The notes under the pieces: model-generated
What the model was told of the DNA's origin: nothing
Seen by the model: the letters and a program-made list of their open reading frames with translations, nothing else
The model's database searches: none
Assembly (NCBI RefSeq): GCF_963675165.1
Contig: NC_087379.1
Location: 5,597,442-5,661,441, forward strand
Source of the DNA: Halichondria panicea
Taxonomy: Eukaryota > Porifera > Demospongiae > Suberitida > Halichondriidae
DNA length: 64,000 bases
Direction of reading: 5' to 3'
Program-made: the position numbers and the translations under genes
Part shown: one piece after another, positions 1 through 64,000 of the stretch
How the letters are laid out: each line of letters starts with the position of its first letter
Position numbering within the stretch: the stretch's first letter is position 1

Positions 1-2875
1 CCTCCAGTGGTGGCCATGCCGACTTTGATAATGGAGTTCAAGTGACTGTTCCAGCTAATGCTGTCCCAGCAAGGACCTCTGTGGTCATTAAAGTCCAACC
101 CAGCCTTGCCTCCAATGATGTGTTTGTTATGCCTGAGGGCATTCAGTCTGCCAGTCCGTCCTACTTGATCTCTGGTGAAGGTCTAAACGGAGAGGTGACC
201 CTGAGGATGGAGCATCATATACGAGTGTCCACCCAACAAGAAGCTGATGACCTCCTCTTTCTCCAAGCTGACTCGTCTCCCAAGAGATCTGGTTCAAACA
301 GTGTTTACGAGTACCAGGAGGTACAAAAGGGAAGGTCAGAGTTCCCTCCTGGAGGGAACACTGGGAGACTGACGCTGGGCACACGACTGAAGAACTTCTT
401 TAAAATTGGGAGGAGAAAAAGAGGTGATGATTTTAGAATGACTTCTGATTCCAAATATAATCTTTAATACATGTACAGGCAATACTGACAGTAACCTCTA
501 CACTGTCAGAGTCTACCGGTCTCCTCCACACACAACTGGGGACAGGCTAGCCGTCATTGTAGCCAGTCTCTGTGGGAGCTTATATACTAAGGTGTGGATT
601 GTATACATCGTAGATAAAATGTGTATTTTGTGCTTATAATGCACCTAATTCTACAGTTTCTGGAGACACTTGATAAAGTGATGATCCCACGAGACTACCC
701 AGAAGTGTCTTCAAAGTTAATTGACAGGACGACTCAAGAATCGCTGACGTTTTTTGATATGTGTGCCACTCTCAACATTGACCCAGTGCAGGGATGGTCT
801 GTGGAACCAGACAAGGAATTGGTAAAATGTTAAGCTGAACATACTCTTAAAAAATCATATTATCTTCATTTCTCAGATTTCGCGTAGTGAAGTGGATCAG
901 CCTGAGATGGAGAAATTCAGACCTGAGGATCTCCACAACTACCCTCCCAGGATAATCTGCAGGTTCTTCCCTGATCATGAGGAGAATGCTCCCAAGAGAA
1001 CCACCTGTACCATCTCCTTGTCTGGACTCCTGCCACAGGTCAAAGTTCATCTATCATTGATACCCACCCCCAAAGTTGCTGTGGATACTACTAAACTACA
1101 GGTATTCACGTTTGTACAGTGTAGCCTCTTGAAATGGTGTAGTGGGTACCTTTGGCAAACAAAATTTTGCTCCTTTGATAGATTTGTCCTCTTTGTTGAT
1201 TCAACTTGCACAGTCATGTATTAATACACACACAGTTTGTACAGTGAAGTGGTGTAGTGGGTACCCATTGGTAAATTAAAATTTACCCACTTGATATTAT
1301 AGCAGGCCCTTTTTAATTCAATTAGCACATAATTGCATGTGTATAAGTAAGGCACACATAGTTTTTGTTTATAATGTACATTGTCATTCCAATTTGTTTA
1401 GGAGGCCACTGATGAGTTGAGAAGGTCTGCCCTGGCAGTGAGTGACACACAACTTGGCTCTACTGTGAAGAGTGTAGTGTCTCTGATGGAGAGAATGACT
1501 GCTGCTCTGAGGTACCACTCAATTGTCTAGTGGAAGTCTGATTATCGTTTTTTTCTAAAGGGCATCTTCTCTGAGTGAGCTGACAGGTCACACTGACTCC
1601 ATACGGACAGAGATAAAGGCTGTCCTTGTAGTGACCAGGAGGGTTGTCGAGGAGTGCACAGTACAGAGCATCAGTGAGAACATGGGAGCCAGTCTGTCTA
1701 AGATGGAGACTTTATCTCACCAGCTTTGTATGGTGGCTAAGGTTAAACTGAGAAACTGTCTAGGTGAGAACGTGTGTTTATAATATCAAGTGTTAGCTCG
1801 CATTCTCAATGGTACAGACCGGTCAGAGGAGACAGTTGCTCTTGTTGACCTGGTGGAGAATGGAGCTAATCTGTTGAGAGCTGTGGACTGTCTACTCAGG
1901 GACATCCACACACTCAGTGGATTCAGCGGTGAGTGTACATTAATTGTCATAATCATGCTGTGTATTGAGGTACCTACCTATTATGTGCACATTGTTAATC
2001 CTCCATTTGTTCAATACCACATTCCCTATTTTTTGTGTATACTGTAAGCCATGTACTGGTGTGTTGCTAATTGTATCATATCAGGGTATTTCGATAATCA
2101 TTGCTAATTAATGCTTAAACCACGAATTTTGGAGGGAAATGTTGATATTATGTTTGAATTTTATATTCCAAGAGGGGGCAACCAAAAGCCTCCCTAATTT
2201 CCCCCTGAGATAATTTGCTAATATCCACGTACAGTCTTTGTCGAAATTTCCTTTTTTTTTTCTACTCCCAAAACTTAGAGCCAATGTATGTAGAGCTACT
2301 TTTTAGTTTGGTTATGACCTCCCGAAAGAAGCTAGCGTAATAGCTAGGTGCCATATTCCTTTCCACTTCCACTGCATACTATTATTTTGGTTCACATTAC
2401 ATGTACTGTACTTAGTGCTCCAGTGTGTGGGCGTATCATGCTCTAACCATTTCCTCTTTCACACAGATGTATTGTCATTGTATCGAGCTGCATGCAATCC
2501 ACGTACACCATTTCCTTTGCTGACCCTCACCCTATCCACACTACAGGCCTGGCAGAGAGGATAGACATTGAACACCCTCTACTCAACAACGAGATTGAGA
2601 CAACAGAGTTCGTATATTTGGCTGCACATTTCGACAACGTGATAATGTACTCTCAGATGTTGGGACTCAATCGTTCTCAGCAAGCTAGTGTGAGGCAGCT
2701 TCTAGTTTTATATGACATTCAAACGGCCATGATGGAGTGCTTGTCCCTGTGGCAGAGGAGTAACCCAGCTGCTGCAACTTATAGAACTCTTCTGAAACTA
2801 CTCGTAAGAATGAAAAAATATAACATTGCGAGTGATGTGTTCAAACATTGCCTTGAGAATAGTAAACTTACATAG
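1..2875 (+). CDS. Gene A: ZU5-UPA-like-death domain protein, 3' part (5' end outside window)
   Basis: The window opens inside a ZU5 exon. Exons by splice sites and by comparison with gene B: 1-423, 479-591, 657-821, 877-1101, 1402-1511, 1561-1763, 1818-1928, 2547-2875. Phases chain without a break to the TAG stop. The ZU5 part reads GGHADFDNG..VTVPANAVP and ends near SMEHH-type sequence. A UPA-like and helical middle follows, and the last exon (109 aa) has death-domain character (W-Q-R-S-N then TYRTLLKLLVRM). ZU5-UPA-DD modules occur in ankyrins, UNC5 and PIDD, where they mediate intramolecular closure and death-fold signalling. Compared with gene B, exon 4 carries two extra codons. The residues encoded just before 2547 are intronic, because the acceptor at 2546 keeps the phase. 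Ankyrin exons presumably lie upstream. The family call is good; ligand and function are unknown. Confidence 0.85.
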
Positions 2876-3149
2876 TACATATGTAGCGTATTATTTGTTT
2901 TGTGATCGTCCGTGGTGTTGTATTTTCAGGTTATATAGTAGAGTTTGAATGCACGTAATATTTTATGGTGTTTTTGTAATTGTATTTTTTGTCTGAATTG
3001 TGAGTCACATTTTTATGGTGGGAGTGTACTGTCAGGATTGTCATAATCCCTTGATTATTTCTGTAACATTGTGTAACTAGCAATAATAGAATTGGCGATC
3101 TTTACCAAATCACCAAACCAGCAAAGAAGAGAGGAGACCCTGCATGGCA

Positions 3150-3260
3150 TATGGTGCAGCTTACAGAGCTCTTGTGAAACTACTCCTAAGAATGAGGAAA
3201 TATGACATTGCTAGTAAAGTGCATGTTCAAACATTGCCAAGAGAATGGTAAACTTACATA
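3150..3260 (+). pseudogene. Death-domain exon remnant 1
   Basis: Degenerate copy of the end of the death-domain exon, matching 2775-2875 (TYR-A/T-LLKLLLRMRKYDIASKV-like reading) but with frame breaks and no upstream splice context. The same remnant follows gene B (12418-12512), and a worse one sits near 16670-16790. The original duplicated unit therefore already carried a second, broken death-domain copy downstream of the functional one. Confidence 0.7.
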
Positions 3261-3741
3261 GGACATGTGTAGCGTAACATAATCTGTTTTGTGATGGATC
3301 CATGCATGTGAGTAGAATTTGAATGCTCCTAATTTATACAAGGGATGCATTTGTGAGTCAGAAGTATGTGATCCTCTACCTGCCTACATTGTACGAGAGC
3401 TTAGCTTACAAGCCCCTTCATAACAATGACCTCAAGGACTGATAATGCATTTGATATCATTCATATTGATGTTGGTACTGTGTTTCTTGTGTAGGTGAGT
3501 ATGTTGCACAGATGAAATTCACTTTGCTGCTAATGCCCAATGGACCACAAAGGTGAACATCTGAAACTCTCCTGCCTGTACAATCCATGTTGTGTAGTGC
3601 AGGCTGTGTGTATCACAGCGTTCTGTAGTACATGAGGTTTGAGGTGTACGTACGTATGACATCATTGCCATTGTTTGTCTGGTGTGTTTATGCACTGATT
3701 GTGTGTACACTACAACATTCAGTGATTGTCATTCCCCACAG

Positions 3742-4410
3742 ACTCACCAGTGGCTCCTTTGACCCTGCATGAGCTAGTGTCTTCACAGCTGAAACTGGAA
3801 GACCCTCAACTGAATGTGAGTACATACAAATTAATTAGGACAATCAGTGAAATTCTTTTGAAGATCTCTTTCAAAAAACCATTGAAATTGGATACTAAAT
3901 GTGCAGCCAGTGAAAGGTGTTCAACTGTAACCCCCTCTCCGTTTAATGAATGGTTTGGGGGCTCTTTTTAAATTAGTTTACATCTGTCTATTCAATTTCA
4001 ATGATTTACGAATGGCATCATCAATGTTCATATTTGCATGAGAGACAAATGAGTTCGCCAAATTTGGCCAAATATACCATAGATACAAATTTGTTCCCGT
4101 TAGGTGTGGGCGTATCATGCATGCACTAACCATTTCTTCTCTCCTGCAGGTAATGCTTGCTACAGTGTGCAGATAGTCCAGTCACTCTCTGAGGACTCCA
4201 CCTCCTGTCAGCTGTGCTCATCACTGTGTCCATTCTTGAGAAAACCAACGAGTATGTGAATGAGACCAAGAGAGAGAAGGCCACCAGACTGTACACTGCC
4301 CTGCTGGGTGTGGTCAAACACCACCCCACAAGTACCACGAGTTTGTCTCCACTCTCAGACTCAACCCACTACACACTGACTTTGTCAGCTAGAGCTAATT
4401 CTCTATTATA
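3742..4410 (+). pseudogene. Decayed exons, possibly CARD-like, between genes A and B
   Basis: A candidate exon at 3742-3815 has a good acceptor and donor (reads SPVAPLTLHELVSSQLKLED). A second block at 4150-4410 reads through helical sequence (VSILEKTNEYVNETKREKA, then RLYTALLGVVKHHP) but needs two frame changes. The last part is also present at 40364-40456 behind gene D. The helix pattern and terminal spacing resemble a CARD, but that is inference from pattern only. Treated as a relic exon set of a former longer gene in this array. Confidence 0.4.
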
Positions 4411-4609
4411 GTATAACAAGTACAGTCATGTAGTTTGTCCATAGCTACATGTAGTTATGTATGATTGTATGATTGTGTGTACAACCTATTCTCCTACCTT
4501 AAATTCTGAATTTCATACAGCGGCCTGCACTCGAGGCTAGCTATAATGAATGTCAGTCCAAACAAAGAAGCATAGCTATACTATCCAAGCCTGAAATAGT
4601 CTCGATCCC

Positions 4610-4633
4610 GGGGGGGGGGGGGGGGGGGGGGGG
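4610..4633. repeat. Poly-G run of 24
   Basis: Uninterrupted homopolymer of about 24 G just upstream of gene B. Length may be unreliable in sequencing. The rest of 2876-4864 holds no other gene that I can support. Confidence 0.9.
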
Positions 4634-4864
4634 TAACCCAGATGTTTCATCAGAGATGTAACGTATACGCTAATTGTGCAGTAGTCTAAGTGACTGTTTG
4701 CATTGTTGGTAGTTAGAGGAACCCATGAATGTGTGAGACCACATAATTAGATTTGCTAGCTAGCAAGTTGCAACTGTATGGTTTCACAGCTTACTACAAA
4801 GACACTTGTCAGCTACTTAGAGCTCCATTATTACTTGTGGTGTTCAACACAGCTCTGTTTAGGT

Positions 4865-7800
4865 ATGGCTTCTGCAGAACTAAGACTGAAAATAGACGAT
4901 GTTGCCAGGGCTGGTGACTTGAGTGCTTTACAAGATGCCATCAAGAGGGGAGAAGATGTCAATAGTGTGGATTCGGTAAGTTGGTTTGTGGGTATGCAGA
5001 GTTGTAAGTCTGTTTGGTAGCTAATGATATGAATTTTTGAATGTCGCTTGATTCTATGCTTTAGTTTTGTCCCCAAATATTGTCTGTCTACCTCTCAAGT
5101 GAGAGGTACATGTAAGGTCGTTTGTCTGTCACCCTCATACAGCCGTATGTCAGGCTACATGTAATAATTATTATCAGTAATGAGTTCCTTTACTTTATAA
5201 AAATGTTATGGTCTATTACATAAATGTGTTGTCAAAAGTTAATGTATGCTGCAGCTCTTATTCTTGTAGGGTTGGCGTACTCCACTCTATTGGGCAGCCA
5301 GAGAAGGGCACACTGACTGTGTTAGAGAGCTGCTCTCCTCAGGAGCCGTGGTGGACCTGGCTGATGAGGTGAGTATCTGATACTAAACTGATGTGTCTTA
5401 CCATCACATCATTTGATAATAAGCAATTATTTGCATGTACGTACATTATGGACATTGCCGGCATTTTCGATTGCCTATAAGATATACTTATCTTGCTTAT
5501 TAAATTTTGTGTCTAATTAAGTTGACGAACTGGGCTACATAAATTTCCTTGTATACCGTATATGCTCGATCAGAGGCTGCTCTTGTATAAAGGCCGCACT
5601 CAAATATAGTAGCCTCCTTTGCTAGCAAAATAACTATTTAGTAGCCGCTCTCAAATAGTAGCCTCAGTGAATTTTGACTCTAGCATTTCTTTACGTGCCA
5701 GCCAAAACATTGTTAATACTAGCAGCTAGCTACATGTACGTAGCTACTGGGTACAGGTAGCAGCTTGTTAGTGCTTCAGAAACACTTTCTCATGGCAAAG
5801 TTAAAGTTTATGCAGGTGAAAATAACTTTTGATGATAAACTAAAGGTTATTGAATTAGCTGGAGCTATAGTAAACGCCGCTTTTGAACAATGGCCTCTCT
5901 CGAATTGTAGCCTAGCCGCGGCTCCTGATCAACCATGTACTTCGTGCGTGGGTGGATGACGTCAGATCCAACCACTCTATTATAGTATGCTAATCCCCTT
6001 CCTTTACTTTATTCATGGTCTATCACATAGATATTTTGTCAAAGGTTACTGTATTATGCTCTCACTCCAGTAGATCGGGCGCACTCCACTCTATTGGGCA
6101 GCCAGTCAAGGTCACACTGACTGTGTTAGAGAGCTGCTCTCCTCAGGAGCCGTGGTGGACCTGGCTAACAAGGTGAGTATGTGATACTAAACTAATGTGT
6201 CTATAGGCAGCATGTTCGTGACCATCACATCATTAGGAATTAGTACCGTACTCACTCGAAAATACGCCCCTTTCGAATTTACGCCCCCCCTAGCCAGAGC
6301 AAGAAATGTATTGCAGAGGTATTTTCTATCACAATAATACGCCCCCTAACCTCATCTAATTATAGCAGGTTCAATAATAGCTCCTGTTAGATCTAAAAAT
6401 AGTCTTATCAGAGGAGGTTGGTCACGCGTTATCATTCATGTAACGTCTCTGTTCACGTTACCATACATGTAGATACTGAACAGAAAGTTATGGCTACTCT
6501 TGCTTTGCTGAGCTTGTATCACCTGACTAGCTGTGCCTGTTGTCTGGTTGGACCAGGATTAGCTAGACTATAGGGTAGAGTGTAGTTCAGCGGTGCTGTA
6601 TGTAGCTTGCACTGTACTGGCTTGCAAGAATCTAGTAAACACTAGCTGATACTCGTCAGAATAGCAATGGATCGGGTTGGTTAATGAAAGCTTTATATTT
6701 AAAGTAGCCAGAGTCATATGAAGTTTGCCTTCAGTCTCCAATGACCGTGCAACACTAGCTAGAAGTTTACATACATGTAATTGTGTCAATAAGCTGTGTC
6801 AGCTCAGCAAAAAAGTGGTGCACTTGATCGTGTCCAACCTCCTCTGTAGTTTTATATAGTAGCTGGACGAGCAAGAGTTAGCTAGCTACAGATCTACCGA
6901 CAGTTAGTGTTCCTACAATGGTTGAGAAGAGTCACCCGCCTCCGCCTACCACCACAATTAACCGCGCGTACTTGGTCTTACTATACTATCTTCTAGTGAT
7001 TCATTTATTTAGACACTCTTCAAGAGTAGCTCTAGGACCAAATCCAACCTACCTGCACTGCATGTGCATCGATGACCATTTCAGCAAAAGGAATACATTG
7101 CGTTGATTAGAATGCAGACAGGGATTCTTTGACCTTGTGCAGACTGACCTGAAAATTTGCGGCTTTATAACACGGATCAAAAGTTACTGTATGCTCTCAC
7201 TCTTGTAGGCTGGGTGGACTCCACTCCAAAGGGCAGCCAGTGGAGGTTACACTGAATGTGTTAGAGAGCTGCTCTCCTCAGGAGCCATGGTGGACCTGGC
7301 TGACAATGTGAGTATCTGATACTAAACTAGGCAGCATGCTCGTGACCATCTCATCATTTGGTTGCATGTACGTTCAATTATGGACATTACCGGCATTTTC
7401 AATTAATCACCTGTTACCTAGACTATAGTGATACATTATACTGGTCAGTATATACTAGCCTCGTTCCCAGGCCGAGGTGTCTCTAAAATAACGCTAGGTC
7501 GCCATGCAACATATGGGCGTGGTTTCAATCCGTTCAGATTCAACACATTCAATGATTTCTCCGTAAAAGCTGCCGTAATCACAAAAATAGCTCCATGTTA
7601 CAAATTATCTTTTGAAGAAAGCTAACCTAGCTAACTAGCTAACTATAGGTTTTATAGATCTGGGTGGTAGCTATATCACGTTGTGTCAACAAGAGGCCCC
7701 CCTCAATGAGTGTCAGGTCCAAGCTGTCAACTCCAGTGTGAAGGAAGGGACATTTTGTGTGGTTCGATCCCTACTGTGCTACCAGTTGCTGCAGACAATG

Positions 7801-10800
7801 AACTTGGAAGCCATTATAGCTCGATCTACCTGGACATATAGCATAGGTGTATTTTGTGTTGCTAGGGTATAAACTAGTTATGACACGTGCACTCGGAATG
7901 CATGGTGTATATTGCACTCAGCCCTCGGGCCAATATCATATTTCTTTGTCGTTTTTCTAGCTGTATTTTCAGACATTATAATTATTACAATATACCAGAT
8001 GCAATCTATCCCAGGCCTAGTTGGCGACCCAGTATTATTTTAGAATACATGCAGTTGTAGATGTACTGTACAATGTATTATGAACTTACGTGTGCTGACA
8101 ATTACATTTCCCTGTGGATTTTAGTTTTTTAAACTGACGTACTAGCCGGTTTATTTACATGTACTGTACTAGCTGGCTTAATACATATGACTGTTGTGCT
8201 TGTGTTCTCACTCTAGGATGTGGTTGGAAATGTAGAGCAGTGAATGTCTGTATTGTTCAATGTACATTCATATTGTGTTGTCACTGTCTCCACTCGCAGG
8301 TTGGGAACACTCCACTCATGAGGGCAGCCTTCAGGGGACAAGAATATACTGTAAAGGAGCTTCTCTCATCAGGGGCTTCCCCTCTCTGCACTAATAAAGT
8401 GAGCACATGTACTTTATAGAGAACATATAGTTGCGTAGTTATACTTAACAAACAGCTTTACATGTATACTGTACACCTATACCCCTTACAGTAGTTATTG
8501 ACTGAACAGAGCTGTTATTTGTACTTAAACAGATATACCCAACCTCTTAATATGCAATTACCGTTGCCAGTATTGCTCTGTCAGCAAAGTACATGTCAGA
8601 CCAATTTACCTCTTACAATGTATGTCTCATCCCTTCATATGATCATCATCACAGGATGGAGAGACTGCTTTGATGGTGGTTAAGGGATCTGATTATTCTA
8701 ACCCTTCAACAATAAAGTTGCTTGAGGAAGCTGCTGAATCACATGTGAGTCCATACCTCAATAATGCATACACTTATCGTGCATGTGTGTTTTATTTTTT
8801 TGCGGTAAATACAATAGATGTACATACGTATACACACTTTATTACAATATAATTTTATGTATAATTATGAATAATATATATATATATGAATTGTAAGTGT
8901 CTTATTTACTTTCACCGAATTTCACTGATAAATAGCTCATACGTACTTTTCTAAGGGAACAAACTGATACACTGTCATGCAGTAATGTAATTTAATGGTA
9001 TTAACTGTCTGGAGTGCAAACTTTAATATTAACTACAATGGAGAGCAAACTACAGTTCCAATATTACACACACCCAAACAAGCATGAATACCATTACATG
9101 TGCCCCCCCCCACACACACACACACACACACACTCAGTCACATCCGCAGTCTGTGCAGGTCCTCCCCAAGAACTGGACTGTTGTCACTGACACAGAAACG
9201 TGAGTGACTATTGCACAGTTGAGTCACTGGCTTTATGAATGTGAGTCAACTTTAGGAATAAGCCAGTCTACCAGAACAAGGCAGCAGGGGAAACCCTCTC
9301 CACACCACCTGGATGTAAGTGTGTGCTTGTGCTGTATTCAGCACATGGTTCTGTGTGTTTTACCTCCTGTGTAGATCCCTTGCACCAAACTCCCACACAC
9401 CCTGGTGTCACTTTCTACGAGGAGCCTCAAGAGAAGGAGTTCACCTCCACTGGTGGACATGCTGACTTTGATAATGGAGTGCAAGTGACTGTTCCAGCTA
9501 ATGCTGTCCCAATAGGGACCTTTGTGGGCATTAAAGTTCAACCCAGCTTTGCCTCCAAGGATGTGTTTGTGATGCCAGAGGGCATTCAATCTGCCAGTCC
9601 GTCCTATTTGATCTGTGGTGAAGGTCTAAACGGAGAGGTGACCCTGAGCATGGAGCATCATGTACGAGTGTCCACCCAACAAGAAGCTGATGACCTCTTA
9701 TTTCTCCAAGCTGACTCGTCTCCCAAGAGATCTGTTTCAAAAAGTATTTACGTGTACCAGGAGGTACCAGTGTCAGAGTTCACTCCTGGAGGAAACACCG
9801 GGAGACTGAAGCTGGGCACACGACTGAAGAACTTCTTTAAAATTGGGAGGAGAAAAAGAGGTGAATATTTATGATTTTAGAATGACTTCTGATTCAACAT
9901 AATTTTTAAATCACGTACAGGCAATACTGACAGTAACCTCTACACTGTCAGAGTCTATCGGTCTCCTTCACACACAACTGGGGACAGGCTAGCCATCATT
10001 GTAGCCAGTCTCTTTGGGAGCTTATACGCTAAGGTAAGATTGCTCATTTGAAGTGTGCTCATTAATTTTATGTACCTAATTCTATAGTTTCTAGAGACAC
10101 TTGATAAAGTGATCATCCTACAAGACTATCCAGAAGTGTCTTCAAAGTCAATTGACAGGACGACTCAAGAATCACTGACGTTTGTTGATATGTGTGCCAC
10201 TCTCAACATTGACCCAGTGCAGGGATGGTCTGTGGAACCAGACAAGGAATTGGTAAAATGTGAAGTTGGACACGTATACACTTAAAATCACTTTCTCTAC
10301 TTCATTTCTCAGATCTCGCGTAGTGAAGTGGATCAGCCTGAGATGGAGAAACTCAGGCCTGAGGATCTTCACAACTACCCTCCCAGGATAATCTGCAGGT
10401 TCTTCCCTGAGGAGAATGCTCCCAAGAGAACCACCTGTACCATCTCCTTGTCTGGACTCCTGCCACAGGTCAAAGTTCATCTACCATTGATTCCCACTCC
10501 CAAAGTTGCTGTGGATACTACTAAACTACAGGTATTCACGTTTGTACATTGAAGTGGTGTAGTGGGTACCTTTGGCAAATTAAAATTTACCCACTTGATA
10601 TTATAGCAGGCCTTTTTTTAGCACATAATTGTAAGTAATACACACATAGTTTTTTTGTACAATGTACACTGCGCTTAATCCTCATTCCAATTTGTTTAGG
10701 AGGCCACTGATGAGTTGAGAAGGTCTGCCCTGGCAGTGAGTGACACACAACTTGGCTCTACTGTGAAGAGTGTAGTGTCTCTGATGGAGAGAATGACTGC

Positions 10801-12130
10801 TGCTCTGAGGTACCACTCAATTGTCTAGTGGAAGTCTGATTATCTTTTTTTTCTAAAGGTCATCTTCTCTGAGTAAGCTGACAGACCACACTGACTCCAT
10901 ACGGACAGAGATAACGTCTGTCCTTGTAGTGACCAGGAGGGTTGTCCAGGAGTGCACAGTACAGAGCATCAGTGAGAACATGGGAGCCAGTCTCTCTAAG
11001 ATGGAGACTTTATCTCACCAGCTTTGTATAGTGGCCAAGGTCAAACTGAGAAACTGTCTAGGTGAGAACGTGTGTTTATGATATCAAGTGTTAGCTCTCA
11101 TTCTCAATGGTATACAGACCAGTCAGAGGAGACAGCTGCTCTTGTTGACCTGGTGGAGAATGGAGCTAATCTATTGAGAGCTGTGGACTGTCTACTCAGG
11201 GACATGCGCACACTCAGTGGAGTCAGTGGTGAGTGTACATTGTCAGAGTCATGCCATGTATTGAGTATTAAAGGTACCTACCTATTATGTTTTTATTTAT
11301 GATACTATTATGATAGTTACTGCTGCTCAACTGCAACCCCCCTCCCTCCGTTTCTTTCAGCTTCCATAACATGGCAGTTACAGTATAAGATACCATGTTT
11401 GAATTTTAAATTCCCAGAGGGGGCAAACCAAATGCAAAAGGAGGGTGGCAAAAGCTTCCCTAATTTCCCCTTGAGATTAAATTGCTAATATTCACGTACA
11501 GTCTTTTGTCGAAATCTTATAACTATATAATGTATGTAGAGCTACAAAATGCATCTTTTAGTGTTGATGTAGTTAAGTTATGACCTCCTGAAAGAAGCTA
11601 GCGTAATAGCTAGGTGCCATATTCCTTTCCACTTCCACTGTATTGTACATACTACATGTACTGTACTTAGTGCTCCAGTGTGTGGGCGTATCATGCTCTA
11701 ACCATTTCCTCTTTCACACAGATGTTTTGTTATTGTATTGAACTGCATGCAATCCACGTACACCATTTCCTTTGCTGACCCTCACCCTATCCACACTACA
11801 GGCCTGGCAGAGAGGATAGACATTGAACACCCTCTACTCAACAACGAGATTGAGACAACAGAGTTCGTGTATTTGGCTGCACATTTCGACAACGTGATAA
11901 TGTACTCTCAGATGTTGGGACTCAATCGTTCTCAGCAAGCTAGTGTGAGGCAGCTTCTAGTTTTATATGACATGCAAACGGCCATGATGGAGTGCTTGTC
12001 CCTGTGGCAGAGGAGTAACCCAGCTGCTGCAACTTATAGAACTCTTCTGAAACTACTCGTAAGAATGAAGAAATATAACATTGCGAATGATGTGTTCAAA
12101 CATTGCCTAGAGAATAGTAAACTTACATAG
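4865..12130 (+). CDS. Gene B: ankyrin repeat-ZU5-UPA-like-death domain protein (813 aa)
   Basis: Complete gene. Exons: 4865-4975, 5270-5368, 6074-6172, 7209-7307, 8300-8398, 8655-8744, 9150-9199 (acceptor could be 9138), 9256-9314, 9375-9860, 9921-10033, 10088-10252, 10313-10531, 10700-10809, 10859-11061, 11118-11228, 11802-12130. Phases chain exactly to 814 codons including the stop. Residues 1-37 are an N-cap (MASAELRLKIDDVARAGDLS). Residues 38-169 are four 33-residue ankyrin repeats, one per 99-bp exon (TPL.WAA..GHTDCVRELLSSGA). A shortened repeat covers 170-199, ZU5 about 250-400, a UPA-like and helical region follows, and a death domain fills the last 109 residues. The order matches vertebrate ankyrins in miniature, without signal peptide or membrane segment, so a cytoplasmic adaptor or sensor is likely. 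It is a near-identical duplicate of gene A from the ZU5 exon onward. Confidence 0.88.
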
Positions 12131-12417
12131 TACATGTGTAGCGTATTATTTGTTTTGTGATCGTCCGTGGTGCTGGTTAGTAGAGTTTAAATGCACGTAA
12201 TATTTTATGTGTATTGTATTTTTTGCATAATATAATTTGACTATGAATTGTGAGTCACATTTTTATGGTGGAAGTGTACTGTCAGGTTGATTATTTCTGT
12301 AACTAGCAATAATAGAATTGGCGATCTTTACCAAATCACCAAACCTGCAGCGAAGAGATGACTAGGGACTATACTGATACGGTAGTGAAGAGATGAGACT
12401 AAGGTACATGCTTGTGC

Positions 12418-12512
12418 AACTTACAGAGCTCTTGCGAAACTACTCCTAAGAATGAGGAAATATGACATTGCTAGTAAAGTGTTCAAACATTGCCAAGAGA
12501 ATGGTAAACTTA
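12418..12512 (+). pseudogene. Death-domain exon remnant 2
   Basis: Same relic as at 3150-3260, in the equivalent place behind gene B. It is broken at its 3' end by the mobile element starting at 12515. Confidence 0.7.
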
Positions 12513-12514
12513 CA

Positions 12515-12791
12515 TACCGTATAGCGGGTATATTTCGAGGGTATAAATGTTCGCGGTTTTCGCGGATTGAGCCTGTACCGCGAAAATTTATACCCACGAA
12601 AATTTATGAATAGTAGGCATGTTCAGTATTACAGATTCGAGGCTAACGGTGTGGAGGTACAGCTGCATGTTGATGTGCTGCGCATGCGCCAAAAGGCTGG
12701 AACTCAGACCACAAAAATAAAATCCGCGAAATCCTTTGTAATGGTCCATCCGCGAAAATTTATACCCTCGAAATATACCCGCTATACGGTA
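12515..12791. mobile_element. Palindromic MITE, CCGTATAGCGGGTA family
   Basis: Terminal inverted repeats CCGTATAGCGGGTATATTTC and its complement, flanked by TA on both sides. The equivalent site behind gene A (about 3254) is uninterrupted, so this inserted after the duplication. No coding capacity. Confidence 0.8.
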
Positions 12792-13011
12792 GTACATTTG
12801 TAGCGAATAAACATAATATGTTTTGTGATGGATCCATGCATGTGAGTAGAATTTTTTAATTTATACTAGGGATGCATTTGTGAGTCAAAAGTATGTGATC
12901 CTCTACCTGCCTACATTGTACGAGAGCTTAGCTTACAAGCCCCCTCATAACAATGACCTCAAGGACTGATAATGCATACACATGAAGTGTGTCACATGCA
13001 TGACTCTGTGC

Positions 13012-13657
13012 TACAGTGGATTGCAGTGCACTTGCAACAGAAAATTGCCAAACAGCAAAACCACAATCAGATAAATTATTATGAATATCATTATCAGTTT
13101 TCTGGAGCTACATTGAATTTTCAAGAGTACTTTAACTAATACAGGTAGAAACCATAGAGCCAACTGAAATGACAACCAATTTTTCAGCAGACACTCACTG
13201 AACCTCTCTAGGCATGCCCTCTCCCCCCCAAAGAACGTATTGACATGCATGACATTTGTACTGTACATGCAGTCAGTCAAGTATTCTTGAAATGTATTTC
13301 ATGCATTTCTATATAATTATGTTCATTGACTACTAGGCTACTACTAGGCTTTTCAAGAATGCTATCATAAAGTATCCATTCTGTAGGTATCTATGAGTGA
13401 GACTAATAGGAGTACCCTGAGAATATCTTTATAATCGCATGGAGATGTATGACTGAGCACCTTTTTGGGCTTTAATCCCCCGGGCCCAGCTTGTAGATTG
13501 CTCATACCTGTATACCTTCAGATGTTCAATGAGATTCTACTAAAAAAATCGTTGTAATAAAAGTGCAAGCTGAGCTTAGAATTATTATTGGTGAATTCAT
13601 ATCTGGTGGTTTTGCTGTTAGCAATTTTCTGTTGCAAGTGCACTGCAATCCACTGTA
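13012..13657. mobile_element. Tc1/mariner-like MITE with TA duplication
   Basis: Element 13014-13655 has inverted repeats of about 50 bp beginning CAGTGGATTGCAGTGCACTT, flanked by TA at 13012-13013 and 13656-13657. It is absent from the matching position behind gene A. The class assignment rests on the TA target and the CAG-type end; no transposase is present. Confidence 0.75.
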
Positions 13658-13796
13658 CTGTTTCAATGTTACAGTGTTGTACAGTGCGTGAGGTGTGTGC
13701 CAAGTTCACCTCCATGCCATTGTCACTGAGGTGACGAGTACTGTCTGAATACTAGCCCTTTACAATCTGATTACAAGTGGTTGTTAACGTGAGCTA

Positions 13797-13882
13797 GTTT
13801 TGTAGTTGCCTCGATCCCAGGCCACTCTTCACTCAGGGTAGTTCTTTTCTATGAAGGCTGGTGAAGGAGGCTAGTTTTGTAG
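13797..13882. mobile_element. 68-bp TAGCCTCG-family insertion with 9-bp target duplication
   Basis: Insert 13806-13873 begins TTGCCTCGATCCCAGGCC and ends GGAGGCTA. The perfect 9-bp direct repeat GTTTTGTAG lies at 13797-13805 and 13874-13882. See the family description at 21700-33691. Confidence 0.75.
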
Positions 13883-14390
13883 TAGCTAATAGCAGATTTA
13901 CTTCTGTTGGAAAGTCGCATTTCATTTGCTCACTGTACATGCAGGCGTATAAGTCAGTTGTCATTTGAATATTCCTTCTCTTAATTAGAGTGTGTGAGGA
14001 GGAGGTCAAGGCGAGGATGGGATTGGTGGAGTGTGTCAACCACAACCTAGTGGAGCCGGCCCTACCATCATCTACGAGAAACACGGTGACTATATGTACT
14101 CTGAACCTTCATACCTTGGTTATTACACAGCTAACAAGTATTTAAATCTAGTGCCTGGATAGTCTGTATCTGCAGTTGTATTATATAAGTGAAACCTCCG
14201 AAAATGTGTGCAGCATTTATTTGCGACGTTTTTTTCTCTGTATTGAGCCTGAGGTGGTCCTTTATTCAGTGGTACCTATAATGTAGGAAAGTGATTTTGT
14301 AAACTGAAGCAGTGTCCACACAGAGAGATGTTTAATTGAGTCTCCCTTATTCAGAGGGTCCTTTACAAGAGGTTCCACTGGTATTCATTA

Positions 14391-14425
14391 TGCCTCGGTG
14401 TGCATGCGCAAGCGAGGTATACGGT

Positions 14426-14477
<52 letters not shown>

Positions 14478-15850
14478 CTGCTACAGCTGCTCAAGGATCA
14501 ATGAAGTGCAAGTAAAAGTTTCTATAGGCTTCTAGTCTCATGTTTTCTTGGATTTTGATTCGTGGGTTTGCAAAAGAATGCTTCGTTCTCGAGTTATGCC
14601 TAGTTTTGCTTACTTGGAATGCCATTGCAGCCTTTTCAGAAGCAGTCTGCCCTAAGACCCCCAAGTTTTCAGTATTTGCAAGACAAGACAGGAAATACAT
14701 ACCACAAGTATTTTAATGGTATTCATAAGGATGACATCACAAAAACATTGTTTTAATGAAATTCATAATTATATAATGAGATTCATAATGATCACCCTTA
14801 CAACTCTGTCAGATTGTAGTGAAGGGTGATTTTTTCTGAATTTCCAAAGCTCATAACACAGACCATTTACTGAACTAGAACTTGTTACTAGGAGATAAAT
14901 TAGTTCAATATGGAATGTATTGACTCAGCAAGTTTGGACTGGATTGAGATAGTGTGAACAGCTTGCGCAAACTCTCAAAGTTAGCTCATTCTGAATAATC
15001 TCTGTGGTTGGTGGAACTCATGGCTGCATATCTCCAGATGTGAATGGAACCAGAGACTGCCTAAAGGATCAACTAGTGCATCTGATGCATGTGCATGCTT
15101 AGCAGCAAGCTAGAAGGCTTGAAGTCATTCATGAAGTGTTCTATGCTATTGCCAAGTTGTGTATTTATTTCAAAGTTTGTGTAACTGCTTTGCAAACACC
15201 ATTCATTTGTATGGCATTTACCTTGAATATGTTGTAATTTAGATCCTTTTGATTTGATCAACCAATTTTTAGCTTGCTACGTTGATGGTGAACAGCTTGC
15301 TCAAACTCTCGAACTTTCCGCAATCGTTTTCACAACTTAATGCCAGTTTGACCCAAATTCATATTTTAAAGTGTTTATCGTATGTTAAACTGTCTTCTTA
15401 TTACATATTTCAACTTAGATAGCTCTAAAAACCTTTACTTTTATCAGAAACAAAGAAAAACTGTTCTCATTAATATATTCATGAGGCAACTTGTAGCACT
15501 TCCTGTCTTACAACATTTGGGGTCTTAGGGCAGACTGAAGAGCACGTAGCCAAACTTGTTTACTGAGTGTTGCTACTCTACTTGTAGTTAGCTCTGCACT
15601 AGAACGCTAGCTATTGGTAGCTGCAAGAGTGAAAAGAGAGCTGCAGAGCCGCTGCGCTGATGGCAGTCATTAATTTTAGACTTGAACTTGGCATCGATCG
15701 TTTTTAACAACAATCATGGTCGATCATTACCCACTCTTTGAGTTTGCATACAGCAAATTGAAAAAATGTTCATCATGTGTATAAAATTAAGCTATTAGTA
15801 GCCTTATGTTATGTAGCTTTGGCATCTCCACCGAGGCATCAGCACCTGCG
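14391..15850. repeat. Composite repeat region: TGCCTCGGTG-ended element, (GT)n and an inner inverted pair
   Basis: Starts TGCCTCGGTG at 14391 and ends CACCGAGGCA near 15836. A (GT)n tract lies at about 14430-14474. The stretch after it (about 14520-14605) recurs at 26075-26160 behind another (GT)n tract. An inner inverted pair (GTCTGCCCTAAGACCCC near 14650 and its complement near 15530) suggests a nested element. All of 12977-15855 is extra sequence relative to the region behind gene A. No gene seen. Confidence 0.6.
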
Positions 15851-15938
15851 GTGCTTTCATATTGATGTTGGTACTGTGTTTCCTGTGTATAGGTGAGTAT
15901 GTTGCACAGATCAATTAAGTTCACTCTGCTGCTAATGG

Positions 15939-16087
15939 CAAAATATTCGTGGTTGAAGGTCTAAATATTTTACCCACGAATGAAGCGACCTTGCAGTGCA
16001 AGCTCCAACCACGAAAATATTACCCACGAACAATATTGCTGAACCACGAATATTTTGTTCCTTGAAAATTACCCACTATACGGTAAT
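15939..16087. mobile_element. Partial palindromic MITE, CCGTATAG family
   Basis: Inverted stretches around AAAATATTCGTGGTTG, with a canonical right end (ACCCACTATACGGTA). The left terminus is missing. Related to copies at 12515, 46198 and 50094. Confidence 0.6.
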
Positions 16088-16669
16088 ATAATTTGATTGT
16101 GCGTTAGGTTTTGTCTTTCAAAGTTACACTTGAATTATAATGTACTGATCTGATCCTGTACTTTGTTTCGAGCGAAGCGAGGTTATGTTTGGGTCCTATC
16201 GAGATTTTCTGTGGTGGTGGTGGCAGTGGTGGTGGTGGTTGACGTCGAGGCAAAAGGAGCTCTACCTGGACTTCTGGTGAACATGTAGGCTTTGATATTT
16301 GGCGTGGAGTCTTGGCAGATGCTGAGGGACGTCGACTCACAGTCTTAGACCTCAGCAACAGCCAGGAGTGGCTAAACCGGTGCCTGGACGATCGACTAAC
16401 TTTCTTGTGTGTCAACCATTAGACGTCTTTACCAGATTGAATGCTTATATAGACCTAGCTTTATTCTTATGTGACGATTATTAGGTCCAGATCAGAGCCA
16501 GAGAACAAGTCTGATAAACTATATGTGTGCGCATGCATAGCGAGGTTTGCACTCCAGTGTATACCTAGTTTTATTAATCTCTGTCACTGTAAAATTGCAC
16601 AACTAGCAATAATAGAACTGACAATCTTTATCAAATCACAAAAAGAAACGAAGAGACTGTACCCTGCTG

Positions 16670-16790
16670 CTGGGGCAACTCAAAGCTCCTGTGAAACAAC
16701 TAGCAACTCCAAGGAATATGCATGACATTGCTATATAGATTCTAGTAAGTGTTCAAGCATTACCAATAAAATGGTAAACATAATTTCATA
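16670..16790 (+). pseudogene. Death-domain exon remnant 3
   Basis: Strongly decayed third copy of the relic seen at 3150 and 12418, recognisable by the ordered matches from the CTAGCAATAATAGAA block (16600) to GTTCAAGCATTACCAA (about 16750). It marks the end of a third duplicated unit just before gene C. Confidence 0.55.
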
Positions 16791-16966
16791 ATAAAATTAA
16801 GAAGGCAATAAGAATAGATCTTGAGGAAGGGAAAACAAAGTACGTGCGTGTCTTGTCTATCCATCAGGAACATGGACATACACATTGCTGCCTGTGACGG
16901 TGACTTGAGTGCTGTGCAAGCTGCCGTAAAGAGAGGAGATGATGTAAACAGTATGGAAGTAAGCTG

Positions 16967-17436
16967 GTTTTGTGGTAGTCTCATGAATCAGCCGCCCTTC
17001 CACGGAGAATCCATCTGAGCACTTTAGTCCAGAGGTCATTGCACAATGGAATGTTAATTGTCATTACGTTAGTGTCAAAACTAATTATTTTCCAACACAT
17101 GCAAAGGTCAACCGCGAACGTTTGACTAGCAGCTATGAATTTTTGTTTGGCTTGCTCCAAGAACGTTGCTAAAGGAACTAAAAAGGGTCGCACAGGACCG
17201 CACTAGTCAACTCCACTTATTATAGCTCCTTGACTGGCGAACAGTATAGCCACAGTTATAGGCTGACTATAGCGCTATCTATAAATGCGTCCTACTGTAC
17301 AGAACGCATACGCTTCTTGTCATTCTTTTTCAATCCCCTTGATCTCATTGGTCAGGTCGAATTAAAAAGTTCAGTCTAAAGTGCTCTGACAAACTCTCCG
17401 TGGATGGGCGGCTGATTCATGAGACTAGTTTTGTGG
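16967..17436. mobile_element. 452-bp MITE with TAGTCTC ends and 9-bp target duplication
   Basis: Element 16976-17427 has inverted ends TAGTCTCATGAATCAGCCGC, similar over about 50 bp. The perfect 9-bp direct repeat GTTTTGTGG lies at 16967-16975 and 17428-17436. Removing the element restores the donor-proximal intron sequence seen in genes B and D. A 9-bp duplication is usual for Mutator-like and FB-type elements. Confidence 0.8.
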
Positions 17437-17560
17437 GTCTGATGTCAGTATAGAGCTGAAGCTGTGAAAGTCTGTTGGTAGCTGTTGTGCTTTTAGCAAA
17501 GAATTTTTAAATGCAAATAATTATTGGCTGTCTACATCCCTGTAACTATAGCCTAAACTA

Positions 17561-17674
17561 TACTGTCTCATTAGCAGTTAAAGCAGTCCATGAAAGTGTC
17601 TCCAACAGCTCATTTTTGCGCACACACACACACAATCACTCTACCCCTGCTGCGCACTGCACACACACGGGATA
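17561..17674 (+). repeat. Direct repeat, left copy (partner at 34056-34175)
   Basis: About 115 bp sharing GCAGTTAAAGCAGTC, GAAAGTGTCT, GCTCATTTTTG and AATCACTCTACCCCTGCTGC with 34056-34175 in the same orientation. The pair brackets 16.4 kb of the gene C intron. The rest of 17437-19180 is AT-rich intron with many TGCATGCA words and no gene that I can support. Confidence 0.6.
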
Positions 17675-19180
17675 AGTATATTGCATGCATGGTGGTGTGC
17701 TTTAGACCACGCACCATGCAGCCTATATAATTATTATGACATAAAACGTTCACCCACCCCATTATCACATCACGTGTACACACATGCACATACGCAGTAT
17801 TACATCACGTATTATATAAGGTAAACCATGCATGCATAATAATTATATCTACACGTATATACAGTCAATGAGCTGTTACAAAGTAGCCTCATGCACACAC
17901 ATGCATGCTGGCGCAGTTCAAAATGATAGAAACCTTAATTTGACTTCAACTGCATGTGTATACAGACAGCTATACAATCATGGTACAATCATAATGTATA
18001 GCAATCGTTATAATTATGTAGCATAATTATATTATGTACACAACACATCTTCACTCTAGGTGCGCTTGTGTAAATCTAAGGTCACACATGCATTGTCTGG
18101 TCTGCTGGTTCAGCTTGTTTATGAGACATTTAGTCTGTTCTGCTGCTTATGAGTCCCTGGGGTTTTCCCTGGTCTTGGCCATGTATTGGTTACACTGTAA
18201 ATGTGGTTTGTGAAACTAACACCATGCACATGTAGTGTCATGTGTTAATTTATAATTGACTACTATAATTATATAGACTCTATAGCAGATAAGTGGGATG
18301 TCAGACTCTTAGTTATAGGGCCATGACATGCACCAGCGGCTGCCGCGCTGCATGCATGTACTGAATATAGCTATATTTACCTGGATACCATGGAACAACG
18401 TCGTACACTTTTACCAGATCATCGATTCGGCACCTGCATGTGTGTTTATTTTGCTATAGGGCCAGACGTTGTCACTCCGACCTATATATTGTGCATGCGT
18501 GTATAACAGTCAGCAAGGTGACCTAGGACATACACCCCATATATAGCCTCCCCAGGGGGATATACCATGCAGTATAGAAAATGCATGCAACAATGGCAGT
18601 TAATTGTGGCAACAGTATACATTCCATGCAGGTCTTCCTATAATAATTATACTCTGTGAGAACGGACTACATATAGGTGAGAGTGCACTATGACTTTAAT
18701 ATTGTAATAGTAGATGCCACATTGTCTGCATGCATGGTAAGCATGATAATTATGTCATGGGAATTTTCATTTCACTTGTTTGTGCAGCAGCTGTGTGAGC
18801 TCGCGGCCACGCACATGGGATTTAACCAGGGAAAACACCCCAAGTCCCATGTTGCCATACATGCACACAGCTGCAAACATATCAAATCTGAGTGAACATG
18901 CCCTCACCTCTGTTTACTATGCATGCAGACAATGTGGCATCTACTACTATAATCCAGAGTCCCTGAATGGGTTTGCTGTGTATAGATCTTTATATATAAT
19001 TATCAGTACGAATAATGATGGTCAATGATTAACTATTTAAATCGCAACTCATTGATTTAAATGTTGTGTGCATGATGGGATAGTATTTAGCTATTATATG
19101 CCTCTGCTGTTTTTCTTGTGTGTGAGGTGTATTTGTCTAGTTGATCTTCATGCATGCATGCGACGTCTTATATATAATTG

Positions 19181-19405
19181 TACCGTATTATTAGAATATT
19201 TGCATGCAGGTGAAAAACTATTGCGAATCAGCGAAATCAGCAGAAAATTTGACCCTTTGCGATCTAACTATTACATTCTGGCAAGGATCGTGTGTATTTA
19301 CATGTAATAATTTAGGTTTTGCGATTTTATTGTTACGAATTGATCAACCCTCACAAAGTTCGCATATGTGCTTGATGCTCACAAAAATATTCTAGTAACA
19401 CGGTA
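19181..19405. mobile_element. MITE, TACCGTATTACTAGAATATT family
   Basis: Inverted ends of the form TACCGTATTATTAGAATATT, with TA at both edges. A second copy lies at 49058-49265, in a CHD intron. Confidence 0.7.
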
Positions 19406-19861
19406 TAGGCTATATATACGAGAAATTAATTGCCCCTAGCTGGTTCAAATTTTACTGTCGATCCAGATCGATGTACATGTGATATAAGCACTCCAGAGCA
19501 ATAAAAAAAAACTGCATGGTCTTGCATGGTCTTGTATCTCACTGCTCATATGCAATATTGATGACCAACAAGTTATAGCACATAATTAGTATCAACATAC
19601 TAACTAATTATTATTGCAAGCGGCTATCATATCGCATTTTGTATCGCACAATTAATTAGAAGCCGATCCCCATTGAAATCGCAGCATTTAGTAATAAGTT
19701 AATTGCATAAAGCAGGAGCCTTTAATTTATAATAGATCTGTAAAATGTGATTATTGTTCTTTAGGGTGCACTTTAATCAAAACTTAGATCTACCTTGTTT
19801 GCGGTTAGATGACATACAAACGGAATAGCTCCACCCCCTCTTACCCAGACACTGCAAAACG

Positions 19862-19869
19862 TATAAAAG
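19862..19869 (+). promoter_or_regulatory. TATA box of the intronless gene
   Basis: TATAAAAG, 74 bp upstream of the ATG at 19936. This leaves room for an RNA start near 19892 and a leader of about 45 nt. Confidence 0.6.
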
Positions 19870-19935
19870 GCATGCAATAATTCATGAATCATCTCTGACA
19901 ATCGACAAAGAGGCAGAAAACTGAAGCAGATAACT

Positions 19936-20583
19936 ATGGCAACAACAAAACCATCAAAGCAGCAGATCTCAGCAGCTATAGACACTTTGGCAGAGTGGTT
20001 TCCAGAAGAGGCTACCAACTTGAAAAGTAATCGGGATGCCATCATATCTTACCATGATGGTGATGCTAATCCAGCACTGGAATCCTCACTCAGCCGTGTT
20101 GAGAAGAATGAGGTTGAACTTGCTGTCGAAATCCCCAAATTAACGCCTTGCGAAGAAGCCTGTAGTGTTGTGGTTGTGGATGTGATTTTTTTTTGCTTTG
20201 GCCTGGTCGGGCTGCACGTGTCCAATCAGGAACGACTAACTCGAGCAATTATCCAAGAAATGGGAGGTGAAACTCTACGTGGTTTGGCACGAGCTATTCA
20301 TGCTTTTAGTACCGCTGACGGTGCCATCAATAAAGCGAAAGCCCTCTTCACTCTTGCTGGTCAAATCTTCAAAGCTGGTGGCTTCAAAGCTGCATTTAAG
20401 GTGATCAAGAGTGAAATGAGTTGGTGGGATTGGGTAAAAACAGGTGTTATAGCCGTCGCTCAAATTGTGGCGTGGTTTGCAACCGATGGTGTCGCATTTG
20501 TTGCAGAAGCAGCACTGACCATTATGTCTGCCGAACAACTAATTGAGGATGCAGTAAAAGCTGGTCAAGCGTGCTCTCAGTGA
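19936..20583 (+). CDS. Intronless 215-aa protein of unknown family
   Basis: Single uninterrupted reading frame from ATG (preceded by a TATA box) to TGA. I do not recognise the family. The N-terminal 70 residues are charged and helical (begins MATTKPSKQQ). A hydrophobic stretch follows at about 76-96 (VVVVDVIFFCFGLVGLHV). A KA-rich amphipathic region lies at about 130-160, and a second hydrophobic region at about 165-200 (WVKTGVIAVAQIVAWFA...). There is no N-terminal signal peptide, and the two apolar segments suggest membrane association. It lies in the same orientation inside the 17-kb intron of pseudogene C. Single-exon structure among intron-rich neighbours suggests a retrocopy or horizontal origin; neither is shown. 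An AATAAA at about 20967 may serve as poly(A) signal. Confidence 0.7.
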   Translation: MATTKPSKQQISAAIDTLAEWFPEEATNLKSNRDAIISYHDGDANPALESSLSRVEKNEVELAVEIPKLTPCEEACSVVVVDVIFFCFGLVGLHVSNQERLTRAIIQEMGGETLRGLARAIHAFSTADGAINKAKALFTLAGQIFKAGGFKAAFKVIKSEMSWWDWVKTGVIAVAQIVAWFATDGVAFVAEAALTIMSAEQLIEDAVKAGQACSQ

Positions 20584-20763
20584 ATTGACACTGCATGGTT
20601 TTGCAGAAGTGAAAAATAAGACAATATTATAGAACACAATGCAGCTGTGCATATATTAGTAGATTTTAGCGGCTATATTATTAGTTTATATTATAGGCTT
20701 GCAAATATTTCTTTTATATTGATAGCGCTAAATTTCTAAATTTGAATTTGCCGCTGCATGCAT

Positions 20764-20957
20764 GCACGGATGGGCGAGCAGTGTATATCTGCGTTGCACC
20801 CGTATCACTATAGAGGGACCTCAAAGTGCACGGATGCATTGGGCGAGCAGTGTATATCTGCGTTGCACCCGTATCACTAGAGGGACCTCAAAGTGCACGG
20901 ATGGGCAAGCAGTGTATATCTGCGTTGCACCCATATCACTAGAGGGACCTCAAAGTG
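20764..20957. repeat. Three tandem copies of a ~64-bp unit
   Basis: Units at about 20764-20827, 20828-20894 and 20895-20957, each with GCAGTGTATATCTGCGTTGC and ending AGAGGGACCTCAAAGTG. It lies just downstream of the intronless gene. 20584-20763 and 20958-21699 contain no gene that I can support; an end resembling a hAT terminus (CAGGGGCGTTTCTAGAG) sits at about 21410. Confidence 0.85.
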
Positions 20958-21739
20958 CTATAGTGAAAAATAAATGAGGGGGAGTCCCATATCGCTTCTA
21001 TATACATGCACCAGTGTCGCAGGATTCAGTTACCCCCGGTCACTATACTTATACTCCTCTACCTCTGAGCCACAGCCAGCCTTGACTATACAGAGCAAGA
21101 ATTTGACTGCATTGTTTGACCCCATGAACATGTAATAAGTCTACTAGGTCTATATAGCTATAGCTCAGCACAAAACAAAACTGTTCATTGCATCTGTATT
21201 GGCATTTGCTATTTTGCTGTTCAATAATTATGATTAATAACAGTGCCATGCAGTATAGGGAGTAAAAATATGAGCCATATTCCCTGGAAGTAAAATATGG
21301 CTCATATTCACTAGAAATCACGTAGGATACAGAAAATAAACAAGATGCATGCTCATTCACCCCGTGTGTTGCACAGCGGCAAAATGGATACAATACTGTT
21401 TACCATAATCAGGGGCGTTTCTAGAGATTGAAGCAGAGGGGTGCTCAAGAGCACAGAAAAAATGAGGTCGTGCGCATAGCGCGCGCGATTTTCCTCCTCC
21501 GCATTTATTGCGGTGCGTCTTTTACATGAATAGCGTGACAATAAGACATAATTATGAGTCAGTCATCTTGTAGGATCTCCATGCACTATTCCCCTGGAGT
21601 ACATCCTAGCAAACTGGTCAATCACTGCAATGGGGATGTCCAGTCAGTCTAGTGTTAGTCATTGCTTCACACACTTCACAGTATCTCTCAGTGGAGCAAG
21701 AGGTGACTTAGCCTCGATTCCAGGCCGCTTGAACAAGGC

Positions 21740-22525
21740 GGCCTGGTATAGCCTCGTTCCCAGGCCTTACTTTTTCTTGCTGTTGTCACTGTTCATCCAT
21801 AAACATAAGAAAGACATAGTGAGGCAGCAAAGAAAGAAATGGGCGTACAATTAAGAAAACGTAAGGCCTGGTTTGGGAAATCGCGTGATCCACAAGGATT
21901 TTTATGAACGTGGGCGATATGTAGCCCACAATCGTGACGTAAGGTATTCTCCCACGCATTCCGAGTAAGACTGTACTGCACTGTACTGCACTGAGACAAC
22001 CACCAAGCTGTGCTGCAAGTCAGATCAGAGAACCAGCGTGGCCAGCTCTGGTGGCAGTAGCTACCTGCTATATGATAATGATGACTAAGCTATTCTACTA
22101 TAGCATGTAGAAAGACACAAGAAAAGGTAATAGTGATAGAATCTAAACACACAATCTAGACTAGTAGATCATCTAGCTAAGCCTAAGGTATAGCTAGCTA
22201 TAGTGCTTGCAAACTTCCAGTTCCAAGTCCATGTCCAGCTTGCAGCAGGCAAAGTTTTACTAGTCGTAGACCTCTGCGTGGGCAGTCCAACATCTCTAGC
22301 TCAGTATGCCCACGCTCATTTTCACCCTTCTACCACCCTTCTACCCTCACGCGACTTCCCGATACAGGCTCTCCTTTTTCCTAACTTTACGTCTATTTCT
22401 TTCTTTATTCCTCCAATTAATACCGTATTTTATCTCATTGAACGAATAATACAGTATTTTATCTTATTGAACGATTGTGATAAAGAACAGAAAAAGGAGA
22501 GCCTGTGTAGAGGCTAGGCCTGGTA
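21740..22525. mobile_element. 768-bp TAGCCTCG-family element nested in the left arm
   Basis: Element 21749-22516 begins TAGCCTCGTTCCCAGGCC and ends GTAGAGGCTA. The 9-bp direct repeat GGCCTGGTA lies at 21740-21748 and 22517-22525. The right arm has the uninterrupted site. Related in sequence to 47459-48202 (both carry CTCTCCTTTTTCT-type stretches). Confidence 0.8.
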
Positions 22526-22526
22526 T

Positions 22527-23117
22527 ACCTTGTATTAGCCTCGATTTAAGGCCGATTAAAATACGGCCTGGTACCTATTGCAGGGGTGATAGTGCGCATG
22601 CGCTTCAAATTACCCGAACGTAAAACCTTAGTAAATTATCCGGAAATTAGTCCGTTTACTAAGAATATGTTCCGTAATACTTTATCTCAAAGACTGAGTT
22701 CTGTGAAGCTGTGGCTTATGCCGTCTATTGCGTTGGTCTAGAAGGCTTGAACACTAGTTTTAAGACAGAAGAGGCTCTCATCTACGTCTAGGATGGTCCT
22801 ATAGCCGGGTTGTCTTTGCGAGTGGCAATTTGAGGCACCACACACTTCCCATAGCCTGTACAGATCCAAGGTAAGACATCCTGACCATACAACCGTCATA
22901 GAGGTAGATGAGAACCTCTTCTGGCTTCAGACTAGTGTGAAAGCCTTCTGGAACAACGCAATAGAGAGCTAAGCTGATGTTACAAAGATAGAAAATAGAT
23001 GAAGAAATAGGGGATTCCCCAGATTCTGGTGAATAAACTAACGCATGCGCACTATCACCCCTGCAATAGGTACCAGGCCGTATTTTAATCAGCCTTGAAT
23101 CGAGGCTAACCTTGTAT
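22527..23117. mobile_element. 573-bp foldback MITE nested in the left arm
   Basis: Element 22536-23108 has inverted ends of about 68 bp (TAGCCTCGATT..AAGGC.GATTAAAATACGG). The 9-bp direct repeat ACCTTGTAT lies at 22527-22535 and 23109-23117. Its interior also folds back (about 22690-22790 with 22890-22975). The right arm shows the empty site. Confidence 0.82.
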
Positions 23118-23539
23118 GCGCATGTAGGACCAGAAAGCCAGAAATCGGAAAAAGCGGAAGTGAAGAGTAAATGAGTGGGCGTAGCAGGGCAATGCATTCC
23201 AAGGTTAACCCATGACTTTGCGCAGATGTAATGAGATGCTCTTGCCTGATCACTCAACTAGTATCAGTGTAAGTAAGTAGAAAGCTGGCCAGCCTAGTTT
23301 TAAGAGGCAGGTAAGTAGACTCTTCATTCTCTTCATTGTCTGCAGTATAGACTCGATAATATGGCTAGCTACTTGCACATGTCTGCAGTAGGCTATAGCT
23401 AGATGCACAATGACTGAATGAATTATGTCTGTACACTGAGCTAGATTTTGTATGAATTTAACACTATCCTTTTTTAAGGTGTGTTAATTCAGCCAGTCAC
23501 CTAACTCCTACTTATACTCCCCAATTTATTGTCCTGAGG

Positions 23540-24690
23540 TTATTTGGCTCTACTGAAACACGCCAAGCCACTTTTCTGACTTTCTGAGAGCCATGATTCG
23601 AGAACGGGAACTGGAATAATTATGTTCAGTCCTAATATAATATAGACAAGCACGTATCAGCCAATAAGTTATGTTGAAATACTCAAGTTACTTTAATCGA
23701 CTGGAACTTGCTAAGAAGCTTTTCTGACTTTCCGAGAGCAGTGATTCGTTAACAGGAACCCTGAAAATAATATATTCAGTGCTGGACTAGACATGCATGC
23801 AGATATCAGCCAGTATTTGATATAAATTATACTCAATTCTGAGGTTACTTTAATCGACTGGAACTTGCTGAGCACTCGTGACTTTCTGACTTTCCGAGAG
23901 CATGTGGTTCATTAACGGGAACCCTGAAAAATAATAATTATATTCAGTGCTGGTCTAGACATGCATGCATGCAGATATCAGCCAGTATGTTGATATATAC
24001 TCTTCTGAGGTTACTTTAATCAACTGGAAGTTGCTGAGAAACTTTTCTGACTTTCCGAGAGCAGTGCTTAGTAAACGGAAACCCAGAAAATATATTTAGT
24101 GCTGGTCTTAGACAAGTAGGTAGCAGCCAATACGTTGATACACTCTTCTGAGGTTACTTTAATCGACTGGGAACTTGCTGAGCAACTTTTCTGACTTTCC
24201 GAGAGCTATGGTTCGTTAACGGGAACCCTGAAAAATAACATATTCAGTGCTGGTCTAGACATGCATGCAGATATCAGCCAGTATTTGATATAATTATACT
24301 CAAGTTTACAATTCTGAGGTTACTTTAATCGACTGGAACTTGCTGAGCAAGAACTAGCTGAGAAACTTTTCAGACTTTCCGAGAGCAGTGCTTCGTAAAC
24401 GGAAGACCAGCAGGTATCAACCAATACGTTGATACACTCTTCTCGGGTTAATTTAATCGACTGGGAACTTACTGAGCAACTTTTTAGACTTTCCGAGAGC
24501 ATGCAGTGATTCGTAAACGGAACTTGACCCTGAAAATGTTCAGTACTGTTCTTAGACATGCAAGCATGTATCAACTAATACCTATAATTATATACCCAAG
24601 TTTACAATTCTGAGGTTACTTTAATTGAGTAGAACTTGTTGACTTTCCAAGAGTAGTGATTCGTAAACAGAAACCCTGAAAATTAATTTT
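23540..24690 (+). repeat. Left-arm tandem array, 8 units
   Basis: Units of about 110-165 bp, each with CTGAGGTTACTTTAATCGAC, GACTTTCCGAGAGCAGTG, GGTTCGTTAACGGGAACC and GTGCTGGTCTAGACATGCAT. The unit core GGTTCGTTAACGGGAACC is nearly palindromic around GTTAAC. The outermost unit is the most diverged and pairs with the outermost right-arm unit. Confidence 0.85.
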
Positions 24691-25452
24691 GTTGAAACAC
24701 CCCTTAATAATAACATTAAGGTAAATTCTATACCAGGATCCAACACAGTAATGATACACAAACAATCTTCATTATATAGTCAAGTCCTGTTGTGTATAAT
24801 TATATTATAGTCTACAGCTATACAATATAGATGTATATAGGTATATGGATAAGCAGGATGATATCATGAAGTAGGCAGATGATGCTGCAATACTAGAGAT
24901 TGAAGAAGATATGAGAGTGAGTGAGGAATACTCAGAATGTGCTGAATCAGAGGTATACAGGCATATATAGTTACAACATAAACTGTCGATGTGTACAATG
25001 TGTTAATTACGTAATGGTTATGCAATGTTTACTATGTTTATAGTTTTAGTTTTGTGGTAATACGTGCCAGGCCAGTTTCTTAAAATAATCGTCGCCATAT
25101 TGGAAGGCAAGCATATCCCTACCAACGATCGGAGCGCCCCAATGATAAAGGCTTACTACCATACACATATACCGTGACAATCTGTCAGTGGGTGAAATTG
25201 AAACCCATTAACCAACCAGAAAGAAAAGCGCATGTGTTACGTACAGAAGAAAAAGGATGCCATCGAAGGGAGATTAAAAAGAAATTCGAGCATTAGAGGT
25301 GCAAAAATAATTATATCAATAGTTCCTGACTCAACCAGAAAATCAAATTAAAGGAAGATTTGAGAAAACCATGCTTTAATAATTACGTCCAGTGCAATCG
25401 TTAGCATCAAGTTCTAATGAGCATGATAGACTATCCTGCATGTATAGACATA

Positions 25453-28380
25453 TAATTTAGGTACAATTGCAAGTAAATAATGTCTTGCGCATTGATGTCT
25501 TTTCGAAGTATCTCATTTTGCACAAAGCAACAAAGCAATCAGCAGTTGCGTCTCCAGATTTTTTTGCTGATTTTCGATTTTTGTTGATTTTGGATTTCTG
25601 GTTCGGCTTGAGTGTGAAAGATGTTCTGAGTTGTGTGTGTCACTATGACGCTGAAAGTGAAAATTGTTCGAAGCAGTGCTATATCATTATACTGAGACAT
25701 CTCAATCCCAGCTATATAGGGCAAGGTAACTGCATGCATAAATTGTTTTATGCTGTAATAATTAACAATGTGCATTCTATATATATAATTATATAGATCT
25801 GCTATAACTGCAATGCTGTTTAATTTAGATTCTGTGAGGTCAGTTGGTTGTATCTGTACACATTGATGGTGTCCTGCTAGCTTCGATTCCAGGCCGATTC
25901 GGCCTTGAATCGAGGCTAGTGTCCTGCATGTATGCATGCCTATGAGCATTATTATGCCTCGAGGCGTAGCCGCACGAGGGATACGGTAAAGCTGACTGTG
26001 TGTGTGTGTGTGTGTGTCTGTGTGTCTGTTCCAGCTGTAACTGCTCAACGGTTGCAATGCGACGAAAACTAACAGCTTCTATAGGCTTCTAGCCACGTTC
26101 TCTTGGATTTTGATTCGTGGATTTGCAAACTAAAGCTTCTTTCTCGAGTTATGGCTAGTTTGACTCACATTGAAGGCTGTTGCAGTCTCTTCAGAATCTT
26201 TCATAGCATCATCTGTCCGCACAAACTTTCTATTCAACATATGAGTTAGCCTTGCACTAAAGCGCTAGCTTTTTGTTAGCTACAATACTCAGAAAATATC
26301 TGTTAAAACAGCTAGCTAGCAGTAGCCATTTGTGAAATTGATCTCTTTGGACACACCCTTTAATTATTCCTGTGTATGTAATGCGCATGCGCGCTCATTC
26401 CCCACGTGTGAGAAAATAATAATATCCAAGATCCAGATCCAGATCCTCCTGGCAGAATCATCTTTGTCTTGAAGGCCTGGTAAGCCACAAAACATTACCA
26501 TATAACAATATAGATAACAATATGCATGTACACAGGTCTTTTCTTCTTAGATATTATATACACTGAACTACAGATCTTGGAAGAATCAATTTTCTTCTTT
26601 CTTGAGGTCCTAGTAAGCCACATAATACAACAATAGATGCATGTAAATAAGTCTTTTCTTCTCAGTGACTTTATATAGATAAGCTAACCTTTAATATAAA
26701 ATTCATTATAGAAACTAATATAACACTCTAATACTTTTCAGCGAAAGCAAAAACATGGCGAGAGGCATTAGCACAGCGCCAGCTTGAACACTAGTTTATA
26801 GAAGAATGGAGTTTGATAATGTCTTCGTTCTTGATGTAATCTGCTGAAGATGTCATGATCAGGTCATTAAATTTTATGTATATTATATGGGAACATGCAG
26901 ATAAAAAATTCCAGTAGTTTTAAGCATCTAATAGTGTCATACAATTTTTCTCACTTTTTTCAAAACTCAGCTAGTGTATTTAAATAATTATATAGGGCAT
27001 ACTCTTTCAAACTGGAAAAGCTCTGTTTCCTGTACTGTGTGCATGCATGTGAATAGCATTACACACTATTGGTGAACTGATAATTATATGAAAATTATGG
27101 CTGAGTGCATGTTATACATGTATACCCATGGCTATAACTATGCCATGGTATTATGTGAGATACCGTATATACGTATTGTGCTAGAAATAATTATTAGTTA
27201 CTATATCATTAATATATAGCACTATATACGTTAACGGCAAGAGTATAAATAATATAAGAAGAGAAGAGTGTCGAACTACCAATACCTCTATACACAAAAC
27301 TGTGCACAAAGTAACGTGATATCCTGTCAATTGCGCAAGCTTGCGCACACATTACGCAACGCACAGAATTTGTTAGCAGTGAGTAAAGAGTGGAAGTGAA
27401 GAGGATTAACCCGACTATTGTCTCTATTTATGATTTTTGTGAAAAGATCGTCTTCTATCAGTGTGTAGTGAGCAGCTCTGAACGTTGAACGCAAACGAAT
27501 ATAGCTAGAATCAGATGTCATTGTACATGCACCCCTAAAAACGTCACGGTTAAAATTTTCTAGGAGATTACTAGTAAGTTTACAGTATACTTCATCACGT
27601 GCGCGAGTCATGTTACTTTGTGTATGATGCCGCTGAGTATAAAACACATAATTGTAATGGACAAACACATTATAGGCAGATTGTTAACGCTAGCTATAGT
27701 TCTGGTAAGTTCTTATGCATGCAGTTCACGATACATCTGTTACAAGGGCATAGGTATAGTGGATTTAGAGAACAGCTTTTTGGGGTTGGCTGCTAGAGTT
27801 TGTGCTATAGGTTTTTGTCATAATCAATTTTAGGATCAGGGATTGGTTTTGTAATTGCAGTTCCTCTAGTTTGCATAGCTTGATAGTAGTGTGTATTTCC
27901 TTAATCCATGCAAGTTTTTAACGTTATGTCTTATTCCTTGGTGAACCAGTTAAGGACGCTGTTGTAGCCGTTGCATGTCTGTATATACAATAGCTGATGT
28001 TGTCTGTTTTTAGTTCTATATAAATAACATAATTATTGGGAGGCTTAGGGAGATGATTGGGTGGAAGTACTGCTAAAGTTATAATTATAGCTTGAATTGT
28101 AAAAAAAAGTTACTTATGGATCAAATATATAGGCGGATTATAACTATTATAGTTGGCTGTGAGAGAGAATAACACTAAGTGGTTGGAGTATAGTTATATA
28201 TGGTTGATCCACTACCGGCCTCTCTTGGTGTATCTGTTAAAATATATAAATCTAGAATATTGCCCTATATATGTGTGAGGGAGGCTATCAGTTGGATAAT
28301 TAAGTTTCAACGATACAACATTATTTTAACAGCCCCGGCCATAAATTATTAATTAAAGCCTGTCTGGTATGTACGTTGTA
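25453..28380. other. Central spacer of the foldback element
   Basis: Unique, AT-rich sequence between the arms. It contains a 41-bp insertion (25878-25918), a (GT)n tract near 25995-26020 followed by a stretch shared with 14520-14605, and several frames of about 110-170 aa that have no codon or domain character. I see no gene here. Confidence 0.6.
25869..25927. mobile_element. 41-bp minimal TAGCCTCG-family insertion with 9-bp target duplication
   Basis: Insert 25878-25918 is almost only two inverted ends (TAGCTTCGATTCCAGGCC and GGCCTTGAATCGAGGCTA with 5 nt between). The perfect 9-bp repeat GTGTCCTGC lies at 25869-25877 and 25919-25927. Confidence 0.82.
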
Positions 28381-29489
28381 TTATTATCTTGCTTTGTATG
28401 TCTACGGGATAGTCCATGCATAATGCTTATTATGAACTTGATGCTATAATTATATAAGGATTGCTTGAATGCATTGGATGGTTTATTCTCAAATCTTCCT
28501 TTGATTTTCTGGTTGAGTCGAGAACTATTGATATAGCACCTCATCTTCGCTAATGCCAGAACACTTCATGGAATCTCTTTCGTTGACAGACTTTTCGTCA
28601 ATGGTTGAAACACCTGTGGCTTGGTGTATTTAATTATAATTATGGTGTAAAAAATTATTGACATAATTATTCATTTTACATACTGACAGATTAATTGTCA
28701 CGGTATGGTCACGGTACGGCCACGACAGTAGTAAGTCTTTTTTATTGGGGCGCTCCAATCTTTGGTAGAGATATAATTATGCTTGCCTTCTATAAAATGT
28801 AAGCAACATAAATTACTGTGTCAGGAAGTGCTTTGGATGCATCAGAATCACCTTCAGCCTCACCCCCATTTTCCTATCGCCTATATAATTATATAGGCCG
28901 GCCTTGCATTACAGCTATATAGGACAATATATCTAGAGACGATGGTGTACAATCTACAAGCTTAACTATAGCAATTATCATCTACTTACAATGTAGTTTA
29001 TGTTGTAACTATATACGCCTGTATTTATCCAGTGAGAGTTTTCCTCATGCACTCTCTCTCATAACTGTCTTTCAATCGCAGCATCATCACTGCCTACTTC
29101 ATCGTCACTGCTCGTCCATATACCTATATTGTATATAATTATAGGACTGGTGTAGACTACGTATATATACACTGCCAGGACTTGACTATAATGAGGATTA
29201 TTTGTGTATACTGTGTTGCATGGATCCTGGTATAGAATTTAGTCTACACCCATGAGTGATGACACACACTATTATTATATCAAATTATCAAGACAATACA
29301 CAGTAATACATCTATTCAAGCAAAATCTATAGTAATTAGCTGCTGACAACACACTATATATAGATGCATGCATGGTCATGCAACAAACCAGGTGCACACC
29401 AGTCTATCAGCCCAGCAAAATGAAATTATATAGTATACAATTATATAGAGTCTACGTATAGTCCGTACACTTTGATTCAATCTCTATAG

Positions 29490-31720
29490 TCAGAACTCAA
29501 TATAGTTTCTCATGATTGAATCTTCTGTCACGAACTTACTCAAAAGGCTATCTTTGCACTGAGCCGTGAATAATAATCTTGCATCTAGTGAAATTGTAAT
29601 CAACATTTGAATTACTGCCCATGGAACGTCAAGAGTCGTTCTATAGTTGAGTAAAGTAACAATAACTGAAGGTATGGATGGACTGACTGCCTGCATTGCT
29701 TGTCCGAGAAATGCTTTTTATGAATTACAGTTGAATCACTACTCATGGAAAGTCTGAAAAGTTGCTCCAGGAAGTTCCATGCAGTCGATTAAAGTATAGC
29801 CTCAGAGTTGTAAACTTAGGTATATCAATATAATTATTGGCTGATACCTGCTTGTCTATAGGACCAGCACTGAATATATTTTCTGGGTTTCCGTTTATGA
29901 ATCACTGCTCTCGGAAAGTCAGAAAAGTTTCTCAGCAAGTTCCCAGTCGATTAAAGTAACCTCAGAAGAGTGTATCAACGTATTGGCTGCTACCTGCTTG
30001 CCTAAGACCAGCACTAAATATATTTTCTGGGTTTCCGTTTACGAAGCACAGCTCTCGGAAAGTCAGAAAAGTTGCTTAGCAAGTTCCAGTCGATTAAAGT
30101 AACCTCAGAATTGTAAACTTGAGTATACATCAACATACTGGCTGATATTTGCATGCATGTCTAGACCAGCACTGAATATGTTATTTTTCTGGATTCCCGT
30201 TAAACGAACCACTGCTCTCGGAAAGTCAGAAAAGTTGCTTAGCAAGTTCCAGTCGATTAAAGTAACCTCAGAATTGTAAACTTGAGTATATATCAACATA
30301 CTGGCTGGTATATCTGCATGCATGTCTAGACAAGCACTGAACATGTTATTTTTCTGGATTCCCGTTAACGAACCACTGCTCTCGGAGAGTCAGAAAAGTT
30401 GCTTAGCAAGTTCCAGTCGATTAAAGTAACCTCAGAATTGTAAACTTGAGTATAATTATATCAACATACTGGCTGATATCTGCATGCATGTCTATAGACC
30501 AGCACTGAATATGTTATTTTTCTGGATTCCCGTTAACGAACCACTGCTCTCGGAAAGTCAGAAAAGTTGCTTAGCAAGTTCCAGTCGATTAAAGTAACCT
30601 CAGAATTGTAAACTTGAGTATATATCAACATACTGGCTGATATATATCTGCATGCATGTCTATATGCCAGCACTGAATATGTTATTTTTCTGGATTCCCG
30701 TTAACGAACCACTGCTCTCGGAAAGTCAGAAAAGTTGCTTAGCAAGTTTCAGTCGATTAAAGTAACCTCAGAATTGTAAACTTGAGTATATATCAACATA
30801 CTGGCTGATATCTGCATGCATGTCTATAGACCAGCACTGAATATGTTATTTTTCTGGATTCCCGTTAACGAACCACTGCTCTCGGAAAGTCAGAAAAGTT
30901 GCTCAGCAAGTTCCAGTCGATTAATTAAAGTAACCTCAGAATTGTAAACTTGAGTATATATCAACATACTGGCTGATATCTGCATGCATGCATGTCTAGA
31001 CCAGCATTGAATATATTATTTTTCAGGGTTCCCGTTAACGAACCACTGCTCTCGGAAAGTCAGAAAAGTTGCTCAGCAAGTTCCAGTCGATTCAAATAAC
31101 CTCAGAAGAGTATATATCAACATACTAGCTGATATCTGCATGCATGTCTAGACCAGCACTGAATATATTATTTTTCAGGGTTCCCGTTAAGGAACCACTG
31201 TTTTCGGAAAGTCAGAAAAGTTGCTCAGCAAGTTCCAGTCGATTGAAGTAACCTCAGAATTGTAAACTTGAGTATATATCAACATACTGGCTGATATCTG
31301 CATGCATGTCTAGACCAGCACTGAATATATTATTTTTCTGGGTTCCCGTTAACGAACCACTGCTCTCGGAAAGTCAGAAATGTTGCTCAGCAAGTTCCAG
31401 TCGATTAAAGTAACCTCAGAATTGTAAACTTGAGTATATATCAACATATTGGCTGATATCTGCATGCATGTCTAGACCAGCACTGAATATGTTATTTTTC
31501 TGGGTTCCCGTTAACGAACCACTGCTCTCGGAAAGTCAGAAAAGTTTGCTCAGCAAGTTCCAGTCGATTAAAGTAACTTGAGTATATCAACATAACTTAT
31601 TGGCTGATATACTTAATTGCTTGTGTATAGACCTGGATTGAACATAATTATTCCAGTTCCCGTTCTATAATCATGGCTCTCAGAAAGTCAGAAAAGTGGC
31701 TCGGCGTGTTTCAGTATAGA
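29490..31720 (-). repeat. Right-arm tandem array, about 13 units
   Basis: Same unit as 23540-24690 in opposite orientation. The CTCTCGGAAAGTCAGAAAAG core recurs at about 29741, 29909, 30051, 30217, 30381, 30548, 30718, 30884, 31050, 31203, 31365, 31530 and 31677, a period of about 165 bp. Central units are far more alike than the edge units, as expected for recent amplification by unequal exchange. Confidence 0.88.
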
Positions 31721-31765
31721 GCCAAATAACCTCTGCAGAGGTTATTGCAGAGGTTATTTGGCTCT
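31718..31765. repeat. Perfect 20-bp inverted repeat with 8-nt loop
   Basis: Arms 31718-31737 and 31746-31765 (AGAGCCAAATAACCTCTGCA and complement). It sits at the junction of the tandem array and the outer block of the right arm. The left arm has the single, unfolded version near 23540-23560. Confidence 0.85.
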
Positions 31766-32033
31766 ATGGACAATAAATTGGGGAGTATATGTAGGAGTTA
31801 GGTGACTGGCTGAATTAAAAATGATAATGTTAAATTCATACTAAATCTAGCTCAGTGTACAGACAAAATTAATTCAGTCATTGTGCATGTAGCTAGCTAG
31901 AGTCTACTGCAAACATGTGCTAGTAGCTAGCTATTATATCAAGTCTATACTGCAGACAATGGAGAGTCTACTTAAAACTAGGCTGGCCAGCTTTCTACTT
32001 ACTTACATAGACTAGTAGAGTGATCAGGCAAGA

Positions 32034-32877
32034 GGATATCAGTGGCGGATCCAGAGGTAGTTCGTTGGGTTCGTACGAACTACCCTTCCACTAAGTTGAT
32101 ACTTTATATTTAATACACCTGGCTAGCTAGCTAGCTAGCTAGCTTACTACTGTCATGACAATAGGGTACAAAGTTCTCTCTGCATAATGTGAGGGTGGGG
32201 CTGGTACTCTCTGCATAATATGAGGGTGGGGCTGGCTATATTGACTCATCCAGCCACATGGTCACAGTGATAATTGAGCCTGGCCATGAATCCTAACAAA
32301 AGGCTAGATTGCAACCCTCCATTGACTCCTGGAGTAAAGTTTCAGGTAAGGGAGAGTTCATGGCACTGCATACTGAATGATAGACACTGTATAGATTAAT
32401 TATAATTGCTATAATAATTATATTGACTAATATAATAATCTAGATGATGCGTCAAGTCTACAGCCAGTCTCCTCTTCAAGAGAACCACCAGCCACCATCG
32501 TCACTCCTCCAGTCATCAACGTCTCTCCTCCAGTCACAACCATCTTTCCTCCAGTCACAACTATCTCTCCACTGGAACCACCAGCCACCTCCATCACCCC
32601 TCCGTGTTCATCGAAGCAAGCAACGAGATCTTTCGCTGAGGATCAGCCAATGGACATTGGTGCTCTCCTGAAAGAGAAGAAAGTGCAATCACTATCCCAG
32701 AGCATGAGAATGGCTTTGCCTTGTGTTCTTTCAGATATTATAGTTGAAGGGGAATTTGGTTAATTAATGGGCGTGGCATGTAAAAGGGGGCGTGGTCAAC
32801 CCAAAAATTTCGGCGCTTCGCGCGGCCAAGAAGTAAGAACCCCCCTTCCTTAAATCCTGGATCCGCCCCTGGATATC
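32034..32877. mobile_element. hAT-like insertion in the right arm
   Basis: Element about 32041-32870. The ends read (C)AGTGGCGGATCCAGAG and CTGGATCCGCCCCT. The direct repeat GGATATC lies at 32034-32040 and 32871-32877 (7 bp matched; hAT elements usually duplicate 8). It contains a possible first exon (32287 on, MNPNKRLDCNPPLTPG) with a donor, and a Pro/Ser/Thr-rich stretch at 32444-32760, a probable remnant gene of unknown identity. The left arm has no such insertion. Confidence 0.65.
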
Positions 32878-32990
32878 TCTGTGCAAAATCAAAGGTTAAC
32901 CTTGGAATGCATTGCCCTGCTACGCCCACTCATTTACTCTTCACTTCCGCTTTTTCCGATTTCTGGCTTTCTGGTCCTACATGCGCATGT

Positions 32991-33634
32991 GTGTACATTA
33001 CCCCAAAAAGGGGGTAATCCGTGTATTTGTGGATACTGTCAGTAAAATAAACCGTATACTATCTGTATTCTGAAGTTAGAGTCCGTTACATAGAAGTATT
33101 GTGCAAAGATGACTGAGTTCTTACGCCCTTTATTGTATCAAGCCAAGTCTCTACTTAACGACACCCTACACTGTAAGGCTACAGATGTTATAGGAAAGGC
33201 ATGATGTGTTCCTGTGGGTCCCCTGATGAGGCTGTGGTAATATAGACCAGGCAAGTGTTCTGCTACTAAATCTTGCCTTTATGTTCGACAAGAAGTCATT
33301 GTTGAAGATAAAGAAGCTAATGATTACTCCTGAAAGCTTTTAATAAGCTTTAACTCGACACTCAGGAAGTTATTCACTCAAGATCTACTGATGTATTAAA
33401 GAGTCCACCACTCTTCCTAGCTGGCAGCTCTAGCTGTCTGGGAGGCTTTCTTAAACTGTCTCTCTGATAAACAGAGCTAGAAGAAGCAACACTGCTGCAG
33501 CATAATTATTCTACTTGATTAGTGGCTGCCATTGTGGTCACATTGTCCATACGTATTATTCCCTTTTGTAACTTTGTCCGTTTTTTTACAATTTGTATGA
33601 TGAAATTGTTGTCAATTATTTCGCGCATGCGCAT
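32991..33634. mobile_element. 628-bp insertion with 8-bp target duplication in the right arm
   Basis: The perfect direct repeat ATGCGCAT (32991-32998 and 33627-33634) flanks 628 bp that the left arm lacks; the left arm has one ATGCGCAT at the junction (23115-23122). There are no clear inverted ends, and the class is unknown. Confidence 0.65.
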
Positions 33635-34055
33635 ACAAGGTATACCAGGCCGCCTTGTTCAAGCGGCCTGGAATCGAGGCTAGAGGTGACTGCACTGGGA
33701 GAGTGCAGAGGTATTATGCATTACATAACAACATTGGAATGGCAATGCTGATTGCGCATGCTCAATTGGGCGTGGTCATGACTTGTCAAGATAGCTGCAC
33801 ACACATACCTCTGGAGCTGCACTATACATAATAGCTATAGCTAGCTACTGAGTGATAGGATTAGTTTCATGGTTGTCTGGGAGGACAGGGGGGTGCTCAA
33901 GCCCCCAAAGCCCCCCATTGTACACGCCACTGATAATGACAACATTATCATTATGGGAAATGATCGGGAATCTATAAGGCAACGATTAGATCTATTAGGA
34001 AAACAGTGTTTTTTGTCGCCTTCTATTAAAGATGGCTACGAGTTTAAATTTCAAC

Positions 34056-34175
34056 TACTGTCTCATTTAGCAGTTAAAGCAGTCTAGGAAAGTGTCTAGT
34101 TCGCTCACAAACGCTCATTTTTGTGTCCATACACACAAATCACTCTACCCCTGCTGCGTGCTGCGCACACACGAG
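34056..34175 (+). repeat. Direct repeat, right copy (partner at 17561-17674)
   Basis: See 17561-17674. It lies 65 bp upstream of the first downstream ankyrin exon of gene C. 33692-34055 has one frame (33869-34087, about 72 aa) with coding-like composition but no recognisable family. Confidence 0.6.
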
Positions 34176-34982
34176 GTAATCATTAATGCCAACCTCCCTT
34201 CCTATATACTTGTCAATGCATACGTTCTTATTGTTGTAGGATGGGTGGACTCCACTTATGGTGGCAGCTTCCAATGATCGCACTGACTGTGTTAGAGAGC
34301 TGCTCTCCTCAGGAGCCGTGGTGGACCTGGCTGATGAGGTATAAGTATCTAATACTATAAACTGTGTCTATACGCAGCACGTTTTTAACCATCATTTCAT
34401 TTGCTATAGTGATGGTTGGAGTGGTCCCTATATGAGATCCCTAAGGCACTAACATTGACACTAGAACACTAAAGTGCAAACCCTCAGCTGATGACAATTA
34501 TAAAGAAACCTGAGGAGTGATATAATGCAGACACGTAGTAGTGTGTATGACTGAGCTGTCTAGCACAGCAACTCGATCAGGAGCAATATATAGAAACTAA
34601 ACCAGACTTGGAGGCATGCTGAAACAGAACAGAGTTTTAGTGCATGGTACATGAGTGATCACAGTGAAGAAGCCTAGAGTCTTATGGTCCTGCTGTGCTA
34701 GGATCCAGAGCCCATGCAAAGAAGCCTCCCGAGACAACAAGCAGTCACAATTCTAGCTTTCTATTTTAGTGAACCTTTTCCATTATTCCTGGTGCGGGAT
34801 CTTCAGCTGTAAATATACGTAATAGGCCTACCTCGAATAAAGACCCAATGTGCATGTAAGTTCAGAGAGTTCAAGCAATGGTTCAAGCTTCCTAGCTTTT
34901 ATTTGACTACAAAGCTTTAAATTTTATTGATCACCCTCGTAAAGTTTACATGCTCGCAAAACATTCTAGTAATATGCAGCCC

Positions 34983-35154
34983 AATCCTTGATGTATTCAC
35001 CAATAAACCGAACCTTTGTATGTACCCTTAATCCTCTCTATTTTCTGTACCCTCCACCTTTCATTGTGTCTACATAGAAGTCCATTCCCCTGTATACACT
35101 ACCTTACATGCTATTATTTTTGAAAAAAAAAAAAAAAAAAATCCTTGATGTATT
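34983..35154 (+). mobile_element. Short retroposed sequence with poly(A) and 15-bp target duplication
   Basis: Insert 34998-35139 ends in a run of about 17 A. The direct repeat AATCCTTGATGTATT (34983-34997 and 35140-35154) flanks it. This is the signature of LINE-driven retroposition of a SINE or small transcript. It lies in a gene C intron. Confidence 0.75.
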
Positions 35155-37370
35155 TGGTTTGTATTCCCTTTTATTTTTTCGTACATACTTGTGCCTATGC
35201 AGTATAATTATGTTGACCAACTGGGCTGCTATATATAGTTACTATTGACTTTTATGCTTGTTGCCAATCCGTTCTTTATGGTCTATCACTCTTGAAGAGT
35301 GGGCGTACTCCACTGTCTATGGCAGCCAATGGAGGTCACACTGACTGTGTTAGAGAGCTGCTCACATGTGGAGCCGTGGTGGACCTGGCTGACAAGGTGA
35401 GTATTTTAATTTACATGTATACATGTACATTATTTCCCTGTGCTGGTTTTAATTGCTGTATAATTATATGCATGACTGGTTGTGCTTGTGTTCTCACTCT
35501 TATGTTGTTGGAAAGGTAGAGCTGCAGTCCGAATGTCTGTATTTTGCATGTACATATTATGTTGTCACTGTCTCTACTCTTGTAGGATGGGTACACTCCA
35601 CTGATGTGGGCAGCGTATACAATGGACAGAAAGATGTTGTCAAAGAGTTTCGTTTCTCACATCAGGGGCTTCTGTTCACTGCACTAATAAAGTGATCACA
35701 TGTACTTGATGGAGTACATACGGTAGACTCTCGTTAATCCGGCCACCCTTGGGACAGTGTATAGCTTGGCTAGAATAGCGGTGCGCTGCATTTCAGAAAA
35801 TAGCCGCGGCTAAAAACAACCCTACTTCGAATCTAATGATAACTTTGCGATTCTGTCTCGAGGATATAATGAATCATTATGCTCTGACTCTAATTTATAC
35901 CAAACACCACACCCAAAACGTCATATCCGGCCATTACTTGTGTGAAGTCTCACTGCATGCTGCTTTCTTATAGCATATCGACACTGTCTCACCAGCTCTT
36001 CTTGACAAAAGCTGTAAATGCACAAAACTAAATTACGACTGTGGTTGCAGTTGCTACGTAAGTATAATCGAGCCAGTAAAAGTTGACACTATAATCTGCC
36101 ATATTGTTCATTGTATATAAGTTTATATATTACAGCGATTAGTTTGGGGCAGTCATGCAGTACTGGCCAGTATAGGAAATATAGTGAGTGGCCGTATTTC
36201 AGGGCCAATTTTGTGCAGTAAACATCTAGCTAGCCATCCTTGCCAAACCAAATGGCCAGTATATCGAAGTGCATGGCCATACTTTAGAGAGTGGAATAGC
36301 GAGAGTCTACTGTAGTTGCGTATTTACTTAACGAACAGCTTAATTACATGTACTGTAAACCTACCTCTTACAGTAGTTATAATGACTGACAGAGCTTTAA
36401 TTTGTACCTAAACAGAATGTACACCACTACAATGTCAGAGCTCCTCTACTTCAACCAATTGGTTATAATCAAGAGATTGGCCTCTTAATGCGCAGTTACC
36501 GTTAATTGCCAGCATTGTAGTCAGCGAAGTACATGTCATATATGCATTATGCATGCATGCATGTGTGTATACCACTTTACCTCTTACAATTAATGTACGT
36601 CTCATCCCCCTTCATATATGATCATCATTGGACAAACTGGTCTGATGATGGCCAAGAGATCACGTCTCTCTAACCATTCAACAATAAGCTTCTAGAAGAA
36701 GCTGCTGAATCACATGTGAGTCCCTACCTCAATAATGCACGATACACTCATCATGGATGTTTTGGTTTAAAAGTATATGCTGTGCTGAATGAATAAATAT
36801 CGCATATACATGTATCACACATACAGTTACATGTGCATTGAGCAAAAAATAGCCCTTTTGTAGTTCGACAGATAGACCTATTTCTGATGAGTGTAACTAT
36901 ATTGGATACTGCACTCACACTTAGTGTCTGGCAGGTGCATGCTTGCAGAGTCACATTGTTGTCACGTTTGCAGGCTCGGGATGACTGCGGACACTGACAC
37001 ATCCACTCCTGCAAAATAAACTGGTTCTCTTCCTCCCACACTACTAATTTAATATGAGAACGGCTGGTATCACAAGACTATATATCTACATTAATTTTGT
37101 ATGTTCTTTATCACAATCTACAATAATTTGCTCATGTATTAATAAGGTGGCCTGTACTCACCTGTACTCAGTCTGGGAGACATGCAAAAGTGGCATTTTG
37201 ACTCTGCACAAGCTGCATTCCCAGGCCGAGTTGTTTCTAAAATAACGCTAGTGGCAATTTGAAAAAAATCGGCCTGTCCAGGTCAGGTGGTCTATCTGGT
37301 GGTCAAAAGGTCCAAACAAAGGGGTGTGTACGTGTACGTGTCTATTCAATTTCTATTCAAGTTTGTGAAA

Positions 37371-39527
37371 ATGGACGTACACAGTGCTAGTGCTGCCAGT
37401 GTTGATGACTTAAGTGCCGTGAGAGATGCCATCAAGAGGGGAGAGGATGTTAATAGTGTGAATAAAGTAAGCTAGTTTGTGGGTATGTAAAGCTGAAGCT
37501 GTGAAAGTCGTTTTTGCTCGCTATCATGTCATGCTATTAAATTCGACAAATTTGCAATCTCACTTGATTCCATGCTATACTCAATATTATTTGTCTACCT
37601 CTTAAATAAGAGGTAAGGTCGTCAGTCACCATACAGCCGTATTTCATACCACAAAAAAATATTGTTGAGGGAACAAAACCACTGTCATAATACGTATTTG
37701 GACTATAGGAGGGTTGATAGGGTTTAGATTCGTCCCACATCCGGTTGTAGGGGAAGGAACTGGTCAACTGCCTATCATCAATTTGTTCTAGTGGAATTTT
37801 AATTAGTTACATGTATATGACATCACAATGTGGTTTATATGTTTAGCCAAAGTTTGTGTAATTACCAAGGGAATGTGTGGGTTATGTTATCCTAACAAAG
37901 CCCAAATACATGGGCAAAGTATGTCTCTTGACAATGCTTCTGCGGTGAATGGTTATTACCAATTTTGGTCATGAAACGAATCGATGATATATAGGCAGTG
38001 ACCAATCCCCTTCCTGGTGAGACTGGTCAGCAATTAGTCTAGGTCGGACTATTATGCTCGTGTGCATTTTAATCCTCCGTCGTATAACTACAAGCTAGCT
38101 TGCTGAATTATTAGGGTTAGAGTTAGGAGTGCAGTCGCGCTACGCGTATCAATAATGTTGGGGTGTGTCAGAGGGATGTACATGTAATAAGAACATTATT
38201 ATAACTGAGCTGAAGTCTCCTTAGTACAATCACTAACACGTCCTCCAACTTTGAGTCAAACTGTTACAGTTTACAGCAACCAGAGCCACTAATTTGAATG
38301 AATGTGTCCGATGTCCACCACCGCCAATATCTCAATTGAACCTGATTAGAGCCCAGCTCGCTTCGCTCGGAAGTATGTACTTTGTCAGATGAAATATATC
38401 ACACAAAATAATGTATTGTAAAGTTACTGTTTGCTCTCACTCTTTAGGATGGGTGTACTCCACTCCAATTGGCAGCCAAGAAAGGTCACACTGACTATGT
38501 TCGAGAGCTGCTCTCGTGTGGAGCCGTGGTGGACATAGCAGATGAGGTGAGTATCTGATACTAAAAAACTGATGTTTCCATAGGCAGCATGTTTGTGACC
38601 ATCACATCAGTTGCTTGTAATGGTTGTGAGTAACGGAATTATTTACGTGTACGTACCGTTATTGATATAGCTAGCTGGAGCACGAAACATGTATGTATAT
38701 AATTATGGTACTGTATAGTGCAAAGTTTTCGAGGGGCTTAGTTTTCGCTATTAGCAATCCTACACAAAAATTAATTCCACGAAGATTGTTCTTTAATTAG
38801 AGTTATTAAAGGCGTGGCCTGGGAAGAGCAGTGACTGTCTGGTGTACATTCATATTGTATTGTCACTGTCTCCACTCTTGCAGGATGGGGTCACTCCCCT
38901 CATGCAGGCAGCCTTGCATGGACATGAAGATACTGTCAAGGAGCTTCTCTCATCAGGGGCTTTGATTGACAACACTAATAAAGTGAGCACGTGCACTCTA
39001 TGGAGTACATATAATTTTTATTATAGTTGCATCTATAATGCCCTCAGGCTCGAGTTGTATTAGCTGTAGATCCCTCTTGCATGAGTAATAACCTATACGT
39101 TACGAACAGCTTTACGTGTACTATAACCTTTACAGCAGTTTTGACTGAACTGTCATTTGTACCTATCATTATTACCTACCTCTAACCTTAATGTGTACCA
39201 CTTTACCTTTTACAATGTGCGTCTCATCGCTTAATATCATCATCATCACAGCATGGACAGACTGCTCTGATGTTGGCCTCTAACCCTTCAACTATCGAGC
39301 TTTTGGAAGAAGCTGCTAAATCACTTGTGAGTCCGGACCTCAATATTGCATACACTGATTTTGGGTATTTTAGTTTAAAAGTTTGTTGCCCATTTAGATT
39401 GAAAATTAGAAGACGATATTTTGCAACGGTCAGTGATCTCATTGATTGGTCTTAACTCTAATGCAAACTACATGCAGCTCCAATATTACACGCACCCAAA
39501 CAAGCATGAATACGATTACATGTGCCC

Positions 39528-39576
<49 letters not shown>

Positions 39577-40308
39577 TCAGTCACGTCCACAGTTTGTTCG
39601 GGTCCTTCCCAAAAACTGGACAGTTGTCACTGACACAGAAACGTGAGTGAATATTGCACAGTTGAGTCGCTAGCTTCATGAATGTAAGTCAATTTTAGGA
39701 AGAAGCAGGTCTACCAGAACAAGACAGCAGGAGAAACCCTCTCCACACCACCTGGATGTAAGTATATACATGTACGTGCTTGTGCTGTCTGTGTATTTTA
39801 CTTCCTGTGTACTGTAGATCCCCTCCACCAAAGCTCTGCACACCCTGGTGTTACTTTCTATGACGAGCCTCTAGAGAAGAGGTTCACCTCCACTGGTGGA
39901 CATGCCGACTTTGAAAATGGAGTTGAAGTGACTGTTCCTGCTCATGCTGTCCCAGCAGGAACCTCTGTGGGCATTAAAGTCCAACCCGGCCTTGCCCCCA
40001 AGGGTGTGTTTGTGATACCTGGGGGCATTCAGTCTGCAAGTCCGTCCTACTTGATCTCTGGTGAAGGTATAAACGGAGAGGTGACCCTGAGCATGGAGCA
40101 TCATGTGCGAGTGTCCACCCAACAAGAAGCTAATGACCTCGTTTTTCTCCAAGCTGACTCATCTCCCAAGATAGTCGGTTCAAAGAGTGTCTATGTGTAC
40201 CGGGAGGTACCGGACGGCAGATCAGAGTTCAATCCTAGAGAAAACACTGGGAGACTGACCAGACGTTTGCCAAAGAAGCAGTTCTTGAAAGTTGGTCTTC
40301 GATTTTAA
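37371..40308 (+). CDS. Gene D: ankyrin-ZU5 protein lacking UPA and death domain (322 aa)
   Basis: Exons 37371-37466, 38448-38546, 38884-38982, 39252-39326, 39593-39642, 39699-39757, 39818-40308; phases chain to 323 codons including the stop. The N-cap is MDVHSASAASVDDLS. Two full 99-bp ankyrin exons (TPLQLAAKKGHTDYVRELL, TPLMQAALHGHEDTVKELL) and one short repeat exon follow. A linker carries LPKNWTVVTDTE, and the ZU5 domain carries GGHADFENGVEVTVPAHAVP. Gene B splices out of the ZU5 exon at its RKRG sequence. Gene D has lost that donor and reads on to a stop 16 residues later (TRRLPKKQFLKVGLRF). It therefore keeps the sensor-like half but not the death domain. It could be a dominant decoy or an early pseudogene; the frame is open throughout. 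Confidence 0.8.
39530..39575. repeat. (CA)n microsatellite
   Basis: About 46 bp of CA directly before the acceptor of the 39593 exon. Gene B has a shorter (CA)n in the same place (9112-9133), so the tract predates the duplication. Confidence 0.9.
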
Positions 40309-40363
40309 AGTTAGTTTTAATTAATTTTGCCATAATTATCATAATTTATTTCCAAAATGCTGT

Positions 40364-40460
40364 GTGTGGTCAAACACCACCCCCACAAGTAACCACACAT
40401 TTGTTTCCACTCTCAGACTCAACCCACTACACACTGACTTGGTCAGAGAATTTGACAGCA
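40364..40460 (+). pseudogene. Relic of the CARD-like exon behind gene D
   Basis: Matches the end of the 4150-4410 block (GTGGTCAAACACCACCCC then ACTCTCAGACTCAACCCAC), with indels and stops. It confirms that the relic exon belonged to the duplicated unit. Confidence 0.5.
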
Positions 40461-41479
40461 AAGAGAATAATTAGACAGCAAGAGTTAGTACATGTAGTTT
40501 GTCAACAATGTGTATGAGATTATGGCTTGCACGCAAGTTGGCTTCTTTTTTAGTGAGACGCACTGCACTGTTTTTATTCATTGATTAGCGTAGGAATTTA
40601 TACTGACATTGTTATAATTATGATTTATCATGAAGTCTGACAGTGGCTTGTACTCGAGTCTGTCAGTTGTAAGCGTTCAAGCTTAGCAGCTTCACCTGTA
40701 ATAGCAGGAGTGTATGAATGTTGTCTTCATATACACTCCTGGTAATACATGTAGATAGCGCTGAAACCATCTTTGCTGAGACTGAGTGTTTTATGAGGCA
40801 CAAGCACGAGGACGAGTTGCCTGTATAATTATTGCGGATTCTCATTATCATCACGACTACCCCTTAATTACCAAATTAATCATGCCTTGAGGCTAACGCG
40901 ACTGTGTAATTAATAAAAACGGAAGGAACTGTCTGTGTACATGTATATATAATTATAGCTTGTGCATTTTTCTGTAATGTCTAGGCGCGGGGCTTTCACA
41001 GCTGATCAGCTAGTGTACTCGTGTGGGTGGGCAAGCCCATATAATTTTTATTGCACTTACACTCTAGCTGGTTATCTAGACAGCGTGATAAATATAAATA
41101 TAAATAATTATCATTATGAACGTTAAAATAATACGAATCTTTATTCCTGGCGTTTTTAATTACTCGCATGTGGTTTTAATTAATTATTAATACAATAATT
41201 ATTCTGCGTGAAATTATTCATAATTTATAAGGTTTTTAATTACTTGCATGTACAAGTGACATATACGGTTTTCACCGTACCAATTATCTGCAAGTACAAA
41301 TTTGCAATTAATTATACTTCATTCGCAGAAATAGCATAATTATATACTAATACCCGCGAAAATATATCACTTAAAGGTAAAATAATAACTAATTATCCAC
41401 ATTGAACCGTATAAATCAATAAGTAATGCTATATAGCTAACTCAACAGTATCTACCTAACTATAAACCTACTACAAAAG
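40461..41479. other. Intergenic, no gene seen
   Basis: AT-rich spacer separating the ankyrin cluster from the housekeeping block. It contains one hairpin near 40706-40740 (GGAGTGTATGAA and near-complement) and nothing else that I can support. Confidence 0.5.
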
Positions 41480-41485
41480 TTTATT
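41480..41485 (-). terminator. AATAAA poly(A) signal overlapping the HECTD3 stop codon
   Basis: On the minus strand the coding end reads GGG-GAATAA-ACT style, so the TAA stop is part of AATAAA. If used, the 3' UTR would be only about 10-25 nt. Confidence 0.45.
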
Positions 41486-44008
41486 CCCATGGGGACATGT
41501 CTGTATCTATAGCAACACAGTTATAGGCAGCATATCTCAGTTTTTCCACAGCTTCTTCCACATTTCTGTACTTTGGCAGATAAAGGGTGTTAGAGCAAGT
41601 GGCTGAAGTTGGTAATTTTCCATTCCCAGATTCTGCTGTATCAATGTAGACAGTACACGGTAGGCGTCTTCTACCAGTGATAAAACGAAGGAGTCGACTT
41701 CGTTCTTCATTCGTGAATTTTTCTAAGGCATCCCACATCATCTGCACTCGAGAGTTGTTCTCTTTGAGGTCACCTTCATATCGTGCCGACCTTTTCATTG
41801 CCTCAACAGATATCTCCGGATTTCCACACACTCGAATTTCGAGCTCTTGCCAAGTCAGCAGACCAAGCACTTCAGAGGGAATTACCTTCACAAGGCCTTC
41901 TCGGATCGCATTAATTTGTTTCTTTGACTCATCCATACGCGTGACCTTTACCATTTCACAGTATTCTTTTCGGTTGTCGTAAGTGACTAGCTTTTCAGCG
42001 CCTCCAGGACATAGTGACACTGTTTCACCATCGCTGAGGACAGCTGTGAACTTGAGGGCACCTTCAAAAGACGATTCGAATGTCTCACGGCTCATCGTTT
42101 CAATCGAATCAATTAGCTTCAATTCAGCGGAATCGACAGAGATGTAGTCTCGTGCCCAAGATACAGGATCCTCAACAAGTTGCTTCCAGACAAACTGTGG
42201 CAGGGAAAGGACAAGACTCTCCTGGCTTCTTACCATGGCACCCATAAGCTGACCAACGAATTGGTATTGAGAGTACAGCGTACAGCTCGGATTTGGAATG
42301 TAGGCGTCCCGATAGACATTCGAGGAGTCCTGACTCTGGTTGGGGCTGCGGATGAATAAAGGAAGAGATACCTCCACATCTTGACTGCTCGGACAAAGTT
42401 CTTCGGCAACATCAGCGAGCGAGTCTCGAAAACCACCTCCTTGGTCGATGATTCCTTCTAGAGCGAACTTGCACTCCCACCACTGGCTCCAATGACCGGC
42501 CCACTGAAAGGTGTAGCTTGACGGTTTGGTGTGCTTCTTGAGCTCTCTCATAATCTGAATAAATACCGTCTTCGTGCACTCGAGGTCTTTGGATGGATCA
42601 TCTTTATGTTCTTTAGCGGCAATTCGATTTATGAATAGCACAGGCCTTGAGGGGGAGCTGGTACTTGTGGCACTAAGTAGCTCCGAGACGATAGTGTTTC
42701 GTTTTGAACAGAGGGGCCATAGTTGACGAATCGTTCGTATGGTGCTATCGAGTTGGCTGGACATGTTTTTGACCCTTGGGAGAAGGTACATCAAATCCAA
42801 GTTGAGCAAGTGTGCAGCTCGTTTTAGGGCCAGTCCTCGGTAGAAAAGTTGCTTTGGAGAGAATGGCTGGAGCTTTGGGAAGCATGCAATTCGATCGTCA
42901 GTAAACGTATCTTCAGGGAGGGCTTCAGATTCAAGGAATATGGGCTCAGCCGAGTGGGTTTTAACAGTCACGCCACGAATCCTTGTGTCAATACCACCTG
43001 CAGAAAGTGAAAGTAGAAAACATAAACACATGTACTGACCACATGCATGCACACATTGCTTTTTTTACCTTGATTGCAGGATTTGATCCACACCTCAATT
43101 ACAGGGTAGCACACAGACAGTGGGGTTGTCAGCAAGTGGAGATCCTTCTTTTCGTAGTCACGCAGACCAAAGTTTTTCGATCCAATGTTAACCAAGTCAC
43201 CAATAGATCCGGCTTTGATCACAACACGGCGAGGAAGGTAGCTGCCATCATCTGGATCAACATGGAGAATGAATTTCTCGACTAGCGTGCCTGGCTTCAT
43301 GTGAAACCGGACCCAGTGTTCTCCTTGGCTCCCGTCCGATTCCCAATATTTTTCTTCGAAATCAGGATCCAACATATCGTTCACACCGTCTTCCTCAGAG
43401 GATACCTCAACTTTAGAGAAATGCTCGCCACCTTTTCCTGCTGAACCCATATCTGAGATCTTTAGGTACTTTGTCAGGTATTGGGCTAGCTCCTCATCCG
43501 CCTCCAGATTCCAACCAGGTGGGGGAGTTTGCAAAAGTGTCATCTCTTCTTCGTCACAATTCGATATTTGCTGGTTTTTGACTATTTGGAGTGAGCACAT
43601 TCGTTCAACCATTTTTAGCCAGATAGTAGGTACATCACTCGATTTTTTGCTCGAAGAAGACGTTTCGGAAACATGCTTCAATTTTCCTTTGATGCCCCAT
43701 TTTGACGGTTGAATCAACACCCAGCCTTCGTAGGGAGTAACTACTTTCATCCAACCTCCTTCGTTAGTGAATATCGGCAATCCAGTACATGTGAACTTGC
43801 CATCGGAAAGCTTTTCGATCAATTTAGAATCGCTTTTCCTTTCTTCGAAAACTTTCAATGAGTCTTTCGCTTCTGAGAGTTCAAAAACAACTTTCTTGGG
43901 CACAAAACAGATAGGTCGAGGCAGTGGATTGCCTTTCTTCATGCTCTCTACAGTATTTGTTAGGCATCGGATCCTTCCTAGCCGTACACGGGCTGGATCA
44001 GCAGTCAT
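41481..44008 (-). CDS. HECTD3: HECT-type E3 ubiquitin ligase HECTD3 (818 aa)
   Basis: Two exons: 43069-44008 and 41481-42997, joined in phase (SCNQ-GG-IDTR), 819 codons including the stop. Start chosen at MTADPARVRLG; an upstream in-frame ATG (44107) adds a poor 33-residue extension. Exon 1 carries the APC10/DOC-type domain (HWVRFHMKPGTLVEKFILHV, PRRVVIKAGS). Exon 2 carries the HECT domain to the C-terminus, with the catalytic cysteine in LPTSATCSNTLYLPKY (about residue 781). Human HECTD3 has the same order (DOC then HECT) and a similar length (about 860). The family transfers ubiquitin through a thioester on that cysteine. It lies head-to-tail with CYB5D1, 203 bp apart, and its stop overlaps an AATAAA signal. 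Confidence 0.93.
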
Positions 44009-44211
44009 TTTGTACCAAAAGCGCCAGCAAAAAAACAAAGACAAGTGATCGAGAAGACCTTGCCTTGTTGTGTAAAGTGGGTGTGTCGTGATATTAATTT
44101 TGACCAATCATTACTTTTAAAGGGATGATCTTTACCATCATTATGTTTTGTTCTAAGGACCCTTACCAAAACGTTGTGCATAAACAAAATAACATAGACC
44201 ACCAAAAACAG

Positions 44212-45081
44212 CTAGGATTCTGTAAGATCGTCATTGAAGTACAGGCTAATAGGAGGGAGGAATTCATCCTCGTCCATTCTCAGTTCAAAGAAATCTTCAC
44301 TTTCATCATTGATTCCATTCTCAAGTAGTGTTTTGTTCATGTCCAGATTATTTCCAAAGTACTTCCATGTGTAACTGCTGGCATGTGAATTGTATGGGAG
44401 ATACCTTTTCAGAATATCATTCATTGTCTCCTCTGCACAAACCTGTAAAGAAGAGAAGGGCAATTAATGGTCCCACATAATTATTGGAGGTAATCTAATG
44501 AGATATTACTGTATAGCTAGTTCATGCATACCTCTACAGTTTGTTCCTGTAGTGTGAGTGTGTTGATAATGCGTATATGCCTGGTTTTCTTCGATAAAAC
44601 TCCAACCAAGTACTTTTCGTCCTTCCACCAGGGAATTCCAAAGTTGTTGGGCCAGTCTGAGCGTGGACAGGATGGGGGCACATGAACAAAGCGGCCCATG
44701 GGAGTGTAGGGGAAAATGCATCCAGTTATTATATCCACATGTGTCTTCAGCTGCATGGGGTGAGAGGCGATTTACGGTTTGTTGCTGTAACAGATTTTTC
44801 TACACACTTACATCTTTTGTTTCTTCGTTGAACCAATGTGAAATATCTTTGCCAGAACTAGCCACAATCGGTTTCAACAAGATGTCACCTGAGACCACCG
44901 AGAACAGAGACAAATTAATTAGCGATGTCAATGATTGTTAATTTCAAGTGTTGGCATTACCTGAGAACTGATCACAGAGTGGAGAGAGGTCATACACCTT
45001 GCCTAGATAGGATATCCAGCAGTCAGACGGTACGTTGTGAGCTGCGACTTCACTGGGAGTGAAATACCTCGTTGGTGGCAT
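44212..45081 (-). CDS. CYB5D1: Cytochrome b5 domain-containing protein 1 (215 aa)
   Basis: Four exons: 44961-45081, 44812-44888, 44532-44750, 44212-44442, 216 codons including the stop. It begins [16 protein letters not shown], followed by [17 protein letters not shown], the cytochrome-b5-like fold start, and [12 protein letters not shown]. The body matches the animal CYB5D1 family along its length ([56 protein letters not shown], ending [11 protein letters not shown]). The classical HPGG haem motif is absent, as in the family generally; the ISHW histidine remains. CYB5D1 is linked to cilia in other animals (established knowledge). It is divergent from NAA38 with a shared 116-bp spacer. Confidence 0.93.
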
Positions 45082-45197
45082 CTTGGATAGGGAAGTAAGG
45101 TAACCATAGCAACTGAATGTTGATTCTAAATGAAACTCATCTCAAAGGTCAAAGAGCATGCAGGCATATAGTTTTTTCTATTCAACGCCCGCCAGTA
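45082..45197. promoter_or_regulatory. Shared bidirectional promoter region of CYB5D1 and NAA38
   Basis: Only 116 bp separate the two start codons, transcribed in opposite directions. No TATA is evident. The same head-to-head pair exists in human. Confidence 0.6.
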
Positions 45198-46130
45198 ATG
45201 TCTGTTCCAGATGTTGTTGCTGTAAACCAATCCGATACTACTCCACCTGTGCCCACCACTAACACAGATGCAGCTAAAAGACATCAGGAGGCCAGGGACC
45301 TGCTGTCGGGATACTTAAACAGACGAATGCGTGTTTTTCTGAGTGATGGCAGAGTTATTATCGGTAATTTCTTGTGTACTGACAGAGACAGCAACTTGGT
45401 CCTGGGAAACTGCGAAGAATATCTCAGCCAAGATGACTTGAGTAAGTATTGAGTTGATCCACCTCATCTAGAGAGCTTCTGTAGATGAATAGATTTGTCA
45501 TACTCGACTCGTCTTTAATGGATTTTGCCTTCAGAGTATACTTTACAATTTTTCTAATAGCATGGATAAGAGTGCAATATGAGATTAATAGCACGAGTAA
45601 TAATTTAGCAATATATAATGGCAAGGCTTCTAATTGCACAAGGCAAAGCCAAGTGCTTATTCCTCTAACCACTATTGATTTTTAATCGTTTGTAGTACGA
45701 TGCAGCTATATATAGTTCTCTACAATGCAGTCGTTATTCGAAACAAGCCCCCGTGACGATGTGCAATTTCTGATATGCTGTTAATCGCACTGCTTTGACT
45801 GTACAAATTCCAGTGCACTATATAGTACATCATAATTATAATTATCTACACAATTGTATGTAATTATAAATAATGATGGTTTGTTCCCCTGCAGCTGATA
45901 TGCTGGTGGAGGGCAGTACCCACGTTCCTCGTCAGCCTCGTACAGTCGGGCAGACCATTGTACCAGGACATCACATCAAGAGTCTCTCCATTGCCAAAGA
46001 CCTCCCCGTTCAGAATTTCTACATAGAACCCACAACTAGCAGTGCGTCAGCCAGTCCTGAGTCAAGTATAGAGCCCAAGCCCAAGAACACTGAACAATTG
46101 GATGATAACTGTACTGATACATGTACTTGA
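45198..46130 (+). CDS. NAA38: NAA38 / LSMD1, auxiliary subunit of N-terminal acetyltransferase C (159 aa)
   Basis: Two exons, 45198-45441 and 45895-46130, 160 codons including the stop. The start is MSVPDVVAVNQ; upstream in-frame ATGs at 45117 and 45195 region are less likely because the spacer is so short. Sm motif 1 is LNRRMRVFLSDGRVIIGNFL followed by CTDRDSNLVLGNCEEYL. Sm motif 2 is IVPGHHIKSLSIAKD. CTDRD and VPGHHI are hallmarks of the LSMD1 branch of Sm-like proteins. In NatC it assists NAA30 and NAA35 in acetylating Met-hydrophobic N-termini. The C-terminal 40 residues are a Ser/Pro-rich extension not needed by the fold. Confidence 0.92.
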
Positions 46131-46197
46131 TATAATTATTTTTATTGAACATTTTTCATGCATGGTTAAATTGGTACACATTCGTGTGAAAATTTAT

Positions 46198-46406
46198 ACC
46201 ATAATTATAGCAGGTATATACATGCATTTCAAGGGTATAAACTTTCGTGGCAAGACAGTTAGAAAGTTATAGCAGAATAGCAGCCTTTAATTCTGCAGCA
46301 TGCATGAATAATTAAATTCGTGGGTATAAATATTCACAGTAGATGCTTAATCAGTGAAAACCACAAATATTTATACCCTCGAAATATACCCGCTATATAT
46401 ACGGTA
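46198..46406. mobile_element. Degenerate palindromic MITE, CCGTATAG family
   Basis: The right end ACCCTCGAAATATACCCGCT plus TATACGGTA is clear. The left end (ACCATAATTATAGCAGGTAT) is diverged. It lies between the 3' ends of NAA38 and CHD. Confidence 0.6.
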
Positions 46407-46543
46407 ACTTCAAACGTTTTACATGAACAGTATAATTTATGGAAGATCAAGATAATTGAGTGTGATCGAATATAGTGACAATGATAATGTGAGAATGATT
46501 ACCACTGACAACAGTATAATTAGAGAAGTACCAGTAATTAATG

Positions 46544-62009
<15,466 letters not shown>

Positions 62010-62719
62010 CTTGGGTATTATTGAATAGCATAAATAGGACAAGAATTGATTTGAATATAATGTTCAATGGTTCAATCCTCCATTTTGTTTCCCAAAAGGG
62101 CCAGGTCTTGTTTGGGTGATTGCTGATTATACTCTCTACTCTTCAACTTATAATACTTGAAAATGGCACACGACAAACTGATCGTTTCCTCTGAGTCGAT
62201 TTATGATGCACTTCAGTGATAATTCTTCTCCTTGGATATTGAGCTTCTCACTTGCTGGCAAACAGGCTTTTAGGGATCCACCATTAATTTACCACAAGAC
62301 AGGAAAAAGATGTAATCAGTACTTACAAATAACTGCCCAATCAAATTGTTCCATGCAGTCATGTGCACAAAACATTAAAGACCACACCTTTTGTGGTTTC
62401 CATGTGTGCAATTTCCTAACCACAAGAATGAATATTTGACACAAGTTTAATTATTGTAGCTAAATTTTTGTTTATGATTAATATTCGTTAACCACAATTT
62501 TAATCATGGACGATGAACAATATTCAATTTTTTCCCTGAATTTATTTCGTACAATGACCCGACGGCAAAGTTAAATTGCCGGAACAGGGCAAAATTATAA
62601 TGAAATTCAGAAATACTAATATATGTATCATACAGTCGGGGAAATTAGACATGGAAACTATCGTCATCAATAAACATCTCTCCTAGATTCAAGCTGATCT
62701 GATAAACTGTCCTAAATGT
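62010..62719. promoter_or_regulatory. Spacer holding the CHD promoter and SSR3 3' flank
   Basis: 710 bp between the CHD start and the SSR3 stop, both on the minus strand. No TATA is evident near the CHD start, and no other gene is seen. Confidence 0.45.
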
Positions 62720-63889
62720 TCATACACCTGTTGAGAGGAGAGCACACAATCCACCAGCTCCTGCCGTGGCAACAACGTAGTTTCTGAGACAAAGAGTCAA
62801 GGAGAACACACAAGCAGACAGCGCGTAGTTACACGAAGAATCATCCATACAAATACATACTGTAGGGATGGCTGGCTAACTGTAAACTATAAGGTCCACT
62901 AGTAATTTAGTGCAATTAAGGTTTGAAAAGGCTTGTAATGCTAGCTACCAAGCATGTAGCTAGTAAGTTCACACGCAGCTCAGCCTAGAGCTTACATTAT
63001 ATTCAACACTACACGGCGGAGTTGTGCTAGGCCAAACACCAGCATCCACCATTAGTACATACAGAAACAGCTAGAAAGTGAGAGTACACCACAACAATGG
63101 GGCCAAAGCAAGGCTGTGTGTGTGTGTTTAGACTACAGGTGAATTGTCCCCCAGAAACACAGGGTAGTCACAACAACAGTGTGGGAGGATACACGACAGG
63201 TGCAAACTGCCTGAGGAAGTAGAACAGTCCCAGGACGAGGAGCAGGTAGAGAGTGTTGTTGTAGAATATGGAGAAAGTCGTGGCCTCACTGTCAGCTACC
63301 TCATTCTTCTTCCATGAGATCCTGCAAAGTACGAGAAAAGTCTAATATGAATGCATGCCATTATACGATAACAAATACACCCTGCAACTGCAATTCTAGA
63401 CTAAACATAAAGGCTAGGGAGATAATCCTTTTGTACAGATCAAAAATAGTGGAAATCGACACCATTGTTGCCATCTCAAGCATTGTGTACCTTAAGATAG
63501 GTACATGTAGAATCAGAGTGTATAGAGCACTACAAAAGTTAATCGCCAATTCACTTTATACTGTAGTTTTTTACCTCTCATCCTTCTCAGCTTTGGTGAG
63601 TTTCTTTCCACTTCCGGAGTTCATGTCGGCCGAGATCTCTTTCGAGATGGCAGCTTCACGCTTCATTGCAATCCTAGGAAATAAATATCAATGACAAAGT
63701 AAACTTAGTATCGTATGTCACACTTGTAACTAGTACGTCTTAGGAGCTGGGTACAACCTTACTTGTGCTTCATGTTGACTTTGGTCTTCTTGTAAGCATG
63801 GGCCAGGAGCATTGTGCTGATGATGGTGAAGGCAACGAACACTATTCCGTAAGTGATGAGGTCCATCATCTGAACTCGCCAGTACAACC
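62720..63889 (-). CDS. SSR3: TRAP-gamma, translocon-associated protein subunit gamma (3' part, 5' exon beyond window)
   Basis: Four exons: 63763-63889, 63575-63673, 63193-63321, 62720-62783, about 138 residues. It reads [20 protein letters not shown] (membrane segment), [38 protein letters not shown], then [40 protein letters not shown] (membrane segment) and [19 protein letters not shown] to the stop. This matches animal SSR3 along its length, including the [19 protein letters not shown] signature. TRAP sits beside Sec61 in the ER membrane and helps signal-sequence insertion. The N-terminal exon, with about the first 45 residues and the first membrane helix, lies beyond 64000. Confidence 0.93.
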
Positions 63890-64000
63890 CTGCATGGAAA
63901 GAGCACCTACATACATCACATATTGAAACAAAGCTTACAATACTTGTAAATTTTTACATTGTGTTTGAATAATTATAGCAATTAGGTATGCGTTTATTTT

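Follow-up and report, generated by a model that had tools for sequence, protein, structure and literature searches.

A foldback transposon family with 6-bp, GCGC-centred target duplications in the genome of the sponge Halichondria panicea

Drosophila FB elements are built from long inverted arms containing tandem subrepeats and from a loop between them; copies lack a transposase, and the target duplication is 9 bp. The closest published architecture to the element described here is Tetris of D. virilis, which was assigned to Mutator and, in the available part of its report, has tandem repeats of about 220 bp in long terminal inverted repeats (TIRs), a non-coding middle, duplications of 8–10 bp, ends common to a MITE, and no autonomous partner found (PMC4079207). 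Tm1 of Meloidogyne, titled a Mutator/Foldback element, is said in the available text to have composite TIRs of 13–15 bp tandem repeats, mostly 9-bp duplications with neither consensus nor target preference, and a putative transposase in some copies (PMC3169594). A suggestion that foldback structure may arise independently in different lineages is reported in the same partial source as Tetris (PMC4079207). Among the matches listed in literature searches on sponge or Porifera foldbacks and MITEs, none concerned a sponge foldback by its title.

Positions 21700-33691 of the window (the whole 64,000-nucleotide stretch of H. panicea DNA that was analyzed) were originally predicted to hold a single 12-kb FB-like foldback whose termini are TAGCCTCG and whose target duplication is 9 bp long. 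The arms are indeed enclosed by a perfect 42-bp outer TIR (21709-21750 paired with 33641-33682) and by an exact 9-bp duplication, GAGGTGACT, present twice. However, a search of the assembly (131 Mb, 39 contigs) found the junction at which the foldback arm enters, GGCCTGGTATACCTTGTATGCGCATGTGTGTACATTACC, unbroken at 63 other places with at most two mismatches (backward control, 0). The body of the enclosing element was also found elsewhere, the arm segment was differently flanked from locus to locus right up to the GCGC site, and the inner boundary has 6-bp duplications of its own. Because the junction is unbroken at 63 other places, the termini and the 9-bp duplication are assigned to an outer MITE of the TAGCCTC family and not to the foldback, and the single-element reading, now highly improbable, was rejected. 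The locus is very probably a stack of independent insertions, with a foldback nested inside the TAGCCTC MITE and occupying only the inner part of the interval (Table 1). On C5, it is the other TGCGCA site of this MITE that carries the foldback (L066, L087). The features first noted are mostly real, but they are spread over different elements. Nested insertions can therefore mimic a known element: the enclosing ends and duplication length matched, and the arms were not theirs.

Table 1. Features of the nested locus (positions in the window)
Feature	Position	Strand	Basis
Outer MITE, 9-bp target duplication GAGGTGACT	21700-21708 left, 33683-33691 right	.	exact match
Outer TAGCCTC MITE, left tip	21709-21748	+	42-bp TIR
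Nested TAGCCTC-family element, 768 bp	21749-22516	+	target duplication GGCCTGGTA, 21740-21748 / 22517-22525, exact 9 bp
Nested TAGCCTC-family element, 573 bp	22536-23108	+	target duplication ACCTTGTAT, 22527-22535 / 23109-23117, exact 9 bp
Foldback 6-bp target duplication TGCGCA	23117-23122 left, 32982-32987 right	.	63 unbroken junctions elsewhere
Foldback transposon proper, 9,859 bp, ends TGTAGGACCAGAAAGCCA...TGGCTTTCTGGTCCTACA	23123-32981	+	facing tips, 6-bp duplication, second full copy (L091)
Foldback left arm	23123-25372	+	mirrored pairing, side-by-side alignment
Left-arm tandem array, 8 units	23534-24692	+	unit-core count
Foldback loop	25373-28477	.	between arms
Minimal TAGCCTC-family element, 41 bp, two 20-bp ends	25878-25918	+	target duplication GTGTCCTGC, missing from L091
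Foldback right arm, broken at 32040-32871	28478-32981	-	mirrored pairing, side-by-side alignment
Right-arm tandem array, 13 units, period about 168	29733-31715	-	unit-core count
Later insertion CAGTGGCGGATCC...GGATCCGCCCCTG in right arm	32040-32871	+	missing from L091
Outer MITE, rest of body and right tip	32988-33682	+	self-comparison, body copies in genome

The plan of the foldback agrees with what had been predicted of the arms. The ends, written TGTAGGACC..GGTCCTACA, are perfect inverted repeats, and five block pairs lie in mirrored order: 23116-23226/32878-32988, 23232-24686/30514-32041 and 24722-24984/28995-29241, followed by the inner pairs 25103-25159/28728-28790 and 25312-25372/28478-28535. 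The longest arm-to-arm match in the side-by-side comparison covers 1,724 columns at 78%, and no match at E 1e-6 was obtained with any of 20 right arms after base shuffling. The predicted 8 and 13 tandem units were recovered as the same counts with a single unit core and up to 5 edits. Two copies were read over their whole length, that in the window and L091, which are collinear at 92%; mirrored inverted arms occur in both, and tandem subrepeats were counted in the arms of the window copy. Part of the loop (27200-28480) is near-complete at at least 15 other places, at 93-95% identity among the best 40 of 267 candidates. Neither whole-read copy has a gene-length frame, in line with the original observation that no transposase is visible; the longest frame overlapping the window loop (179 aa) crosses later insertions.

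Relatives of the foldback occur throughout the genome. The exact 18-base tip has 65 occurrences. Pairing by hand gave 22 facing pairs with spacings of 7.5-11.7 kb and a further pair separated by 154 bp; 19 of the 65 lack an exact partner. Flank duplications were read from 15 pairs, 13 of the 22 facing pairs among them. In 14 of the 15 the duplication is exact, 6 bp long and centred on GCGC (TGCGCA 9, TGCGCT 2, TGCGCG 1, GGCGCA 1, AGCGCA 1), against a background of 58 such cores in the 63,995 6-mers of the window. Since five of the 14 are non-palindromic, the duplication length is fixed at 6 bp. The exception, L094/L073, has unequal flanks (GGCGCA/AGCGCT), and one tip (L069) lies at GGCGTA instead of GCGC. 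Several of the flanks read are in or beside TAGCCTC-family sequence, and flanks vary. Long-read foldback artefacts are on record (PMC12870357), and the arms and copies could in principle reflect such an artefact of reads or assembly; the likelihood of this is negligible, as matched 6-bp duplications flank pairs at many different sites and the two arms of the window copy have diverged to 78%, which is unlike one self-folded read.

Because the FB-like plan is present and relatives occur genome-wide, the label "foldback" stands. The likeness to Drosophila FB is one of plan: arms, subrepeats, loop and the absence of a transposase from the copy are shared. The duplication is exactly 6 bp and GCGC-centred, and FB's 9 bp is therefore not shared, so that the predicted equivalence held for the architecture and failed for the duplication length. 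Overall, the self-made 8-10 bp duplication of Drosophila FB and Mutator foldbacks was not found here, and a family with a clean 6-bp GCGC signature does not follow the Mutator-like pattern of 8-10 bp. What is new is a foldback family that makes a 6-bp, GCGC-targeted duplication; the foldback architecture itself was already known.

Membership of the Mutator superfamily (MULE), as for Tetris or Tm1, was considered. The tandem-repeat TIRs of both elements resemble the arms described here; Tetris is also alike in its non-coding middle, its missing autonomous partner and its MITE-shared ends. The genome does contain MULE genes (PF10551, 31 matches). Duplications of 4-10 bp, a range including 6, are given for IS256 and MuDR jointly in the available part of one paper (PMC10045372), and Ulp1 is noted in some Mutator elements (PMC2836005, in part). 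However, none of the 31 MULE matches falls inside the 22 paired foldback intervals (coordinates compared by eye), the 8-10 bp duplications of Tetris and Tm1 are longer than those here, where 14 of the 15 pairs show 6 bp exactly, and the preference for GCGC is unlike Tm1. The units of about 168 bp and the copy lengths of 7.5-11.7 kb also differ from Tetris. A MULE origin thus seems unlikely. Still less probable is a Dada-type transposon: Dada elements duplicate 6 bp of target (GCGCAA and GCGAAA are examples), and the length and GCG content here are like those of Dada-U6, but Dada elements are described, in the available text, as lying in small RNA genes and having no terminal inverted repeats (PMC3706591), whereas the foldback has perfect inverted ends and, among the flanks read, varied ones, several in or beside TAGCCTC-family sequence.

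The outer MITE is about 0.75 kb long, with ends TAGCCTC..GAGGCTA. Its 20-base tip has 842 exact copies genome-wide and was not found in the bacterial, archaeal and viral contig collections. The terminus is not due to chance, since 9 matches with at most 3 mismatches occur in the window and none in 100 shuffles. When the best 40 of 262 candidates for the body were scored (window copy included), 34 spanned all 649 query bases, and the 39 other than the window copy had 93-97% identity. Among 580 deduplicated TAGCCTC tip pairs, an exact 9-bp repeat was found in 28, one of 5 bp in 2 and one of 7 bp in 1, with no exact repeats of 6, 8, 10, 11 or 12 bp; the family shares its 9-bp duplication with Mutator-like MITEs. 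In a comparison made on C1, which carries 7 of the 31 MULE matches, no exact 20-mer tip was found within 20 kb of any of the seven. The original prediction had proposed searching for second loci that have these termini together with 9-bp duplications. Such loci are abundant, and those resolved are small (36-1,125 bp) and are not foldbacks, so this test cannot separate the two readings of the locus. Within the locus itself, the 573-bp nested relative is one long inverted repeat throughout.

Genome profile searches for MULE, KDZ, Ulp1 and rve did not find the transposase of the foldback inside any of the 22 facing pairs. When coordinates were compared by eye, these intervals contained none of 53 KDZ matches (PF18758, Zisupton group), none of the best 150 of 389 rve candidates scored, and none of the Ulp1 matches listed. 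Two rve matches lie at most 11.7 kb inward of unpaired tips. The first, C1:14416507 (tip C1:14421297), has a 1332-aa frame and resembles an LTR element, since other matches away from tips have equal score and frame length; the second, C1:11039877 (tip C1:11049904), has a 298-aa frame.

An 11.6-kb relative on C1 (C1:6310668-6322282) has the same ends as the foldback and a different middle. Two short Ulp1-like pieces in it score 21.1 and 21.5 bits as excised fragments only (Pfam cut-off, 20.7); in longer frames one scores 16.1 bits and the other gives no match. These pieces are not among the listed matches of the genome Ulp1 search, which therefore misses short exons. ARL2_Bind_BART, RickCE_cat, DUF3920, XAF1_C and ARL6IP6 also matched below cut-off, and no DDE family was detected in the parts of its frames scanned: minus frames in pieces with gaps and plus frames over about 1.7-1.9 kb from C1:6311758, exclusive of C1:6319201-6322099.

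The ends and duplication length may point to an integrase-like (Ginger/GingerRoot) transposase, a guess that we hold tentatively. Ginger ends follow a TGTNR rule, and Ginger1 can carry Ulp1 (PMC2836005); GingerRoot makes 6-bp duplications and now and then has TG..CA ends (PMC10045372). The foldback terminus TGTAG fits TGTNR, and the Ulp1-like pieces of the C1 relative also speak for this guess. However, Ginger1 has TIRs of 40-270 bp and 4-bp CCGG-type duplications (PMC2836005), GingerRoot ends are mostly TA..TA (PMC10045372), the available parts of both reports describe no foldback arms, and none of the rve candidates scored here falls in a paired foldback interval. It is conceivable, though doubtful, that the family is run by a transposase lineage not yet linked to foldbacks; this could be a new superfamily or an integrase-like lineage, the latter perhaps carrying an Ulp1-like protease. 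The marks of the family would be the 6-bp duplication at TGCGCA-type sites, copies of about 10 kb that lack gene-length frames, and a rare relative of 11.6 kb whose different middle perhaps bears genes. Because the family combines a clean 6-bp signature with numerous similar copies and an empty site that is known, finding its transposase would make the suggestion of independent origins testable.

Most likely the foldback is a DNA transposon that moves by cut and paste and is itself non-autonomous. It would depend on a transposase acting in trans, which would recognize the TGTAGGACC ends, perhaps with the arm repeats as extra binding sites, and would join them to a target NGCGCN with a 6-bp stagger. 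As for the order of events, the TAGCCTC MITE of about 0.75 kb very probably came first, creating GAGGTGACT; two relatives entered its left end, and the separate foldback, with its long arms and its 8- and 13-unit arrays, entered at the TGCGCA site of the MITE and made its 6-bp duplication. Smaller elements then entered the foldback; the order of these later insertions relative to one another is inferred. One of the smaller elements, the right-arm insertion, has an apparent 5-bp duplication, GATAT (read by eye from the sequence), and ends that we take to be hAT-like.

The 12-kb locus at window positions 21700-33691 is a nested composite, in which a foldback transposon lies inside a MITE of the TAGCCTC..GAGGCTA family. 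The original prediction had read it as one FB-like foldback element with a 9-bp target duplication, and its descriptive points hold: GAGGTGACT flanks both ends exactly, the identical outer termini form a perfect 42-bp inverted repeat, the paired arms have mirrored block order, and they carry 8 and 13 tandem units. A 141-bp query from the left-arm start gave at least 43 matches, many as inverted pairs (40 of 73 candidates scored), and these loci are alike inward of TGTAGGACCAGAAAG and unlike outward, save for a short GCGC-centred stretch. This change from shared to differing sequence sets the foldback's limits (see table), and the arms belong to a transposon other than the outer MITE. The enclosing MITE is known without the foldback, its junction running uninterrupted at 63 places with at most two mismatches. 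In the same MITE on contig C5, a foldback copy occupies the other TGCGCA site.

The outer tip is not peculiar to this locus. Its 20 bases matched the window nine times at up to three mismatches, vs. none in 100 shuffles, and have 842 exact genome copies. Scanning window tip pairs for 9-bp direct repeats, with one mismatch tolerated, identified six pairs no more than 20 kb apart, all with exact repeats. Exact 9-bp repeats flanked 28 of 580 deduplicated tip pairs from the window and 30 genome loci, while 5 bp occurred twice, 7 bp once, and 6, 8, 10, 11, and 12 bp never. The 9-bp duplication of this family is compatible with a Mutator-like origin; of the 31 MULE hits in the genome, the seven on contig C1 were compared with the exact tips, and all were more than 20 kb away. 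Minus its inserts, the outer MITE would measure about 750 bp by window coordinates, and another copy with both tips exact spans 704 bp. In a search with the MITE body (best 40 of 262 candidates scored, including the window's own match), 34 span all 649 query bases, and identity was 93-97% in the other 39. Further tiny copies measure 36-68 bp.

Features of the window and of related loci in the same assembly (G000)
Feature	Position	Length	Flanking duplication	Remark
Foldback	23123-32981		 	
MITE-family element		768 bp	9-bp direct repeat, exact	nested in outer MITE's left end
MITE-family element		573 bp	9-bp direct repeat, exact	nested in outer MITE's left end
MITE-family element	25878-25918	41 bp	9 bp, exact	merely two 20-bp inverted ends; not in L091
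Further loop insertion	about 25954-26796	~840 bp		starts ATGCCTCGAGGCG; absent in L091
Repeat within loop	27254-27622			matches many other places by itself at about 80%; inverted ends
TAGCCTC-family element	47459-48202	744 bp	9 bp, exact, CCAAATTTC	
Tandem repeat	49698-49823	63-bp unit		2 copies, 98%
Tandem foldback copies (L065)	G000:C5:3634627-3655147			two copies, TGCGCG between, then third partial tip
Facing foldback tips	G000:C9:2276243-2276396	154 bp		
C1 relative	C1:6310668-6322282		TGCGCT, exact	foldback ends, different interior

The 18-base foldback tip has 65 exact genome copies, of which 44 form 22 facing pairs 7.5-11.7 kb apart (assigned by hand), two form the 154-bp pair on C9, possibly a miniature derivative, and 19 lack an exact partner. 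Of the 22 exact pairs, 13 were read for duplications, together with two pairs in which one tip is damaged; 14 of these 15 have exact 6-bp duplications: TGCGCA in nine, TGCGCT in two, and TGCGCG, GGCGCA, and AGCGCA in one each. The palindromic TGCGCA alone leaves the length ambiguous; the five asymmetric duplications establish 6 bp, with ends TG..CA. The one disagreeing pair (loci L094 and L073) has flanks GGCGCA and AGCGCT and is perhaps a rearranged copy. A further tip, L069, is flanked by GGCGTA. GCGC-core 6-mers are scarce in the window (58 of 63,995), so target preference is strong.

A second full copy, L091, aligns collinearly at 92% and lacks the insertions that the window copy carries in its loop and at 32040-32871. 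The loop stretch 27200-28480 was near-complete at 15 or more other places at 93-95% identity, with one more match of about 850 bases at 91% and diverged and rearranged forms besides (best 40 of 267 candidates). The repeat within it may be an old small element fixed in the foldback's ancestor. No gene-length frame was seen in the two whole copies; the longest were 117 aa in L091 and 179 aa in the window, the latter crossing later insertions. The double copy on C5 reflects either tandem insertion or duplication.

Once the nesting is taken apart, a genuine foldback family is left, and its duplication is unusual. Identical ends, fixed duplication, and empty site fit a non-autonomous cut-and-paste element mobilised in trans. 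The architecture comes nearest to that of the Mutator foldbacks Tetris and Tm1, although these make duplications of 8-10 bp rather than 6 bp. Ginger ends follow a TGTNR rule, which the foldback end TGTAG satisfies, and Ginger1 can bear Ulp1 (PMC2836005); GingerRoot has 6-bp duplications and occasionally TG..CA ends (PMC10045372). This likeness is a lead, not membership. Among the rve matches listed (150 of 389 candidates scored), none fell in paired foldback intervals and two sit inward of unpaired tips.

In the C1 relative, two short pieces that surround a DCG motif, cut out by eye from the fetched part, narrowly passed the cut-off for the Ulp1 protease family (21.1 and 21.5 bits, E-values 0.00031 and 0.00024, cut-off 20.7 bits); within longer frames, one scored 16.1 bits and the other had no match. 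These matches make Ulp1 a likely assignment, not a secure one. The part of the relative's frames that was scanned showed no transposase family. Among the best 40 of 735 candidates for its interior, one was full and one covered 1.1 kb at 99% (C11:3042989-3044094); the scored matches were mostly a widespread ~270-bp repeat. The C1 sequence could be a decayed autonomous relative, or else a gene-capturing copy.

What the first reader, a model, noticed from the sequence alone, without database searches (positions are those of the whole stretch)
21700..33691. A 12-kb foldback element with FB-like architecture and an exact 9-bp target duplication
The sequence shows GAGGTGACT on both sides, identical inverted termini (TAGCCTCGATTCCAGGCCGC), long inverted arms whose blocks pair in mirrored order, and tandem subrepeats in each arm (8 versus 13 units). 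Drosophila FB elements have the same plan and the same duplication length. I know of no described sponge counterpart. No transposase is visible, so something elsewhere must mobilise it.
Basis: partly seen in the sequence, partly recalled or inferred. Interest (0 to 1): 0.85.

Follow-up and report, generated by a model that had tools for sequence, protein, structure and literature searches.

The report
Integrase-type foldback transposon inside another transposon
A 9.9-kb 'foldback' mobile element in a likely sponge genome carries decayed, mirror-image pieces of an integrase-type transposase gene in its arms, sits inside an older unrelated short transposon, and is predicted to be moved by the enzyme of a full-length relative, one decayed copy of which lies elsewhere in the genome.

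Summary
The GAGGTGACT duplication and TAGCCTCG... termini are those of a ~750-bp miniature transposon; solo copies of it in the same genome have exact 9-bp duplications in 15 of 18 spans tested. The real foldback element is window 23123-32981 (9,859 bp). It has ends TGTAGGACC...GGTCCTACA and a 6-bp target duplication, TGCGCA, and it inserted into that miniature transposon. The genome holds 22 end-to-end spans over 5 kb with these foldback ends. Of 15 spans checked, 12 have exact 6-bp duplications, six of them non-palindromic. Unbroken sister copies of the miniature transposon show the empty site. One span (C1:6310668-6322282) is the autonomous type: same ends, TGCGCT duplication, an intron-rich integrase-like (DDE) gene and an Ulp1-protease piece, though this copy is itself decayed. 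The inner mirrored arm blocks of the window element are inverted remnants of that gene's first two exons. So this is a foldback family likely built on an IS3EU/GingerRoot-like transposon, not on a Mutator-like one. The literature passages I read place foldbacks mostly in Mutator, with P as an exception. New variant of a known kind.

The parts
21700..21708 (.). 9-bp target duplication GAGGTGACT of the host miniature transposon (partner 33683-33691)
   Evidence: solo copies of the same family have their own 9-bp duplications
21709..21748 (+). left terminus of the host TAGCCTCG miniature transposon (continues, after nested insertions, at 22526-22535 and 23109-23122)
   Evidence: and sequence
21749..22516 (+). 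nested miniature transposon 1 (multi-copy: scored copies 96-99% identical over its first ~360 bp), duplication GGCCTGGTA at 21740-21748 and 22517-22525
22536..23108 (+). nested miniature transposon 2, duplication ACCTTGTAT at 22527-22535 and 23109-23117
23117..23122 (.). 6-bp target duplication TGCGCA of the foldback element, left
23123..32981 (.). the foldback element proper, 9,859 bp, ends TGTAGGACC...GGTCCTACA
23123..23226 (+). outer terminal inverted repeat, left (pairs with 32878-32981, 96%)
23534..24686 (+). left array of about 115-180-bp tandem subrepeats, 8 units
24875..24952 (+). remnant of transposase exon 1 (81% aa identity to the autonomous-type copy)
25097..25642 (+). decayed remnant of transposase exon 2 (integrase core)
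25878..25918 (.). 41-bp element made only of two abutting TAGC(C/T)TCG termini, duplication GTGTCCTGC on both sides; secondary insertion, within 25877-26784 which copies A, B and C lack
27002..27085 (+). remnant of a later piece of the gene in the centre
28385..28852 (-). inverted second remnant of exon 2
29074..29112 (-). inverted second remnant of exon 1 (13 aa)
29733..31719 (-). right array of tandem subrepeats, 13 units
32041..32870 (.). secondary insertion of 830 bp (AGTGGCGGATCCAG...ATCCGCCCCT) with 7-bp duplication GGATATC; absent from copies A, B and C
32878..32981 (-). outer terminal inverted repeat, right
32982..32987 (.). 6-bp target duplication TGCGCA, right
32988..33682 (-). remaining body and right terminus of the host TAGCCTCG miniature transposon
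33683..33691 (.). 9-bp target duplication GAGGTGACT, right

Best explanation
Window 23123-32981 is a foldback-type DNA transposon with a 6-bp target duplication that inserted into an older TAGCCTCG miniature transposon, and it is likely a non-autonomous derivative of an integrase-type (IS3EU/GingerRoot-like) transposon whose transposase is predicted to move it in trans. Shown: the two-element structure, the 6-bp duplications, the empty site in sister copies, 22 large spans with the same ends, remnants of the transposase gene's first exons in inverted order in the arms, and one autonomous-type copy with the same ends. Inferred: the transposase binds the ends and probably the repeated subunits of the arms, cuts the element out and pastes it at TGCGCA-like sites. 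Also inferred: the foldback shape arose when the end of an autonomous element carrying its first two exons was duplicated in inverted order, after which the gene decayed while the ends stayed usable.
For: Flanks of the 32 arm ends listed differ, by eye, immediately outside TGTAGGACC apart from a TGCGCA-like motif (four of the 32 face another copy of the element). In 15 pairs, same-strand 6-mers are 96% identical and 12 are exact, against a shuffled mean of 3.5 and maximum of 9 in 1,000 shuffles; six exact ones (AGCGCG, TACGCC, AGCGCA, TGCGCT twice, TGCGCG) are non-palindromic and so are not terminal repeat. Fourteen distinct sister miniature transposons carry the uninterrupted site. Window, A, B and C copies align at 86-94% over their long collinear blocks. 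Pattern search: 68 ends, control 0, giving 22 spans over 5 kb. Autonomous-type copy C1:6310668-6322282 with TGCGCT on both sides, predicted exons with an integrase core (Pfam rve, 27.1 bits, below the cut-off of 32.6); relatives P0001 (66% identity) and P0002 (54%) pass that cut-off. Exon-1 and exon-2 remnants in both orientations in W, A, B and C; an exon-2 match in 21 of the 22 spans, in both orientations in 7 at that threshold. Right-array subrepeats are 93% identical to the autonomous-type copy, left ones 84%, exon remnants 67-76%. The subrepeat core CGGAAAGTCAGAAA resembles the terminal CAGAAAGCCAGAAA, 12/14; 5 of 200 shuffles do as well.
Against: The autonomous-type copy is itself decayed (a frame break and a changed catalytic position), and only this one copy was recognised with these ends, so an active source was not seen. 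Three of 15 pairs lack an exact 6-bp repeat (5/6, 5/6, 4/6). The outer left arm is only 76% identical to the autonomous-type copy, no better than the exon remnants, so constraint on the ends is not cleanly shown, and gene conversion could explain the similar subrepeats. Exons 3-5 and the Ulp1 pieces were not detected in the foldback copies (E below 0.05). 20 of the 68 ends are unpaired. No transcript or mobility data.
Confidence: 0.86

Rival explanations
1. One 12-kb Mutator-type foldback element bounded by TAGCCTCG termini and GAGGTGACT, as in Drosophila FB.
For: Exact 42-bp outer repeats and exact 9-bp duplication; 31 MULE (PF10551) matches exist in the genome.
Against: Arms of other copies end at TGTAGGACC with different flanks; TAGCCTCG ends occur as solo elements (592-1051 bp, mostly about 750) with their own exact 9-bp duplications in 15 of 18 spans; none of the 31 MULE matches lies within one of the 22 spans; the remnants inside are integrase-type.
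Confidence: 0.03
2. Long inverted arms made by local inverted duplication of the locus or by an assembly artefact, not a transposon.
For: Arms contain tandem repeats, which are prone to rearrangement; the array lengths differ.
Against: 22 spans over 5 kb on 11 contigs, 12 of 15 tested with exact target duplications, and empty sites in sister repeats.
Confidence: 0.02
3. The 6-bp duplication is right but the mobilising enzyme is not the IS3EU/GingerRoot-like one; the integrase remnants are captured cargo.
For: Only one autonomous-type copy with the same ends was found and it is decayed; no biochemical link.
Against: The same gene lies between the same ends with its own TGCGCT duplication; exon-2 matches are in 21 of 22 spans; a 6-bp duplication, with TG..CA ends occasionally, is what the literature gives for this superfamily.
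Confidence: 0.09

Closest known systems
IS3EU/GingerRoot DNA transposons (PMC10045372, PMC12730594; passages read)
   Same: 6-bp target duplications; integrase-type DDE transposase without an N-terminal zinc-binding (HHCC/H2C2) domain; TG..CA termini occur occasionally in GingerRoot.
   Different: Long internally repetitive arms and a foldback derivative family; TG..CA rather than the usual TA..TA ends; an Ulp1-protease piece in the autonomous-type copy. Tree placement not tested.
Drosophila FB (recalled), Tm1 of Meloidogyne (PMC3169594, passages) and Tetris (PMC4079207, passages): Mutator-type or presumed Mutator-type foldback elements
   Same: Long inverted arms with tandem subrepeats, middle domain, non-autonomous copies.
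   Different: 9-bp (8-10 bp) duplications and Mutator-type or presumed Mutator-type transposase there; 6 bp and integrase-type remnants here.
Galileo (P superfamily; PMC3573991 passages; PMC3688188 search listing only)
   Same: Foldback look produced by long arms that recruit neighbouring internal sequence; tandem repeats in the arms that can hold extra transposase sites.
   Different: P-type transposase and 7-bp duplications.
Mu killer of maize (PMC3440606, start of abstract in a search listing)
   Same: Partial inverted duplication of a transposase gene together with copies of its terminal repeat.
   Different: Mu killer silences MuDR; here it is a dispersed, mobile family, and no silencing was tested.

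Membership tests
Foldback (structural class) | Long inverted arms, internally repetitive, making up much of the element | tested here: met
Foldback (structural class) | Dispersed copies with target duplications | tested here: met
Drosophila FB / Mutator-type foldback | 9-bp (8-10 bp) target duplication of the foldback element | tested here: not met
   6 bp; the 9-bp repeat belongs to the host miniature transposon
Drosophila FB / Mutator-type foldback | MULE transposase in or with the same ends | tested here: not met
   none of 31 MULE matches lies inside one of the 22 spans
IS3EU/GingerRoot | 6-bp target duplication | tested here: met
   (12 of 15 exact); definition
IS3EU/GingerRoot | DDE integrase-type transposase core | tested here: met
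   rve 27.1 bits in the genome's own decayed copy (cut-off 32.6), 42.9 and 45.9 bits in relatives P0001 and P0002
IS3EU/GingerRoot | No N-terminal HHCC/H2C2 domain | tested here: met
   PF17921 absent from the translated exons and from P0001/P0002 at E up to 1, present in two control pieces from long-frame rve genes, presumed LTR retrotransposons (one of the two below its cut-off)
IS3EU/GingerRoot | TA..TA ends (TG..CA occasionally) | tested here: inconclusive
   ends are TG..CA, the minority type
IS3EU/GingerRoot | Transposase falls in the IS3EU/GingerRoot clade | not tested
   no reference sequences were on hand; NCBIfam IS481 is the best match but also for the two control pieces, all far below cut-off

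The most novel reading that the evidence does not exclude
A foldback family born from an IS3EU/GingerRoot-type transposon works as a dispersed, self-spreading 'Mu killer': its inverted copies of the transposase's first two exons are read into hairpin RNA that silences the autonomous parent, while its ends let it keep hitch-hiking on whatever transposase remains.
Probability: 0.1. Interest if true: 0.9.

Novelty: new variant of a known kind. Interest (0 to 1): 0.62.

Why it matters
[quoted passage not shown] Here the stages can be read in one genome: an autonomous-type copy, foldback copies whose arms still contain inverted pieces of the transposase gene, and spans reduced to two ends (82 and 154 bp). 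That makes the origin of foldback architecture testable from sequence, in a transposase lineage not named in those passages. It also warns that a perfect terminal repeat plus perfect target duplication around a foldback can belong to a different, nested transposon.

Tried and rejected
Rejected: a single 12-kb FB/Mutator element; a MULE source inside the spans. Tried and not decisive: the C1:10408186 span is a more diverged foldback variant (about 80% identical blocks) in which only exon 2, in one orientation, was found. PDB sequence search with exon 2 gave one match at E 0.93, meaningless. NCBIfam IS481 does not discriminate: P0001 63.3 bits, P0002 66.2, own exon 2 41.3, but two presumed LTR-type control pieces 34.1 and 33.7, cut-off 224. 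The resemblance of subrepeat core to terminus is only suggestive (5 of 200 mononucleotide shuffles), and conservation along the subrepeat was measured on units anchored at that core, which favours it. Species: for the window's HECTD3-like gene the matches that bear an organism name (hemichordate, lancelet, cnidarian, annelid and others) are 47-52% identical, while closer ones (58-99%) bear none (best 120 of 482 listed); this fits a sponge but names none. Other individuals could not be examined for empty sites; sister repeats were used instead. No listed title or abstract start describes a foldback element of sponges or of IS3EU type: 8 of 8 papers listed; 12 of 91; 12 of 22; open-licence PMC only.
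Full report
WHAT IS THERE. The window is G000:C3:5597442-5661441 of a 131-Mb animal genome. One search confirms long inverted arms inside 21.7-33.7 kb, in mirrored order, and one search confirms GAGGTGACT on both sides. TAGCCTCG termini, however, occur at nine places in the window (up to 3 mismatches), and the 38-bp terminus occurs 102 times in the genome (up to 3 mismatches), often as facing pairs spanning about 700-770 bp, with 0 matches for the reversed control pattern. Comparing the window with loci L021-L080 showed that window 32981-33682 plus the short piece at 21709 is one such ~750-bp miniature transposon. In 18 candidate spans of solo copies among L051-L080, 15 have identical 9-bp flanks; of the three others, two (898 bp in L055, 947 bp in L076) look like mispairings, since another pairing of the same copy is exact, and one (L070) matches 3 of 9. 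The 9-bp duplication is therefore this family's.

THE REAL FOLDBACK ELEMENT. Searching the genome with the arm (window 23110-23640) gave 309 matches, many in inverted pairs 7-10 kb apart (40 of 101 candidates scored). The flanks of these arms differ, by eye, from the base outside TGTAGGACC on, apart from a TGCGCA-like motif (32 ends). The element is thus 23123-32981. Its end pattern occurs 68 times (35 forward, 33 reverse, control 0). My pairing gives 24 spans, 22 of them over 5 kb (7.5-11.7 kb) and two tiny ones of 82 and 154 bp; 20 ends stay unpaired. Whole interiors were read for four foldback copies (window, A, B, C) and the autonomous-type one; one more (C1:10408186) in large part. I tested target duplications in 15 of the 22 large spans, those for which both ends were in hand: 12 exact at 6 bp, and the others 5/6, 5/6 and 4/6. 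Identity is 96% at 6 bp against 3-55% at the other lengths from 3 to 12 bp. Re-pairing ends at random gave a mean of 3.5 and at most 9 exact matches. Six exact duplications are not palindromic, which excludes a mere extension of the terminal repeat. Fourteen distinct sister copies of the miniature transposon carry the site uninterrupted, 12 of them as ACCTTGTATGCGCATGCGTGTACATTACC and two with one further change: the empty site. A second foldback copy (C5:2664938-2672577) also sits in a member of the same miniature family, at its other end, which again offers TGCGCA. In C5:3634627-3655132 two foldback copies lie end to end, sharing one 6-bp spacer.

ORDER OF EVENTS (inferred from nesting). The miniature transposon landed at GAGGTGACT. 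The foldback element then landed in its TGCGCA. Two more miniature transposons lie in the short left remainder (duplications GGCCTGGTA and ACCTTGTAT). Further pieces landed inside the foldback element (25877-26784; 32041-32870 with GGATATC). The window copy is longer than copies A (7,616), B (7,525) and C (8,319) mainly because of these insertions.

THE TRANSPOSASE. One large span, C1:6310668-6322282 (11,615 bp, TGCGCT on both sides), has a different interior. On its minus strand successive open pieces separated by GT...AG boundaries read as an integrase-type transposase (my reading; no transcript). Pfam rve matches at E 5.3e-6, 27.1 bits, below the curated 32.6; relatives P0001 (66% identity, 48% of query) and P0002 (54%, 45%) exceed it. 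Of eight pieces scanned, one more matches Peptidase_C48/Ulp1 above its cut-off (22.3 bits against 20.7, over 20 residues). This copy has a break of frame and a changed catalytic position, so it is probably dead. Its C-terminal exon has three other, more distant matches in the genome (38-43% identity).

WHAT THE ARMS ARE MADE OF. tblastn of the exons puts exon 1 at 24875-24952 and exon 2 at 25097-25642 on the plus strand, and again exon 2 at 28852-28385 and exon 1 at 29112-29074 on the minus strand; copies A, B and C also have both exons in both orientations. Exons 3-5 and the Ulp1 pieces were not detected in these copies; one later piece was (27002-27085). In the genome-wide search 21 of the 22 spans hold an exon-2 match, most of them with stops inside, 7 in both orientations at that threshold (145 of 179 candidates scored). 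The inner mirrored blocks coincide with these remnants. So in the foldback copies both arms carry the start of the gene, facing inward. The outer arms and subrepeats are most like the other end of the autonomous-type copy, so the exact rearrangement is not resolved.

HOW IT LIKELY WORKS. Shown: same ends, same duplication length, same kind of target as the autonomous-type copy. Inferred: transposase from such a copy acts in trans on the ends. Best-match identities to the autonomous-type copy are 93% for the right-array subrepeats, 84% for the left, 76% for the outer left arm, and 67-76% for exon remnants (partial matches); between window and copy A these segments are 88-96% identical. This fits retained function of the subrepeats or gene conversion between arms; the 76% of the outer arm speaks against a simple 'ends are constrained' reading. 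The core of the subrepeat resembles the element's tip, as expected for a multiplied binding site, and passages on Galileo and Tetris report the like.

COMPARISON. The passages read for IS3EU/GingerRoot give 6-bp duplications, mostly TA..TA and occasionally TG..CA ends, and no HHCC domain; the fungal IS3EU families have 6-bp duplications and TAYGG..CCRTA ends. The present element meets duplication length, integrase core and lack of the zinc domain; the ends are the minority type and the tree was not tested. It is therefore IS3EU/GingerRoot-like, filed as likely. It is foldback by structure. It is not a Drosophila-FB/Mutator element.

NOVEL READING. The layout (inverted duplication of the start of a transposase gene plus terminal repeats) is that of maize Mu killer (start of abstract in a listing). 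Against it: the longest perfect match between left and right exon remnants is 21 bp, and to the autonomous-type exons 32 and 18 bp, so strong silencing by this copy today is doubtful; the older state is unknown.

Noticed in passing
window 25878-25918; also C3:398831, C4:1679829, C8:2117307, C15:416367 of G000: A 41-bp element consisting of two abutting transposon termini with an exact 9-bp duplication (GTGTCCTGC) in the window; four more places in the genome match within 3 mismatches (their duplications not checked).
   Followed up: partly
window 4520, 7456, 13806: Further TAGCCTCG-type termini elsewhere in the window: the family is abundant; its transposase was not identified (9-bp duplications would fit Mutator, 31 MULE matches in the genome; no link tested).
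   Followed up: no
G000:C5:3634627-3655162: Two complete foldback spans and the start of a third lie end to end, separated only by the 6-bp duplication TGCGCG: insertion into their own target duplication or recombination.
   Followed up: partly
G000:C9:2276243-2276396 and C1:14421233-14421314: Spans of 154 and 82 bp with foldback ends at both sides: possible minimal derivatives.
   Followed up: no
window 32041-32870: 830-bp insertion with ends AGTGGCGGATCCAG...ATCCGCCCCT and 7-bp duplication GGATATC, carrying a 110-aa open frame (32431-32763); another transposon type.
   Followed up: no
window 2447-2875 and 11702-12130: Two nearly identical 142-aa open frames about 9.3 kb apart: a local duplication of a vesicle-trafficking-like gene (name from recall).
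   Followed up: no
L090 3192-4657 (minus): An Ulp1-type protease piece beside the integrase-type transposase, while a coral relative (P0004) pairs the same core with an OTU protease domain: such protease partners may recur in this lineage.
   Followed up: partly
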